64,000 bases of DNA. Source: an uncultured Tateyamaria sp. (lineage in GTDB: Bacteria; Pseudomonadota; Alphaproteobacteria; Rhodobacterales; Rhodobacteraceae). The DNA lies in the NCBI RefSeq assembly GCF_947488715.1, contig NZ_CANLAG010000002.1, forward strand, positions 248,001 through 312,000, in the 5' to 3' direction. Under the pieces are notes generated by a model that was not told the origin of the DNA, did no database searches, and saw nothing but the letters and a program-made list of their open reading frames with translations. The position numbers were made by a program, and so were the translations under genes. This document shows positions 1 to 64,000 of this stretch, piece by piece (the first letter of the stretch is position 1; the number at the start of each line of letters is the position of its first letter).

Positions 1-412
1 GCTGGGCGCGCATGCGCACCTGCGCGCTGGCCTCTTCGCCGCTGACATAGATCGTCTTGAGGCCATTGCGTGCAAACCGGGCGGCCGCCTGCAAGAGCAG
101 GGTGGATTTGCCGATGCCCGGATCGCCGCCGACCAGAATGGCAGAGGCCGGCACCAGCCCGCCGCCCAGAACCCGGTCCAGTTCCGCGACCCGGCTTTGC
201 GTGCGCGGCGGCGGCGTTTCTTCGGCGGCGAGTTCGGTCAGGATGACACCGGTGCCGCGCTTCGCGCCCAGGGATTTGCCGCCCGGACCTGCCGACAGGC
301 CGGTGTCTTCGGTGATCGTGTTCCATTCGCCGCAACTGTCGCAACGCCCCGACCATTTCGAGAACGATGCGGCACAGGCGGCGCAGGTATAGGTGGTGGT
401 GGATTTGGCCAT
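1..412 (-). CDS. radA: DNA repair protein RadA, N-terminal part (cut by window edge)
   Basis: RadA/Sms is a RecA-like ATPase that drives branch migration in recombination repair. The visible 137 residues start at ATG (410-412) and carry the diagnostic N-terminal C4 zinc finger (CxxC at residues 10/13 and 24/27) followed by a Walker A loop GGDPGIGKST (about 95-104) and the start of the motor core (VSGEEASAQ). The gene runs off the left edge, so the RadA KNRFG motif and the Lon-like C-terminal domain cannot be seen. It lies 40 bp downstream of the membrane/coiled-coil gene on the same strand and may be cotranscribed with it. Confidence 0.95.
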   Translation of the reverse strand, partial: MAKSTTTYTCAACAASFSKWSGRCDSCGEWNTITEDTGLSAGPGGKSLGAKRGTGVILTELAAEETPPPRTQSRVAELDRVLGGGLVPASAILVGGDPGIGKSTLLLQAAARFARNGLKTIYVSGEEASAQVRMRAQ

Positions 413-452
413 GGCGAGGGGTGTGCCTCAGCCGCCGAGCGGGGTCAAAGGC

Positions 453-1211
453 TTATTCCGCCGCACGGGGCAGGGCGGGCGTGTCGCGGTCCAGGCTGAC
501 CACGGTTTCGGTCCCCTGATCCTGCACCAGACCATCCAAAGTCTCGCGCAGACGCTCCAACTGTGCGGCGGCCACGCTTTCCTCCAACTCGATCTGGGTG
601 CGCCAATGGGTCAGCTCGTTTGCGATGCCCTTGGCCTTGTCGAGGCGGGTGTTGAAGGTGTCGATTTCTTCCTGACGCTGGGTCAGGAACGCACGGGCGC
701 GCGTGACCTTGTCATCGGAATAGGTGTCGGCCAGTTCGCGCGACAGGAATGACATCTGTGCGGCGAGGTCGAGAACTTCGGGTTCCAGATCGCGCAGGTC
801 CGGGTGATCGTGGAGATAGGCCAGCCGTTCGCGCACGGCCTCGAATTCGCCGCTGAGTTGGAACACCTGCCCACGGTCGGCGGCATGCACCGCCCCATAA
901 GCGCGCACGATGTCCTGCATGCCCACGTGGAACTTGCGGTGCGAGTTCTCCAGCTGCAGCACCCGGCGGTTGGTCGGCAGATAGGCCAACAGCCCCACAG
1001 CCAGGACGGCCGCGCCGATCTGGGTGTACATCCCGGCTTGCGGCACATATGCGCCGTTCCACGTCAGCGGCAGGTCAATCCATGGCCAGATGCCCAGATA
1101 CGCCAGCACCAGCGCCGTAACCGAAAGAATGGCGGCACAGATCACGCTGAACATCGCAAGATGCTGCACCAGATACCGGACAAGATGAAAAACCGCGCGC
1201 AGATGGGCCAA
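453..1211 (-). CDS. Inner-membrane protein with two TM helices and cytoplasmic coiled coil, function unknown
   Basis: A 252-residue protein. I place the start at a TTG codon (1209-1211) because a GGGGGGGAG ribosome site sits five bases upstream and no better ATG opens the frame. Two hydrophobic helices (about residues 15-40 and 62-80) are followed by a long charged, heptad-like segment (about 85-235), typical of a membrane-anchored coiled-coil protein. No enzyme motif is visible. A TATATA hexamer about 35 bp upstream of the start could be a -10 element. I recall homologues next to radA being labelled DNA repair protein by neighbourhood alone; nothing in the sequence supports a repair role. 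Confidence 0.8.
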   Translation of the reverse strand: MAHLRAVFHLVRYLVQHLAMFSVICAAILSVTALVLAYLGIWPWIDLPLTWNGAYVPQAGMYTQIGAAVLAVGLLAYLPTNRRVLQLENSHRKFHVGMQDIVRAYGAVHAADRGQVFQLSGEFEAVRERLAYLHDHPDLRDLEPEVLDLAAQMSFLSRELADTYSDDKVTRARAFLTQRQEEIDTFNTRLDKAKGIANELTHWRTQIELEESVAAAQLERLRETLDGLVQDQGTETVVSLDRDTPALPRAAE

Positions 1212-1317
1212 GGTGTCTCCCCCCCAGAAGAAACAAGTCGTTAACCGCTATATAAAACGGGTCGCGGGGGCGGACATAGGGGAAAGTCGCAGGAAAAGTG
1301 TCACGACATGCGCGTTT

Positions 1318-1776
1318 TCACCCGTCGGTGGAAACAGTCGGCTTGGATTTGCGTGATTGTTCTGTGGCCCAGCTCACCCAGAGCGACGTGAGGATGCAGG
1401 CGGTAAAGAGGTAGAGACCCCACGCGGTTTCCAGGCGGCCCACGCCGATGCCCTTGGCGAGCGTGATGTAGAGCGCGATGAGGAAGATGTCGGCCATGGC
1501 CAGCTTGCCCAGCAGCGAGACGGCGGGGAGCAGTCGCGGGCTGAGCAGGCGCCAGTGCATGAGCGCCAGGGCGATGGTTTTGAGATAGGGCGCGAAAAGC
1601 GCGAAGACAGTGACGACGAGGGCGAGGAAAACGTCCGAGGCCCAGAGCGATTGCAGCCCGGTGATGACGGAGATTTCCTTGAGATTGAAGAGCGGCAGGA
1701 GGCCTGCGCGCATCAGCGGTGCGAACCACGACAGGGGAAAGAGGATGAGGAGGGAGAGGTTGATCCAGCGGTGCAT
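1318..1776 (-). CDS. Paraquat-inducible protein A-like membrane protein
   Basis: A 152-residue integral membrane protein with four hydrophobic segments and the family signature MADIFLIALYI (about residues 104-114). PqiA-domain proteins work with MCE/Mla-type lipid transport between inner and outer membrane, fitting its place after mlaE and mlaF. A GTG codon at 1827 extends the frame by 17 residues, but that extension is encoded in an inverted-repeat element (1787-1838), so ATG 1776, which directly opens the first TM helix, is preferred. The protein is short compared with E. coli PqiA (a two-domain protein), so it is a single-domain member. Substrate unknown. Confidence 0.8.
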   Translation of the reverse strand: MHRWINLSLLILFPLSWFAPLMRAGLLPLFNLKEISVITGLQSLWASDVFLALVVTVFALFAPYLKTIALALMHWRLLSPRLLPAVSLLGKLAMADIFLIALYITLAKGIGVGRLETAWGLYLFTACILTSLWVSWATEQSRKSKPTVSTDG

Positions 1777-1786
1777 GGGATGTGCC

Positions 1787-1838
1787 GTTGGGTGGCTCTG
1801 TTTGGCCTTGCGGCCAAAGACGCCCACCCGCCGACCCT
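1787..1838. repeat. Nested inverted-repeat element, copy 1
   Basis: A perfect 7-bp stem (TTTGGCC 1801-1807 / GGCCAAA 1812-1818, loop TTGC) is nested between GGGTGG (1790-1795) and CCACCC (1824-1829). It shares the string GGCTCTGTTT and the CCCxCCGACCC tail with the element at 19432-19486. It lies just after the mlaF stop codon and may act as a partial terminator or mRNA-stabilising hairpin. Confidence 0.6.
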
Positions 1839-1841
1839 TTT

Positions 1842-2591
1842 TTATCTGACGGCTTCGATGGGGCCGGTGGCGCGGCCGTGGATGAATTGATCGACGTAAG
1901 GATCGCCCGCGCTGTCCATGTCGGAGACGGGGCCGGTCCAGCGGATCTTGCCCCCGTGCAGCATGGCGACGGTGTCGGCGATGCTGCGCACGGAGGTCAT
2001 GTCATGGGTGATGGTCATGGTGGTGGCGCCCATTTCGGTGACGATTTCGCGGATCAGGTCGTTGATCACGCCGGCCATGATCGGGTCGAGACCCGTGGTG
2101 GGTTCGTCGAAGAAGATGATCTCGGGTTCGGCGGCGATGGCGCGGGCGAGGCCCACGCGTTTCTGCATGCCGCCCGACAGTTCGGCGGGCAGACGGTCGG
2201 CCACGTCCGGGGTGAGGCCCACGCGGCGCAGTTTTTCGATGGCGATGTGGCGCGCCTCGTCGCGGGGTTTGGCGAGGCTGCCGCGCAGCAGGCGGAAGGC
2301 CACGTTTTGCCAGACGGGCAGAGAATCGAAGAGGGCCGCCCCCTGAAAGAGCATGCCGAAGCGCGCAAGGAAGGCGTCGCGGTCGCCGGTTCTGGTGACG
2401 TCCTGGCCGTCCACGGTGATTGTGCCCTGATCCGGGGTGACGAGGCCAAGTACGGTTTTGATTGTGATCGATTTGCCCGTGCCCGAGCCGCCGATGATCA
2501 CCATGGAGGTGCCGCGTGCCACGTGCAGGTCGACGCCGCGCAGCACATGGTTGTCGCCAAAGCTTTTGTGGACGTTGTCGAGCGTGATCAT
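1842..2591 (-). CDS. mlaF: ABC transporter ATP-binding protein, MlaF-type phospholipid transport
   Basis: A 249-residue ATPase expected to power lipid movement through an MlaE permease at the inner membrane. Motifs in order: Walker A GGSGTGKS (34-41), Q-loop region MLFQGAALFDSL, signature LSGGMQKR (about 137-144), Walker B IIFFDEPTTGLDP (about 158-170) and H-loop TITHD. The sequence and length match the MlaF/Ttg2A group rather than importer ATPases. It follows mlaE after 67 bp that hold a GC-rich repeat. The MCE substrate-binding subunit (MlaD) is not adjacent in this window. Confidence 0.9.
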   Translation of the reverse strand: MITLDNVHKSFGDNHVLRGVDLHVARGTSMVIIGGSGTGKSITIKTVLGLVTPDQGTITVDGQDVTRTGDRDAFLARFGMLFQGAALFDSLPVWQNVAFRLLRGSLAKPRDEARHIAIEKLRRVGLTPDVADRLPAELSGGMQKRVGLARAIAAEPEIIFFDEPTTGLDPIMAGVINDLIREIVTEMGATTMTITHDMTSVRSIADTVAMLHGGKIRWTGPVSDMDSAGDPYVDQFIHGRATGPIEAVR

Positions 2592-2618
2592 GGGCGGGGG
2601 CCTTTGGCCTGGGTGGCA

Positions 2619-2653
2619 TGCCTCCGGCGGGCATATTCGGGGAACAATGAAGG
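2619..2653 (+). repeat. GC-rich dispersed intergenic element between mlaF and mlaE
   Basis: On the plus strand the 67-bp gap contains CCTCCGGCGGGCATATTCGG followed by GGAACAATGAAG: a short palindrome (CCTCCGGCGGG) with a T/A-containing tail ending in a GAAG-like block. The layout resembles the elements at 18115-18163 and 34667-34728. I recall this style of intergenic repeat from Rhodobacterales genomes; the copy number here is inferred, not counted. Confidence 0.45.
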
Positions 2654-2658
2654 GGCGA

Positions 2659-3432
2659 TCATAGCGAGAAGAACACCCCCGTGAGTACGAAGTTCGCAGC
2701 GAGGATGAGGACAGCGGCGGCTTCGACCGAGCCCTTTGTGGCGCGGCCCACGCCCTGGGCGCCGCGGCCCGAATTCATGCCGAAATAGCAGCCCATGAGG
2801 GCGGCGAGGCAGCCGAAGACAGCACCTTTGGCGAGGCTGGAGGTGATGTCGCGCAGTTGCAGGAAGTCGACGGTGTTCTGGATATAGGCCGCGGCATTGA
2901 AGCCCAGCGTGCCGGTGGCGACCGCATAGCCGCCGAAGATGCCGATGATGTCGCCCACGCCCACCAGCAGTGGCACCACCAGTGTGGCGGCCAGCACGCG
3001 CGGGGCGGTGAGGTATTTCATCGGGTGCGTGGACAGGGTGACCAGCGCGTCGATCTGTTCGGTGACCTTCATCGTCGCAATCTCGGCTGCGATGGAGGAG
3101 GTGACGCGGGCGGCGATCATCAGCCCCACCAGCACCGGACCCAGTTCGCGGACCATGCCGATGGCGACGATCTGGGGCACCACGGCCTCGGCGTTGAAAC
3201 GGGCGCCCCCTGCGTAGATTTGCAGTGCCAGCGCGCCGCCGGTGAATATGGCGGTGAGGCCCACCACGGGAAGGGATAGCCAGCCGATGTTCAGGAGCGC
3301 GAGGCCAAATTCACGCGGATAGAAGGGGGGGCGCAGGATGTGGGTCAGTGTGGCCCAGGCAAAGAGGCTGACGCGCCCGATGGCCGCGAGAAAGCCCAAC
3401 ACCGTGCGTCCGATGGCGGCGAGAAACCTCAT
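2659..3432 (-). CDS. mlaE: MlaE-family ABC transporter permease
   Basis: A 257-residue permease with about five to six TM helices and conserved MlaE features: an amphipathic N-terminus, the [11 protein letters not shown] segment after the first helix, the RELGPVL(VG)LM motif and [16 protein letters not shown]. It would form the inner-membrane channel of an Mla-like intermembrane phospholipid transporter with MlaF next door. Its ATG overlaps the alr stop codon (ATGA, 3429-3432), indicating translational coupling with alanine racemase and tying envelope lipid transport to peptidoglycan precursor supply in one operon. Confidence 0.92.
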
Positions 3433-4463
3433 TCCACGTAGGACCTGTGATAGCGCAGACCAAGCGAGGTCAGGATTTCATAGCCGATAGTACCTGCGGC
3501 ATCGGCCACGGTGTCGACCGATTGGTGCCGGCCCATCAGTTGCAGGTAGCCGGGATCGCGGTCGAGCATCGTGACATCCGCCGTGATCAGGTCCATCGAC
3601 ACGCGGCCCACCACGGGGCAGGGCGTATCGCCTGCGTATAGTGTGGCGCGCGGTCCCATGGCGCGGATCAGCCCGTCGGCATAGCCGCCCGACACGGTGG
3701 CAATGCGGCTGTCGCGCGGGGCGGTCCAGACATTGCCGTAACCCACGGTCTCGCCCTGTGCGACGTCGCGCACCTGAATGACCGGCAGGTCCAGCGTCAC
3801 CACCGGCACCGCATCGACAAAGGGCAGACCGCCATAGAGGCCCACGCCGGGGCGGGTCATGTCGAAATGATACTCCGGCCCCATCAGCGCCCCACCTGTG
3901 GCGGCAAGCGAGCGCGGCACATCCAGACCGTCGGTCATGGCACGAAATTCGGCCAGTTGGTGGGCGTTCATCGGGTGACCGGGCTCGTCCGCGCAGGCCA
4001 GGTGCGACATGATCAGCTGCGGGCCCTGGGCGATGGCGATGTCGCGCACGGCGGACCATTCGGCAGGCTCCATGCCCAGCCGGTTCATGCCACTGTCAAG
4101 CTGGATGCCAAAGGGCGCGCCGGGCAGGGCCTCGACATGGCGCAACATCTGATCGACCGAGTTCAGGAGCGGTACCAGAGCCGCCTCGCGGATCGGTTTG
4201 GTGTCATTGGCCATATGGCCGGAAAAGACATAGATCTCAGGCCCCTGACCCAGGGCGGCGCGCAGCACGGCCCCTTCCTCGGCCGTGGCCACGAAAAAGC
4301 TGCGCACGCCCGCGCGCGCCAGCGCTCGGCCGACAACAGGCGCGCCCAGCCCATAGCCATTGGCCTTGACCACCGCGCCGGTCTCGCCATCGGATCGCGC
4401 ATCAAGGGACTGCCAATTGCGCACAAGCGCGCCAAGGTCGATAGAGAGGGTCGCAGAGGTCAT
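3429..4463 (-). CDS. alr: Alanine racemase
   Basis: PLP enzyme that interconverts L- and D-alanine for peptidoglycan. The PLP-lysine motif [10 protein letters not shown] places the lysine at residue 33; the C-terminal domain has the catalytic-tyrosine motif GYGNVW (about 241-246) and VSMDL. The 344-residue length is normal for the family. A TTG codon at 4505 extends the frame by 14 residues, but ATG 4463 starts the expected beta-strand directly. First gene of the alr-mlaE-mlaF-pqiA-like run. Confidence 0.93.
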
Positions 4464-4594
4464 GCAGGGGGTTTTGACAGGCAATCGCCGCTTGGGAAAG
4501 GGCAAATCTGCGTGGCTTTCAAGGTGGGGAATACCCTGCTTGTGCCTGTGGGCTGCGTGATTACCTCTGTGCGACCCAACGGAGGAGAGGGCGC

Positions 4595-5728
4595 ATGGGG
4601 CTGATCACGCGATTGCTGGCCGAATTTGAACGACCGCGGGCCAAACGCCCCTTTGGCAGCGGCTGGATCAGCGGCAGCCTGTCGGTTCTGGCCGGGCTGA
4701 CGGGGCTGTTGATCATCCTGATCCGGTTTTTCCCCGAAACCTTCACTATGCCCGACCTGCAGGTGATCCATGACAGCGGGGCGACCACGACGGCGCTGCG
4801 GGTGATCCTGCTGACGGGCTATGCGCTGGCAGTGCTCAGCGTGATGCTCTGCCGCCGCAAGGTGCTGGGCTGGACGGGTTTGGGCCTTGTGGTGCTGGCC
4901 TCGCTTTTGGGCACGGCAGAGTCGCAGGTGATTGGGGATGCGCGTCAGTCACTTTATTTCGGGCTGGACTATTTCATCATCAACATCGTCGTGGTGGGGC
5001 TGCTGTTCGTGCCGATTGAACGGTTTTTCCCGAACCGTGCCGACCAGACCGTGCTGCGCGATGAATGGCGCGAGGACGTGTTCTATTTCCTCGTCAGCTC
5101 GCTCTTGGTGCAGGTGCTGACCTTCCTCGCTATGGCGCCCAGCAATGCCGTCTCGGGCTGGTTCGACTTTGCAGGCACACGCGCGGTGATCGGGCTGATC
5201 CCATTCTGGGTGCAGGTGCTGATCATCATGGCAGCCACGGATTTCGTGCAATACTGGGTCCACCGCGCCTTTCACACCGTGCCGTTCCTGTGGCGCTTTC
5301 ACGCCATCCACCACTCGCCCAGGCAACTGGACTGGCTGGCCAGCGGGCGCATGCACTTTGTCGAGATCGCGGTGCTGCGCGGGGTGACGGCGGTGCCGAT
5401 GTTCACGCTGGGGTTCGATCCGGCGGCGATCCAGACCTACCTGCTGGTGGTCTATTTCTACTCGACCTTCATCCACGCCAACCTCAGCTGGCATTTCGGC
5501 TGGCTGGAACGGTTCCTCGTCACGCCACGCTTTCACCACTGGCACCACGGCAGCGACCGCGCGGCCATCGACGTGAATTATGCCTCGCACTTCCCGGTCT
5601 ATGACTTCCTCTTTGGCACGCACCATCTGCCGGACACCGCTTGGCCTGACAGCTATGGCGTGGTGGGCGATGACGTGCCCAAAGGCTACTGGCGGCAATT
5701 CCTGCACCCGTTCCGCCGCACCCGCTAG
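4595..5728 (+). CDS. Fatty acid hydroxylase / sterol desaturase family membrane protein
   Basis: A 377-residue integral membrane protein of the di-iron fatty acid hydroxylase superfamily. The histidine clusters that bind the iron pair are present: HRAFH (about 223-227), HAIHHS (about 236-241) and HHWHHG (about 313-318), plus a later HH. Several TM helices precede and separate them. It lies between the divergent alr operon and a convergent DUF1194 gene. The substrate (sterol, carotenoid, fatty acid or ether lipid) cannot be decided; the N-terminal four-helix extension of about 130 residues is longer than the minimal domain. Ribosome site GGAGGAG precedes the ATG. Confidence 0.88.
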
Positions 5729-6516
5729 GGCAGGGCAAAGATGTCGCGATTGCGCTCCCAGATCTCCTCGCCGATGAGGCAGTTGTAGGGCCCCGCCGCC
5801 TGCGCCCGCCACAGCCGCTCGGGCGGCAGGCCCGCAATTTCCAGCACCAGCTTTTGCCGCACCGCGTCGGCAAAAGCGCTCCACTCCACCACCGGCAACA
5901 CGAAGGACCCGGTGCCGCCCGTCACGCAGGCGATGTAGTAGACATCCAGATCGGGGATGTTCCAGCGGGACATGAAACTGTCATCCTGCGTCATCAGCGG
6001 CAGGCCGTTGATGGTGATGCCCTGCGCCAGCACCCGGTCGCGGGCCTGCGTCACGGGCGGGCCCATATTGTTGGGCCCGTCGCCCGAGATGTCGACGACC
6101 CGGCGCAACCCGTCAAACCCGTTGGCCTCTATCGACGCCGCCGCATGGTCCAGCGCGCCCGAAATCGACGTGCGCCGCAGCGCCTCGTCGAAATGCGCGG
6201 TGATCTGCGACGCCACGCGGGCGGCGTCTTCGGGTCCTTCGATCATCGTCCACGGCACGATGACCCGCTGGTTGTACACGCCCGCCCATTCCACATAAGT
6301 CACCGCTACTCGGCCCAAAAGCCCACCAGTGATCGCCGCCTGCACCTCCGGACTGACCAACGCCTCGGCATAGCCGCGCCGTTGGATCTCCAGCTCAAAG
6401 GGCTGCATCGACCGGCTGACATCCACGGCCAGAAACAGCTCCACATCCACCTCCGTGCGGTCCTGTGCACAAAGAGGCGCGGCCAAAAGGCTCAGCAAAA
6501 GGGCAATCAAACGCAT
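5725..6516 (-). CDS. DUF1194 secreted von Willebrand A-like protein
   Basis: A 263-residue protein with a signal peptide (cleavage likely after PLCAQ at about residue 17) and a VWA-like fold beginning ELFLAVDVSRSM, i.e. a metal-ion-dependent adhesion motif DxSxS (about residues 29-33). Matches DUF1194 in length and order; the function of the family is unknown. ATG 6516 is chosen because it begins the signal peptide; the frame continues upstream without one. Its stop codon overlaps that of the sterol-desaturase-like gene (shared CTAG, 5725-5728), so the two are convergent with no intergenic space. Confidence 0.85.
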   Translation of the reverse strand: MRLIALLLSLLAAPLCAQDRTEVDVELFLAVDVSRSMQPFELEIQRRGYAEALVSPEVQAAITGGLLGRVAVTYVEWAGVYNQRVIVPWTMIEGPEDAARVASQITAHFDEALRRTSISGALDHAAASIEANGFDGLRRVVDISGDGPNNMGPPVTQARDRVLAQGITINGLPLMTQDDSFMSRWNIPDLDVYYIACVTGGTGSFVLPVVEWSAFADAVRQKLVLEIAGLPPERLWRAQAAGPYNCLIGEEIWERNRDIFALP

Positions 6517-6641
6517 GACCCCCAGTGGGCCGCAGATTTCCACGCCTGTCCAGTCACAGCACAGTGTGCGTGCACCAGTTTGGGTCGATTGCACAGAAAT
6601 ATTAGGGCGCAGCCACGGGGCCGAGCAAAGCCAGAGGACGC

Positions 6642-8138
6642 CTAGAACCCCACGTCGCCGCCGCCAGCACCCTGCTGCCAAGGCTGCACAAGGTTGCCAA
6701 ACCGCGTGAACCGGCCCTCAAAGGACAGATCGACCGTACCAATCGGGCCGTGACGCTGCTTGCCGATGATGACCTCGGCGCGGGCGTGCAGGCGCTCCAT
6801 CTCTTCCTGCCACTTGGCCATGGCCTCCAGATCGTGATCGCCGGGCTTTTCACGCTCTTTGTAATACTCCTCGCGGAACACGAACATCACGACGTCCGCG
6901 TCCTGCTCGATCGATCCCGATTCCCGCAGGTCCGACAGTTGTGGCCGCTTGTCCTCGCGGTTTTCCACCTGACGCGACAGCTGGGACAGGGCGATGACGG
7001 GAATGTTCAGCTCCTTGGCGATGGCCTTCAGGCCCATCGAAATCTCCGCAATCTCCTGCACCCGGTTCTCGGCCCCGCCGCGCACCAGCTGGAGGTAATC
7101 GACCATCAGCACGTCCAACCCATGCGTCCGCTTCAGCCGTCGCGCCCGCGCGGCCAGCTGTGCAATCGGGATGGCGGGCGTGTCGTCGATGAACAGCGGA
7201 CAGGCCTCCAACTGCTTGGCCGCATCCACGAACCGGCGGAACTCGGCCTCGGTCATGTCGCCCCGGCGGATCTGTTCGCTGGGCACCTCGGATGCTTCCG
7301 ACAGGATCCGCGCGGCCAACTGTTCCGCGCTCATCTCCAGCGAATAAAACCCCACGACGCCGCCCTCGATGGCCCCTTCGGACCCGTCGGGCTTGATCCC
7401 CTTTTTATAGGCCTTGGCAATGTTGAACGCGATGTTGGTGGCCAGCGATGTTTTGCCCATCGACGGACGCCCGGCAAGGATCAACAGGTCAGACGGGTGC
7501 AGGCCGCCCAACTTCTTGTCCATGTCGATCAGACCGGTGGAAATGCCCGCCAGCCCACCCTCGCGCTGATAGGCGGCATTGGCCACGTTCACCGCATCCG
7601 TCACCGCCTTGAGGAAGGACTGGAACCCGCCCTCGGTGCTGCCCTGTTCGGCCAGCTTGTAGAGCGCCTGTTCCGCCTCGACGATCTGTTCCTTGGGCTC
7701 GGAGGCCACATCGACCTTGGCCGCGCGCGCCGAAATGTCCCGCCCCAGCAGGATCAGATCCCGCCGCACCGCCAGGTCATAGATCATCTGCGCATAGTCG
7801 CGCACCGCAAAGGCGCTGATCGCCGCGCCCGCCAGACGGGCCAGATAGGCCGGGCCGCCCAGCTCCTTGAGGCCCTCGTCATCCTCCATGAACGCCTTGA
7901 GCGTCACGGGGCTGGCCAGGTTGTTCTTGGCAATCCGCGCGGCAGAGATTTCAAAGATGCGGGCATGCACCGGATCATAGAAATGGCCCGGATTGATAAT
8001 CGCCGCGACCCGGTCATAGACGTCATTGTTGGTCAGGATCGCGCCCAGCAACTGTTGTTCGGCCTCGATCGAATGGGGCATTGTCTCCGCGTCTTGCACG
8101 GCCACGCCAGTCGGATTGATCGCTGCAATTTCATTCAT
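6642..8138 (-). CDS. dnaB: Replicative DNA helicase DnaB
   Basis: Hexameric 5'-3' helicase of the replisome, 498 residues from ATG 8138. The N-terminal DnaB domain (MPHSIEAEQQLLGAIL, about 20-120) is followed by the RecA-like core with Walker A GRPSMGKTS (about 223-231), Walker B VDYLQLV and the arginine-finger region GKQRHGPIGT near the C-terminus. The frame is open upstream but without a plausible domain. No intein or insertion is present. The upstream intergenic region (8139-8392) holds TTGTCCACA at 8333-8341, one mismatch from a DnaA box. Confidence 0.97.
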   Translation of the reverse strand: MNEIAAINPTGVAVQDAETMPHSIEAEQQLLGAILTNNDVYDRVAAIINPGHFYDPVHARIFEISAARIAKNNLASPVTLKAFMEDDEGLKELGGPAYLARLAGAAISAFAVRDYAQMIYDLAVRRDLILLGRDISARAAKVDVASEPKEQIVEAEQALYKLAEQGSTEGGFQSFLKAVTDAVNVANAAYQREGGLAGISTGLIDMDKKLGGLHPSDLLILAGRPSMGKTSLATNIAFNIAKAYKKGIKPDGSEGAIEGGVVGFYSLEMSAEQLAARILSEASEVPSEQIRRGDMTEAEFRRFVDAAKQLEACPLFIDDTPAIPIAQLAARARRLKRTHGLDVLMVDYLQLVRGGAENRVQEIAEISMGLKAIAKELNIPVIALSQLSRQVENREDKRPQLSDLRESGSIEQDADVVMFVFREEYYKEREKPGDHDLEAMAKWQEEMERLHARAEVIIGKQRHGPIGTVDLSFEGRFTRFGNLVQPWQQGAGGGDVGF

Positions 8139-8392
8139 GGCCCGGCCCCGCTTTGTTTTTTCATTGTCCCCGTAGACAGGGGCAATGCCACAGCGCGCAC
8201 CGTCTGGAAACCTAGAACAACCCTGTGCGCAACCCTTTGGATAAATCCGATAATGCCATGAACCGGCGCACATGTCGACGTCCGAGCCGGGCCTGACACC
8301 ACATATAGCGGGGCATGAAGGTCAGAATCGCTCTTGTCCACACCCCGTCCACAGGGCGCATCACGCGACGTCGGCGGGTTTTTTCCGATGGC

Positions 8393-9067
8393 TCAGGCGC
8401 GGTCTGCCTGCCATTTGCGCGGGTCGTTCAGAAACGCCTCGACCCCGCTCAGCGTGTCCTCGTCAAAGGTCCCGCTGGCGCGCGCCTCGGCCAGAACATC
8501 CCACCACGTGCACAGGTAATGCAGGTCAACCCCATGATCGCCCAGCATCTTTTCCGTCTCCGGGAAAATACCGTAGTAGAAAATCACCGCCGTATGGGCG
8601 CAACTGGCCCCAGTCTCGCGGATCGCATCCACAAAGGACAGCTTGGACCCCCCATCGGTGGTCAGGTCCTCGACCAGCAGCACACGCTCGCCCTCGGTCA
8701 TTACGCCCTCGATCCGGGCGTTGCGGCCATACCCTTTGGGTTTCTTGCGCACATAGGTCATCGGCAGGCCCATCCGCTCGGCCACCAACGCGGCAAAGGG
8801 CATGCCCGCCGTCTCGCCACCGGCAATGTTGTCGAACGCCTCGAAGCCTGCGTTGCGCATCACAGTCACGGTCATGAAATCCATCAGCGTCGCGCGGATG
8901 CGCGGGAACGAAATCAGCTTGCGACAGTCGATATAGGTCGGGCTGGGCAGACCGGACGACAGGATGAACGGATCAGCCGCGTTGAAATGCACCGCCTTGA
9001 TCTCCAGCAACATGCGCGCGGTCAGGCGCGCCATCTCTTCGGCGGTGGGATAGCTGGTGGGGATCAT
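8393..9067 (-). CDS. pyrE: Orotate phosphoribosyltransferase
   Basis: Makes orotidine 5'-phosphate from orotate and PRPP in de novo pyrimidine synthesis. The 224-residue protein has the PRPP-binding loop [13 protein letters not shown] (about 129-141) and the [14 protein letters not shown] flexible-loop region (about 108-121). Lies 30 bp downstream of pyrC on the same strand, forming a pyrC-pyrE unit. Confidence 0.95.
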
Positions 9068-9097
9068 GGGCGTGCCTTTTTGGTCAGGAATACAGGA

Positions 9098-10132
9098 TCA
9101 GCCGACGCTCCAATGCAGCGGACGGCCAGCGTCAAAGACGGTGACGGGCCCGGCACCGGTGTCGACGGATGTGGGTGGCGTGATCGGGTCACCCTTGGTC
9201 AGGGTGATGGTGTCGGTGTTCACGGGCAGACCATAGAACGCAGGGCCATTCAACGACACAAACGCCTCCAGCCGGTCCAGCGCGCCCGCCGCCTCGAAGG
9301 TCTCGGCCAGACAGGACAGCGCCACGGGTGCTGTGAAACACCCCGCGCAGCCACAGGCGTTCTCCTTGGTGTGCGTCGCGTGCGGCGCGCTGTCAGTGCC
9401 CAGGAAAAACCGCGCCTCGCCTGACGTTGCTGCATCCAAAAGCGCCGTCTTGTGTGACCCGCGTTTCAGGATCGGCAGGCAGTAGTAATGCGGGCGGATC
9501 CCGCCCACCAACATGTCATTGCGGTCCAGCATCAGGTGCTGCACCGTGATCGTGGCCCCAAAGCTGCCATCCTGCGCACGCGCGTAAGCCACGGCGTCCG
9601 AGGTCGTGATATGCTCCATCACCACCTGCAGGCCGGGGGTCGCGCGCCGGATCGGGCCCAGCACCCGGTCGATGAACACGGCCTCGCGGTCAAAAATGTC
9701 GATATCGCCATCCGTCACCTCGCCATGGACACAAAGCGGCAGGCCAATCTCGGCCATCCGCTCCAGCACAGCGCGCACATTGTCGAAATTCGCCACACCC
9801 GAGGCGGAATTGGTCGTGGCCCCGGCGGGGTACAGCTTCACCGCCTTGACCAGACCACTTGCATGGGCCGCGGCCACATCGTCCGCATCCGTGTCCTCGG
9901 TCAGGTACAGCGTCATCAGCGGATCAAACGCCATCCCCTCGGGCAGGGCGGCCAGTATCCGGTCACGATAGGCGGCGGCCTGCGCGCCCGTCACCACGGG
10001 CGGCACCAGATTGGGCATGATGATCGCACGGGCGAAATCGCGGGCAGAGTGGGGCAGGACGCCCTCCATCATCGCGCCATCGCGCAGATGCAGGTGCCAA
10101 TCGTCGGGGCGGGCAATGGTCAGGGATGTCAT
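9098..10132 (-). CDS. pyrC: Dihydroorotase
   Basis: Zinc amidohydrolase that closes carbamoyl-aspartate to dihydroorotate. The metal-binding HxH is at residues 13-15 (WHLHLRDG), the bridging lysine lies in KAVKLYPAG (about 94-102), further histidines are in CVHGEV and MEHITT, and the aspartate is in GTDSAPH. The 344-residue length fits the class II (E. coli-like) PyrC. Followed by pyrE. Confidence 0.96.
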
Positions 10133-10165
10133 GGCCTGCGCGTTAGCACGAGCAGACCCAAAGCC

Positions 10166-11131
10166 TCAATCCCCGTGCGCGGCCTCATCGGGGTTTTCCG
10201 CATCCATCTTGCGCAACGCCTCGATCTCGGACAACCGACGCTGGAACCTTGGGGCCTTCATCCGGGCGGTCACATTGCGCGCCACCATATAGGTCAGGTC
10301 CGTCCGCTCGGCACTGTCCAGCGCCGCCATCACACGGCGCAGATAGGGCGGATAGGTCCGCCGCGCGCGGTAGGCATTGGCGAAAACCATGTCGTTCAGG
10401 GTGCCCGCCATCGCCTGCTCGATCAGCTCGGGCAGAATGTCCATCTTCATCAAATCGCTCTGCAACGCATCACCCATGTTGCGCAGGCGGAACTGGGTCA
10501 CGCCACTGCGCACAAACAGGGCCGCATGCATCGCATCCAGTGTCTCGACCGGGTCATAAAGGACATAGGCCGCCGCACTGGCGTCCAGCATGTCGGGCGC
10601 AAACCCATAGCGCGAGGTGAAATCGGTCCGGCGCATCTCGACAAAACGGTCGTCCCACTCGGTCACGCGGGGGTCCAGCGTCGCCTGGGGCTGGATCGCC
10701 AGAACGCGCGCGCCCGGTGCCGCCACCGAATAGGCCGCCGCCGCATACCCACAAGGGCCAGCGCCATAAAACAGAATGGTCTCGAAATCGTCGAAGTACC
10801 CGTCGTCGATCATCCGATCAAACAGGCCAATCACATGCCGGTCGCGGAACCAGGTGTCGCCATCAGAGGCAATGCACAGATGCGACCAGCCATGATCGCG
10901 CACCATTTGCCAGCCCACAGGCTCCGCCTCGGGCGACAGCGCGCGCATGCCCTGAATTGTCTCGAACGTCACCAACAGCGTGTCACCGCGCTGCACCATG
11001 GCCGCGAAATGCTTGCGCCCCAGGGGTTGGAAGAACCCGTGCGCGTCTGTTGTCGTCGCCAAACGGGTCAGCCATTCGCCCTTGGGCAAATCCGCCAGAT
11101 CGGCATCCAGTTCCAGTGTTGCGTCCTGCAT
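10166..11131 (-). CDS. Uncharacterised alpha/beta-hydrolase-like protein of the glycan cassette
   Basis: A 321-residue cytoplasmic protein with no signal or TM helix. The stretch FYGAGPCGYAAAAYS (about 113-127) and the later AIQPQATLDPRV look like the nucleophile elbow and following strand of hydrolases with the pattern YGSSMGGYAAL, but the usual catalytic serine position is glycine. I recall homologues labelled phosphoadenosine phosphosulfate reductase; no PAPS-reductase motif is visible, so that label seems unsafe. It lies 87 bp downstream of the last glycosyltransferase, so it may belong to the cassette and act on a glycan or as a binding protein. Confidence 0.6.
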   Translation of the reverse strand: MQDATLELDADLADLPKGEWLTRLATTTDAHGFFQPLGRKHFAAMVQRGDTLLVTFETIQGMRALSPEAEPVGWQMVRDHGWSHLCIASDGDTWFRDRHVIGLFDRMIDDGYFDDFETILFYGAGPCGYAAAAYSVAAPGARVLAIQPQATLDPRVTEWDDRFVEMRRTDFTSRYGFAPDMLDASAAAYVLYDPVETLDAMHAALFVRSGVTQFRLRNMGDALQSDLMKMDILPELIEQAMAGTLNDMVFANAYRARRTYPPYLRRVMAALDSAERTDLTYMVARNVTARMKAPRFQRRLSEIEALRKMDAENPDEAAHGD

Positions 11132-11218
11132 CGCATCATCCTCTTGTCCCGCGGTTTATATGCGGGTTTGGGATTGGATACTGTGGCAATGCGGCAGAAT
11201 TGCGGAAAATTTGCGCGA

Positions 11219-12265
11219 CTATTGGGCCGATTGCCGGGCCTTGTTGGCATAGCGGATCATGAATTGCGCGGCCTTTTGCGGCACCGGCCGGGTGGGCGGG
11301 GTCATCAACAGACGACCAAACAGAGCGCGAAAGGGCTCTTGCTCCATCAATGCGTCGAACCGCGCGCTGCGCCAGGCCACTGCCGCATCATGCAGCGCCA
11401 CAAGGTCCTGATCGGCGCGCATCTCGGTCAAAAGCGCATCCCGCGCCGCGTCATAGCGGCGGATCGTGTCGTCTGCATCGGTGCTGAAATTCCGCTCGAC
11501 CCAATAGTCCACGCCCAACAGGTCATCGGAATGCACCGCACGCCCCCGGTCCGCTTTCAGGACATAGCTCTCCATCGCGCCCAGCGGATAATGGTTGATC
11601 TGCGCCAGACCAAAGTTCGGGCGTCCATAGTTGGAAAAGATGCGCTTGGTCTTGAACTGATCGTCCAGCGGGCGGCCATTGCTGTCATACCAGCGCGCGT
11701 TGTCCAGCCGGTCATGGTCCGGGCTGCGCGGGCGGTGCACACCCGGTTTGCGATAGGTGCCGTCATTGGCATAGAGCGTCTTGAACATCGACGCGCGCCA
11801 CGGCCAGAACAGGATTTCGGGGGCGGCACGGGCAAACGTCTGCGTGACCGGCACGTCCTGAAACCGCACCTGACCGTTGTTGCCAAAGAGCCGCCAGGTC
11901 AGCGTGATCGCCGTTGCATCGGGCAGAGTGGCATGCAGATCGGCAAGCGTGCCGTCGCCCACATGAATGTTCACGAACTCGTCCACATCCAGCGGCAGGA
12001 TCCAGTCCGCGTCCCGCACCACATCCATCTTTGCGGCCTGTTTCATCGCCGTAAACTGAATGCCCCCCTGATCATAGGGGCCGTCATTGCGCACATGGGT
12101 CAGCCAATCCTGCTGGGCCAGATGATCCAGCATCGCATCGGTGCCGTCGTCGCAATCGTTTGAAAAGACGAGGAAATGATCAAACCCCACCGCACGGTGA
12201 TGCGCCAGCCATTCCAACAGGAACGCCGCTTCGTTGCGCACGCACAGGATGGCAAGGTGGCTCAC
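11219..12265 (-). CDS. Glycosyltransferase, GT2/GT92-like (cassette copy 3)
   Basis: A 348-residue enzyme beginning LAILCVRNEAAFLLEWLAHH, the pattern of small GT-A glycosyltransferases often named family 2 or DUF23/family 92. The metal-binding DxD is in PLDVDEFVNIHVGD (about residue 90), followed by AITLTWRLFGNNG. It starts with GTG that overlaps the FkbM stop codon (GTGA, 12262-12265), so translation is coupled. Clearly paralogous to the genes at 12965-15334 and 15957-16985. Sugar donor and acceptor unknown; probably a surface polysaccharide or lipopolysaccharide. Confidence 0.8.
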   Translation of the reverse strand: MSHLAILCVRNEAAFLLEWLAHHRAVGFDHFLVFSNDCDDGTDAMLDHLAQQDWLTHVRNDGPYDQGGIQFTAMKQAAKMDVVRDADWILPLDVDEFVNIHVGDGTLADLHATLPDATAITLTWRLFGNNGQVRFQDVPVTQTFARAAPEILFWPWRASMFKTLYANDGTYRKPGVHRPRSPDHDRLDNARWYDSNGRPLDDQFKTKRIFSNYGRPNFGLAQINHYPLGAMESYVLKADRGRAVHSDDLLGVDYWVERNFSTDADDTIRRYDAARDALLTEMRADQDLVALHDAAVAWRSARFDALMEQEPFRALFGRLLMTPPTRPVPQKAAQFMIRYANKARQSAQ

Positions 12266-12963
12266 GCCGCGTCGGTCGGGGCCACAAACCCCACAATGCG
12301 CCCCGCACTCAGCCGCGGGTCATAGGCTAGCCCGGCCTTGCTCATCGCGTCGAACACCGTGCGTATACCGGCGTGGCCGATAGGGCCGGGGTGCAGCTTG
12401 ACCACAACCTGCCGCACGTCTTTCAGCGACACACCGTCCAGCAACTCCGCCTCTCCGCCCTCGATGTCACAGATGATCACCGTGGGTTTGACCGCACTCA
12501 GCACGGTCTTGATGTTCTGCATCTCGACCTTGACCTCTTCGGCCTCCTCCCCCTCGATCGGGGTCAGCGACGACGCGGCAAAGGGCGCACGCACGTAAAA
12601 CGGCACACTCGACTTGCGCTTGCCCAGCACCCCGGGGGTCAGCGTCACATTGTCGATCCCGTTGGTGGCCAGCATCGCCTCTGCATAGGTCAACAGCGTC
12701 GCATTGCCGTCAAACCCGTGTATCTCTTTGATATTGCGTCGTTTCGCAATCATGCCCGACACGAACCCCAACCCGCATCCCAGATCCAGAACCGTATCAC
12801 CCTCGCGCGTGGCCTTCAGCGCCGCCGCTGTCAGGTCCCGTTCGTAATCGCCCGCGCGCAACAGCCCGCGCACCTTGCCGGTCAGGTACGTCCCGTCCTT
12901 GGGGAACTTGAGCCCCCGCGACTTGATAAAGCCAGTGGGGTCGATGGTATTGCTGCCGTCCAT
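12262..12963 (-). CDS. FkbM-family SAM-dependent methyltransferase
   Basis: A 233-residue methyltransferase with SAM motif I VLDLGCGLGFVSG (about 60-72), the acidic loop HGFDGN and the CDIEGGE motif (about 166-172) typical of FkbM enzymes, which O-methylate sugars of polysaccharides, lipopolysaccharide or polyketides. The stop of the preceding fusion glycosyltransferase is one base from the ATG (TGACATG). In this context it probably caps or decorates the glycan made by the neighbours. Confidence 0.85.
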   Translation of the reverse strand: MDGSNTIDPTGFIKSRGLKFPKDGTYLTGKVRGLLRAGDYERDLTAAALKATREGDTVLDLGCGLGFVSGMIAKRRNIKEIHGFDGNATLLTYAEAMLATNGIDNVTLTPGVLGKRKSSVPFYVRAPFAASSLTPIEGEEAEEVKVEMQNIKTVLSAVKPTVIICDIEGGEAELLDGVSLKDVRQVVVKLHPGPIGHAGIRTVFDAMSKAGLAYDPRLSAGRIVGFVAPTDAA

Positions 12964-12964
12964 G

Positions 12965-15334
12965 TCAGCTCTCCATGTCTAGGGCGAGGGCATAGGCCAC
13001 CCGCTCGGTCTCGGTCAGTTTGACCTTGAGCGCCTGGTCATACAGGTCTTGGAACTCCGGGTTGGCGTGAAGCTCATCCGCCTTGGCACGGTGCCATTCC
13101 AGGCCCTTCTCGTGCCAGCCGCGCAGGGTGTCATCCTGCATCAGCGTCTCATATTCGGTGCGCATCCGGGGCAGGTTGCGCTTGATCGTGATGTCGCGGA
13201 AATCGGACCAATCCATGCGGATCCAATAGTTGATCCCGATGGACCGATCCACATGCAGTGCACGGCCCCGCTGCCGCTTGATCAAAAAGCTCTCGGCCGA
13301 CCGCAACGCATAGTGATTGAGCTGGAGCAGGTCATAGCCAATTGACTTTTTCGAACTTCTCCATCCGTTCTCGGCCACTTCTTTGGTCATATCCTTGCCG
13401 GATCCATTCACCCAGCGCACTTTCTTGGCAAACTTCGGATCCAGCTTGTTGGGCCGGTGGCAGCTGATCTTTTCATAGGCGCCGATGTTCTTGAACATCG
13501 TCTTGAAGCCCCAGACCGTGTGCGGCTTGGGACAGAATTTCGGCGCGCAATGGTCGAACTGATCGATGACGAAATCATCCTTCAGATCCGTCACCCCGTT
13601 GTGCCCAAAGAGCCGCCAGGTCATCGCCACATTGGTCGCATCCGGCACCGCGTCAAAGAAATCCTGCAAGGTCCCGTTGCCCGTGCGCACATTCATGAAC
13701 TCATCCACATCAATGTGGATGATCCAGTCCGCATTCTTGATCAACGGCTCCTTCAGCGACTGGTTCAGCGCGTATTGCTGGGGCGAATTGCCCTTCCAGT
13801 TGTCGTTGTTGCGGTGCTGGATCACGCCCATCTCTTGCAGCCGGTCGAGGATCTCGCTCGTCCCGTCCTCGCAGCCATTGGTGTAGATCAGGAAATTGTC
13901 CACGCCCATCGCCCGGTGATAGGCGACCCATTCGACGATATACGGCGCTTCATTCTTCATGCAGCCGACAATCACATTGCCAGATGACCCCTTGGGCAGA
14001 TCCCGTGGGGGCAGGGGCGTATAGGCCGCGGCCAGCTCTTCTTCGTTCACCGCGCCCAGCTTGTTGTGCGGCGCAAAGGAAGACGTGCGCAGTTTCTCGA
14101 AATTCTGCACAGCCAGCGGCGGCATCAGCGCGCGCGCACTGTCGGTCAGCCCATCATCCGGCGTGGCAACAGCGGCAGGTGCAGGGGCGGCGGTCCCGTT
14201 CAGCCGCGCCAGATCGGCGGCCTTGGTCTTGCGTTCTTCTTGCGTGGCCTTGTCGATGCGCCACATGAACCCCAGCAGATATTGCGACGCCCGGAACCCC
14301 AGCGTCGGGTCCGCCTCTTCCCAGGCCTTCTTGGCACGCGGCGCCTTGAACAGGTCCGCTGGAAGCCCATGCGCCTTGGCAATCGCCTTGTTCTGCGTGG
14401 CAAAGGTCTTGGAGATGGCCGACAGGGATGCGGGATCAATTGCGTCCCCGTCCACCTTGATTTCATTCACAAAAGACCGCCACAACTGCCGTGGCAATAT
14501 CCGCTTTTCGGCCTTGAGAACCTGAAGGATCAGATCATTCAACTGCCGCCCCCGCGCCAGCCACGCCGCCGACGGGGCCTCCGCCACGTCCACCGCCGTG
14601 GCCTTGCCAATCGCATTCTCAATCTCAAATGCCGCGCGGATCTCATCCGTCACCGTCTCGGCGGCAAAAGCCTCTGCGTCATAGGCGCGGAAAGTCACAG
14701 CACCCGCGCCAAACACCGCATTCCAATGCCGTTCCAACGCAGCATAATCCAGCCAGAACGGCGCGCCCTGATTTTCAATGAACACACCCGCCTGCGGGTT
14801 CACCTTGGGCGCTTCGGCCAGCGCATCGGCCCACCACGTGTCCGTGCCCGCCAGCGCCATCTCCTGCGCAAGCGACACGCCGCGCCCCTCAAGGATCTGC
14901 TCGGCGTAATGCCGCGTCAGCAGGCGCGCAGGCTCGTCCACATGCGCAATGATCCGAATATCATCCGACAAGGGCGTTAGCAGCGCCTTCAGCGTCTCCA
15001 GCTCCGACCGCGCAATCAGGCTGACCCCCAGTTGCGAGGCCGACAGGATCAGGTGATCGGGGCTATGCTGTGCCACCTCCTTGGCTAGGTCACCGGCCAA
15101 CGCATCGCGCAGCACCTTCTGCTTGTCGCCGGTGATATACCCGCGATTATACCGCAGCGGATCGATATGTGCCGGGTCCGTGACGGCCATATAAAGGCGC
15201 GTATGGTTCTTGTTGCCGGGGCTGCGCGCATAGAGCACCCCCTTGGTGATCAGCTGATCCCGCTTGGTGGCCAGCACCGATTGCAGGCGATCCGCGCCCA
15301 CCTGTTCCAGTCCGATATGCAGGTGGATTTTCAT
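12965..15334 (-). CDS. Large fusion: degenerate sulfotransferase-like N-terminus plus GT92-like glycosyltransferase
   Basis: A 789-residue protein from ATG 15334, which overlaps the upstream sulfotransferase stop (TGATG). The N-terminus (about 1-210) starts MKIHLHIGLEQVGADRLQ, aligning by eye with the PAPS-loop form GLPKTGTTS of sulfotransferases but lacking the lysine and threonines. A helical, Ala-rich middle (about 210-440) precedes a C-terminal glycosyltransferase: CMKNEAPYIVEWVAYHRAMG (about 455-474), DxD in HIDVDEFMNV (about 540), MTWRLFGHNG. Probably cytoplasmic. The N-domain may bind acceptor or partner rather than transfer sulfate; that is inference. Confidence 0.75.
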   Translation of the reverse strand: MKIHLHIGLEQVGADRLQSVLATKRDQLITKGVLYARSPGNKNHTRLYMAVTDPAHIDPLRYNRGYITGDKQKVLRDALAGDLAKEVAQHSPDHLILSASQLGVSLIARSELETLKALLTPLSDDIRIIAHVDEPARLLTRHYAEQILEGRGVSLAQEMALAGTDTWWADALAEAPKVNPQAGVFIENQGAPFWLDYAALERHWNAVFGAGAVTFRAYDAEAFAAETVTDEIRAAFEIENAIGKATAVDVAEAPSAAWLARGRQLNDLILQVLKAEKRILPRQLWRSFVNEIKVDGDAIDPASLSAISKTFATQNKAIAKAHGLPADLFKAPRAKKAWEEADPTLGFRASQYLLGFMWRIDKATQEERKTKAADLARLNGTAAPAPAAVATPDDGLTDSARALMPPLAVQNFEKLRTSSFAPHNKLGAVNEEELAAAYTPLPPRDLPKGSSGNVIVGCMKNEAPYIVEWVAYHRAMGVDNFLIYTNGCEDGTSEILDRLQEMGVIQHRNNDNWKGNSPQQYALNQSLKEPLIKNADWIIHIDVDEFMNVRTGNGTLQDFFDAVPDATNVAMTWRLFGHNGVTDLKDDFVIDQFDHCAPKFCPKPHTVWGFKTMFKNIGAYEKISCHRPNKLDPKFAKKVRWVNGSGKDMTKEVAENGWRSSKKSIGYDLLQLNHYALRSAESFLIKRQRGRALHVDRSIGINYWIRMDWSDFRDITIKRNLPRMRTEYETLMQDDTLRGWHEKGLEWHRAKADELHANPEFQDLYDQALKVKLTETERVAYALALDMES

Positions 15335-15960
15335 CACGCAACCTCGTTCAACTTGTTCACATTCGTCTTGCCCCACCAGTGGACCGGAATCTCCAGAAAG
15401 CCACTGATCAGGTCGCGCGCCGCCGGATCGGCCACGTCGTATTCAAGGTAATCATCGTCATCGCGAAAGATGGCGCGCAGATGCGCATAATGCGCTTCGA
15501 TCCACTGCATCCGCTCGATGCTGGTCTCGCCAAACCCTTCGGGCATGCCGGGGATGTTGCTCGCAGGCAGGCGCGAAGTGCCCAGATCAGACCACGCCAG
15601 CATGCTTTGCGACATCGCAAACGGATCGCGGGACGAGGCGAGGAATTTCACACCGGGATTGTGCGCCCGAATGGCCATGATCAGCCCGTAATCCATCTGC
15701 GGCCACAATGACCGCCCCTCGCGCAGCACGCTCATCTCCGAAATCGCGTCAAAGTCCTGGAAATACACGCCCGGATCGCCCGTCTCAAAATACCCGCGAT
15801 AGAGCAGGTCAGCCACAAAGGCGTTGTGCAACTGCGTGTTCTGCGTCTGACGTGGGCGAATACGGTGGTCTGCCACATGACAGCCCGCACGCCGCAAGGC
15901 ACGCGCCAGCGTAGTCGTCCCGGTCTTGGGCAGGCCCAGATTGACGACCTTCAATGTCAT
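15334..15960 (-). CDS. Sulfotransferase family protein
   Basis: A 208-residue protein with an intact PAPS 5'-phosphosulfate-binding loop, NLGLPKTGTTTLARAL (about 7-22), and a plausible 3'-phosphate site LASSRDPFAMSQSM (about 107-120). Cytosolic sulfotransferases of this type move sulfate from PAPS to carbohydrates or lipids. Its ATG overlaps the stop of the preceding glycosyltransferase (ATGA, 15957-15960) and its own stop overlaps the next start, so it sits inside a coupled cassette and probably sulfates the same glycan. Confidence 0.82.
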   Translation of the reverse strand: MTLKVVNLGLPKTGTTTLARALRRAGCHVADHRIRPRQTQNTQLHNAFVADLLYRGYFETGDPGVYFQDFDAISEMSVLREGRSLWPQMDYGLIMAIRAHNPGVKFLASSRDPFAMSQSMLAWSDLGTSRLPASNIPGMPEGFGETSIERMQWIEAHYAHLRAIFRDDDDYLEYDVADPAARDLISGFLEIPVHWWGKTNVNKLNEVA

Positions 15961-16985
15961 GCCGCAGGCTCCATCAGCCCCAGTTCGATCAACATTGCCT
16001 CTTCCTGCGGCGGCAGGGTCGAGGCGGCGCGCAACTGCGCCTGCATGGCCTGATAGGCGGGCTGGGCCAACAGCTCGTCGCGCTTGGCAATGTGCAGCGT
16101 CACAGCTTCGTCATGCAACGCATTGATCTCTTTGTCTTTCTTCAGCTCCGCCAGCGCCTTTTTCAGCCCCGGCAGGTACCGCTGGATCGACAGATCTTCC
16201 CAGGCCGGATCATTGCGCTCGCGCCAATAAGTGTCGTCAAAGGCGCGGTTTTCGCGGTTCACGTCGCCCCGGTCGTTCTTGACCAGATAGCTGTCGAGGC
16301 TGCGCAGCGCGTAATGGTTCAACGTCGCCATCTGCCGCGCGCCATGTGCCGGGAACCGCCGGATGCGGCGCGGATTGGCCGCCACCAGAAACTTGTGCGG
16401 CACCTTTCGGCCGGACCCGTCCGTCCACGCAGGACGCGCCTTGCCCTTTTGAAAGGGGCGGTGCGCGCCGAAATACTGCAAGGGAAAATCGTGCCGCACC
16501 AGTGACTTGACCTCGATCGCGGCCTCGCCACACCACAGGTCCGGATTGTGGCTGCGCGTGAACTGCTCGATCACCGGTCTGTCCTCGAACCCGTCCACAC
16601 CATCACTGGCAAAGAACTGGAAATTTACCGAAATCGCCTGCGGATCACCGCAGGCATCGATCAGCGCCGGGATCGTGTGATCGCCCACATGGATGTTCAA
16701 AAACTCGTCCACATCCGCGACCCAGACCCAATCGGCCTGCGTGATGATGTCATGACGCCGCGCGTCTTTCAGCGCCTCCATCTGGTAATTGCGCCCCTCT
16801 GCGGGGTTCGGCAGATGCTGGCACAGGCCCCGTTCGGCCAGCGCATCCAGCAACCGGTCCGTGCCGTCGGTGCAATCGTTGGAATAAAACAGGTGATCGG
16901 TGACCCCGATCAGACGGTTAAAGGCAATCCACTCCAACAGGAACGGGCCTTCGTTCTTCACGCAAGTCACAGCCGTTACGCGCAT
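15957..16985 (-). CDS. Glycosyltransferase, GT2/GT92-like (cassette copy 1, first gene)
   Basis: A 342-residue enzyme from ATG 16985, starting VTAVTCVKNEGPFLLEWIAF with the same fold as its two downstream paralogues; the DxD motif is in VADVDEFLNIHVGD. The ORF stays open upstream but these residues look non-coding; GTG 16991 is a possible alternative. First gene of the minus-strand cassette, divergent from the coxD-like gene, so its promoter must lie in 16986-17205. Confidence 0.8.
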   Translation of the reverse strand: MRVTAVTCVKNEGPFLLEWIAFNRLIGVTDHLFYSNDCTDGTDRLLDALAERGLCQHLPNPAEGRNYQMEALKDARRHDIITQADWVWVADVDEFLNIHVGDHTIPALIDACGDPQAISVNFQFFASDGVDGFEDRPVIEQFTRSHNPDLWCGEAAIEVKSLVRHDFPLQYFGAHRPFQKGKARPAWTDGSGRKVPHKFLVAANPRRIRRFPAHGARQMATLNHYALRSLDSYLVKNDRGDVNRENRAFDDTYWRERNDPAWEDLSIQRYLPGLKKALAELKKDKEINALHDEAVTLHIAKRDELLAQPAYQAMQAQLRAASTLPPQEEAMLIELGLMEPAA

Positions 16986-17205
16986 GCGCACTCCGCCTTT
17001 TTGATGGGGTCCATTGCCCGCCGCCTCTGTCCGGGTTCGTGGTCCTGAATGCCCCAAACCTCTTGTTCTGTCGTTAACGCACGGGCACGCCCACGCTGTG
17101 CGCATCATGCCATTTGTGGCGAATCAGGTCAATGTTAAGGACGTGCCGCCCCTTGACGGCAGGGGCAGACGATGCAGGTTGGTCCGAACAGCCCAAGGAA
17201 TGACC

Positions 17206-18114
<909 letters not shown>

Positions 18115-18163
18115 TGCTTCCTTTCGCGCCAAATACCTCGGGGGTCCGGGGGCTGGCCCCCGG
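18115..18163 (-). repeat. GC-rich dispersed intergenic element in the coxD/coxE gap
   Basis: The 57-bp gap holds a perfect 8-bp hairpin CCGGGGGC-TG-GCCCCCGG (18146-18163). Read on the minus strand it is followed by CCCCGAGGTATTTGGC and GCGAAAGGAAGC, closely matching the tail of the element at 34700-34728 on the plus strand (AAGGTATTGG...GCGAAAGGAAGC). The two copies are therefore one family in opposite orientations. Confidence 0.65.
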
Positions 18164-18171
18164 TCGCGGGC

Positions 18172-19431
18172 ATGGTTGAATACGCACCGCTCGACCTGCC
18201 TGACGACCCCAAACTGGCGGGCAACATCGCGCATTTTGCCCGTGCGTTGCGCCGCGCGGGTATTCCTATCGGTCCGGGACGGTTGATTGATGCGATCAAT
18301 GCTGTGGCCGCAGCCGGGTTCACCGAACGGCGCGACTTTTTCTGGACGCTGCACGCCTGTTTCGTGACCAAACCCGAACAGCGGGTGATCTTTGCCCAGA
18401 TCTTTCGCCTCTATTGGCGCGACCCGCGGTACCTTGAACACATGATGGCGGCGATGCTGCCCGCGGTGCGCGGCGTGCAGGAAGACCGTGGCGCACAGGC
18501 TGGCGAGAAACGCGCCGCCGAAGCACTGCTGGACGGTGCTGGTGAAGACATCGACCCGCCAGACGACACGGACGAGGAGGACGGCACCGAAATCGAAGTG
18601 GATGCGTCCCTCACCATGTCCGGCGAAGAACGGCTGAAGACGCTGGATTTCGAACAGATGAGCACCGCCGAGATGGCGCGCGCCAAAGCGTTGCTGGCGC
18701 GCATGACCTTGCCCGTGGACCCACTGCCCACCCGCCGGATGCGTATGGCTGGCGCGGGGCGGGTGGACGGCGCACGCACCTTGCGCACCGCGATGCGCCG
18801 GGGTGGCGAGATGCACGACCTCAAGTGGAAGACCCCCAGGGTCCGATACCCGAACCTTGTGGTTCTGTGCGACATTTCAGGCTCCATGAGCCAGTATTCC
18901 CGCGTGGTGCTGCACTTTCTGCACGCAGTGGCCAATGCGAAAGGAGCGGGGTGGGCGCGTGTGCATGCGTTTACCTTTGGCACGCGGCTCACGAACATCA
19001 CCCGTCACCTCTATCAGCGCGACGTGGATGCCGCCCTGCGCGCGGCCGGGGCCGAGGCGCAGGATTGGGAAGGCGGCACGCGGATCGGCACATGTTTGCA
19101 GGACTTCAACCGCGATTGGTCCCGCCGGGTGTTGGGGCAGGGCGCGGTTGTGCTGTTGATCACGGATGGGTTGGACCGGGATGACCCAGGTGCTTTGGCG
19201 GCGCAGATGCAGCGGCTGCATCTGTCGGCCAAGCGGCTGATCTGGATCAACCCGTTGCTGCGTTGGGACGCCTTTGCCCCCAAGGCCCGTGGCATTGCGG
19301 CGATGTTGCCGCATGTAGACAGCTTTCGCGCGGGCCATTCGATTGCAGCACTTGAGGACCTGGCGCAAGTGATTTCACGCCGCGATGATGTGGGGGACCG
19401 GGACCGTTTGCTTCGGATGATCACTGATTAG
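18172..19431 (+). CDS. VWA domain protein, CoxE-like
   Basis: A 419-residue protein with an N-terminal helical CoxE-like region, an acidic linker (about 122-145, rich in Asp/Glu) and a C-terminal von Willebrand A domain whose MIDAS motif is LCDISGSMS (about 226-234), with a later TDGLDRDDPG loop. CoxE-type proteins act with a MoxR ATPase (CoxD, immediately upstream) in inserting or activating metal cofactors of molybdenum hydroxylases. No signal peptide, so cytoplasmic. Convergent with purL across an inverted-repeat element. Confidence 0.85.
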   Translation: MVEYAPLDLPDDPKLAGNIAHFARALRRAGIPIGPGRLIDAINAVAAAGFTERRDFFWTLHACFVTKPEQRVIFAQIFRLYWRDPRYLEHMMAAMLPAVRGVQEDRGAQAGEKRAAEALLDGAGEDIDPPDDTDEEDGTEIEVDASLTMSGEERLKTLDFEQMSTAEMARAKALLARMTLPVDPLPTRRMRMAGAGRVDGARTLRTAMRRGGEMHDLKWKTPRVRYPNLVVLCDISGSMSQYSRVVLHFLHAVANAKGAGWARVHAFTFGTRLTNITRHLYQRDVDAALRAAGAEAQDWEGGTRIGTCLQDFNRDWSRRVLGQGAVVLLITDGLDRDDPGALAAQMQRLHLSAKRLIWINPLLRWDAFAPKARGIAAMLPHVDSFRAGHSIAALEDLAQVISRRDDVGDRDRLLRMITD

Positions 19432-19486
19432 GTCGGTGGGGCGGCTCTGTTTTGGGCTGACGCCCAAAAGGCGCCCGCCCACCGAC
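19432..19486. repeat. Nested inverted-repeat element, copy 2 (probable bidirectional terminator)
   Basis: Outer arms GTCGGTGGG (19432-19440) and CCCACCGAC (19478-19486) are perfect complements; inside is an 8-bp stem TTTTGGGC-TGAC-GCCCAAAA (19450-19469). It fills the space between the convergent CoxE-like and purL stop codons. It shares sequence and nesting with 1787-1838. Confidence 0.7.
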
Positions 19487-19491
19487 CCATA

Positions 19492-21651
19492 TCATGCAAA
19501 GGTGTTTTCAAAACTCGACCGGTAGAGTGTCGACAGTTCGGCCAGGGGGGCCGAGCTGTTGCCCATCCAGACGGTGTCGCCGGAGAATTTGCCCACGGAG
19601 ACAATTGGCACGTCGGCCTGGCCTGCCGCGATCATCAGTGCCTCGGCCTTGTCAAAGCTGCAGGCCACGAGGTAGCGGGCCTGATCCTCGCCAAAGAAGC
19701 TGCCCATTTCGCTGGCGTCGATCCAGACGCCTACGCCTGCGGCCTCGGCCAATTCGAATGCGGCCAGTGCAAGGCCGCCATCGCTGAGGTCGGTACAGGC
19801 GTTGATCAGGTGGCGATTGGCGCGGATGAACTCGCCATTGCGTTTTTCCGCGTCGAGATCGACATGGGGGGCGTCACCATCTGTCCGGCCAAAGACTTCG
19901 GCCAGGAGCGCGGATTGGCCCAGGTGGCCGCCACATGTGCCGATCAGGAGTGCCACATGGCCTTCGCGCACGTCCCCGGCGATGATGTCGTCGGGGTGGT
20001 CGATCAGGCCCACGGCGCCGATGGTGGGTGTGGGCAGGATGCCGGTGCCGTCGGTTTCATTGTAGAGCGAGACGTTGCCCGACACGATGGGCATGTCGAG
20101 CGCGGTGCAGGCTTGACCGATGCCGTCCAGTGCGCCGACGAACTGGCCCATGATCTCGGGCTTTTCCGGGTTGCCGAAGTTGAGGTTGTCGGTGGTGGCC
20201 AGCGGTTTGGCACCCACGGCGGTCAGGTTGCGGTAGGCTTCGGCGACGGCCTGTTTTCCGCCCATGACCGGGTTCGCCTTGACGTAGCGGGGCGTCACGT
20301 CGGAGGTGAAGGCCAGAGCCTTGTCGGTGCCGTGCACGCGCATGATACCCGCGCCCAGGCCCGGCGTGCGGGCGCTGTCGGCCATGACCATTGTGTCGTA
20401 TTGCTCAAACACCCATTGCTTCGCCGCGTAGTTGGGGCTGGCCAGCAGCGCCTTGAGCCCGTCGATGGGGTCGATGGCGGGGACGTCCGCAAGTGGCTCG
20501 GCGGCGGGGGTGGGCACCCATGGGCGGTCGTATTCAGGTGCTTCGGAGGACAGTTTGGACAGGGGCAGGTCGGCTTTGACCGTGCCGTCATGTTCGATTA
20601 TGAACCGATCGTCGGCGATGGTTTCGCCGACGATGGCAAAGTCGAGGTCCCATTTGTCGAAGACGGCTTTGGCTTCGGCCTCGAGGTCCGGGTTGAGGAC
20701 CATGAGCATGCGTTCCTGGCTCTCGCTGAGCATCATCTCGTAAGCGGTCATCTTCTCTTCGCGCACAGGGACGGCGTTGAGGTTCAGCTTGACGCCGAGG
20801 CCGCCCTTGTCGCCCATCTCGACGGCGGAACAGGTGAGGCCCGCGGCGCCCATGTCCTGGATCGAGATCACCGCGCCGGTCCGCATCAGCTCGAGCGTCG
20901 CCTCCATCAGGCGCTTTTCGGTGAAGGGGTCGCCGACCTGAACGGTGGGGCGCTTTTCCTCGATCGTGTCGTCGAATTCGGCGGAGGCCATGGTGGCACC
21001 GCCGACGCCGTCGCGGCCCGTCTTGGCGCCCAGATAGACGACGGGCATGCCGATGCCGGAGGCGGCGGAGTAGAAAATCTTGTCCGCGACTGCGAGGCCG
21101 GCGGCAAAGGCGTTCACGAGGCAGTTGCCGTTGTAGGCCGGATCAAAGCGGACTTCGCCGCCCGCGCAAGGCACGCCGAAGGCGTTGCCGTAACCGCCGA
21201 TGCCTTCGACGACGCCGTGCACGAGTTGGCGGGTCTTGGGGTGGTCCGGTTCGCCAAAGCTGAGCGCGTTCATCGAGGCGATTGGGCGCGCGCCCATGGT
21301 GAAGACGTCGCGTAGGATGCCGCCCACGCCGGTGGCGGCACCCTGGTATGGTTCGATGTAGGAGGGGTGGTTGTGCGACTCCATCTTGAAGACCACCGCC
21401 TGACCGTCGCCGATGTCGACCACGCCTGCGTTCTCACCTGGGCCGCAGATCACTTGCGGGCCTGTGGTGGGCAGCTTCTTCAGGTGCAGCTTGGAGGACT
21501 TGTAGGAACAGTGTTCGTTCCACATGGCCGAGAAAATCCCCAGCTCGGTAAAGGTCGGTTCGCGGCCTATGATGTCGAGGATGCGGTCATATTCATCCGG
21601 GCTGAGCCCGTGGCTGGCAATCAGGTCCTCGGTGATCTTTGGTTCTGGCAT
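19492..21651 (-). CDS. purL: Phosphoribosylformylglycinamidine synthase subunit PurL
   Basis: Fourth step of purine synthesis: FGAR to FGAM using ATP and ammonia supplied by PurQ with PurS. The 719-residue size is that of the small (PurL of PurLQS) form. Visible motifs include [11 protein letters not shown] (about 44-54), [10 protein letters not shown] (about 87-96) and GGEVRFDP, plus the second half-domain [10 protein letters not shown]. The ribosome site region is followed upstream by 327 bp without a gene (21652-21978). purQ and purS are not in the window. Confidence 0.97.
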
Positions 21652-21978
21652 GGTGTCCCCCGTCCGTTGCGGCGCGTTTTAGGCCAAGGGCGGGGCGGGG
21701 GAAAGTGGGGAAACGACAAAGGCGGCAGCCTGTCCCCGCGGGGACACCGCGTGCGCCGGGGTCACGCAAAATCAATGCCTATATATTCCGCGCCTTGTTT
21801 CGGGGGCTTGGACCAGCGCACGCCGCCCCAACCCTTTCTAAGGGATTTGCGCGCATGCTGAGCGCCGAAGGGGTGCAAGGGGCCGCATGCCGTGTCCCCG
21901 GCCCACAAAAAAGGCCACCCTGCGGGATGCAGGATGGCCCTTGTCGTCCGATGTCGGCACAGGGGCCGACCGGTGGTC
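21652..21978. other. Gene-free stretch upstream of purL
   Basis: Holds the terminator of the PRC-barrel gene (21907-21942) and presumably the purL promoter on the minus strand. I see no ORF with coding character and no recognisable purine riboswitch core. Confidence 0.5.
21907..21942 (-). terminator. Rho-independent terminator of the 21979-22377 gene
   Basis: On the minus strand GGCCATCCTGC and GCAGGGTGGCC form an 11-bp stem with one non-Watson-Crick position and a short loop, followed by TTTTTT. It lies about 36 bp past the stop codon. Confidence 0.75.
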
Positions 21979-22377
21979 TTAGAAGTCGACCTTGACCGCG
22001 CCGCCAACGGCACCGCGTGCGGCATAGAGCTCTTCTTGGCTGGCGTTCAGTGCCACGGCACCGTCCAGCACAGTCACGTTGGCCGGATCAATGGTCAGAT
22101 CCATGGTGTCACCTTGGAACAGCAGGTCCGCTTCGAGGTCGACCTTGACGTGGGCGCGGCCCTCGTCGGTCACCTTGAATTCCTCGATGGTGCCCAGCAG
22201 TTCGCCTTCGCGTGTCACGATCTGGTCACCGGTGATGGCGCCGATCACAGCCACGGTGTCGGTTTCGCCCGCCAGCGTGTTCGATGCGTCGAACGTATAG
22301 CCGGTGTTGGCCAGCAGAGGCGTCGCAGCCAGTGTCAGGGCGGTCGAAGCGATCAGTGCGGATTTGCGCAGTGTCAT
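21979..22377 (-). CDS. Small secreted PRC-barrel-like protein
   Basis: A 132-residue protein. ATG 22377 is chosen over an upstream in-frame ATG because AAAGGAAAACAAC gives a well-spaced ribosome site. A clear signal peptide (TLRKSALIASTALTLAAT, cleavage near LLANT) leaves a mature domain of about 108 residues with GELLGTIEEFKV and a final ALNASQEEL, the strand pattern of PRC-barrel domains. Probably periplasmic; function unknown. Has its own terminator. A weakly similar gene lies 150 bp upstream, suggesting an ancient tandem duplication. Confidence 0.7.
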   Translation of the reverse strand: MTLRKSALIASTALTLAATPLLANTGYTFDASNTLAGETDTVAVIGAITGDQIVTREGELLGTIEEFKVTDEGRAHVKVDLEADLLFQGDTMDLTIDPANVTVLDGAVALNASQEELYAARGAVGGAVKVDF

Positions 22378-22529
22378 GTTGTTTTCCTTTCGTTTCATAC
22401 GTTGTGTTTCGTATGGTCAAGGAACGCCGCCGTGCGCATTTGGTTTCAAATAAACCCCAAGAAAAATACATGAATTTGCCCGGAACCAATCGCGTGCGTC
22501 TGCGTTTGCGGCGGTTCCGGGCGGATGCG

Positions 22530-22913
22530 TCAGTTCAGCAGCAGGATGGTGATAGGCGAGCTGTCATCGGTGAAGGATTTGTTCGCCTTGACGCGCACGC
22601 GCTGGGTGTCCGCGTCCATCACCAGTTGATTGCCCCGCAGCGTCAGAAGGTCGGTGCGGGTGGTAACGACAATGTCCTTGCCGCCGGTGCGGCGAAAGAT
22701 GTTGCCGCCGCGCGAGCGGACAAAGATGCGCGCGCGGTCGCCCTGAAAGCTGATGCCGTCCATTGTGCCCAAAACCGAGCCGTCAGAGGCGAGCACGGGG
22801 TATTTGACCCGTTGGTTGAGGGTGTCCACATCAGCGGGCGACAGGTCGGCCTGAGCGGTGGTGGCAGCGGTGAAGGCCAGAGTGAGGGCAGTCATGAGTG
22901 TGGCGTAGTTCAT
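22530..22913 (-). CDS. Small secreted PRC-barrel-like protein, second copy
   Basis: A 127-residue protein with a signal peptide (cleavage likely at TTAQA-DL, about residue 22) and a mature domain with YPVLASDGSVLGTMDGISF and a strand-rich C-terminus ending IVVTTRTDLLTL...NQLVM. The pattern matches its downstream neighbour and PRC-barrel proteins. GGAGACCACC precedes the ATG. Probably periplasmic; role unknown. Confidence 0.65.
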   Translation of the reverse strand: MNYATLMTALTLAFTAATTAQADLSPADVDTLNQRVKYPVLASDGSVLGTMDGISFQGDRARIFVRSRGGNIFRRTGGKDIVVTTRTDLLTLRGNQLVMDADTQRVRVKANKSFTDDSSPITILLLN

Positions 22914-23010
22914 GGTGGTCTCCGATTTTGTTACGGTGCCTGAACAACACGTGGCGCGCGCATCCCAATTGGAAAGCGCGCGTCACGTTGTTGTGTGTGG
23001 CCCGTGTCGG

Positions 23011-25296
23011 TCAGTCGCCGGGCGCATCGCCTTTGGGGGCTGCGGGGGCCATGTCCTGTGCGGCCTGGGTGGCGGCGGCTGCGATGGCCTGTTTGTCGTC
23101 CTCTGACAGGGATTGGGTGTCGTCGCGACCGGGCAGGGCCACGCGCACCTCGCGGCGGGCGAACTCGAGGCCGTTTTCCTCGAACGCCTTGTTCACCCGG
23201 TTGTAGATTTCCTTGCGCAGGGTGAACTGGGTGCCGGGTTTGGCCATGAACTTGCCCCGGATCACGATGCCGACGTCGTCAAATTCGAACACGCCCTGCG
23301 ATTTGAACGGTTGTAGGAAGTCATCCTTGTAAAGCTCGTTGGCCATCATGTCCTTGCCGATGTTCTTGAAGAGCTTGCGCACCTTTTCGGGGTCGGTGCC
23401 GAAGGGCACGGTAAAGCGCAGTTTCATGATCACCCAGTCGCGGGAGAAGTTGGTGATCTTGGGTATCTCACCGTAGGGCAGGGTGTGGACCGGCCCTTTG
23501 TGGTGGCGCAGCTGCATCGACCGGATCGAGATTTTCTCGACCGTGCCCATGGTGCCTTCGACTTCGACGTACTCGCCGGTGCGGAAGGCGTCGTCGATGA
23601 GAAAGAAGATGCCGGAGACAACATCTGTGACCAGTTTCTGGGCGCCAAAGCCGATGGCCAGACCGACGATACCGGCACCAGCCAGCAGCGGGGTGGTGTC
23701 GACGCCGATATTGCCGAGGCCCAGCAGCAGGAACACCACGACGATTGCCGCGCGTGACACGCCGAGGATCAGGGGCAGCACCGTGGACAGGCGCGAGCCA
23801 CCCGCGCCGCCACCGTCACCGCCGCCCATTTCCTCGCTTTCGAGGTCATAGCCTGCGGCGGTCTGTTCGGCGGCGAGTTTGCGGTTGATCCAGAGAGAGA
23901 CGACTTCGTAGACCAGATAACCCACGGACAGGATCATCAGGAATTCGATGATGTGCCCGGCAAAGCGTTCGCCCACGCCCGCCGACGCGATGCTGGTAGG
24001 GTCCATCCCCCAGAAGCCCGCGATGGTCAGCAGGACGATGCCAAAGACGATCACACGGCCGATGCGGATATAGGACCGTTTGGTGGAGGCATAGGCGCGT
24101 TCGGCGATGGGCCCTTCGCCGGTCATGGGGGGCGCGAGGTGGCGCACAAGGCCCCGGATCAGCGTGTCCATAGCTGGGGCAAAGAGCAGGAGGCCCATGG
24201 TCTTGTAATGGGGCGATCCGGCCAGCAGTTGGAAGTTGCCTGTGGAAACCACGATGTTGACGATCCACCATGTGCCCAGTGCGACAACCACGCCGAAATA
24301 AGGGAAGGCGCGGGCGATGCGGTCTTCGACCGGGCTCACGTCGGGGTCGGCCCCGCGCATCATCATCACGGAGGCCTCGCGGTAGCGCCAGATGACGATG
24401 GCCGCATAGAGGTGAATGCCGAGGTTGAGCCAGAAGCCCAGCCGGGTTTCGCCCATGGGCACGCCGTTGGCGGCGTTGAAGCGGATGATGAAGGTCGAGA
24501 ACCCGACGAGGAAGACGAACCAGAACATGTGGAACACCATCGCGCGTGCGGTAGCGTCGGTGGCGTGCACGATCCGGTAGGCCGGGTTGTTGGGGGCCAT
24601 AAGAAAGCGCGACACGGCCACCGCCAGCCGTGGCAGGCCGATGAGCAGCGGGCCAACGGTGCCGAGGAACGGGCGGTAGAACGGGGGCACGACATTATAG
24701 GTGATCAAGAACGCCACCCCGACAAAGACGCCCACCGCGCCGATTTCGCTGGTCAGGCGTTTGGCCAGCAGGAACAGGTTTTGGCGCAGGGTCGCGTCCT
24801 GCGGCATCTCCTTGGGCAGTATCAGCCACCCACGGGTGATGCGACGGAAGAGCAGTTCGGCCGCAAGCCCGCCCGCGATGGAGAGGAGGAGGTAGCCAAA
24901 GAGCCGCGCCAGCCCGTCCGCGCCGAGGAAGTTGCCGAAGTTGGAAAATGCTTTGGCCTGACTGGTGAAGAGGATAGGCAGGCGTTCGATCGATACTGAG
25001 ATGGTGGAGAACGCGCCAGCCGTGGCGTGGTACCATAGCTGCGAGGCGTCTTCTTCGAGCTTGTCTTCGCTGGCCTGGGTATTGAGTTGGTCCAGCAGCA
25101 GGTCGCGCACCTGCGTGTCACTGAGCCGCGAGATCAGGGCATTTGCCGCCTCGGGGGTCAGCGGATCGGGCAGGGTGACAGACGCGTCCGCCTCGGCTGT
25201 GCCGGTGTTGACCAGCGATTGTGCCTGTGCCTGGACGGGCAGCATAAGCGCCAAAAACGCGATCAAAAGACATGCAGATCTAAGTACTGACAACAC
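23011..25296 (-). CDS. MscS-family mechanosensitive ion channel, large form
   Basis: A 761-residue membrane protein from GTG 25296, chosen because GGGGGGG lies just upstream and the first 26 residues form a good signal peptide (cleavage after VQAQA). The frame stays open upstream without domain content. A periplasmic helical region (about 27-170) is followed by roughly ten TM helices and the MscS core near residues 540-720: GLAIGFGAQKLVTDVVSG pore helix and the EYVEVEGTMGTVEKI beta domain. Such channels release solutes on osmotic downshift. The C-terminal tail is Ala/Pro-rich. Confidence 0.88.
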   Translation of the reverse strand: MLSVLRSACLLIAFLALMLPVQAQAQSLVNTGTAEADASVTLPDPLTPEAANALISRLSDTQVRDLLLDQLNTQASEDKLEEDASQLWYHATAGAFSTISVSIERLPILFTSQAKAFSNFGNFLGADGLARLFGYLLLSIAGGLAAELLFRRITRGWLILPKEMPQDATLRQNLFLLAKRLTSEIGAVGVFVGVAFLITYNVVPPFYRPFLGTVGPLLIGLPRLAVAVSRFLMAPNNPAYRIVHATDATARAMVFHMFWFVFLVGFSTFIIRFNAANGVPMGETRLGFWLNLGIHLYAAIVIWRYREASVMMMRGADPDVSPVEDRIARAFPYFGVVVALGTWWIVNIVVSTGNFQLLAGSPHYKTMGLLLFAPAMDTLIRGLVRHLAPPMTGEGPIAERAYASTKRSYIRIGRVIVFGIVLLTIAGFWGMDPTSIASAGVGERFAGHIIEFLMILSVGYLVYEVVSLWINRKLAAEQTAAGYDLESEEMGGGDGGGAGGSRLSTVLPLILGVSRAAIVVVFLLLGLGNIGVDTTPLLAGAGIVGLAIGFGAQKLVTDVVSGIFFLIDDAFRTGEYVEVEGTMGTVEKISIRSMQLRHHKGPVHTLPYGEIPKITNFSRDWVIMKLRFTVPFGTDPEKVRKLFKNIGKDMMANELYKDDFLQPFKSQGVFEFDDVGIVIRGKFMAKPGTQFTLRKEIYNRVNKAFEENGLEFARREVRVALPGRDDTQSLSEDDKQAIAAAATQAAQDMAPAAPKGDAPGD

Positions 25297-25404
25297 GGTA
25301 CCCCCCCGGAACCCTTGTTTAACGCTGACACTGACCAATTCCGTCGCGCAGCCGCAAGTTTTTTCGGCACATGCACCGGGCAGATGTGCGCAGAGGAGGC
25401 AGAT

Positions 25405-25500
25405 GGGCAAAAAAAAGGCCGAGCGCGAAGCTCGGCCAAGTCCAACAGGGAGGTATGAAGATGACGCGTATGCGCCATGTCTCTTCAAGAGGCGAGGTAG
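25405..25500 (-). ncRNA. Candidate small RNA ending in a strong terminator
   Basis: Between mscS-like and lysR genes, the minus strand shows a possible promoter (TTGATC, 17 bp, TACCTC) and then about 90 nt ending in the terminator at 25409-25437. The transcript would contain CATACCTCCCTG, complementary to a ribosome binding site, as in the CCUCC-type small RNAs known from Rhodobacter. On the plus strand the same DNA reads GGGAGG seven bases before ATG 25461, opening a 49-codon frame to 25610, so a small protein is the alternative. The terminator favours the minus strand; it could also simply end lysR. Confidence 0.3.
25409..25437 (-). terminator. Strong rho-independent terminator
   Basis: On the minus strand a perfect 8-bp stem GGCCGAGC-TTCGC-GCTCGGCC is followed by eight T residues. 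It ends either lysR transcription or the candidate small RNA. Confidence 0.85.
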
Positions 25501-25552
25501 GGGTGGAATTGCCACCGATCAAGGCACTTTTTGAACCCGGCGTGGCATGGCC

Positions 25553-25573
25553 GCTATGCATTTTTTGCATAGC
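25553..25573. promoter_or_regulatory. Perfect palindrome abutting the lysR stop codon
   Basis: GCTATGCA (25553-25560) and TGCATAGC (25566-25573) flank TTTTT; the repeat touches the LysR TGA at 25574-25576. There is no T-tract after it on the minus strand, so it is not an obvious terminator. TATGCA recurs twice upstream of the divergent oxidoreductase (26591, 26631). Confidence 0.4.
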
Positions 25574-26488
25574 TCAGTGTTTTTCTTTATCTCTCAACAT
25601 CTTGCGGTAGGCGATGATTTCTTCCTGCACAAAGTCGCGGAAGGCGGCAATCCGCTTGGAGTGCCGGAGTTCTTCTGGGTATGCCAAAAAAACAGGCACA
25701 TCGGCGGATTCGATGTCTGGCAGCACCCGAACGAGTCGCGGATCATCGAGGCTGACATAGTCAGGCAGAATCCCCAGACCCAAGTCCTGTAGCACCGCTT
25801 GCAGCACACCAAAGTAGTTGTTCACCGTCAGCAGGGATTTGATGTCATAGGTCAACAGGTGCTGCACAAGGCTGGAGCCTGCGCCGACCTGGGCCGCGTT
25901 CACGTTCTGACAGATCAGGCGGTGATCCTTGAGGTCATCCGTGTCCTCGGGTAGGCCGTTGGCATCCAGATAGGCGCGGGTGGCGAAGACCTGCATCTTG
26001 ACCGTCATCAGCCGTTTGCGGATCAGGTCCGCCTGGCTGGGTTCCTTCATGCGGATGGCCACGTCGGCCTCGCGCATGGGCAGGTCGAGCACGCGTTCCT
26101 CGAGCATCAAATCGACGCGCAGATCGGGGTATTGTTCATAAAGCTTTACCAGCCGGGGCGCGAGCCACAGCGTGCCAAAGCCTATGGTCGTGGTTACCCG
26201 CAGGTCGCCGAACGCTTCTTCTTCGCTGTCGCGGATGCGGGCGCTGGCGGTGTCGAGCCGTTTGTTCATCGCGGTGGTCGCGTCAAACAGCAGTTCGCCC
26301 TGTTCGGTAAGGATCAGGCCGCGTGCGTGGCGGTGAAACAGCGTGGCGCTGAGCGATTCCTCAAGCCCGCGGATCTGGCGTGAGACGGCGGATTGGCTGA
26401 GGTTCAGCTTGTCCCCGGCGTGGGTCAAACTGCCCGCATCCGCGACCGCGTGAAAAATCCGTAACTTGTCCCAGTCCATCAGCACCAC
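25574..26488 (-). CDS. LysR-family transcriptional regulator
   Basis: A 304-residue LysR protein: an N-terminal winged helix-turn-helix (WDKLRIFHAVADAGSLTHAGDKLNLSQSAVSRQI region, about 5-40) and a periplasmic-binding-like effector domain (about 90-300). It is divergent from the indolepyruvate ferredoxin oxidoreductase gene, the classic arrangement for a LysR regulator and its target. Operator-like repeats lie in the 176-bp gap. Effector unknown; an aromatic amino acid or keto acid would fit the neighbour. Confidence 0.9.
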   Translation of the reverse strand: MVLMDWDKLRIFHAVADAGSLTHAGDKLNLSQSAVSRQIRGLEESLSATLFHRHARGLILTEQGELLFDATTAMNKRLDTASARIRDSEEEAFGDLRVTTTIGFGTLWLAPRLVKLYEQYPDLRVDLMLEERVLDLPMREADVAIRMKEPSQADLIRKRLMTVKMQVFATRAYLDANGLPEDTDDLKDHRLICQNVNAAQVGAGSSLVQHLLTYDIKSLLTVNNYFGVLQAVLQDLGLGILPDYVSLDDPRLVRVLPDIESADVPVFLAYPEELRHSKRIAAFRDFVQEEIIAYRKMLRDKEKH

Positions 26489-26590
26489 TTTCGCAACGTT
26501 AACGTCACATTAACCTACGTCACCCTAACCGAAATCTCCCTATTTCACAGCGCCCCGCCAAGCGGAACCGGCGAATAACGAAAATTTTCC

Positions 26591-26645
26591 TATGCAGGTC
26601 AGCATTTGTGACCTATTATCGGGTGAAAGTTATGCAAGACTGATC
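26591..26645. promoter_or_regulatory. Candidate LysR operator in the lysR/oxidoreductase gap
   Basis: A perfect inverted repeat AGGTCA (26596-26601) - 7 bp - TGACCT (26609-26614) and a TATGCA direct repeat (26591-26596 and 26631-26636) lie within 80 bp of the oxidoreductase start. LysR sites are commonly interrupted dyads of about this span. Confidence 0.45.
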
Positions 26646-26664
26646 ACGGCAGGGGAGGCCAGCG

Positions 26665-29600
26665 ATGAGCACGCAGAAGATTTCCTTGAACGACCGCTAC
26701 GATTTGGACAAAAGCCCGGTTCTTTTGAACGGCACGCAGGCGCTGGTGCGGTTGATGCTGATGCAAAAGGCGCGGGATGTGGCGGCGGGGCTGAACACCG
26801 CAGGCTATGTGACGGGCTATCGCGGATCGCCTCTGGGTGCGGTCGACATGCAGATGACGCGGGCGCTGAAACAGTTGTCGGCGGCGGATGTGACATTCGA
26901 GCCGGGCTTGAACGAAGACCTGGCCGCCACCGCACTGTGGGGGGCGCAGCAGGCAGAGCTGCGCGGTGAAGGCAAGTACGACGGTGTGTTCGGTCTGTGG
27001 TACGGCAAGGGGCCAGGCGTGGACCGGTCGGGCGACGTGATGCGCCATGCCAACATGGCCGGGTCGTCGCGTCATGGTGGCGTGCTGATGGCGATGGGGG
27101 ATGACCATACCGGCGAATCCTCGACCGTTCTGCACCAGTCCGAATTTGCCATGGTTGATGCCTATATGCCGGTGGTGTCGCCCGCCGGTGTGCAGGAGAT
27201 GATGGACTACGGTCTTTATGGGATCGCGCTCAGCCGGTTTGCCGGTGTTTGGGTGGGCCTCAAGACCATGAAGGACACGGTTGAAGTCACGTCGGTGGTT
27301 GACGGTGATCCGCATCGTTTGTCCTTTGTCACGCCGGAGGGTGCGTTGCCTGAGGGAGGTTTGAACATCCGTCTGGTGGATGACCGGATTGAGCAGGAGG
27401 CGCGGCTGATTGATCACAAGCGCCATGCAGCCGAAGCCTTTGCCAATGCCAACAAGATGGACAAGCGCGTCTGGGGTAAGCCGGGGGCCAAGATCGGCTT
27501 TGTCGCGGCGGGCAAGAACTGGCTGGATCTGGTGCATGCGCTGTCGCTGCTGAATATCGATGCAGACGAGGCCGCGCGGCTGGGGATCACCACCTACAAG
27601 GTGGGGCAGACATGGCCGCTGGATATGCGTGGGTTCAGTGATTGGGCCGAAGGGCTCGACCTGATTGTGGTGGTCGAGGAAAAGCGCAAGCTGATCGAGG
27701 TGCAGATCAAGGAAGCCATTTTCGACAACCGTCAGGGGCGGCGTGTCTATGGCGGCATGAAGGACGGCGAGGTGTTTTTCAGCGCTAAGTGGGCGCTGGA
27801 CCCCGTGGAGATTGCCACCAAGCTGGGGCAGGTGTTGATCGACGAGGGGCGCAATACGGATGGCATTCAGGCGGGGATGGCGACGCTGGATGCCGCGCGT
27901 CGGTCCGACAATGCCGAAGAGATAGCGGCGCGGTTGCCCTATTTCTGTTCGGGCTGTCCGCATAATTCATCGACCAAGGTGCCGGAGGGCAGCCGGGCCT
28001 ATGCGGGCATCGGCTGTCATTTTATGGCGCAGTGGATGGACCGCGAGACGCTGGGGTTCACCCATATGGGGGCCGAGGGTGCGAACTGGATCGGGGAGGC
28101 GCCGTTTTCGACGCGCGAGCACGTGTTCCAGAACCTTGGGGACGGGACGTACAACCATTCGGGTGTGCAGGCCATTCGCGCCGCTTTGGCGGCAGGCACC
28201 AACATCACCTACAAGATCCTTTACAATGACGCTGTAGCGATGACCGGCGGGCAGGGCAACGAGGGCGGGCTTGATCCCTACCGCATCGTGAACGAGGTCC
28301 GCGCGATGGGCTGTCAGACGGTTGCGGTGGTCTATGACGACAAGGAAGACGTGGATCTGTCTCGGTTCCCGTCCGGTGTGGCCACGCATGAGCGGGCCGA
28401 GTTGCAGGCTGTGCAAGAGCAGATGGCGAAGACCCAAGGTGTGTCGGTCATTGTCTATGTACAGACCTGTGCGGCGGAGAAACGGCGGCGGCGCAAGCGC
28501 GGCACCTTCCCGGATATCGACAAGCGCGTGTTTATCAACACGGATGTCTGCGAGGGCTGTGGCGATTGCGGGGTGCAGTCGAACTGTGTCTCGATCGTGC
28601 CCACGGAGACGGAGCTGGGCCGCAAGCGGGCGATTGACCAGTCGTCCTGCAACAAGGATTTCTCCTGTGTCAAAGGGTTCTGTCCATCCTTTGTGACGCT
28701 TGAGGGCGCGCAGGTGAAGAAACAGGCGACGGCCGCGCTGGACCTGCCGGACCTGCCGATGCCGGAGCTGCCCGCGATTGACGGCACGTGGAACGTGGTG
28801 ATCACCGGGGTGGGTGGCACGGGTGTTGTGACCATCGGGGCGGTGATGGCGCAGGCCGCGCATATCGACGGCAAGGGTGCGGGCATGATGGAGATGGCGG
28901 GTCTGGCCCAGAAGGGCGGTGCGGTCCACATCCACTGCCGGTTGGCCAACGATCCGTCCGACATCAGTGCGATCCGTGTGGCGACGGGCGAGTGTGACGC
29001 GCTAATCGGCGGCGATCTGGTGGTGAGTGCCGGGGCCAAGACGCTGGGGCTGATGAGCACGGGGCGCACGGGCGCGGTTGTGAACAGCCACGAGATTATC
29101 ACCGGGGATTTCACCCGCGATACGGAGTTTGCGTTGCCGACGGATCGGCTGGGTCTCGCGCTTGAGGCGCGGTTGCGGGACCGGGTGGACATGTTCGATG
29201 CCTCCGATCTGGCCAAGGCCACGATGGGCGACAGCATCTTTTCCAACATGATGATCTTTGGCGCGGCGTGGCAGCGGGGGCTGGTGCCTCTGACCTATGA
29301 CGCGATCATGGCGGCGATTGATCTGAACGGGGCGGCGGTGGACAAGAACACCCGCGCCTTTGACATCGGGCGCTGGGCGGTGCTGCACCCCGAAGAGGCG
29401 GGGCGGACTGCCGAGCCGAAGGTCGTGCAACTGCCCAAGTCGCTGGAGGAAAAGATCGCATTCCGGGCGGACCATTTGGTCAAGTATCAGGGCAAGCGGC
29501 TGGCAAAGCGGTACCGCAAGCTGGTTGACGGGGTTGCCGATGTGGCCGTCAAGGAGGCGGTGGCCAAGGGCTATCACAAGCTGCTGGCCTATAAGGACGA

Positions 29601-30066
29601 ATACGAAGTTGCCCGCCTGCATCTGGAGACTGAAGCCAAGGCGCGCGAGCAGTTCGACGGGGATTTCACGATGAAATTCCATCTGGCGCCGCCGATGCTG
29701 TCCAAGGTCGGGTCCGACGGGCGGCCAATGAAGAAAGAATACGGGCCGGGCATGATGCGCAATTTCCGCCTGTTGGCGCGGCTCAAGGGGCTGCGCGGCA
29801 CACCGCTGGACGTGTTCGGGCGGACCGAGGAACGGCGGATGGAACGGGCGCTGATCAAACAGTACGAGGCGGATATGCAAGCGGTGCTGCCAAAGCTGGA
29901 CGACTCCACGCGTAACGCGATTGTGGCGCTGGCGTCGCTGCCGCTGGACATCCGCGGCTTTGGCCCGGTCAAACAGGCTAATGAGGCGCGGGCCGCCAAA
30001 CGGCGCGAGGAATTGTTGTCTGTTATCCGTGCAGGGGGGCCGGAACAGCGCGCGGCGGCTGAGTGA
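26665..30066 (+). CDS. Indolepyruvate ferredoxin oxidoreductase, fused subunits
   Basis: A 1133-residue thiamine-diphosphate 2-oxoacid oxidoreductase that oxidatively decarboxylates aryl pyruvates from aromatic amino acid transamination to aryl-acetyl-CoA. Order: pyrimidine-binding domain (YRGSPLGAVDMQ, about 50), C-terminal TPP domain with CSGCPHNSS (about 428-436), GGQGNEGG, an Fe-S segment with CEGCGDCG (about 629-636) and CVKGFCPSF (about 672), then the gamma domain with GVGGTGVVTIG (about 716-726). This is the fused IorA/IorB type of aerobes. AGGGGAGG precedes the ATG. Likely controlled by the divergent LysR protein. Confidence 0.93.
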   Translation: MSTQKISLNDRYDLDKSPVLLNGTQALVRLMLMQKARDVAAGLNTAGYVTGYRGSPLGAVDMQMTRALKQLSAADVTFEPGLNEDLAATALWGAQQAELRGEGKYDGVFGLWYGKGPGVDRSGDVMRHANMAGSSRHGGVLMAMGDDHTGESSTVLHQSEFAMVDAYMPVVSPAGVQEMMDYGLYGIALSRFAGVWVGLKTMKDTVEVTSVVDGDPHRLSFVTPEGALPEGGLNIRLVDDRIEQEARLIDHKRHAAEAFANANKMDKRVWGKPGAKIGFVAAGKNWLDLVHALSLLNIDADEAARLGITTYKVGQTWPLDMRGFSDWAEGLDLIVVVEEKRKLIEVQIKEAIFDNRQGRRVYGGMKDGEVFFSAKWALDPVEIATKLGQVLIDEGRNTDGIQAGMATLDAARRSDNAEEIAARLPYFCSGCPHNSSTKVPEGSRAYAGIGCHFMAQWMDRETLGFTHMGAEGANWIGEAPFSTREHVFQNLGDGTYNHSGVQAIRAALAAGTNITYKILYNDAVAMTGGQGNEGGLDPYRIVNEVRAMGCQTVAVVYDDKEDVDLSRFPSGVATHERAELQAVQEQMAKTQGVSVIVYVQTCAAEKRRRRKRGTFPDIDKRVFINTDVCEGCGDCGVQSNCVSIVPTETELGRKRAIDQSSCNKDFSCVKGFCPSFVTLEGAQVKKQATAALDLPDLPMPELPAIDGTWNVVITGVGGTGVVTIGAVMAQAAHIDGKGAGMMEMAGLAQKGGAVHIHCRLANDPSDISAIRVATGECDALIGGDLVVSAGAKTLGLMSTGRTGAVVNSHEIITGDFTRDTEFALPTDRLGLALEARLRDRVDMFDASDLAKATMGDSIFSNMMIFGAAWQRGLVPLTYDAIMAAIDLNGAAVDKNTRAFDIGRWAVLHPEEAGRTAEPKVVQLPKSLEEKIAFRADHLVKYQGKRLAKRYRKLVDGVADVAVKEAVAKGYHKLLAYKDEYEVARLHLETEAKAREQFDGDFTMKFHLAPPMLSKVGSDGRPMKKEYGPGMMRNFRLLARLKGLRGTPLDVFGRTEERRMERALIKQYEADMQAVLPKLDDSTRNAIVALASLPLDIRGFGPVKQANEARAAKRREELLSVIRAGGPEQRAAAE

Positions 30067-30153
30067 TCGCGTCACACTCGTGTCATATGGGCTAGGCAGT
30101 TTTGTCCGAAGCCCGTAGAACGGGAGACAAGCACACCCGACAGGCCAGAGAAG

Positions 30154-31035
30154 ATGCCCAGCCGCCAACGCGAAATCACCCGTGAGATCAGCTATTCCCA
30201 CTCGGCCGCGACCAAGGGGGGGCGGGCGATGATCCGCCTGCTGGAGAACACCACCGGCAGGCTGCGTCTGATCAAGCGGGCGCAGGGCTATGAGGACGAG
30301 GTGGCGGCGGGCCGCGATTTCTGGGCCGTGATGGTCGAACGCTATGGCCTGACGCTGAACGTGGTGGCGGGGCATCTGGACAATATCCCGCGTGAGGGGC
30401 CGCTGATCCTGATTGCGAACCACCCGTATGGGATCATGGACGGGCTGATGATGGGCCATATCCTGTCGACCATCCGAGGCGATTTCCGGATCATGGCAAA
30501 TTCGGTTTTCAAAAAGGCCGAAGAGTTGAACCGCGTCCTGTTGCCGATCAGTTTTGACGACACGCGCGCGGCCATGGCGATGAACGTGGAGACCCGCAAG
30601 GAGGCGCTGCGCTATCTGGGCGATGGCGGGGCGATTGGCATCTTTCCCGGTGGTACGGTCAGCACGGCGGCCAAGCCGTTTTCGCGCCCCATGGATCCCG
30701 GCTGGCGCAGTTTCACCGCGCGCATGGTGGCCAAGTCCGGGGCGACGGTTGTGCCGCTGTATTTCGACGGACACACCAGCCGATTGTTCCAGATCGCCAG
30801 CCACCTGCACAACACGCTGCGGCTGGGTCTGTTGATCAAGGAATTCAAGAAACGGGTGGACACGCCCGTGGATGTGGTCGTGGGGCAACCCATTGGCCGG
30901 GATGTTCTGGACCCGATGGCGCGCGATCCGAAACAGATGATGGAATTCCTGCGAAAAGCCACGTATGAGCTGAACCCGAACCCGGTGAAGGTCTTTGACC
31001 TTGGGTATGAATTCGAAGAGCGGCATCGCACGTAA
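30154..31035 (+). CDS. Lysophospholipid acyltransferase family protein (PlsC-like)
   Basis: A 293-residue acyltransferase with the motif [10 protein letters not shown] (about 88-97), an NH-P-x-G-D variant of the HX4D catalytic box seen in the OlsA/hemolysin-like branch, and [10 protein letters not shown] (about 162-171) in place of the FPEGTR block. It would acylate a lysolipid at the inner membrane. The variant motifs make the exact substrate (lysophosphatidic acid, lyso-ornithine lipid) uncertain. Starts 87 bp after the oxidoreductase and 8 bp before murI. Confidence 0.82.
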
Positions 31036-31043
31036 GGCGGAAC

Positions 31044-31853
31044 ATGGCAGTTGGTATTTTCGATTCCGGTCTGGGCGGTCTGACCGTGTTGGACGCCGCC
31101 CAAGCGCGGTTACCGGAGGTGGAGTTTGTCTATCTCGCGGACAGTGCCCATGCCCCTTACGGGGTGCGTACGGCGGACGATATTTTTGATCTGACCTGTG
31201 CGGCGGTGCAACGGCTGTTTGATGCGGGTTGTGATCTGGTGATCCTGGCCTGCAACACGGCGTCGGCGGCGGCATTGCGGCGGATGCAGGAATCCTGGGT
31301 GCCTGCCGACAAGCGGGTGCTGGGTGTGTTTGTGCCGATGATCGAGGCGCTGACCGAGCGGCAGTGGGGCGACAATTCCCCGCCGCGCGAGGTGGGCGTG
31401 CAGCATGTGGCGCTGTTTGCGACCCCAGCAACGGTGGCGTCCCGCGCGTTTCAGCGCGAGTTGGCGTTTCGCGCCATCGGCGTGGATGTCGAGGCGCAGG
31501 CCTGCGGCGGTGTGGTGGATGCCATCGAAGACGGCGACATGATCCTTGCCGATGCGCTGGTGCGGTCCCATGTGGATGCGCTGCGCCGCAAGATGCCCGA
31601 GCCGCAGGCGGCCATTCTGGGCTGTACGCATTACCCGCTGATGCAGGAGGCGTTTCAAGAGGCGCTGGGCGCAAATGTCAGCGTCTATTCGCAGGCCGGT
31701 CTGGTGGGCGAGAGCCTCGCCGATTACCTTGAGCGGCACCCCGACAAGATGGGCGCGGGGCCGGGTGCGTTCCTGACCACGGGCGATCCCAAGACCGTCA
31801 GCCAGCGCGCCACGCAGTTCTTGCGACGACAGATCACGTTCGAAGCCGCCTGA
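31044..31853 (+). CDS. murI: Glutamate racemase
   Basis: Supplies D-glutamate for peptidoglycan. The 269-residue protein has both catalytic cysteines, in ACNTAS (about 70) and GCTHYPL (about 193-199), and the N-terminal [10 protein letters not shown] (6-15) and PYG loop. Same-strand neighbours are an acyltransferase and argC. Confidence 0.92.
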
Positions 31854-31880
31854 TCTGACACCTTATTCAAGAAGACTGAC

Positions 31881-32909
31881 ATGACCTATAACATCGCAAT
31901 TCTGGGCGCTTCCGGCTATACGGGCGCTGAGCTGATCCGGTTGATTGCCGGGCATTCCTCTATTCAAATCAAGGCGCTGGGCGCGTTTTCCAAGGCGGGT
32001 CAGCCGGTGTCGCAGGTGTATCCGCATCTGCGTCATCTGGATCTGCCGGACATGGTGCCGTTTGACGCCATCGACTGGGCGGGGATTGACCTGTGTTTCT
32101 GCGCCTTGCCGCACAAGACGAGCCAAGAGGTGATTTCCGGCCTGCCGCGCGATTTGCGGATCGTGGACCTGTCGGCTGATTTCCGGCTGGAAGATCCGGC
32201 GGAGTATCAGAAGTGGTATGGCAACCCGCATGCGGCGGTCGAGATGCAGGGCGAGGCGGTTTATGGCCTGACCGAGTTTTACCGGGGCGAGATCCGCGCC
32301 GCGCGGTTGGTGGCGGGCACCGGGTGCAATGCAGCGACGGGGCAGTTTGCGTTGCGGCCGTTGATTGCGGCGGGGGTGATTGATCTGGATGACATCATTC
32401 TGGACCTCAAGGCGGCGGTGTCGGGCGCGGGTCGAGCGCTCAAGGAAAACCTGCTGCACGCAGAGCTGTCGGAGGGGTATCACGCCTATGCCACGGGCGG
32501 GGCGCACCGGCATCTGGGCGAGTTCGATCAGGAGTTTTCCAAGGTGGCGGGCCGGGACGTGCGCATCCAGTTCCAGCCGCATCTGATCCCGGCGAACCGG
32601 GGTATTCTGGGCACGGCCTATGTGAAGGGCGACGCGCAGGCGGTGCATGACACGCTGGCCGCGGCCTATGCGGGCGAGCCGTTCATCGAGGTGCTGCCTC
32701 TGGGTGAGGTGCCGTCGACACGGCACATTCGCGGGTCGAACTTTTGCCATATCGGTGTTGCGGCGGACCGGTTGCCTGGTCGAGTGGTCGTGGTGGCGGC
32801 GCTGGACAACCTGACAAAAGGTTCATCGGGGCAGGCGTTGCAAAACGCCAACCTGATGTTAGGTATTGAAGAGACCGAGGGGCTGATGATGGCCCCGCTT
32901 TTTCCGTAA
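31881..32909 (+). CDS. argC: N-acetyl-gamma-glutamyl-phosphate reductase
   Basis: NADPH-dependent third step of arginine synthesis. The Rossmann motif [15 protein letters not shown] (7-21) and the active-site [10 protein letters not shown] (cysteine about 149) are clear, as are LPHKTSQ and the [10 protein letters not shown] histidine block. The 342-residue length is that of the type 1 enzyme. Starts 27 bp after murI; ccmE follows after 9 bp. Confidence 0.95.
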
Positions 32910-32918
32910 CGAGACCGC

Positions 32919-33362
32919 ATGAAAAGCCTCAAGAAACAGCGCCGGATCCAGATCATCGCTTTGGCCACCGTGGCCTTGGCCTTGTCCACGGCGCTGATTG
33001 GCTATGCGATGCGGGACGGCATCAACTTTTTCCGCGCGCCGAGCCAGATTGTCGCCGAACCACCCGGTCCCGCAGAGGTGTTTCGCATCGGCGGGTTGGT
33101 GGCCGAAGGCTCGCTGATCCGGGGGCAGGGCGAATCGATCCGCTTTGCGGTGACGGATGGGGGTGCCACTGTGCCGGTGGTGTTCACGGGCGTGTTGCCG
33201 GATCTCTTTGAGGAAAATCAGGGCATGGTTGGCACCGGGCGCTACATCAATGGTGTGTTCGAAGCCTCTGAAATTCTTGCCAAACATGACGAGACCTATA
33301 TGCCTGCCGAAGTGGTGGATGCCCTCAAGGAACAGGGTGTCTATCAGGACCCCAACGGCTAG
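32919..33362 (+). CDS. ccmE: Cytochrome c maturation haem chaperone CcmE
   Basis: Periplasmic haem carrier of the System I pathway, 147 residues with one N-terminal membrane anchor (about 9-29) and a beta-barrel. The covalent haem histidine lies in KHDETYMP (His123, Tyr127). ccmF and ccmH follow at 34807-37217 but are separated from ccmE by an endolysin/holin pair; ccmABCDG are not in the window. Confidence 0.95.
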   Translation: MKSLKKQRRIQIIALATVALALSTALIGYAMRDGINFFRAPSQIVAEPPGPAEVFRIGGLVAEGSLIRGQGESIRFAVTDGGATVPVVFTGVLPDLFEENQGMVGTGRYINGVFEASEILAKHDETYMPAEVVDALKEQGVYQDPNG

Positions 33363-33444
33363 CGCACGGTCGGGTTAAGACCCGTTAACCAACATTGCAG
33401 CAGTGTTGCCCCACGGAACGGACCTGTGCCGAGGGGAGCCTGAG

Positions 33445-34056
33445 ATGCAGACGGTCAGAGAGATTGCCAAGGAAATTGTGGCCCGCGAGGGTGGCTATGT
33501 GAATGACCCGGATGATCCCGGCGGGGCCACGAATTTTGGCGTCACCATTCACACGATGCGTCGTTTGGGTCTGGACCTGGACGGGGACGGAGATGTGGAC
33601 GTGCGCGATGTCAAACGCCTGACGCAAGCGCAGGCCACGGACATTTTCGTCACGCATTATTTCGAACGTCCCTTGATTGCGGAGCTGCCGCAGACGCTGC
33701 ATGCGACGGTGTTTGACATGTATGTCAACGCAGGTGGCAACGCGATCAAGATCCTGCAGCGGTTGCTGACCCAGATGGGGTTTGCCTGTGTTGTGGACGG
33801 AGCACTTGGGCCGCAATCGATTGCGGCGGCGCGCGCGGCCCATGAGGCGGCGCCGGATCATCTGGTGGACGCCTACGGCATTGCGCGGCGCAATTACTAT
33901 TTCCGCATCGGGGATCGCCGTCCGGCGAGCCGCAAATACGCCCGCACCCGCGCCGGTCGCAAGGGCGGTTGGATCAAACGGGCCGAGGAATTCATCACGC
34001 CGCGCTATCACATGAGCCCGGCGCAGTTTCAGGAGAGGGTTGCGTCATGGGGTTGA
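33445..34056 (+). CDS. GH108 N-acetylmuramidase (endolysin-like) with EF-hand-like insert
   Basis: A 203-residue peptidoglycan hydrolase. EGGYVNDPDDPGG (15-27) is the GH108 signature with Glu15 as the expected acid catalyst; a peptidoglycan-binding-type C-terminal half follows. No signal peptide, so it would need a holin to reach its substrate, and a holin-like gene overlaps its 3' end. Residues 44-55, DLDGDGDVDVRD, look like a calcium-binding EF-hand or dockerin loop inserted in the catalytic domain. ATG 33445 has GAGGGGAG upstream. In Rhodobacter capsulatus such an endolysin/holin pair serves release of the gene transfer agent. Confidence 0.82.
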   Translation: MQTVREIAKEIVAREGGYVNDPDDPGGATNFGVTIHTMRRLGLDLDGDGDVDVRDVKRLTQAQATDIFVTHYFERPLIAELPQTLHATVFDMYVNAGGNAIKILQRLLTQMGFACVVDGALGPQSIAAARAAHEAAPDHLVDAYGIARRNYYFRIGDRRPASRKYARTRAGRKGGWIKRAEEFITPRYHMSPAQFQERVASWG

Positions 34057-34619
34057 TGGAGCGGATGTTCGGTCTGCTGTTTGGCGGCGGATCAAATGTT
34101 GTGAAAGACACAGTTGAAGTGTTCCGCGAAAACGCGGAAGCCGGATCGGCGCGCGCGCATGAAGTGCAGGTCCAGGCGATGACGGAGTTCGGCCAGGAAT
34201 TCATGGTGCCGCGCCAGGGGGTATTTGACCGTATCATGGACGGGGTGAACCGGTTGCCGCGCCCGGCGCTGGCGCTGGGGACGCTGGGGTTGTTCGTGTC
34301 GGCCATGGTCGCGCCGCTGTGGTTTGCGGAACGGATGCAGGGCATCGCACTGGTGCCTGAGCCGCTGTGGTGGTTGTTGGGGGTGATCGTGTCGTTCTAT
34401 TTCGGGGCGCGCCATCAGGTGAAGGCGCAGCAGTTCCAGCGCGAGATTGTCACCACCATGAGCCGTGTGCCGCAAGTGATGGAGAACGTCGCCGCCTTGC
34501 GCAAGATGCGCGCGGACAGTGTGGGTGTTGCGGCCACGGGGGCGGATGCGCGGTTGACGGCGGCGGCGATCCTGCCGGACGCAAACCCGGCGCTGGAGGC
34601 ATGGCAGCGTGCGGCGTGA
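34047..34619 (+). CDS. Holin-like membrane protein (3TM phage holin family)
   Basis: A 190-residue protein from ATG 34047, overlapping the endolysin by 10 bp, so the two are translated together. It has an amphipathic N-terminus and two to three hydrophobic segments (about 73-94 and 102-122, possibly 5-20), then a charged C-terminal tail, the pattern of the 3TM holin family. Its role would be to let the signal-less endolysin across the inner membrane. The size is larger than lambda-type holins but normal for this family. Confidence 0.7.
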   Translation: MGLMERMFGLLFGGGSNVVKDTVEVFRENAEAGSARAHEVQVQAMTEFGQEFMVPRQGVFDRIMDGVNRLPRPALALGTLGLFVSAMVAPLWFAERMQGIALVPEPLWWLLGVIVSFYFGARHQVKAQQFQREIVTTMSRVPQVMENVAALRKMRADSVGVAATGADARLTAAAILPDANPALEAWQRAA

Positions 34620-34806
34620 TGGCCGCCTCGTGATCTTGCGGACGCCCTGACGGGCGGCGTGATTGTCAGGGGGGCTTTGCCCCCCGTCCTTGCGGACTCC
34701 CCCCAAGGTATTGGGGGCGAAAGGAAGCGGGCAACTGGCGATGTCGTGATGGGGGCGATGCGTTTGTCGCATTGGCGTTTCGGGGGCGGTGCACTAGAGT
34801 TTGGGC
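34620..34806. other. Gap between holin-like gene and ccmF
   Basis: Contains the two-hairpin repeat at 34667-34728 and presumably a ccmF promoter. No ORF of coding quality is seen. Confidence 0.5.
34667..34728 (+). repeat. Two-hairpin dispersed intergenic element
   Basis: A 7-bp stem GGGGGGC-TTT-GCCCCCC (34669-34685) is followed by CCCCCAA-GGTA-TTGGGGG (34700-34717) and GCGAAAGGAAGC. The last part matches the inverted copy at 18115-18145. It may terminate endolysin/holin transcription before ccmF. Confidence 0.65.
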
Positions 34807-36765
34807 ATGATTACAGAACTTGGTCACTTTGCCCTTATTCTTGCGTTTCTGGTGGCGATCTTGCAGGCGACTGTGCCCCTTGTGGGGGCGTGGCGGCGCA
34901 ATGATCGGTGGATGGCCGTGGCGGAGCCTGCGGCCTCGGCGCAGTTTCTGCTGATCGGGTTTTCCTTTGCCGCGTTGATGTATGCGTTCATCGTGTCGGA
35001 TTTTTCGCTGCGGCTGGTGGTGCTGAACAGCCATTCGGCCAAGCCGATGCTCTACAAGATTTCGGGCACCTGGGGGAACCACGAGGGGTCGATGCTGCTA
35101 TGGGTGCTGATCGTGGCGCTTTTTGGGGCGATGGCGGCGTGGTTCGGGGGCAATCTGCCGCCCAGCCTGCGGGCGCGGGTGCTGGCGGTGCAGGGGGCGA
35201 TTGGAGTCGCGTTTCTGGCCTTTATCCTCTTTACCTCGAACCCGTTCTTGCGTCTGGCGGTGCCGCCCTTTGACGGGCAGGACTTGAACCCGCTGTTGCA
35301 GGACCCCGGTTTGGCCTTTCATCCGCCGTTTCTGTATTTGGGCTATGTTGGCCTGAGCATGGCGTTTTCCTTTGCCGTGGCCGCGTTGATCGAGGGCCGC
35401 GTGGATGCGGCCTGGGGGCGTTGGGTGCGGCCCTGGACGCTGGCGGCCTGGGTGTTTTTGACCATCGGTATCGCGCTGGGGTCCTGGTGGGCCTACTACG
35501 AGTTGGGTTGGGGCGGGTTCTGGTTCTGGGACCCGGTCGAGAATGCGTCGTTCATGCCGTGGCTGTTGGCGGCGGCGCTGCTGCATTCGGCCATCGTGGT
35601 GGAAAAGCGTGAGAGCCTGAAATCCTGGACCATTTTGCTGGCGATCCTGGCCTTTGGCTTTTCGCTGATTGGCACGTTTATCGTGCGGTCGGGGTTGCTG
35701 ACATCTGTGCATGCCTTTGCCAATGATCCAGAGCGCGGTGTGTTCATCCTGATGATCATGGGCTTTTTCATGGGGGGCGCGTTGATCCTGTTTGCGCTGC
35801 GCGCCGGTACGATGGAAGCGCGCGGTGTGTTTGGCATGGTCAGCCGCGAGAGCGCGCTGGTGGCCAACAATCTGCTGCTTGCGGTGAGCTGTTTTGTCGT
35901 TTTTGTCGGGACGATGTGGCCGCTGGTGGCGGAGATGTTCTTTGACCGTAAGCTGAGTGTGGGGCCGCCGTTTTTCAACATGGCGTTTACGCCGTTCATG
36001 GTGGTGCTGGGGCTGATCCTGCCCGTGGGCGCGATGATGCCGTGGAAGCGTGGTAGCGTGGCCAAGGCGGCCTGGCCGCTGCGCTATGTGTTTTTGGCGG
36101 CAATTGCCTTTGGCGGTTTGGCCTGGGCGTTGCAGACGGGGCGCAGTCTGATCGGGCCGATGGGCGCGTTTCTGGGTGCGTGGCTGGTCATGGGGGCGGC
36201 GGTGGATATCGCGTCGCGTACCGGCCAGCGGTTTAACGCGGGCCGTCTGTTCCGCTTGCCGCGTGCCGATTGGGGCAAGGCGGTGGCGCATGCTGGCCTC
36301 GGCATTACGATGCTGGGGGTGGCGGGGCTGACCTCGTGGCAATCCGAGGACATCCGCGTGGCGCAGATTGGCGAGACGTTCAACGTGGGCGGCTATGATC
36401 TGACGTTGAATGCGGTGAATGACGTCGAGGGGCCGAATTACCTGGCGACGGTGGCCGAGATCACGCTGGCCAAGGGCGGGCGTGAGATTGCGGACCTGCG
36501 GCCTGAAAAGCGGATTTATCCGGTGGCGCAGATGCCCACAACGGAGGCGGCGATCGACTATGATCTGGCGCGCGATGTTTATGTGGTGATTGGGGATGCG
36601 CAGGCCAACGGAGGGTGGGCGGTGCGGACCTATATTAAGCCGCTGACCAACTGGATCTGGATTGGATGCACGTTGATGGCGCTGGGGGGGCTGTTGAGCC
36701 TGAGTGACCGGCGGTTCCGTGTGGCGGTTGGTGCGCGCAAGACAGCGGCGGTGCCTGCGGAATGA
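34807..36765 (+). CDS. ccmF: Haem lyase subunit CcmF
   Basis: Integral membrane component that ligates haem from CcmE to apocytochrome c. The 652-residue protein has about 14 TM helices and the tryptophan-rich WWD domain (WAYYELGWGGFWFWDPVEN, about 229-247) plus flanking histidines. ATG 34807 is preferred to a TTG six bases earlier. The stop codon overlaps ccmH (ATGA). Confidence 0.96.
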   Translation: MITELGHFALILAFLVAILQATVPLVGAWRRNDRWMAVAEPAASAQFLLIGFSFAALMYAFIVSDFSLRLVVLNSHSAKPMLYKISGTWGNHEGSMLLWVLIVALFGAMAAWFGGNLPPSLRARVLAVQGAIGVAFLAFILFTSNPFLRLAVPPFDGQDLNPLLQDPGLAFHPPFLYLGYVGLSMAFSFAVAALIEGRVDAAWGRWVRPWTLAAWVFLTIGIALGSWWAYYELGWGGFWFWDPVENASFMPWLLAAALLHSAIVVEKRESLKSWTILLAILAFGFSLIGTFIVRSGLLTSVHAFANDPERGVFILMIMGFFMGGALILFALRAGTMEARGVFGMVSRESALVANNLLLAVSCFVVFVGTMWPLVAEMFFDRKLSVGPPFFNMAFTPFMVVLGLILPVGAMMPWKRGSVAKAAWPLRYVFLAAIAFGGLAWALQTGRSLIGPMGAFLGAWLVMGAAVDIASRTGQRFNAGRLFRLPRADWGKAVAHAGLGITMLGVAGLTSWQSEDIRVAQIGETFNVGGYDLTLNAVNDVEGPNYLATVAEITLAKGGREIADLRPEKRIYPVAQMPTTEAAIDYDLARDVYVVIGDAQANGGWAVRTYIKPLTNWIWIGCTLMALGGLLSLSDRRFRVAVGARKTAAVPAE

Positions 36766-37217
36766 TGCGGCTGGCGGCAGCGATGTGGTTTGTGCTGGCG
36801 TCGGTGGCGCTGGCGCTGGATCCGTCCGAGATGCTGGATGATCCGGCGCTGGAGGCGCAGGCGCGGGCGTTGGATCATGCGCTGCGCTGTGTGGTGTGCC
36901 AGTCGGAATCGGTTGCCTCATCGAACGCGCAATGGGCCGTGGACACCCGCCGGGTGATCCGGGAGCAGGTGGCTGCGGGGCAGACCCATGACCAGATCGT
37001 TGATTTCTTTGTCGAGCGTTATGGTGAGTTTGTGCTGATGACGCCGCGGGCGTCCGGGTCGAACTGGATGCTGTGGGCGGCGGGGCCGCTCATGTTTTTG
37101 CTCGCGGCAGGTGTCGGGTTTTTCTATGTCCGAGGGCGCAGCACAACGCCCGCCGCAGAAGATGCGGCACTCAGCGCCGAGGAATCCCGGCGTTTGCGCG
37201 AGATTTTGGACGACTGA
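36762..37217 (+). CDS. ccmH: Cytochrome c maturation protein CcmH (thioreductase)
   Basis: A 151-residue membrane-anchored protein with signal peptide and the reducing motif LRCVVCQSES (cysteines about 42 and 45) that handles apocytochrome thiols, then one TM helix (about 104-124). It is the short form, without the TPR CcmI part, and no ccmI follows directly. Overlaps ccmF by 4 bp. Confidence 0.94.
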   Translation: MMRLAAAMWFVLASVALALDPSEMLDDPALEAQARALDHALRCVVCQSESVASSNAQWAVDTRRVIREQVAAGQTHDQIVDFFVERYGEFVLMTPRASGSNWMLWAAGPLMFLLAAGVGFFYVRGRSTTPAAEDAALSAEESRRLREILDD

Positions 37218-37287
37218 CGGCGCGTCGGGGCTTTTCTAAACTAAACGGTTTGATATTCAGGACGGGAACCCAATGCGGAGGCCCGCG

Positions 37288-38064
37288 ATGAAGTACGAGA
37301 CCCTGACATATTCGATGACGGACGGCATGGCGGTGATCACGCTGAACCGGCCAGATGTGATGAATGCGCTGACCACCCAGATGCGCGCCGAGATCGAAGT
37401 GGCCGTGACCCACGCAGGCAAGACCGCGCGCGTTGTTGTGCTGACCGGGGCGGGACGCGCCTTTTGCTCAGGGCAGGACCTGGGCGACCGCGCCAATGCG
37501 TCGGACCTCGATCTGGAGCGGACGCTGCGGGACGAATATACGCCCATGCTGAACGCTATTGTCGCCTGTCCGGTGCCGACCATTGCGGCGGTAAACGGGG
37601 CCGCGGCAGGGGCAGGCGCCAATCTGGCACTGGCCTGTGACGTGGTGATTGCGTCGGAAAAGGCGTATTTCCTGCAAGCCTTTACGCGCATTGGTCTGAT
37701 CCCTGACGCGGGCGGCACCTATGTGATGCCGCGCACGATGGGCATGGCCAAGGCGATGGGGGCGGCGCTCTTTGCGGACAAGATCACGGCGCAGCAGGCG
37801 GATGCCTGGGGCATGATCTGGGAAGCGGTGCCGGAAAAAGACTTTGATGCGCATTGGAATGCCCGCGCCATGCATCTGGCCACCGGTCCGACCAAGGCCT
37901 TTGCTGCGGCGAAACGGGTGATCCGGGCAAGCTGGGAAAATGATTTGGATGCACAGCTGGAGACAGAGGCGTCCGAGCAAGGCGATTGCGGTCAGAGCCG
38001 TGATTTCCGCGAGGGCGTTCTGGCCTTTGTCGAAAAGCGTAAGCCGAATTTCGAAGGGCGCTAG
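37288..38064 (+). CDS. Enoyl-CoA hydratase/isomerase family protein, PaaG-like
   Basis: A 258-residue crotonase-fold protein with oxyanion-hole motifs FCSGQDL (about 62-68) and VNGAAAGAGANLALACD (about 107-123). Length and the IPDAGGTYVMPR block resemble PaaG of phenylacetate breakdown. Phenylacetyl-CoA is also what the indolepyruvate-type oxidoreductase upstream could give, but the two genes are 7 kb apart, so a link is only suggestive. ATG 37288 has GGAGG nearby. Confidence 0.85.
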   Translation: MKYETLTYSMTDGMAVITLNRPDVMNALTTQMRAEIEVAVTHAGKTARVVVLTGAGRAFCSGQDLGDRANASDLDLERTLRDEYTPMLNAIVACPVPTIAAVNGAAAGAGANLALACDVVIASEKAYFLQAFTRIGLIPDAGGTYVMPRTMGMAKAMGAALFADKITAQQADAWGMIWEAVPEKDFDAHWNARAMHLATGPTKAFAAAKRVIRASWENDLDAQLETEASEQGDCGQSRDFREGVLAFVEKRKPNFEGR

Positions 38065-38079
38065 GCGCGGCGGACAGTG

Positions 38080-38102
38080 CGGGCGGGCCAGTGGCCCGCC
38101 GC
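38080..38102. terminator. Bidirectional hairpin between convergent genes
   Basis: GGCGGGCC (38082-38089) and GGCCCGCC (38093-38100) form a perfect 8-bp stem with loop AGT, between the enoyl-CoA hydratase and RTX-protein stop codons. No T-tract on either side. Confidence 0.55.
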
Positions 38103-38116
38103 GCGCGTGTTTCGCA

Positions 38117-39862
38117 TCAGCTGTTTGGATCGACCAGTGACGTGTCGAGTTCCGTCACAACCGTGACGTTTGCGGCCGTCAGCGTGGCTGCGGCACCGGT
38201 CACCGTTGCGATCTGCGCGCCGTTCAGGAACACAAGCGCGTCGGCGCCCGATGCATCGACAACGATCTGTGGGTTTGCACTGGCCTGTGTGTCCACCACG
38301 ACAATGCTGTCATCCGCCGCGCTGTAGTCGGTGATTTGCGCGACACCGGTCGCGTCGGTTTGGCCGAGGATTGCAAAGGTGTCCTCCCCTGCGCCGCCCG
38401 AGGCGATGTCGTTCTGGCCAAAGATCAACAGATCGTCGCCGTTGCCGCCATCCAGCGTGTCACTGCTGCCGCTGTCATCGAAGGGTGTGAACGTGTCACC
38501 GACGCCGGGCACCAAATCATCCAACTCTTCACCATTGCGCACCTGTGTCAGCTGCGACGTGGTCAGTGGATCGGCCAAAAGCTCGCCGCCCATGACGACG
38601 TCGTTGCCTTCACCCCCGGACAGCAGGTCAGCGCCGGTGCCGCCGATCACCGTGTCAGCCTGAAGGCCGCCGTTGACGCGGTCGTCGCCGTCATTGCCGT
38701 CAACCCAGTCAAAGCCCTGGTTGCCGGACAGGGTGTCATCGCCGCCACGGCCCTGAAGGTAGTCGTTGTCGGCGTTGCCTGTGATCACGTCAAAACCGGC
38801 CTGACCCTGAACAATATCCGAGCCGTCACCGCCACTGATCGTGTCGTTGCCTGCGCGGCCTTCGATCACGTCTTCTTCGCCGAGGCCGTTGATGATTTCG
38901 TCAGCCGCTGTGCCAACAATGTTGTCGTCGCTCTCTGTGCCGTCAATCACGGGCGTGGTGGAGGGGTCTTCGGGTTGCAGGATTTCGATGTCGTCTGCGG
39001 TGAGCGTGCCAGCCGCGCCAGTGACGCGGGCCAGAACCTCGCCGTCATAGGACACCAGCGCATCGCCGTCTTCGTCCGCGACGCTGATGGCGTCCTCATC
39101 CACGGTCTCATCCGCGCGGAAGTAGAGCGCGATGGCCTCGCCGTTGGGTTTGTTAAAGTCGGTGATGGTTGCGGGGCCCAGATCGCTGTCGCCATTGTCG
39201 GCGATGATGGCAAAGGCGTCGAGTTCGCGGCCACCTGTCACCTCGTCACCGGCGCCGGCAATCAGCAGGTCCGACCCTTCGCCGCCCAAGAGCTGGTCTG
39301 CGGCGCCGTCGTCGCGCAGCTCGGCGACGGGTGGGGTTCCGTCCACAAAGATGTCGTTGATTGTGCCGCCGTCGCGCAAAACGCCCAGTTCAGCGGTGGA
39401 CAGAGGGTCGGCGTTGAATTCGCCGCCGACAACGACGTCGTCGCCGCTGCGGCCGTTGACGATGTCCTCGCCCATGCCGCCGATCACAACGTCGGAGCCA
39501 ACGCCACCACGCACCACGTCCGAACCGTCGTTGCCGTCAACCCAGTCGTCGCCGTCAAAGCCCTGGAGGGTGTCGTCGTCGCCGCGGCCCTGCATGGCGT
39601 CGTTGCCTATGCCGCCGATTAGCAGGTCGTCACCGTTGAGACCCTGGAGCACGTCGTCGCCAGCGGTGCCGTCGAGCGTGTCGTCACCCAGCAGACCGAT
39701 GATGTCGTCATTGCCATCCGTGCCGGTGATCGCATCCGGGCCGATGGTGCCGATCAGGGTCTTGCCGTTTTCGTCTTCAGCTCCGATCTGGTCATCGAAG
39801 TCCTCGTCCGGTGTCAATGAGCCCGCAAATAAAGCAGGAAAAAGCGATAGCAAAAAAAGCAT
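38117..39862 (-). CDS. RTX calcium-binding repeat protein with internal duplication
   Basis: A 581-residue acidic protein from ATG 39862 with GGGGGGACC upstream. A hydrophobic N-terminus (MLFLLSLFPALFAGS) is followed by two homologous halves, each an array of nonapeptides of GGxGxDxx type (about 40-150 and 305-420), then an ADPLxT segment, a DTFAI-like strand and a closing VTGAAGTLTADD/VTGAAATLTAAN block (about 280-295 and 545-560). RTX repeats fold on calcium outside the cell, usually after type I secretion. No ABC exporter genes are nearby. Function unknown. Confidence 0.85.
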   Translation of the reverse strand: MLFLLSLFPALFAGSLTPDEDFDDQIGAEDENGKTLIGTIGPDAITGTDGNDDIIGLLGDDTLDGTAGDDVLQGLNGDDLLIGGIGNDAMQGRGDDDTLQGFDGDDWVDGNDGSDVVRGGVGSDVVIGGMGEDIVNGRSGDDVVVGGEFNADPLSTAELGVLRDGGTINDIFVDGTPPVAELRDDGAADQLLGGEGSDLLIAGAGDEVTGGRELDAFAIIADNGDSDLGPATITDFNKPNGEAIALYFRADETVDEDAISVADEDGDALVSYDGEVLARVTGAAGTLTADDIEILQPEDPSTTPVIDGTESDDNIVGTAADEIINGLGEEDVIEGRAGNDTISGGDGSDIVQGQAGFDVITGNADNDYLQGRGGDDTLSGNQGFDWVDGNDGDDRVNGGLQADTVIGGTGADLLSGGEGNDVVMGGELLADPLTTSQLTQVRNGEELDDLVPGVGDTFTPFDDSGSSDTLDGGNGDDLLIFGQNDIASGGAGEDTFAILGQTDATGVAQITDYSAADDSIVVVDTQASANPQIVVDASGADALVFLNGAQIATVTGAAATLTAANVTVVTELDTSLVDPNS

Positions 39863-40090
39863 GGTGGTCCCCCCGGATCCAAAACAAACAAAGCAAGCCA
39901 TATTGTCTGCTTGTGCGTCTGCCCCTGTCAAGTTTGCAACCGCTGGATGGTAAAATTATCCCCAAATTATAAGTAGTTACTCGACTTCCGGTTGATTTTC
40001 CCGGATTTGGAAACAGTGGCACCAGCGAGTCGACACAAAAAATGCGCCGCTTTTGCAAGCGACGCATTTCGGGATCGTGATGTGCGCGGA
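39863..40090. other. Gap between RTX gene and gltA
   Basis: AT-richer than its surroundings (for example TTATAAGTAGTTAC near 39965), consistent with a promoter for the RTX gene on the minus strand. It also holds the gltA terminator. Confidence 0.4.
40037..40068 (-). terminator. gltA rho-independent terminator
   Basis: On the minus strand AATGCGTCGCTT-GCAA-AAGCGGCGCATT forms a 12-bp stem with one mismatch followed by a run of T, about 20 bp after the gltA stop. Confidence 0.8.
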
Positions 40091-41386
40091 TCAGCGTTTT
40101 TCGATGTCCACGTAGTCGCGCGCAGTTTCGCCCAGATAAAGCTGGCGCGGGCGGCCGATCTTGTTCTGTGGGTCGCCGATCATTTCCTTCCACTGCGAGA
40201 TCCAGCCCACGGTACGGGACAGGGCAAAGATCGGTGTGAACATGGATGTGGGGAAGCCCATCGCTTCGAGGATGATGCCCGAGTAGAAGTCGACGTTCGG
40301 GAACAGCTTTTTCTCGGCGAAATACGGATCTTCCAGAGCCGCTTTTTCCAGTTCCTTGGCCACTTGCAGGACCGGGTTGTTTTCGACACCAAGCAGTTCC
40401 AGCACTTCGTCAGCGGACTGTTTCATCACGGTCGCGCGCGGGTCGAAATTCTTGTAGACGCGGTGGCCAAAGCCCATCAGGCGGAACGGGTCTTCCTTGT
40501 CCTTGGCGCGGGCGATGAACTCGGGGATGCGGTCAACGGTGCCGATTTCCTTGAGCATCTCGAGGCAAGCCTGGTTTGCACCACCGTGGGCAGGGCCCCA
40601 GAGGCAAGCGATACCAGCGGCGATACAGGCAAACGGGTTGGCACCCGAGGACGAGGCCAGACGCACGGTCGAGGTCGATGCGTTCTGTTCGTGGTCCGCG
40701 TGCAGGGTAAAGATGCGGTCCATGGCGCGGGACAGGATCGGGTTGACCTCGTAATCCTCGGCGGGGACGGCAAAGCACATGCGCAGGAAGTTCGACGCAT
40801 AGTCCAGATCGTTGCGCGGATAGACGAACGGCTGGCCGATCGAGAACTTGTAGGCCCAGGCGGCAATGGTCGGCATTTTGGCGATCAGGCGGATCGAGGC
40901 GACCTCGCGCTGGTGCGCGTCATGGATGTCGGTGCTGTCGTGGTAGAACGCGGACATTGCGCCAACAACGCCGGTCATGATCGCCATTGGGTGCGCATCA
41001 CGGCGGAAACCACGATAGAAGTACACCATTTGCTCGTGCAGCATGGTGTGGTTTGTCACCAGGTTTTCGAACTCTTCGAGCTGTGTGGCGGACGGCAGTT
41101 CACCGTAGAGCAGCAGGTAGCACACCTCGAGGTAGTGAGACTTTTCCGCAAGTTGATCAATGGGATAGCCGCGGTGCAACAGCACGCCTTTGCCACCGTC
41201 GATAAAGGTGATCGTGCTGTCGCAGCTGGCCGTTGATGTGAAGCCGGGGTCATAGGTGAACACCCCCGCCTGGCCATAGAGTTTGCGGATGTCTACGACG
41301 TCGGGGCCCGCGGTTGGCGAATGAATGGGCAGGTCGTATGAATCGTCGCCGATCGTCAGCGTTGCGGATTTGGGTGCGTCAGCCAT
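40091..41386 (-). CDS. gltA: Citrate synthase
   Basis: First step of the TCA cycle; 431 residues, the type II (hexameric, NADH-sensitive class) size. Active-site blocks: [19 protein letters not shown] and [17 protein letters not shown] 41386 has AAAGGAACG upstream and is preferred over the longer frame to 41452. It follows gltX after 105 bp that contain a strong GC hairpin. Confidence 0.97.
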
Positions 41387-41408
41387 AAGGGTCGTTCCTT
41401 TCGTCGCG

Positions 41409-41426
41409 GGGCGGGCAGGCCCGCCG
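41409..41426. repeat. GC-rich hairpin in the gltX-gltA gap
   Basis: GGCGGGC (41410-41416) and GCCCGCC (41419-41425) form a tight stem with a 2-base loop, about 25 bp upstream of the gltA start. It could attenuate read-through from gltX or protect the gltA mRNA 5' end. Confidence 0.45.
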
Positions 41427-41491
41427 CGGGTCACTGCATGTGCAATGACCACTTCGTTAGACTGCGCACCATGAACGAATTATGAACCCCG

Positions 41492-42892
41492 TCAGGTGGC
41501 AGCATCCTCGAGCCTGGCAAGGGATTCTTTGCGCCCCAGGACCAGCATCATGTCAAAGACAGAAGGCGTTACGGCCCGACCTGCGAGTGCCGCCCTGAGC
41601 GGGCCAGCCAGCTTGCCGAATTTCGTGTCCTGTGCCGCAGCAAAATCGTTCAGGACCGCCTCCAGAGTGTCACGGTCCCAACTAACGGTTTGCAGATGCG
41701 GCGTCAATTGCGCCAGTATACCACGGGATACCGTATCCAGCGCCTTTGATGCTTTTTCATCCGGCGAAATTGGGCGCTCCGTCAGCGCAAAGTGAGCCTT
41801 TTCAAGGAGTTCCGGGAATGTCTTGGCGCGTTCCTTTACGTAGGGCAGCGCCGCCAACAATGCGTCCTGCTGTGAAATTGTGATCTCGGGCAGGGCGGCT
41901 GCGGCCAGAAATGCGATGATTTCGCGCTGCAATGCGGCATCGTCCGCTTGCGCCATGTGCTGCCCGCAGAGGTTTTCCAGCTTTTTGACGTCGAACCGCG
42001 CGGGACTTTTTCCGATGCCGCCCAGATCGAACCAGTCGCGCGCTTGCGCATCGCTAAAGAATTCGTCGTCGCCGTGGCTCCAGCCCAGACGGGCGAGATA
42101 GTTGCGCATGCCCGCCGCAGGATAGCCCATTGCCTGATATTCCTGCGCGCCCAGTGCGCCGTGGCGTTTCGACAATTTCTTGCCATCGGCGCCGTGGATC
42201 AGCGGAATGTGCGCCCAGACCGGCACGTCCCAGCCCATCGCGTTGTAGATCATCATCTGGCGCGCGGCGTTGTTGAGGTGGTCGTCGCCGCGGATCACAT
42301 GGGTGACGCCCATGTCGTGATCATCCACCACCACGGCCAACATGTAGACCGGTGTGCCATCGGCGCGCAGCATGACCATGTCGTCCAATTGGTCGTTGCG
42401 GATGGTCACATCGCCCTGCACCTCGTCACGGATCACGGTCTCGCCGTCTTGTGGCGCCTTGATCCGCACCACGAAAGGGGCGTCGGGGTGCGTGTCTTCA
42501 GGCGCGTCACGCCAGGGCGAGCGGAAGAGGGTGGATTTGCCCTCGGCCCGTGCGGCGTCCCGAAAGGCGGCGATTTCGTCCTGGGTTGCAAAGCACTTGT
42601 AGGCCTTGCCTTCAGACAGCAGTTGGTTGGCCACCTCTGCATGGCGGTCGGCGCGGTCGAACTGGCTGATGACGTCGCCGTCGTGGTCGAGGCCCAGCCA
42701 TGCCATGCCATCGAGGATGGCCTGCGTCGCCTCGGGTGTGGAGCGCGCGCGGTCCGTGTCCTCGATCCGGAGCAGGAAGGTGCCGCTGCGCCCACGGGCA
42801 TAGAGCCAGTTGAACAAGGCCGTGCGTGCGCCCCCGATGTGCAGAAAGCCCGTGGGAGAGGGCGCGAAACGGGTGACGACGGGTTGGGTCAT
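41492..42892 (-). CDS. gltX: Glutamate-tRNA ligase
   Basis: Class I aminoacyl-tRNA synthetase, 466 residues. The HIGH-like motif is in [18 protein letters not shown] (about 12-29) and the KMSKS-like loop is KKLSKRHG (about 240-247). Alphaproteobacteria often have two paralogues; only this one is in the window. Divergent from comEC. Confidence 0.96.
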
Positions 42893-42973
42893 TGGGGCCT
42901 ATTTACCTTTGCTTAACCACGATGGTTCTAGGATTTCGCCTCCTGATACTCACCAAGGACGACAGGGGCAAGC

Positions 42974-45061
42974 ATGGGCCTTGTGCGCCGCGTTTCAGAG
43001 GTGTTACTGCATCAACGCGGCAACCTGTTTGGATGGTTGCCGGTGGCGATGGCTGTGGGGATTGGCCTGTTCTTTGCCATGCCAGCGGAGCCGCCGGGCG
43101 CGTGGATTGCCGGTGTCGGTGTGGGCGTGTTCGCCTGCGCGGCGCTGGCGTGGCGGTTGGATGAACGGATTTCCCCGGTGTGCGTCTGTACGGCGATGAT
43201 CGCACTGGGGTTTGTACTGGCGGCGGTGCGCGCCCACCATGTGGCGGGGCCGGTGATCGACTGGCGCTATTACGGGCCGGTCGAGGGGCGGATTGTGGGT
43301 ATGGATCGTAGCGGATCTGATGCCATCCGCCTGACACTGGATCACGTCAAACTGGACCGCGTGGCCCCCGAAAACACGCCGCACAGGGTGCGCATATCGC
43401 TGCACGGTGATGCGACGTTGGGTGTGACGCCGGAACCAGGCCTGCGCGTTATGACCACCGGACATCTGAGCGCGCCGGGCGGGCCGGTGGAGCCGGGTGG
43501 TTTCGATTTTCAACGCCACGCGTGGTTTGCCCGGTTGGGTGCAGTTGGATACACACGTGTGCCCCTTGTGGCCATCAGCGCGGCGGAATTTGACCTGCGC
43601 CAAGCCGTGTTCCGCATCCGTATGACGGCATCCGCACGGGTGCGTGCCGTTTTGCCGGGCGACGTGGGTGGCTTTGCCGCGGCGGTCACAACGGGGGATC
43701 GCAGCGGCATTAGTCAGGATGCGTTGCAGGATTTGCGCGCCTCGAACACCGCGCATCTGTTGGCGATTTCGGGCCTGCATATGGGCCTGCTGAGCGGGTT
43801 CGTCTTTGGCCTCTTGCGGTTGATCTTTGCCTTGATCCCGCGTGTGGCGCTGTATTGGCCCGCGCGCAAAATGGCAGCGGCGGGTGCGCTTGCTGCCGCG
43901 TCGGTCTATCTGGCGTTGTCGGGCGGCAACGTCGCGACAGAGCGCGCCTTTGTCATGGTGGCGGTGGCGCTTTGTGCGATCATGATCAACCGCCGCGCGC
44001 TGAGCCTGCGCGCAGTGGCGATTGCGGCGATGATCGTGCTGACCTTGCGGCCCGAGGCGCTGATGGGGCCGGGGTTTCAGATGTCATTTGCAGCGACAAC
44101 GGCCCTGGTCGCGGTCTTTGGCTGGATGCGCGACGCCGAGATCAAGATCGGACCGAAATGGGCGCAGCCCGTGGTGGCGGTGATCATCTCATCCGGCGTT
44201 GCCGGGCTCGCCACAGCGCCCATTGGTGCGGCGCATTTCAACGCAGTGGCGCATTACGGGCTGATTGCGAACCTCGCCAGCGTGCCGTTGATGGGCGCGC
44301 TGGTGATCCCTGCGGCGGTCCTGGCGCTGGTGTTGGCCCCGGTCGGGGCAGAGGCGGTGGGCCTGTGGGCCATGGGGTTGGGATTGCAGTGGATCCTGTG
44401 GGTTGCAGATTTTGTGTCCGGTCTGGATGGCGCACGCGGCTTTGTTGCCGGACCTAACCCTTGGGTTTTGCCAATCATGGCGGTAGGGGCGCTGTTTGTG
44501 ATCCTGTGGCAGGGGCGGGCGCGGTTTGTCGGTGTTGTGCCGATCCTCGTGGCGCTTGGTTTGTGGCAGACGGGCGCGCGACCGGCGGTGCTGATTGCGG
44601 ACACCGGCGGTTTGGTTGGGGTGATGACGGCCGAAGGTCGCGCGCTGAGCAAGGAAAAGGGCGGCGGGTTCGTGGCGCGCAACTGGTTGGAGAATGACGG
44701 CGACGGTGTGGATCAGGCACGGGCGGCCGCCCGTTGGGACACGCGTGCGCACCTTGGGCCGGCGGTCATCCACCTGAGCGGCAAGCGTGCCGCTGCGACC
44801 TTTACCGGATGTGCGGTGGGCGAGGTGGTTGTGGCCAACACCGAACTGCCAGACAGCGATCTTTTGCCCTGTCTGGTGCTGGCGCCCAAGCTGCTGCGTC
44901 GGACCGGCGCGATTGCCATTCGTGATGCAGGGCAGGGGCCGCATCTGGTCACTGCACGTGACATGGCCGGGGACCGGATGTGGTCGCGCTGGTCACGGTT
45001 TCCCGAGCCGGTGCTGTCGCTGCGAGGTGGTGTAGAGAAACTGGCCCGCCAGAACGACTAA
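42974..45061 (+). CDS. comEC: ComEC/Rec2 DNA uptake channel protein
   Basis: A 695-residue polytopic protein expected to carry single-stranded DNA across the inner membrane. It has an N-terminal DUF4131 region and the Competence domain with HLLAISGLHMGLLSG (about 261-275). The C-terminal part (about 540-695) begins IADTGGLVGVM but lacks the HxHxDH metal motif of the metallo-beta-lactamase domain of Bacillus ComEC, as I recall is common in this group. Confidence 0.93.
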   Translation: MGLVRRVSEVLLHQRGNLFGWLPVAMAVGIGLFFAMPAEPPGAWIAGVGVGVFACAALAWRLDERISPVCVCTAMIALGFVLAAVRAHHVAGPVIDWRYYGPVEGRIVGMDRSGSDAIRLTLDHVKLDRVAPENTPHRVRISLHGDATLGVTPEPGLRVMTTGHLSAPGGPVEPGGFDFQRHAWFARLGAVGYTRVPLVAISAAEFDLRQAVFRIRMTASARVRAVLPGDVGGFAAAVTTGDRSGISQDALQDLRASNTAHLLAISGLHMGLLSGFVFGLLRLIFALIPRVALYWPARKMAAAGALAAASVYLALSGGNVATERAFVMVAVALCAIMINRRALSLRAVAIAAMIVLTLRPEALMGPGFQMSFAATTALVAVFGWMRDAEIKIGPKWAQPVVAVIISSGVAGLATAPIGAAHFNAVAHYGLIANLASVPLMGALVIPAAVLALVLAPVGAEAVGLWAMGLGLQWILWVADFVSGLDGARGFVAGPNPWVLPIMAVGALFVILWQGRARFVGVVPILVALGLWQTGARPAVLIADTGGLVGVMTAEGRALSKEKGGGFVARNWLENDGDGVDQARAAARWDTRAHLGPAVIHLSGKRAAATFTGCAVGEVVVANTELPDSDLLPCLVLAPKLLRRTGAIAIRDAGQGPHLVTARDMAGDRMWSRWSRFPEPVLSLRGGVEKLARQND

Positions 45062-45092
45062 GGGCGGACCAACTGGCCCGCCCTCATATTTT
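45061..45092. terminator. Hairpin between convergent comEC and lexA
   Basis: AGGGCGG (45061-45067) pairs with CCGCCCT (45078-45084), followed on the plus strand by CATATTTT. Probable comEC terminator. Confidence 0.6.
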
Positions 45093-45109
45093 GTCATCAT
45101 CAGATTGGA

Positions 45110-45808
45110 TCAATAGGTCCGGATCAGTCCGACCAATTTGCCCTGCACTTTGACGTGGCCCACGGGGAACATGCGGGTCTCATAGGCGGGGTTTGCCGCC
45201 TCAAGTGCAATGGTGTCGCCTTTGCGCATGTAGCGTTTCAGCGTGGCTTCATGATCTTCGACCAGGGCGACAACGATGTCGCCATTGTCCACCGCAGAGG
45301 TTTCGCGGATCACCACGACGTCACCGTCATTGATGCCTGCGTCGATCATCGAGTCGCCTTTGACTTCGAGGGCGTAGTGCTCACCCTGACCGTTGAGCAT
45401 CTGACCCGGCACGGCCACCGAGTGGGACACTTCGGAAATGGCAGAGATCGGCACACCAGCGGCGATGCGGCCCATCACGGGCAGTTCAATCGCGTGCGCG
45501 GTCTCGATCCGCTGAGCGCCCGCGGGTGGTGGTGCGTCGGGGCGGTCGCCGTCAATCACCTTGGGGGTAAATCCACTGGGTGCGCCACCAAGGCTTTCTG
45601 GCAGGCGGACGACCTCAATCGCGCGGGCGCGGTGCGCCAGACGACGGATAAAGCCGCGTTCCTCCAGCGCCGTGATCAGGCGGTGAATGCCCGACTTGGA
45701 CCGCAGGTCCAGCGCCTCTTTCATTTCGTCAAAGCTCGGTGGAACGCCGTCGCGCTGTACGCGCTTGTGAATGAATTCCAGCAAATCGAGCTGCTTCTTT
45801 GTCAACAT
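45110..45808 (-). CDS. lexA: SOS repressor LexA
   Basis: A 232-residue repressor: N-terminal winged helix ([11 protein letters not shown], about 2-65), the self-cleavage site Ala-Gly in GRIAAGVPI (about 113-121) and the catalytic dyad Ser in GDSMID (about 152) and Lys in ATLKRY (about 189). It would repress DNA-damage genes until RecA triggers autocleavage. Autoregulation is shown by the SOS box at 45854-45868. Confidence 0.97.
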
Positions 45809-45853
45809 GCCCTGTCCTCCATCTGTTGCGCAAAACGCAATTGTCTCGCGTTT

Positions 45854-45868
45854 GTTCTACGGACGTTC
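45854..45868 (-). promoter_or_regulatory. LexA (SOS) box upstream of lexA
   Basis: GTTC-TACGGAC-GTTC is an exact GTTC-N7-GTTC direct repeat, the LexA operator of alphaproteobacteria, 46-60 bp upstream of the lexA start. Confidence 0.88.
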
Positions 45869-45885
45869 CCGTTTTGTGTCAACAG

Positions 45886-47061
45886 TCAGTGCAGGAGGAC
45901 AACGTCGACCGGGTCGCCGGGCGCGGCGGCGGGGTCATTTGGCGCACGTACGATCAGGGCATTGGCACGTGCGAGTACGGACAAGAGGGAGCTGTCTTGC
46001 GCCCCGGCATCGGCAACCAATCCGTCCGCGACGATACCGCGCATATAGTGTTCGCGCGGCCCGTTCGCGGGCAGGGGTGTCGCAAGCGGCATTTGTACGC
46101 GCGGTGCGGCATTGCGGCCCAGCCCCAGCATGGCGTTCAGCATGGGTTGCAGAAAGACGGTGCTACAGACCATGGCCGAGACAGGGTTGCCGGGCAGGCC
46201 CACCATAGGAACGCCATGCAAGCGGCCCGCCATCAGTGGTTTGCCGGGCCGCATCGCAACCTTGTAGAACGATTGATCCATCCCGAGATCTGCGGCCACG
46301 CCGGCGACAAGGTCATGGTCACCGACGGATGCGCCGCCAATAGTCACAATAAGGTCCGCACCGGCGGCGAGGGAAAACACGGTGCGCAGGGACATGTCGG
46401 TGTCGCGGGCGATGGGCAGGATGCGCGGCACGGCCCCGTGGGCCGTCAGAATGGCGGCCAGGCCGTAGGTATTGGATGCGATGATCTGGTCAGGGCCGGG
46501 TGTTTCACCGGGTTGCACCAGTTCATCCCCGGTCGAAATCAATGCGACCACGGGCGCGCGGCGCACAGGCACCTCGGCGATGTTCATCGAGGCGAGCAGG
46601 GCCACGTCACCAGGTGACAGGCGGCGCGGGGCATCAAGGACCGAACCGCGTTCAAAATCGATACCGGCGGGGCGAATGTTGTCCTTGGCATTGGGGGCGT
46701 CGGTGATGGTGATCACATCGCCGGTGCGCGTGACGTCCTCTTGTATCACGACCTTATCGGCGCCTGCGGGGACGGGTGCACCGGTGAAAATGCGCACGGC
46801 CTGACCGGCGCCCACGGTGCCGTCCCATCCATGCCCGGCGGCGGCCTCGCCTATGACTTTGAACTGTGCGTGTTGATCCGCCTCGACCGCTTTGAGCGCA
46901 TATCCATCCATGGACGACGCGGGAAAGGGCGGTTGTGTGCGTTGTGCGGTGACAGGTTCCGCCAGAACACGGCCCGCAGCCGCGCGCAGTGGAACGGTTT
47001 CTATCGGCAACAGGTCCGCGAGGGCAAAGAGGTGGTCGAGCGCGTTGGAAACCGGGATCAT
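45886..47061 (-). CDS. moeA: Molybdopterin molybdenumtransferase MoeA
   Basis: Inserts molybdate into adenylated molybdopterin. The 391-residue protein has the MoeA core with SSMDGYAL (about 53-60), FTGAPVPAG (about 97-105), SGTDELV-like [10 protein letters not shown] and the GLPGNPVSA loop. ATG overlaps the moaC stop (ATGA). With moaC it supplies cofactor that a CoxD/CoxE-assisted hydroxylase would need. Confidence 0.95.
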
Positions 47062-47534
47062 TGCGCCTCGTACCGGCCGCTCTTGCCGCCATCCTTGAGG
47101 ACCACGCGGATGCCGCCGATCTCCATCGCCTTGTCCACGGCCTTGGCCATGTCATAGACCGTCAGTGCGCAGGTCGAGGCGGCAGTCAACGCCTCCATCT
47201 CGACCCCGGTCTGGCCAGTGGTCTTGACGGTCGCGGTGATGCGCAGACCGGGCAACGCCGTGTCGGGTTCGAGGTCCACCGACACCTTGGTGATGGGCAG
47301 GGGGTGGCACAGCGGGATCAGATCGGACGTGCGCTTGGCCGCCATGATGCCGGCCAGACGGGCCACGCCGATCACGTCGCCCTTTTTGGCGCGGCCATCC
47401 ATGATGATGTCCAGCGTCTCGGACTGCATCCTGATCCAGCCCTCTGCCACTGCCACGCGGTCGGTGATGTCCTTGTCGGACACATCGACCATATGCGCGG
47501 CTCCGCAGTCGTCAAAATGCGTGAGCGCCATCAC
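47058..47534 (-). CDS. moaC: Cyclic pyranopterin monophosphate synthase MoaC
   Basis: Second enzyme of molybdenum cofactor synthesis. The 158-residue protein has [12 protein letters not shown] (about 69-80), [13 protein letters not shown] and [17 protein letters not shown] (about 112-128). Overlaps trpC and moeA by 4 bp each, so all three are coupled. Confidence 0.96.
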
Positions 47535-48346
47535 ATGCCCCCGCCAGACACAAGCGGGTTGGCCAGCAGTGACCTTGTGGCGGCGGCCACGTCGTCCTGG
47601 CGCATCAGGCTTTCGCCGATCAGGAAGGTGCGCGCGCCGTACATGGCCATGTCGGCCAGATCCTGCGGCGTGTTCAGCCCGCTTTCGGCAACGATTGTGC
47701 GGTCGGCAGGCACCTGTTTGGACAGGGTGCGGGTGGTGTCGAGCGAGGTCTCAAACGTCTTGAGATTGCGGTTGTTGATGCCCATAAGCGGGCTCTTGAG
47801 CGCGCTGGCGCGGGTCAACTCGTCGGCATCGTGGACTTCGATCAGAACATCCATGCCCCAATGGTGAGCGGCGTCCTCGAGTTCGATAGCCTGCGCGTCG
47901 CTGACTGAGGCCATGATGATCAGGATACAGTCGGCCCCCAGCGCGCGCGCCTCGGCGACCTGATATGTGTCGTACATGAAATCCTTGCGCAGGCACGGCA
48001 GCGCACAGGCACCACGCGCCGCGACAAGGAACTCGTTGGCCCCCTGAAAGCTGGGCGTGTCGGTCAGCACCGACAGGCAGGTCGCGCCGCCCTCTTCGTA
48101 GGCTTGGGCCAATGCGGCCGGATCAAAGTCGGCGCGGATCAACCCCTTGGAGGGGCTGGCCTTTTTGATCTCGGCAATCAGGCCATAGCCTTCGCGGTTG
48201 GCCAGTTGCAGCGCCTGCGCAAAAGGACGCACAGGGCCTGCATCGCGGGCCTCTGCCTCGACCGCTTCGAGCGGTTTGGCGGCCTTGTCGGCGGCAACTT
48301 CTTCGAGTTTGTAGGCCTTGATTTTATCGAGGATCGTATCGGTCAT
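47531..48346 (-). CDS. trpC: Indole-3-glycerol phosphate synthase
   Basis: Tryptophan synthesis; TIM barrel of 271 residues with KKASPSKG (about 60-67), LRKDFMYD (about 119-126), GINNRNL (about 190) and VAESGL. Monofunctional, with no TrpF fusion. 76 bp after trpD. Confidence 0.96.
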
Positions 48347-48422
48347 GCACTCGTGTCTTTTGCTGGTGTCCGGTCAGAAAAGGCGTGCGCCCTGTGACCG
48401 GACATTTGGAAAGAGGGTGAGA

Positions 48423-49439
48423 TCAGGCGGCTTGCGTGATCTCTGCGACGGCTGCGATCTTGGCTTTTGCAGCGCCGCTGTCGATGCTTTCGGTGGCGAG
48501 GGCGACACCGTCCTTGAGCGTCGCAGCCTTGCCTGCAACCTTGAGGGCGGCAGCCGCGTTCAAAAGGACCGCGTCCCGGTAGGCACCCGCGGCACCATCG
48601 AGCAGCGCCCGGAACGCTTGCGCGTTTTCTTCGGGTGTGCCGCCGACGATGTCCTCGAAGGGGTGAACGGGCAGGCCCGCTTCTTCAGGGTGGACTTCGA
48701 AATCGGTCACGGTGCCTGCGTCCAGAGCCGAGACCCAGGACACGCCGGTGATTGTCAATTCGTCTGTTCCGTCCGAGCCGTGCACCAGCCAGGCGGCATC
48801 CGATCCCAACTGTCCCAGCGTTTCAGCCATGGGGCGGATCAGGTCGCGGCGATACGCCCCGGTCAGTTGCCTTTTGACGCCTGCCGGGTTTGTTAGCGGC
48901 CCAAGGATGTTGAAAATCGTGCGCGTGCCCAATTCGGCGCGCGTGGGCATGACATGGGCAATGGCAGGGTGGTGCATGGGGGCCATCATAAAGCCGATGC
49001 CCGCCCCGGCCAGCGCCTTTTCCACCACGTCGGGGCCAACCATGACGTTGATGCCCATCTGGGTCAGGGCATCTGCCGCGCCGGATTTCGAACTGAGGTT
49101 GCGGTTGCCGTGCTTGGCCACCGTGACCCCTGCGCCTGCCACGACAAAGGCCGTTGCGGTCGAGATGTTCAGCGTCCCCTTGCCGTCGCCGCCGGTGCCA
49201 ACGATGTCCATCGCGCCCTCTGGGGCGGACACGGCGTTGCACTTGGCGCGCATGACGGCGGCGGCGGCGGCGTATTCATCCACCGTTTCGCCGCGCGTGC
49301 GCAGCGCCATCAGCAACCCGCCAATTTGCGAAGGGGTTGCCTCGCCGTCGAACAGGATCTGGAATGCCGCCTCGGCCTGGGTGCGGTCCAGCGGGCCGTT
49401 GGCTGCGGCGTCGATCAGGGGTTTGAGCGCGTCACTCAT
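48423..49439 (-). CDS. trpD: Anthranilate phosphoribosyltransferase
   Basis: A 338-residue phosphoribosyltransferase with the PRPP loop [14 protein letters not shown] (about 81-94) and [17 protein letters not shown] (about 108-124). Starts inside the trpG stop (4-bp overlap). Confidence 0.96.
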
Positions 49440-50017
49440 GCGGCCACCGGCATCAGATCGACAAAGTTCTTGAGCAGCGCATGTCCGTGTTCGGACCGAA
49501 TGCTCTCGGGGTGGAATTGGACCCCGTGGATCGGCAGCTCGCGGTGCGACAGGCCCATAATCGTGCCGTCATCCACCTCTGCTGTGATCTCAAGGCAGTC
49601 GGGCAGCCCCTCTCTGGCAATTGTCAGCGAGTGATAACGCGTGGCCTCGAAAGGGGTCGGAAGACCGGCAAAAACGCCGCGTCCGGTGTGGTGCATTGTG
49701 CCAAGTTTTCCGTGCACAATGTCGGGTGCGCGCACGACAGTCCCACCGAACACCTGACCGATGGTCTGGTGGCCGAGACAGACGCCCATCAAGGGGATTT
49801 TGGCTTCGGCAGCGGCTTCGGTAAGTGCAAGGCAAATGCCAGCCTGGTCCGGGTCGCAGGGGCCTGGCGACAGCAGAATGCCGTCGGGACGCATGGCCAT
49901 CGCCTCCTGGACGTTGATCGCGTCGTTGCGATGCACGGCCACATCTGTGCCAAGCTCGCCCAGATAGTGCACCAGATTGTAGGTAAAACTGTCGTAATTG
50001 TCGATCAGCAGCAGCAT
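49436..50017 (-). CDS. trpG: Anthranilate synthase glutaminase subunit
   Basis: A 193-residue class I glutamine amidotransferase with the nucleophile in [10 protein letters not shown] (Cys about 79) and the His/Glu pair in VQFHPESI. Provides ammonia to TrpE, whose gene lies 2.7 kb upstream in another block. Confidence 0.95.
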
Positions 50018-50182
50018 CGCAAAATCTCGTGTTCCAAGGGGGCCGTTTGGCCCGTATAGTTACGCGCATACATGCTCAGGCTTGTACGCCAGCGTCAAGG
50101 GGATGGCGGCGACAGGACGGGGCGGGCAGGCACGTCCGGCACATCGCAAAGCGGGGCCGGACACTCAGGCGGAGACAGGGAC

Positions 50183-51646
50183 ATGGCACGGGGATTTTTG
50201 AGCGGTATTGTATTGGGTGGCGTGGTGAGCGTCGTGGGCGCGGGCGTTTTGTCGGTTGTGGCCGACGGCCCGGTCAGCCCGGATGCCGATGTGCGCGCAC
50301 CCGCCGCATCCGAAGCGCCCGAGGCGGATGCCGCGACGACCGCCACCGCGGAGGCGGATGAGGGCCTGACCAGAGACACCAGCACCGCCCCGGCGGTTGA
50401 AGCCCCGGAAACCGGCGATGCGGACGCAGTGCAAGCGGCGGACGCGGATGCGCCCGCACTGCCCGAAACGGGGGCAGCGCCGCAGGCGGACGCGGGCGAC
50501 ACCACAGACACCGATGCACAGGTGGCCATTGCTGACGTTGACCCCGTTGCACCCGTCGCCCCGGCGGATGCGCCGACCCAGCCGGCCACCGGCACTGCGC
50601 CTGCGATTTCTGAGGATCCCTCTTTGCCCGCACCACCCACCGCGTCGGAAGTGACAGATGATGCAGCGCCCGAAACGGGCGAGGCACCTGCCACACCGGC
50701 ACCAGAGGCCGCCGTGCCCGACACGTCCACGGCGGGTCCCGCGCCAGCACCGGCCGAACCCGAAGTCCCAGATGCGCCCAGCGAAGACGGCACAGTTCCG
50801 CCTTTGCCAGAGGTTGCGGCGACGGAACCTGAGACCGAAGATGCGACCCAGGGGCGTCCGACGATCGGCACACCCGCCGTGTCGCTGGTGGACCGCACGC
50901 CGGATGTGCCCGTGACCGCCACGCCAGAGGCCGAAAGCACCGATGCTGACGCCCCGCCCATCGTGGCCTATGCTGCCGGTTTCGATAATCCCGATGACAA
51001 ACCGCTGATGTCGATTGTGTTGATCGACAGCGGCATTGATCTCAGCGGTGGGCCGGTTGGGCTGGCCGCGCTGCAAAGCTTTCCCTATCCGCTGACATTT
51101 GCGGTGGACGCGAGCCTGACGGATGCAGGTGCGCGCACCGCGGACTACCGCGCGCAGGGGTTCGAGGTGATGGCTTTGGTCGATCTGCCACAAGGTGCCA
51201 CGGCCAGCGATGCCGAAGTCGCACTGTCCGCCGCGCTGGACGCAGTGCCGCAAGCAGTCGCTGTGATGGAAGGGCCGGGCACGGGCATTCAGGACACCCG
51301 TGACGCGTCCGATCAGGTGACCGAAGCCATTCTGGCCAGCGGGCATGGGTTGGTGTTGCAGTCGAAGGGATTGAACACCGCACAAAAACTCGCCGCGCGG
51401 GCCGGTGTGCCGACGGGCCTGGTGTTCCGCGACTTTGACAGCGCGGATCAGACCCCTTCGGTCATTCGGCGGTTCCTCGATCAGGCGGCATTCCGTGCAG
51501 GGCAAGAAGGCGGTGTGATCATGGTGGGACGGGTGCGTCCTGACACGATTTCCGCCTTGCTGCTCTGGGGTCTGCAGGACCGTGCCGAACGGGTTGCGCT
51601 GGCACCTGTGTCTGCGGTTCTGACCACGCTCAGCGCGGACCGGTGA
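50183..51646 (+). CDS. YibQ-like divergent polysaccharide deacetylase with long Pro/Ala/Thr linker
   Basis: A 487-residue protein from ATG 50183 with one N-terminal TM helix (about 4-27), a roughly 230-residue low-complexity linker rich in Ala, Pro, Asp, Glu and Thr, and a C-terminal divergent polysaccharide deacetylase domain (about 267-487: PLMSIVLIDSGIDLSG, PLTFAVD, VMEGPGTG). The usual deacetylase histidine triad is not apparent. The linker would span the periplasm or peptidoglycan. Only plus-strand gene between 45.1 and 59.4 kb; ends 4 bp from a convergent stop. Confidence 0.8.
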   Translation: MARGFLSGIVLGGVVSVVGAGVLSVVADGPVSPDADVRAPAASEAPEADAATTATAEADEGLTRDTSTAPAVEAPETGDADAVQAADADAPALPETGAAPQADAGDTTDTDAQVAIADVDPVAPVAPADAPTQPATGTAPAISEDPSLPAPPTASEVTDDAAPETGEAPATPAPEAAVPDTSTAGPAPAPAEPEVPDAPSEDGTVPPLPEVAATEPETEDATQGRPTIGTPAVSLVDRTPDVPVTATPEAESTDADAPPIVAYAAGFDNPDDKPLMSIVLIDSGIDLSGGPVGLAALQSFPYPLTFAVDASLTDAGARTADYRAQGFEVMALVDLPQGATASDAEVALSAALDAVPQAVAVMEGPGTGIQDTRDASDQVTEAILASGHGLVLQSKGLNTAQKLAARAGVPTGLVFRDFDSADQTPSVIRRFLDQAAFRAGQEGGVIMVGRVRPDTISALLLWGLQDRAERVALAPVSAVLTTLSADR

Positions 51647-51650
51647 CGGG

Positions 51651-52688
51651 TCAGATAATCTCGTCTTCGTCAAAAAGCGGATCGGCATCAAGCTGCGCCG
51701 ACAGGGTATCTACGGTGTCTTCGTCCGCTTTGGGGCTGAGTTCGGCCAGATGAAAGACCGCGTCGCCTTCGTTCACGACAGGCACGACTGCGCGGCCAAT
51801 CAGAATACCCGCCTCGGGCGCGGTCAGTTCGGTTTCGGCCTCCCCGGACGGGTCTGAAATCGCGGCAAGGACCTCTCCCGCCTCGACGATGTCGCCCTCG
51901 GCGCGGAAGGTGCGCAAGAGGCCACCCACGGGCGCGCGGAGCCAGGTGGACGACCGGCAGACCAGCGACGGCGTGCGAGCCTTGGCGATGCCTTTGGTGG
52001 CGACCATGTCGTGATCACGCATCACGCGCAGGATGCCAGCCACACCGACGCGCACTGCAAATTCGTCAAACCGCAATCCTTCGCCTGCTTCGTACAGCAG
52101 AACCGGGGTGCCACGGGCGGCGGCCTCACCGCGCAGCGATCCGTCACGCAAGGAAGAGGTCAGGATGACCGGCGCGCCAAAGGCACGGGCCATGCGGGCG
52201 GTGGTGTCGTCACCGGGTGTGACCCGAATTTGCGGCAGGTTGGTGCGGTGTTCCGCAGCCGAATGCAGGTCGATGCCAAAGTCACAGCGCAGCACGACGT
52301 CCTGCAGAAAGATGTGGGCCAGACGCGACCCAAGCGAGCCTTTGGATGAGCCGGGAAAGCAACGGTTGAGGTCGCGGCGGTCGGGCAAATAGCGCGAGCG
52401 GGCCAGAAAGCCAAAGCTGTTCACAACCGGAACAACCAGCAGGGTGCCGCGCAGCGTGTCTAGTTGTGGCGTGCGCAACAGGCGGCGCACGATCTCGACG
52501 CCGATCACTTCATCGCCGTGCACGGCGGCACTGACAAACATGGTGGGGCCGGGGCGCTTGCCGTGGATCACTTCGACCCGCAGGTTGATAGGCGTGTGGT
52601 CAGGCAGTGCGGACACGGGCAACGGGACGCTGGCGCGGGTTCCGGCGGCAATCTCCATGTCGCCAAGCAGAAAGGCAGGGCGCGCCAT
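51651..52688 (-). CDS. Succinylglutamate desuccinylase/aspartoacylase family protein
   Basis: A 345-residue M14-like zinc hydrolase. Zinc ligands are visible in AAVHGDEVIG (HxxE about 56-59) and DLHSAAEH (about 138-145). A C-terminal beta domain follows (about 255-320). The short acidic tail is DADPLFDEDEII. It begins 7 bp after trpE, so the two are probably cotranscribed. Substrate unknown; AstE and AspA are too specific a guess. Confidence 0.82.
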   Translation of the reverse strand: MARPAFLLGDMEIAAGTRASVPLPVSALPDHTPINLRVEVIHGKRPGPTMFVSAAVHGDEVIGVEIVRRLLRTPQLDTLRGTLLVVPVVNSFGFLARSRYLPDRRDLNRCFPGSSKGSLGSRLAHIFLQDVVLRCDFGIDLHSAAEHRTNLPQIRVTPGDDTTARMARAFGAPVILTSSLRDGSLRGEAAARGTPVLLYEAGEGLRFDEFAVRVGVAGILRVMRDHDMVATKGIAKARTPSLVCRSSTWLRAPVGGLLRTFRAEGDIVEAGEVLAAISDPSGEAETELTAPEAGILIGRAVVPVVNEGDAVFHLAELSPKADEDTVDTLSAQLDADPLFDEDEII

Positions 52689-52695
52689 CAGAGCG

Positions 52696-54204
52696 TCACT
52701 GGTTGCCGCCGCCAAAGCGCGCGGCATCTGCGGCTGCGCGACGGATGGCACCGGCCTTGTGCACCGTTTCCATGAACTCGGCCTCCGGGTCGCTGTCATA
52801 GACGACGCCACCACCGGCCTGGATATAGAGCTTTTGATCCTGCACCACGGCGGTGCGCAGGGCGATGCACATGTCCATGTCGCCGCCCGCGCTGAAATAG
52901 CCGACGCCGCCGCCGTAGACGCCGCGCTTTTCCGGCTCCAGCTCGTCGATGATCTCCATCGCGCGGACTTTGGGCGCGCCGGACACGGTGCCCGCAGGCA
53001 TGCCCGCAAAGAACGCATCAAGCGCGTCCTTGCCCGTCGCCAGTTCGCCGACGACGTTCGACACGATGTGCATCACGTGGCTGTAGCGTTCGACGATGAA
53101 TTCCTCGGTTGGACGTACCGTGCCGATCTTGGCCACGCGGCCCACATCGTTACGGCCCAGATCGAGCAGCATGAGGTGCTCGGCCAGTTCCTTCTTGTCG
53201 GCAAGCAGATCCGCCTCGAGCGCGTTGTCCTTTTCGGGCGTGTCCCCGCGGGGACGGGTGCCTGCGATGGGGCGGATGGTGATCTCGTTGCCGAAGACAC
53301 GCACGAGGATTTCGGGGCTGGCACCGATGACCTGAAAGCCGCCAAAGTTGAAATAGAACATGAACGGCGATGGGTTGGTGCGCCTCAGGCTGCGATAGAG
53401 CGCAAAGGGCGGTTCGCGAAACTCTTGGGTCCAGCGCTGTGCCGGAACAACCTGAAAGATGTCGCCCGCCTTGATGTAGTCGCGGGCGCGTTCCACGGCG
53501 GCCTTGTAGGCCGGTTTGGTAAAGTTGGACACCGGGTCGGCCACGGGGGCCGCATCGCCCAGATCACGCGTTTCGGTGGGCATGGCCCGTTCGAGGTCAC
53601 GCACCGCGTCCATCACACGTTCTGCCGCCTGGGCATAGGCCGCGCGTGCGGATTGCCCGTCACTGACCCATGCGGGTGACACGACTGTCACCTCACCTTT
53701 GACGCCGTCCAATACCGCAATCACCGAAGGGCGCAGCATGATGGCGTCGGGCAAGCCCAGCGGGTCGGGATTGATGTCGGGCAGGTGTTCGACCAGACGG
53801 ATCATGTCATAGCCGAGGTAGCCAAAGAGGCCCGCCGCCGATTGTGGCAGGTCGCCGGGCAGATCGATCCGGCTTTCGGCGATCAGATCACGCAGCACGT
53901 CCAGCGGGTTGCCCGCGACGTCCTCAAACGCGTCGGCGTCGTACCGTGCCATGCGATTGATGGCAGATGTCTCGCCACGGCAGCGCCACACGAGGTCGGG
54001 TTTCATACCAACAATGGAATAGCGCCCGCGCACCTCACCACCTGTGACCGATTCCAGAACAAAGGCGTCTTTTTGCGCGCCCGTCAGTTTGAGCATCAGG
54101 GACACGGGTGTATCAAGGTCAGCGGCCAGGCGGGTATAGACCACCTGGTTTTCGCCTGCCGCATAGGCTGCGGCAAAGGCGTCGTAGTCGGGAACAAGTG
54201 CCAT
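52696..54204 (-). CDS. trpE: Anthranilate synthase component I
   Basis: Converts chorismate to anthranilate with TrpG. The 502-residue protein has the chorismate-binding blocks DIFQVVPAQRW, RPIAGTRPRG, DLGRNDVGRV and GTVSGAPKVRAM, and an N-terminal LKLTG feedback region (about 37-41). Its ATG overlaps the ppiD-like stop (TGATG), so there is no room for a leader-peptide attenuator in front of it. Confidence 0.96.
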   Translation of the reverse strand: MALVPDYDAFAAAYAAGENQVVYTRLAADLDTPVSLMLKLTGAQKDAFVLESVTGGEVRGRYSIVGMKPDLVWRCRGETSAINRMARYDADAFEDVAGNPLDVLRDLIAESRIDLPGDLPQSAAGLFGYLGYDMIRLVEHLPDINPDPLGLPDAIMLRPSVIAVLDGVKGEVTVVSPAWVSDGQSARAAYAQAAERVMDAVRDLERAMPTETRDLGDAAPVADPVSNFTKPAYKAAVERARDYIKAGDIFQVVPAQRWTQEFREPPFALYRSLRRTNPSPFMFYFNFGGFQVIGASPEILVRVFGNEITIRPIAGTRPRGDTPEKDNALEADLLADKKELAEHLMLLDLGRNDVGRVAKIGTVRPTEEFIVERYSHVMHIVSNVVGELATGKDALDAFFAGMPAGTVSGAPKVRAMEIIDELEPEKRGVYGGGVGYFSAGGDMDMCIALRTAVVQDQKLYIQAGGGVVYDSDPEAEFMETVHKAGAIRRAAADAARFGGGNQ

Positions 54205-56048
54205 CAGGGGAAATTCACGTGCACGGCGTCAAGCGCCTGTTGGTTGATCTGGGGGCTGGCGCGCACCACGACGTCCTCGCCAAAGATGTTGAAGAGTTCA
54301 GCGGCCACAAGTTGGCCAATCTCTTCGCTCAGGGCTTCGGTCTCGGCAATCGCATCGGCGTTGTCGTCAATCGGTGTGATGGCGTCGAGCCGCACAATCA
54401 GCAGTGCGCCATAGCCCGAAATCACCTCAACATCGCCGGGGGACATCTCGAACACGGTTTGCATGAACTCGGGCGGTGTGCCCTGAACAAAGGCACCACG
54501 GTCGAGATCGGTTTCGATAATTGAATCCAGTGCCTGCGACGCAAAGCTCTCGCCAGCGCGCAGCGCGGGCAGGACCGCTTCGGCTTGCTGGGTCAACTGA
54601 AGCTCGGTCTGTTCGGCGTCCCAGTTGCCACGCACGTTGTCGCGCGCGTCCTCAAAGGGCGCAGGGCGCGGCGGCAGGGTTTCCTCCAGACGCATCGCAA
54701 CAATACCGCCGTCATCTAGGCTGATGATTTCCGGGAAATCGTCGGCGGTCAGTTGGGCGGCGGCGTCGCGGAACCCGTCATATGCGCCGATCCCTTCGCC
54801 TTGGGCGGGGAACCAATCGATTGTGCCCAGTTCCATATCGGTCTCGGCATCCAGCTCTTCGAGCGTGGCACCACCGGCGAGCAGGTTGTCGAATTCTTCG
54901 GCCTCAAACGCAACCTGGCGGCGCGCGGCATCGAGTGCCAGGGCCTGTTGCAGACGCGGCGCGGCCTCTTCGAAGGTTGTGGACTGTGCGGGCAGCACAG
55001 CGTTAACCCGGAAGAGAGCAGGGCCAGTGGTGGAGGGCAGTGGGCCAACCACATCGCCCACCTCTGCGGCGAACACCGCCTCGCCTGCAGCGTCCAGTTC
55101 CAGACGGGACACATCGCCCATGTCCACATCGCCCAATGTCAGGCCGCGATCCTGTACAAGCGCCTCAAACGTGGTGCCACCTACCTCAAGCTGGGCGGCG
55201 GCGCGGTCTGCTGCTGCGGCATCGAGATAGACCAGCCGTTCCACCAGACGACGTTCGGGCGTGTTGAACTGATCGGCACGGGCATCGTATTCGGCGCGCA
55301 GGGTATCTTCGGACACTTCGACACTGTCGAGGATCATGTCGGGCAAGAGGACCGTGTAGGTGATCCGCTTGGTCTCTGGCAGCTCGTAGTCGTCGAGATT
55401 GTCCTCGTAGTAGGCGCGCAATTCGTCGTCGCTGGGTGCGGCCAGCGGGGTGGCCAGATCAGCCTGACCCAAACGGACCCAGGTAAAGTCGCGTGTCTCA
55501 CCCAGAAAAGACACCAGCGTGCGTGCATAGGTGTCGGGCATGGTCACACCGGACATGATTGCGCCCTGCAGGAGAGACCGCGCGACCTCTTCGCGCAGTT
55601 GCGTTTCGAACTGCGCCTCGCTGGTGCCGGACTGTTCCAGTGCAAAGCTGTAGGCATCTCGGTCAAAGGACCCGTCGAGCCCGCGGAACGACGGAATGTT
55701 CAGGATTTCGTCGCGCAGGGTCGCGTCGCCGACGCTGAGGCCCATTTGTTGCGCCTCGTGGTCCAGTGCGCGGGCGCGGACCATCTGGGCCAGCACCGCT
55801 TGATCGAGGCCGATGGCCTGTGCGCGGGCAAAGGTCAGTTGGCTGCCGGTCTGTTGACTGACGGCCTGGATTTCCTGTTGCAGGGTGCGCGCGTAATCCT
55901 GCACGTCGATGTGTTTGTCGCCGACTTGCCCCACAGTGCGGATTGTGCCGCTGAGGTTGGTGGCGCCAAAGCCACCCAATGCGAGGATAAGCAGGCCCAG
56001 AAGGACCCAAACGGCGGTTTTCGACAGGTTGTTTGAGCCCTTGGCCAT
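54204..56048 (-). CDS. SurA/PpiD-like periplasmic peptidyl-prolyl isomerase
   Basis: A 614-residue protein with a single N-terminal TM anchor (about 11-30), a SurA_N-like helical chaperone region (about 40-170) and a central parvulin-like region (about 230-360). This matches PpiD, a folding helper anchored in the inner membrane; whether isomerase activity is kept cannot be judged by eye. Coupled to trpE at its 3' end. Confidence 0.85.
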   Translation of the reverse strand: MAKGSNNLSKTAVWVLLGLLILALGGFGATNLSGTIRTVGQVGDKHIDVQDYARTLQQEIQAVSQQTGSQLTFARAQAIGLDQAVLAQMVRARALDHEAQQMGLSVGDATLRDEILNIPSFRGLDGSFDRDAYSFALEQSGTSEAQFETQLREEVARSLLQGAIMSGVTMPDTYARTLVSFLGETRDFTWVRLGQADLATPLAAPSDDELRAYYEDNLDDYELPETKRITYTVLLPDMILDSVEVSEDTLRAEYDARADQFNTPERRLVERLVYLDAAAADRAAAQLEVGGTTFEALVQDRGLTLGDVDMGDVSRLELDAAGEAVFAAEVGDVVGPLPSTTGPALFRVNAVLPAQSTTFEEAAPRLQQALALDAARRQVAFEAEEFDNLLAGGATLEELDAETDMELGTIDWFPAQGEGIGAYDGFRDAAAQLTADDFPEIISLDDGGIVAMRLEETLPPRPAPFEDARDNVRGNWDAEQTELQLTQQAEAVLPALRAGESFASQALDSIIETDLDRGAFVQGTPPEFMQTVFEMSPGDVEVISGYGALLIVRLDAITPIDDNADAIAETEALSEEIGQLVAAELFNIFGEDVVVRASPQINQQALDAVHVNFP

Positions 56049-56125
56049 GGGTGCCCTCTGTTGGGTGATTTTTTGTTGAGCCGATGTCTATCTGCGCAGG
56101 CATCGGCGGGCAAGGGCGCTTGACC

Positions 56126-57301
56126 TCAGAGATCGAGGGCTGACAGCCTTGTGTAAAGGTCGGCAATCCCGTTTGCGTCCAGATTGGCGAAGGCGATGCG
56201 CAATTGGCGTGCGCCACGTTCGTCTCCATCGGGCCAGAACATGGTGCCGGGCAGGCAGAGAATACCGGCTTCGCGCACAAGGCGCGGAGCGAGGTCCGCC
56301 GACGACAGTGCAAAGGGGTGAGTGACATAGGCGAAATACGCGCCAAGACCCATTAGAGACCAGCCCTTGGCCTCAAGCTGTGGAAAACCATCCGTAATGG
56401 CGGCGCGGCGCGTCAGGATTTCGTCGCGTTCGCTGGCGACCCATTGGCCAAGGTTCTCTAGCCCCCAGAGGGCCGCGTATTGCCCCAACTGCCCTGGGCA
56501 GATGGCCACGGTGTCGAGGAACTTTTCGACCTCGGCCAGTCGGTCCGACGCGGCAACAAGCGCGCCAACGCGGTGGCCGGTGAGGCGGTAGGTTTTGGAG
56601 AAAGAGTAGAGATGGACAAAGGTGTCTTCCCATCCGTCCTGCTGGAACAGCGGGTGCGGAGGCCCTGAGCGGCTGTCGAAGTCGCGATAGGTTTCGTCGA
56701 CGATCAAGGTGATGCCTGCGTCGCGCGCCAGTTCGTAGAAAGCCAGCACGAGGTCGGCGGGGTATTCCACGCCTGCCGGGTTGTTGGGCGTGACCAGTGC
56801 GATCGCCTTGGTGCGTGGGGTGATCAACGCCCTTGCATCTGCGACGTCCGGCAACATGCCAGCACCAACGGGCAGTGGGACAGAGGCCACACCTGACATG
56901 TCGAGCCACATTTTATGGTTGAAATACCATGGAGTTGGCAGGATGACTTCATCCCCTTCATCACACAGGCTGGCGATGATGGCGGCAAAGGCCTGATTGC
57001 ATCCCGACGTGATGGCGACGTGTTCCGCGCGGGTGGCGGCGTCGTAGTGCGTGTTGATTTGGGTGCTCAGCGCGTCGCGCAGTGCGGCCATGCCCAGAAC
57101 GGGCCCGTAGAGATGTGCGTCGTCACGCGTCAGCGCCGCGTCCGCCATGGCCTGACGCAACGCAGGGGGCGGCGGATCAACCGGAGCGGCCTGGCTCACG
57201 TTGATGAGCGGCGCGTCCGGTGAGAATGTCACGCCGTCAAGCCAGCGACGCGCCTCCATCACCGGCGGGGCAAAGGTGGCGGCAGTGCGCGATACGGGCA
57301 T
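56126..57301 (-). CDS. PLP-dependent aminotransferase, class I/II
   Basis: A 391-residue fold-type I aminotransferase: substrate region NNPAGVEYP (about 173-181), VDETYRDF (about 198-205) and PLP-lysine in YSFSKTYRLTGHRVG (Lys about 236), then arginine-rich C-terminal strand. An aspartate/aromatic type is likely. Lies between gpt and the ppiD-like gene; its place in front of trpE would suit an aromatic amino acid enzyme, but the substrate is not shown. Confidence 0.85.
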   Translation of the reverse strand: MPVSRTAATFAPPVMEARRWLDGVTFSPDAPLINVSQAAPVDPPPPALRQAMADAALTRDDAHLYGPVLGMAALRDALSTQINTHYDAATRAEHVAITSGCNQAFAAIIASLCDEGDEVILPTPWYFNHKMWLDMSGVASVPLPVGAGMLPDVADARALITPRTKAIALVTPNNPAGVEYPADLVLAFYELARDAGITLIVDETYRDFDSRSGPPHPLFQQDGWEDTFVHLYSFSKTYRLTGHRVGALVAASDRLAEVEKFLDTVAICPGQLGQYAALWGLENLGQWVASERDEILTRRAAITDGFPQLEAKGWSLMGLGAYFAYVTHPFALSSADLAPRLVREAGILCLPGTMFWPDGDERGARQLRIAFANLDANGIADLYTRLSALDL

Positions 57302-57354
57302 GCAGGATCTCCGGTGTTAGCGGCCGCGCAGTGCGGCGATGTCGTTGGGTGGGC

Positions 57355-57873
57355 TTAATCGGTGCCGCGATAGGGTTCGACATATTGCAGGGCCATGTCC
57401 CACGGAAAGAAGATCCACGTGTCCTGGCTGACGCCGGTGATAAAGGTATCGACCTGAGGCTCGCCCGAGGGTTTGGCGTAGACCGTGGCGAAATGGGCGT
57501 TGGGATAGAGACTGCGTACCAGCTCAAGCGTTTTGCCGCTGTCCACGAGGTCATCGACGATCAGAATGCCAGTGCCGTCACCCATCATATCGGCATCCGG
57601 CGACTTCAGCACTTCGGCATCGCGGCGCTGGTCCGCCTTGCCGCCGCCCGAGTGGTAGGATTTGACGCTGATCGTGTCCACGGTGCGAATGTCCAGCTCG
57701 CGTGCGACGATCATGGCGGGGGCCATGCCGCCCCGTGTGATGGCCACCACCGCGCGCCACTGACCGTCATCGGGGCCCTTGCCATCAAGACGCCATGCCA
57801 AGGCACGGCTGTCGCGGTGCATCTGGTCCCAGCTGACGTGGAACCCTTTTTCGTGGGGAAGGCGGTCTGCCAT
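57355..57873 (-). CDS. gpt: Xanthine-guanine phosphoribosyltransferase
   Basis: Purine salvage enzyme, 172 residues, with [11 protein letters not shown] (about 43-53), [10 protein letters not shown] and the PRPP loop [13 protein letters not shown] (about 99-111). ATG 57873 starts two bases after the LysE-like stop, so it is coupled to it. Confidence 0.92.
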
Positions 57874-57875
57874 GG

Positions 57876-58484
57876 TTATTTCTCCAGTATCAGTCGCACG
57901 CCAAGCGCGCCGAGCAAGGTGGCCGCGATGCGGTCGAGCAGGGGTTTGAGGCTGATGTACCCACGGCGTGCGGGCGTTGAGCTGAGCAGCACGGAAAGCC
58001 CGGTGTAAAACACCAGTTCGAGCAGCCAATGGTTGAAGACAATGACCGCAATGTCCGCAGCGGCAAGTCCCTGCGGGAACACGACGACAATGATTGCCGC
58101 AGCAAAGAGCATGGACTTCGGGTTGCCCGCGTTGACAAGAAGGCCCGACAGAAAGGCTCGCCCACGTGCCGTGGGCGCATCACCCAGAGGGTCACGCGCG
58201 CTGCGCCATGTCTGGATGGCGATCCAGATCAGATAAGCCGCGCCGCCAAGTTTCAGTGCCGTGTAGGTCCAGGGAAACAGGGCAAATACCGCCTCAAGGC
58301 CCAAAAGCGCGGCCAACGTCCACATAGCAGCAGCTGTTCCAAGACCAATGCCCGTCGCGATGCCCGCAATGCGCCCCGAGGCGACCGTCATGCGTGTGAT
58401 GAACAGCATCGCCGCACCGGGCGATGCCAGTGCCGCCAGCAAAACGGTGTTAAAGACCAGCAGCTCGGATGCGGTCAGGGTCAT
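57876..58484 (-). CDS. LysE/RhtB-family amino acid exporter
   Basis: A 202-residue, six-TM exporter with the N-terminal [13 protein letters not shown] signature (about 16-28; PGP-like) and [12 protein letters not shown] (about 115-125). Exports small amino acids or homoserine-like compounds; substrate unknown. Two bases separate it from fabI upstream and gpt downstream. Confidence 0.88.
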
Positions 58485-58486
58485 GT

Positions 58487-59293
58487 TTACCCCTTGGAGA
58501 TGTCGGGCGCGTCCACGGCCTTCATGCCCACCACGTGATAGCCGGCGTCGACGTGCAGGTTTTCACCCGTGGTGCCAGACCCCAGATCGCTGAGCAGGAA
58601 GAGGGCGGACCGCCCCACATCTTCGATTGTCACATTGCGGCGCAGGGGCGAGTTGTATTCGTTCCACTTCATGATGTAGCGGAAATCGCCGATCCCCGAA
58701 GCGGCCAGCGTCTTGATCGGTCCGGCGCTGATGGCGTTCACGCGGATGCCGTCTTTGCCCAGATCCTCGGCCAGGTATTTGACCGACGCCTCGAGCGCCG
58801 CCTTGGCCACACCCATGACGTTGTAGTGCGGCATGACCTGTTCGGCGCCATAGTAGGTCAGCGTGACGGCACTGCCGCCGCTGTTCATCATTTTTTCGGC
58901 GCGCTGCATCACGGCGGTAAAAGAGTAGACTGAGATGTCCATGGTCAGGGCAAAGTTGCCACGGCTCGTGTCGACATAGCGCCCGCGCAACTCGTTCTTG
59001 TCGGAGAACCCAATGGCGTGAACGATAAAGTCCAACTTGCCCCAGCGTTCTTGAAGAGATGCAAAAAGCCCATCAATCGACGCCTCGTCGCCTACATCAC
59101 ATGGCAGGACAATGTCGCTGCTAAGCTGGGCGGCGAGGGGGTCGACACGTTTCTTCAGTGCCTCACCCTGGTAGGAAAAGGCCAGTTCAGCCCCGGCCTC
59201 GTGCAAGGTGCGCGCAATGCCCCATGCGATGGATTTGTCGTTGGCAAGGCCCATAATCAGCCCGCGTTTGCCCGCCATAAGGTCAGTTGCCAT
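58487..59293 (-). CDS. fabI: Enoyl-[acyl-carrier-protein] reductase (NADH)
   Basis: Final reduction of each fatty acid elongation round. The 268-residue SDR has the FabI nucleotide motif GLANDKSIAWGIA (about 15-27), YQGEAL and the catalytic Tyr-x6-Lys in YNVMGVAK (about 157-164). The target family of triclosan. First gene of the fabI-lysE-like-gpt unit; divergent from pdxH. Confidence 0.95.
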   Translation of the reverse strand: MATDLMAGKRGLIMGLANDKSIAWGIARTLHEAGAELAFSYQGEALKKRVDPLAAQLSSDIVLPCDVGDEASIDGLFASLQERWGKLDFIVHAIGFSDKNELRGRYVDTSRGNFALTMDISVYSFTAVMQRAEKMMNSGGSAVTLTYYGAEQVMPHYNVMGVAKAALEASVKYLAEDLGKDGIRVNAISAGPIKTLAASGIGDFRYIMKWNEYNSPLRRNVTIEDVGRSALFLLSDLGSGTTGENLHVDAGYHVVGMKAVDAPDISKG

Positions 59294-59409
59294 GATATGC
59301 CCACCCCGTCCCGTGTTTCTGTCGGTCAGCTTTAGGCCATTGCCATAGTAGCATCAAGGGAGTGCGCACCGGTTGAAGCCGGTCGGTGTCCGGGCTAGCT
59401 GGATGTTGC

Positions 59410-60033
59410 ATGACACAGGAGGACGCGACGTTGGATCGGGATGGGAAATTTGCAGGCGACGACCCGTTTGCCATTGTGCGCAACTGGATGGCTGAAGCCG
59501 AAGCCAGCGAGCCGAACGACGCAAACGCCATTGCGCTGAGCACGGTGGATGCGGACGGTCTGCCCAATGTGCGGATGGTGCTGCTCAAGGAAATCGAAGA
59601 CGACGCGTTTGTCTTTTACACGAACTACGGCAGTGCCAAGGCGGCGGAACTGGACCATGCGGGCAAGGCCGCCTTTGTGCTGCACTGGAAATCACTGCGG
59701 CGGCAGGTGCGTGTGCGCGGTCTGGTACAGAAAGAAGACGGGCCACAGGCGGATGCGTACTACAACTCCAGGTCGTTAAAGTCCCGGTTGGGGGCTTGGG
59801 CTTCTGATCAGAGCCAACCGCTGGACGGGCGCGCCACGTTGCTGGCCAAGGTGGCCAAGGTCACCGCGCAGCAAGGCACACGCCCCGAACGACCACCGTT
59901 TTGGGGGGGCTACCGGATCGTCCCCACAGAGATCGAGTTTTGGGCTGATGGCGCGTTTCGGCTGCACGACCGGTTCCGTTGGCGGCGTGAAAAATCGGGG
60001 CAGCTATGGCATATTACACGTCTACACCCATGA
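59410..60033 (+). CDS. pdxH: Pyridoxamine 5'-phosphate oxidase
   Basis: Makes pyridoxal phosphate from PNP or PMP using FMN. The 207-residue protein has [19 protein letters not shown] (about 57-75), [13 protein letters not shown] (about 95-107) and the C-terminal [10 protein letters not shown] and ITRLHP typical of the family. ATG 59410 is preferred to upstream starts. Confidence 0.95.
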
Positions 60034-60052
60034 ATTTCATGTGACGTGAAAT
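60034..60052. promoter_or_regulatory. Inverted repeat after pdxH
   Basis: ATTTCA (60034-60039) and TGAAAT (60047-60052) flank TGTGACG directly after the pdxH stop; no T-tract follows. Could be an operator of the cold-shock gene. Confidence 0.3.
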
Positions 60053-60153
60053 GCAACGCGCTGTAAAAAAACGATTTATTACGGGTTGAAAACTATGTGC
60101 GAAATAGCGCAAGTCTTGTGGTGCGGCACAGTACACTCAAAGAAAGACACGTC

Positions 60154-60690
60154 GTGTCAGAACACAACGATGATACGAGCCTGGTCACGGGGACAGTGAA
60201 ATGGTTCGACCCCGTCAAGGGGTTTGGTTTTATAGTTTCGGAATCTGGTGGTCCGGACATCCTTTTGCACGTGAACGTGCTGCGCAACTTCGGTCAGTCT
60301 TCTGTCGCGGATGGCGCGGCAATTGACGTGCGCATTCAGGAAACAGATCGGGGCGTGCAAGCCGTGGAAGTGGTACGCATTGTACCACCTGCGCACGAAG
60401 CTGCGTCGAATCTGACCGACATTGCAGACATGGACGCCGAAGCGGTGTCGAATGCCCCATTGCAGCCCGGCAGGGTCAAATGGTTCGACAAGGGCAAGGG
60501 GTTTGGGTTCGCGAATGCCTTTGGCTCAGCGGACGATGTATTCTTGCATGTCGAAGTCTTGCGCCGGTCGGGCCTTTCGGATTTGGCGCCGGGCGAAGCC
60601 TTGGCGATGCGCGTGATCGATGGCAAGCGCGGCCGTATGGCAGCAGAAGTGCTGGCATGGGAAGCGGCGCTGACGCGTGATGATGATTAA
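60154..60690 (+). CDS. Double cold-shock-domain protein
   Basis: A 178-residue protein from GTG 60154, chosen because AAAGAAAG lies upstream and the first domain starts about ten residues in. Two cold-shock domains each carry the RNP-1 form: GTVKWFDPVKGFGFI (about 13-27) and GRVKWFDKGKGFGFA (about 104-118). The linker is acidic. Such two-domain proteins of alphaproteobacteria bind single-stranded nucleic acid. Overlaps the DUF192 gene by 11 bp. Confidence 0.88.
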   Translation: MSEHNDDTSLVTGTVKWFDPVKGFGFIVSESGGPDILLHVNVLRNFGQSSVADGAAIDVRIQETDRGVQAVEVVRIVPPAHEAASNLTDIADMDAEAVSNAPLQPGRVKWFDKGKGFGFANAFGSADDVFLHVEVLRRSGLSDLAPGEALAMRVIDGKRGRMAAEVLAWEAALTRDDD

Positions 60691-61162
60691 GCGTGGTCTG
60701 ACAGTTCGTATCGCGGCGCTGTACGCATTGATCTGTGTGCCTGTTGTCGCGTCGGCTGCATGTCGAGACGATACCGTATGGATTCGCGGCGACTTTGGCG
60801 AAGCGCGATTCACGGTCGAAGTTGCGGATGACGACGGCGAGCGTGCTCTGGGTTTGATGCACCGACCGTCTTTGCCGGCCTCTGCGGGCATGTTGTTTGT
60901 CTACCCGCGCCCGCAACGCCTGTCGTTCTGGATGCGCGACACGTTGATCGAGCTGGATATGCTGTTTGTGGACGAGCACGGCGTCGTGCAGAATATCCAC
61001 CACCGCGCCGTGCCTCTGGACGAGACCTCTATTTTCGGCGGCAACAACCTGACGCACGTGCTGGAGATCAATGGTGGGTTCGCAGAAATGCTTGGGTTGA
61101 GCGTCGGTGACGAGCTGCGGCATCCCAGCTTTGAAAACTCTGAGCCCGCTTGGCCCTGTTAG
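60680..61162 (+). CDS. DUF192 secreted protein
   Basis: A 160-residue protein with a signal peptide (cleavage about VASAA) and the DUF192 core ERALGLMHRPSLP, MLFVYPRPQRLSFWMRDT and a C-terminal LEINGGFAEMLGLSVGD. The fold is known but the function of the family is not. Several starts (GTG 60677, ATG 60680, ATG 60683) fall within six bases. Translationally coupled to the cold-shock gene. Confidence 0.88.
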   Translation: MMIKRGLTVRIAALYALICVPVVASAACRDDTVWIRGDFGEARFTVEVADDDGERALGLMHRPSLPASAGMLFVYPRPQRLSFWMRDTLIELDMLFVDEHGVVQNIHHRAVPLDETSIFGGNNLTHVLEINGGFAEMLGLSVGDELRHPSFENSEPAWPC

Positions 61163-61205
61163 GTCTTTTCAATCCTGATTTCGCCGTCTAAGAGGGGCGC
61201 ACGGT

Positions 61206-61282
61206 CGGAGCGTGGCGCAGCCTGGTAGCGCACCTGTTTTGGGTACAGGGGGTCGGAGGTTCGAATCCTCTCGCTCCGACCA
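61206..61282 (+). tRNA. tRNA-Pro (anticodon UGG), CCA encoded
   Basis: 77 nt with acceptor stem CGGAGCG/CGCTCCG, anticodon stem CCTGT/ACAGG with loop TTTGGGT (anticodon TGG), T-loop GGTTCGAATCC and 3' ACCA. No integrated element is seen next to it. Confidence 0.95.
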
Positions 61283-61293
61283 TTTTCCCCAGA

Positions 61294-61752
61294 TCACGTA
61301 TTTGCGGCGATACCGCCTGTTGCGGCGAGCAATTCGTCCATGAGGCTGTCGAGATCGCGCTGCTTGAAGTAGATGCGGCGCGGGTTGCCGGATTTCTGGA
61401 CGACTTCGGCGAAATAGGACAGTTCCACGACGTAGCTTCCGTCGGATTGATCCGTCTCTTTCTGGACGACCAGAGTTGGCGCCTCCAGCGCACCATCATA
61501 TTGCAGCAAAAGGAATGCGGCGACATCTGGCGGCGGCAGGATCCGGCATTGAACGACGGCCCGCGAAATCTGGCGCAACTCATCACCCGGTGAGTCGCAG
61601 GACGAGCGGAATGCGGCATCAAGGGGTGCCGGCGGTTCGGCAAAGAGGGCGCGGCGAACGGGCAAATCTTGTCCCGGTTCCACCGAAGTCTCTACATATT
61701 GTGGTGCGCAGGCGGACAACGCGACCAATAACAGGGGCAAAAAGGGTCGCAT
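61294..61752 (-). CDS. Small lipoprotein, unknown function
   Basis: A 152-residue protein with a lipobox signal peptide LLVALSAC (cysteine at residue 15), so outer- or inner-membrane lipidated. The mature part has two further cysteines (about 52 and 69) and a strand-rich C-terminus (YVVELSYFAEVV). No recognisable family. Divergent from nrdJ. Confidence 0.7.
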   Translation of the reverse strand: MRPFLPLLLVALSACAPQYVETSVEPGQDLPVRRALFAEPPAPLDAAFRSSCDSPGDELRQISRAVVQCRILPPPDVAAFLLLQYDGALEAPTLVVQKETDQSDGSYVVELSYFAEVVQKSGNPRRIYFKQRDLDSLMDELLAATGGIAANT

Positions 61753-61835
61753 AAACAGCCTTTCGATGGGTGCTGAGACACAACACCATATTTTCCGCAG
61801 TGCGGCAAAACCTTTCTACCTATGCGGGCGTTAAC

Positions 61836-61844
61836 TGTGGATAA
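61836..61844 (-). promoter_or_regulatory. Perfect DnaA box
   Basis: TGTGGATAA, the complement of TTATCCACA. A 7/9 match in opposite orientation lies at 61856-61864 (GCATCCACA). Confidence 0.6.
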
Positions 61845-62048
61845 CTTGAGGTGAAGCATCCACAGGCGGGGCTAACTTGCCCCGAATGCAGGTAAAATTC
61901 CAAAGGGCCCTTGGGGCGAAATTTCTGCAGTTTCTGCGGGCGTTAACGAAGTGAATCGGATGCGTGTCCGAGGTGCCAAAAGCGGCGGACGGGTCAAGAC
62001 AAAAGTTGTCAAAAAACTTTTAAAATGACGTTGACGAGAGACCCTCAG

Positions 62049-62064
62049 ATACGTCAGTTTGTGT
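62049..62064 (+). promoter_or_regulatory. Candidate NrdR box, weak copy
   Basis: ATACGTCAGTTTGTGT matches the NrdR consensus at roughly 10 of 16 positions and begins 31 bp before the stronger box, the spacing of NrdR tandem sites. Confidence 0.35.
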
Positions 62065-62079
62065 GGGCCGGGTCGCCTA

Positions 62080-62095
62080 CCACAAGATTTAGTGG
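62080..62095 (+). promoter_or_regulatory. Candidate NrdR box, strong copy
   Basis: CCACAAGATTTAGTGG is a near-palindrome of 16 bp with CCAC/GTGG ends, close to the NrdR repressor consensus found before ribonucleotide reductase genes. It lies about 190 bp before nrdJ. Confidence 0.6.
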
Positions 62096-62285
62096 CTAAC
62101 ACTATGAGGGGGCGGCCAGGCACGAGGGACAGACAGCATCGTCATTCGAGCGGCTCAACGCAACAAGCGTGCACTGCATCGCGCTTGACCGGAGAGGTAT
62201 GTCCATCGTGTCGGCACCTGAGTGCGAAGGCCTGCAACGTCGGGTTCATTCGCGAAAAGAGACATGCTGGAAACGAGGCAGCGCG

Positions 62286-64000
62286 ATGAAAATTGAAAGA
62301 CAGTTCACCAAGGCCGGTCAGGACGCATATGCTGACCTCGATTTCGTGACCACAGTGTCCGAGATACGTAACCCTGATGGCACCATCGTGTTCCACCTGG
62401 ATGAGGTCGAAGTGCCTGCAAAGTGGTCTCAGGTGGCCAGCGACGTCATCGCGCAGAAATATTTCCGCAAAGCGGGCGTGCCGTCCAAACTGCGCAAAGT
62501 CGAAGAGGCGGGCGTGCCCGAGTTTCTGTGGCGCTCCGAAGCGGACGACGGCGCAGAGATTGCCGGTGAGACGTCTTCCAAGCAAGTGTTTGACCGTCTC
62601 GCAGGTGCGTGGGCGTATTGGGGTTGGAAGGGTGGATACTTTACCACTGAAGAGGATGCGCGCGCATACTACGATGAAATGCGTCACATGCTGGCAACAC
62701 AACGCGCCGCGCCCAACAGCCCACAGTGGTTCAACACAGGCCTGCACTGGGCCTATGGCATCGACGGTCCTGCGCAAGGCCACCACTATGTCGATTACAA
62801 GACCGGTGAGCTGACCAAATCCGCATCGTCCTACGAACACCCCCAGCCGCATGCCTGCTTTATCCAGTCCGTGTCAGACGATCTGGTGAACGATGGTGGC
62901 ATCATGGACCTGTGGGTGCGCGAAGCGCGTCTGTTCAAATACGGGTCCGGCACCGGCACGAACTTTTCGTCGCTGCGCGGCGAGGGCGAAAAGCTGTCTG
63001 GTGGTGGCAAATCGTCTGGCCTGATGGGTTTCCTCAAGATCGGTGACCGCGCTGCGGGTGCGATCAAATCGGGCGGCACAACGCGCCGCGCCGCCAAGAT
63101 GGTCATCGTAGACGCGGACCACCCGGACATCGAGGATTTCATCAATTGGAAGGTGCTGGAAGAGCAAAAAGTGGCGTCGATCGTTGCTGGCTCGAAAATG
63201 CACGAAGAAAAGCTGAACGGCATTTTTGAAGCCATCGGAACATGGGACGGCGCAGAGGCAGATGCCTACGATCCCAAAAAAAACAATGCACTGAAGGACG
63301 CGGTGAAGTCGGCCAAAAAGGTCGCGATCCCAGAGACATACATCAAACGCGTGCTGGATTACGCGCGTCAGGGTCACACGGCCATCGAATTCCCGACATA
63401 CGACACGGACTGGGACTCCGAGGCGTACAACTCGGTTTCGGGTCAGAACTCCAACAACTCGATCCGCGTCACAAATGCTTTCCTGACCGCTGTTGAGAAG
63501 GACGCGGATTGGGAACTGATCAGCCGTGTTGACGGGTCGGTCACCAAAACCGTCAAGGCGCGGGATCTTTGGGAACAGGTCGGCCACGCCGCTTGGGCCT
63601 GTGCCGATCCGGGTATTCAGTATCACGACACGGTCAATGACTGGCACACGTGCCCCGAAGACGGTGCGATCCGCGGGTCCAACCCATGCTCCGAGTACAT
63701 GTTCTTGGACGACACGGCCTGTAACCTGGCGTCGATGAACCTGCTGACCTTCCTCAAGGACGGTAAATTCCAGGTCGAGGATTACATGCACGCCTCGCGT
63801 CTTTGGACCGTGACGCTGGAAATCTCGGTGATGATGGCGCAGTTCCCGTCCAAGGAAATCGCTCAACGCTCCTATGACTTCCGCACCTTGGGCCTTGGCT
63901 ACGCGAATATCGGCGGCCTGCTGATGAATATGGGCCACGGGTACGACAGCGACGAGGGCCGTGCGCTCTGTGGTGCGCTGACGGCGATCATGACGGGTGT
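62286..64000 (+). CDS. nrdJ: Vitamin B12-dependent ribonucleotide reductase, N-terminal part (cut by window edge)
   Basis: Class II reductase making deoxyribonucleotides with adenosylcobalamin and no oxygen or iron partner protein. The visible 571 residues show SPQWFNTGL (about 144-152), HACFIQSVSDD (about 188-198, first active-site cysteine) and NPCSEYMFLDDTACNLASMN (about 462-481, catalytic Asn-Cys-Glu). The C-terminus is off the window. Upstream DnaA and NrdR-like sites suggest coupling to replication and dNTP level. Confidence 0.95.
   Translation, partial: MKIERQFTKAGQDAYADLDFVTTVSEIRNPDGTIVFHLDEVEVPAKWSQVASDVIAQKYFRKAGVPSKLRKVEEAGVPEFLWRSEADDGAEIAGETSSKQVFDRLAGAWAYWGWKGGYFTTEEDARAYYDEMRHMLATQRAAPNSPQWFNTGLHWAYGIDGPAQGHHYVDYKTGELTKSASSYEHPQPHACFIQSVSDDLVNDGGIMDLWVREARLFKYGSGTGTNFSSLRGEGEKLSGGGKSSGLMGFLKIGDRAAGAIKSGGTTRRAAKMVIVDADHPDIEDFINWKVLEEQKVASIVAGSKMHEEKLNGIFEAIGTWDGAEADAYDPKKNNALKDAVKSAKKVAIPETYIKRVLDYARQGHTAIEFPTYDTDWDSEAYNSVSGQNSNNSIRVTNAFLTAVEKDADWELISRVDGSVTKTVKARDLWEQVGHAAWACADPGIQYHDTVNDWHTCPEDGAIRGSNPCSEYMFLDDTACNLASMNLLTFLKDGKFQVEDYMHASRLWTVTLEISVMMAQFPSKEIAQRSYDFRTLGLGYANIGGLLMNMGHGYDSDEGRALCGALTAIMTG

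Follow-up and report, generated by a model that had tools for sequence, protein, structure and literature searches.

The endolysin and holin genes

Two overlapping genes lie on the plus strand of the window, which is the whole 64,000-nucleotide stretch analysed here. The first gene (33445..34056, +) encodes an endolysin of 203 amino acids with a Glyco_hydro_108 muramidase domain (Pfam, E = 5e-26) and a PG_binding_3 domain (E = 2e-20). Its N-terminus, MQTVREIAKEIVAREGGYVND, has no hydrophobic leader, so that the open reading frame, the domains and the missing leader all bear out the signal-less GH108 muramidase described in the initial annotation. The second gene (34047..34619, +) encodes a protein of 190 amino acids that matches the holin family PF11351, GTA_holin_3TM (E = 8e-28). 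It had been described as a 3TM holin-like gene, and the holin part of this description stands, but "3TM" is the name of the family, and the hydropathy profile gives two clear hydrophobic stretches, at residues ~70-95 and 97-121, rather than three. The AlphaFold model of the holin has a low confidence (mean pLDDT 66) and is too poor for a fold search.

The two reading frames share 10 bp (34047-34056), as claimed earlier. An overlap of exactly 10 bp was found in 118 of 129 pairs, the window's own among them, and is therefore not a matter of chance. In two sets of relatives, the median omega (Nei-Gojobori, with dS near or above 1 in several groups) was 0.20-0.25 for the endolysin and 0.21-0.29 for the holin, and the frames are intact; the reference consisted of Rhodobacter-genus genomes, in which GTA status was checked for G046, G150, and G151 only.

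The pair is situated between ccmE (32919..33362, +) and ccmF (34807..36765, +), both with Pfam support, which agrees with the earlier placement. The second upstream neighbor (31881..32909, +) carries Pfam semialdehyde dehydrogenase domains and was named argC by reading. Together with ccmH and an enoyl-CoA hydratase gene, these genes make up the surroundings of the pair, which are not those of a Mu-type prophage. Gene transfer agents (GTAs) are phage-like particles carrying host DNA. The initial annotation had also stated that the window holds no phage structural gene; as far as a comparison with 17 open reading frames from the GTA region of this genome and its flanks goes, this agrees, none of the 17 having a match in the window (tblastn, E ≤ 1e-3). 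A 604-amino-acid open reading frame on the minus strand (38117-39931) contains many GGxGxD-like repeats and looks, by eye, like the RTX-type calcium-binding kind.

The ccm-side location in the family

At a sampling of one genome per genus, 149 genomes of the family were examined for PF11351, and 127 have it. We took 130 of 138 holin places for comparison, omitting the window itself and seven weak or second copies. Among these loci, ccmE is the nearest tested gene 5' of the holin locus in 108, two of which have no endolysin, and ccmF lies 3' in 94, a count in which misses are over-represented because 30 of the 130 loci span just 1.5 kb per side and some stop at contig ends. The position beside the ccm genes is the family's usual place for the pair and no oddity of this genome, and it gives the usual address of GTA release genes in the Rhodobacteraceae. 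In the accessible portions of papers dealing with GTA or lysis genes in connection with ccm genes or gene order, we found no description of this location.

Counterparts in Rhodobacter capsulatus and other known systems

The promoter fragment of rcc00555 used in mobility-shift assays is defined by printed primers in the available text of PMC6854486. Of 18 genomes examined from a single genus of the family, G151 contains both primers as exact matches, 997 bp apart, and its GTA capsid is 100% identical over the 289 residues used of PDB 6tb9, the solved RcGTA capsid; for these two reasons, we identify G151 as R. capsulatus. Its locus reads argC, ccmE, endolysin, and holin, with the same 10-bp overlap. 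The window endolysin is 64% identical to that of R. capsulatus over 203 amino acids and the holin 56% identical over 106 amino acids. Because sequence, overlap, and neighbors are shared, the window pair corresponds to rcc00555/rcc00556 and occupies the same place, and the comparison with the R. capsulatus lysis proteins that had been proposed earlier turns out in agreement on all three. The two cassettes also have in common their domain content, argC-ccmE upstream, and the distance from the capsid cluster. They differ in that ccmF lies directly 3' in the window, whereas no ccmF match was found in the remaining ~5 kb of the R. capsulatus stretch 3' of the holin.

Disrupting rcc00555 in R. capsulatus reduced gene transfer and left particles trapped, and the direct lytic activity of its product was at that time not yet demonstrated, according to the part of PMC3423380 available to us. 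Both rcc00555 and rcc00556 fall within the GTA co-expression module (PMC4158056, accessible text). The available text of PMC6363796 reports that the lysis promoter is bound by GafA and that endolysin induction requires CtrA. In Dinoroseobacter shibae, Dshi_1756/1757 are an endolysin and a holin described as genes for GTA release that are not part of the GTA cluster (PMC6473078, available portion), and we liken them to the window pair by this description. The Caulobacter GTA shares a GTA cluster and GafA-type regulators with the present system, but homologues of the R. capsulatus lysis genes are absent there (PMC9632790, accessible part); PF11351 was found in none of 14 control genomes, Caulobacter included.

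The conserved ccm-side position could suggest a host job for the pair, for example in wall remodelling near cytochrome c maturation, with a functional place in the ccm operon. Such a role would fit the conservation of this position across the family and the retention of the pair, with the endolysin mostly intact, in genomes without a GTA capsid. We nevertheless consider it most unlikely, since the ccmF match is missing from the ~5 kb after the R. capsulatus holin, neither ccmE nor ccmF is found at 10 of the 130 loci, the pair has its own upstream elements, and the R. capsulatus work links the pair to GTA release (PMC3423380, available part).

Elements upstream of the pair

The gap between ccmE and the endolysin gene is 82 bp. 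Directly after the ccmE stop codon, a pattern scan detected a CGNRCG element (CGCACG; 33363..33368, +), which recurs in GTA and gafA promoters and is a candidate site for GafA. A TTAAC sequence (33385..33389, +) follows after 16 bp; it is a CtrA-type half-site and lies in the right arm of GGTTAA-N6-TTAACC (33373-33390). The combined pattern CGNRCG-N16-TTAAC occurs a single time in the 64-kb window (33363-33389), against a chance mean of 0.19. A two-hexamer scan of the plus strand from 33300 to 34900 gave no sigma-70-like promoter.

The same arrangement extends to the relatives. TTAAC is present within 150 bp, on either strand, at 84 of 107 ccmE-flanked loci compared with 14 expected from first-order Markov resampling, and in the 86 loci having TTAAC within 100 bp, it starts at a median of 50 bp before the endolysin start. 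In 73 of these 86, a CGNNCG precedes TTAAC by exactly 22 bp, compared with a mean of 1.2 and a largest value of 5 after a plain letter shuffle. Putative CtrA half-sites were described in the rcc00555 promoter (PMC9638019, accessible text); however, the CGNRCG-N16-TTAAC spacing of the window is absent before rcc00555 in R. capsulatus (L257, no match).

The CGNRCG element is found between the -35 and -10 of GTA promoters, as TTGAC-N4-CGNRCG-N7..9-TA, in 14 of 20 intact loci, among them that of the genome studied here (a plain count; 21 loci were fetched, one of which lacked the terminase end). Upstream of the genome's own gafA homologue (L034:703-718), CGAACG lies across the spacer of TTAAC-N6-GTAAC, the form of CtrA site reported for gafA in the available part of PMC6363796. 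The own GTA promoter (L033) likewise shares CGNRCG with the lysis and gafA promoters. The earlier proposal to look for GafA/CtrA sites upstream of 33445 is thus answered, at the level of sequence elements, by a CtrA-type half-site and an element common to the GTA promoter. From these patterns, we infer that CGNRCG would be the GafA site and that CtrA would act through TTAAC. An element common to the lysis, GTA, and gafA promoters is directly testable.

The GTA cluster of the same genome and the probable role of the pair in particle release

A single GTA_TIM gene is present in the genome, which comprises 24 contigs and 4.13 Mb. This gene lies on contig 7 within an RcGTA-type cluster that also encodes terminase, portal, prohead protease, capsid, connector, tail tube, hub, and NlpC/P60 proteins. 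The capsid scores 607 bits to the solved R. capsulatus capsid Rcc01687, and reading of the translations places fabF and mltG before the cluster and cysE after it. A gafA homologue with DUF6456 and an N-terminal helix-turn-helix, the make-up of GafA, is located on the window's contig ~71 kb past the window end; the DUF6456 annotation of GafA homologues is described in the accessible portion of PMC9638019. Both the GTA genes and the GafA gene that the initial annotation had suggested searching for are therefore in the genome. Its description of the pair as an "orphan" GTA module applies in the sense that the pair is remote from the capsid cluster, which is also the case in R. capsulatus, and in no other sense.

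Taking together the own GTA cluster and gafA, the match to rcc00555/rcc00556, and the upstream elements, the pair very probably serves as the release module for the RcGTA-type gene transfer agent encoded in this genome, as had been supposed from the window. The pair is predicted to lyse cells of this species. In the proposed course, CtrA and GafA would turn on the GTA programme and a putative promoter in the 82-bp ccmE-endolysin gap would fire; the holin would then open the inner membrane, the leaderless muramidase would get to the wall, and the cell would burst and release its particles.

Phage and Mu-like prophage relatives

Comparison of the endolysin with 50,697 phage records gave no match of 60% identity or more; all 172 matching records are below 60%, and the best among the matches listed reaches 35% over 91% of the query. 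The holin has no match in the same 50,697 records at E ≤ 0.01. Similarly, in the accessible text of PMC8601537, no rcc00555/rcc00556 match over its threshold is reported among the R. capsulatus phages compared. Prophage contigs of IMG/VR are closer than the phage records: 441 encode a relative, and among the best 80 of these 441, which were kept, 51 endolysins are 58-73% identical (L164-L214) and 29 are 33-38% identical. A holin of the same family adjoins the endolysin in 47 of the 51. One such contig, L177, carries a MuA transposase, GemA, and a Mu portal, and four extra copies in the genomes (L055, L103, L105, L127) have Mu-like surroundings by eye. In the tree, the Mu-like prophage copies are intermixed with the ccm-locus copies, and forcing the ccm-locus copies together in a 68-row subset costs 17.6 log units without being rejected (p-AU 0.348). 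Homologues of rcc00555, at 38-45%, are reported from prophage segments of Methylobacterium nodulans in the available text of PMC11409702.

All of this could be read as pointing to a pair left behind or carried along by a Mu-like prophage of the Rhodobacterales, with no part in the GTA. The lysis genes of the Mu-like prophages are indeed of the same two families in the same order, but L177 lies in a Mu-type prophage, whereas the window pair has ccm and housekeeping genes on either side and the GTA-region proteins find no match in the window. Furthermore, most of the 130 loci share the same host locus, and the CGNRCG-N16-TTAAC pattern, which the window copy has, was seen in 74 of the 118 copies at the ccm locus but in none of 55 Mu-like or viral copies (0/51 viral and 0/4 genomic Mu copies). 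A prophage origin of this kind is accordingly very unlikely for the window pair. The initial annotation had considered that the pair might group with a specific prophage; it groups with no single prophage, but this branching test is not cleanly passed because Mu-like copies lie among the ccm-locus copies. The mixture in the trees leads us to conclude that GTAs and Mu-like phages share a lysis module.

The pair and gafA in genomes without the particle

Of the sampled genera, each represented by one of the 149 genomes, 114 encode a match to the RcGTA-type capsid at ~60% identity or higher, and the holin occurs in 103 of these 114. Another 29 genomes have neither a strong capsid nor a strong TIM protein, and the holin is present in 18 of them (Fisher p = 0.0006, kinship uncorrected). 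The two-by-two table omits six genomes with a TIM protein and no capsid match (G003, G013, G018, G021, G111, and G115). Since 11 of the 114 genomes lack the holin and 18 GTA-less genomes have it, the pair and the particle are not strictly coupled. The 11 genomes with a capsid but no GTA_holin_3TM are G004, G008, G019, G048, G054, G083, G094, G101, G125, G133, and G147; some of these assemblies are incomplete (G008 and G147), and others look complete. The TIM gene of G018 has two in-frame stops and one of the two TIM genes of G003 has one stop; both genomes have the lysis holin and no RcGTA capsid match, and their GTA clusters are possibly decaying.

The gafA family is present in all 18 GTA-less, holin-bearing genomes. 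Leaving aside G104, the endolysin is full length in 16 of 17 of them, the remaining one being cut by a contig end, and TTAAC is found in 12 of 17 compared with 70 of 95 GTA-bearing genomes. A TIM fragment, from profile position 203-213 onward, is kept by 11 of the 18, and all 11 have the holin family and gafA; G104, which belongs to this group, gave just a partial holin match and showed no endolysin.

A collapsed GTA locus with a terminase/tail-tip fusion

In nine fetched loci, the cluster is reduced to a single fusion, in which the terminase up to AWxDE continues in frame into Rcc01698-type residues from ~653. The terminase is cut right after Walker B (AWxDE), and its partner is the C-terminal half of the Rcc01698-type tail-tip protein. 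The fusion has the same address as the GTA cluster, mostly with fabF-mltG before and cysE after; in L275, the frame is later broken. The GTA promoter pattern precedes the fusion gene in six of the nine (a plain count). The collapsed cluster occurs in 11 of the 149 sampled genera, and the junction was seen in 10 (L271 and L275-L283). A search of a species-level genome collection with a degenerate 33-base DNA pattern of the junction gave 74 stretches, 69 of which have both parts in one frame (within L305-L377); this pattern fixes the residues around the junction, so a fusion with another junction would escape it and invariance there proves nothing. The carriers include Ruegeria, Roseovarius, Sulfitobacter, Silicimonas, Thioclava, Roseivivax, Boseongicola, and others, plus three Rhizobiales. 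We found no description of a collapsed fusion locus in the accessible portions of the literature on GTA loss, incomplete clusters, and fusion.

Away from the locus edge, 38 of 44 fusion frames have at least 780 codons, and the other six are short (48-723 amino acids), some probably broken. From 44 of the 69 fusion loci, 42 genomes were searched, some of which overlap the 149-genome sample. No RcGTA-type capsid was found in these 42, which gave nine weak matches with a best identity of 47%, and the holin is present in 39, the three misses being the Rhizobiales. All 20 pairs fetched from these 39 have both genes unbroken and the 10-bp overlap preserved; TTAAC is present in 14 of them, and the median omega of pairs in fusion genomes is 0.20 for the endolysin and 0.29 for the holin.

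The Ruegeria fusions have a median omega of 0.065 in the terminase part (28 pairs) and 0.108 in the tail part (17 pairs), and Walker A is invariant across 31 aligned fusions; Walker B is uninformative, being fixed by the search pattern. Judging from the low omega and the invariant Walker A, selection seems to have maintained the fusion once it arose. In the structural model, most of residues 1-86 and residues 184-225, 255-278, and 280-293 around the junction have a pLDDT below 50, which makes an active ATPase in the fusion doubtful.

These genomes raise the question of whether the pair is chiefly the effector of a GafA/CtrA lysis programme in which the particle is optional and GTA release is one use. 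In favor of this are the 39 of 42 fusion genomes that have the holin and no RcGTA-type capsid above 47% identity, the 11 genomes with nothing but a TIM fragment that all retain the holin family and gafA, the intact pairs with their low omega, and the promoter pattern before the fusion gene. However, the losses may be too recent for decay, G104 has a partial holin and no detected endolysin, and the window genome has a full GTA; we regard this account of the window pair as rather unlikely, and the release module of the own GTA remains the preferred reading. As to the relatives themselves, we tentatively propose, as a possibility that falls somewhat short of an even chance, that the GafA/CtrA lysis programme outlives the particle, with the fusion, its promoter, gafA, and the pair preserved as a working particle-free system after a collapse that took place separately in several Rhodobacterales lineages and in three Rhizobiales. 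If true, such a system could serve altruistic lysis, DNA release, or interference with the GTAs of neighbors. The window pair itself is of a known kind, a GTA lysis cassette, and the surprise is the particle-less variant in its relatives. Relatives with the regulator, the lysis genes, and one fusion gene make the own value of GTA-derived lysis testable, and they bear on the question of why costly GTAs persist.

Seven Ruegeria fusions form one clade in the tree. A single clade of all fusions is rejected (p-AU 0.0002), and the well-supported branches force at least nine state changes, although the fusion label was less clustered in most of 500 shuffles, of which 10 gave a value as low. A recent spread of one GTA-deletion allele from genus to genus was considered as the origin of the shared junction and put aside, since many fusions stand beside intact relatives and at least nine changes are needed; near the junction, fusions are no more alike than fusion and intact alleles, a comparison of low power in a stretch that is conserved anyway. 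The shared junction may come from an old exchange followed by local recombination. Both sides of the junction could be located in 16 of 21 intact loci, and in these 16 the matching run there is only 3-8 bp long. In the tree of fusions and intact relatives, the TIM protein closest to that of the window genome comes from a fusion-bearing Tateyamaria, at 75%.
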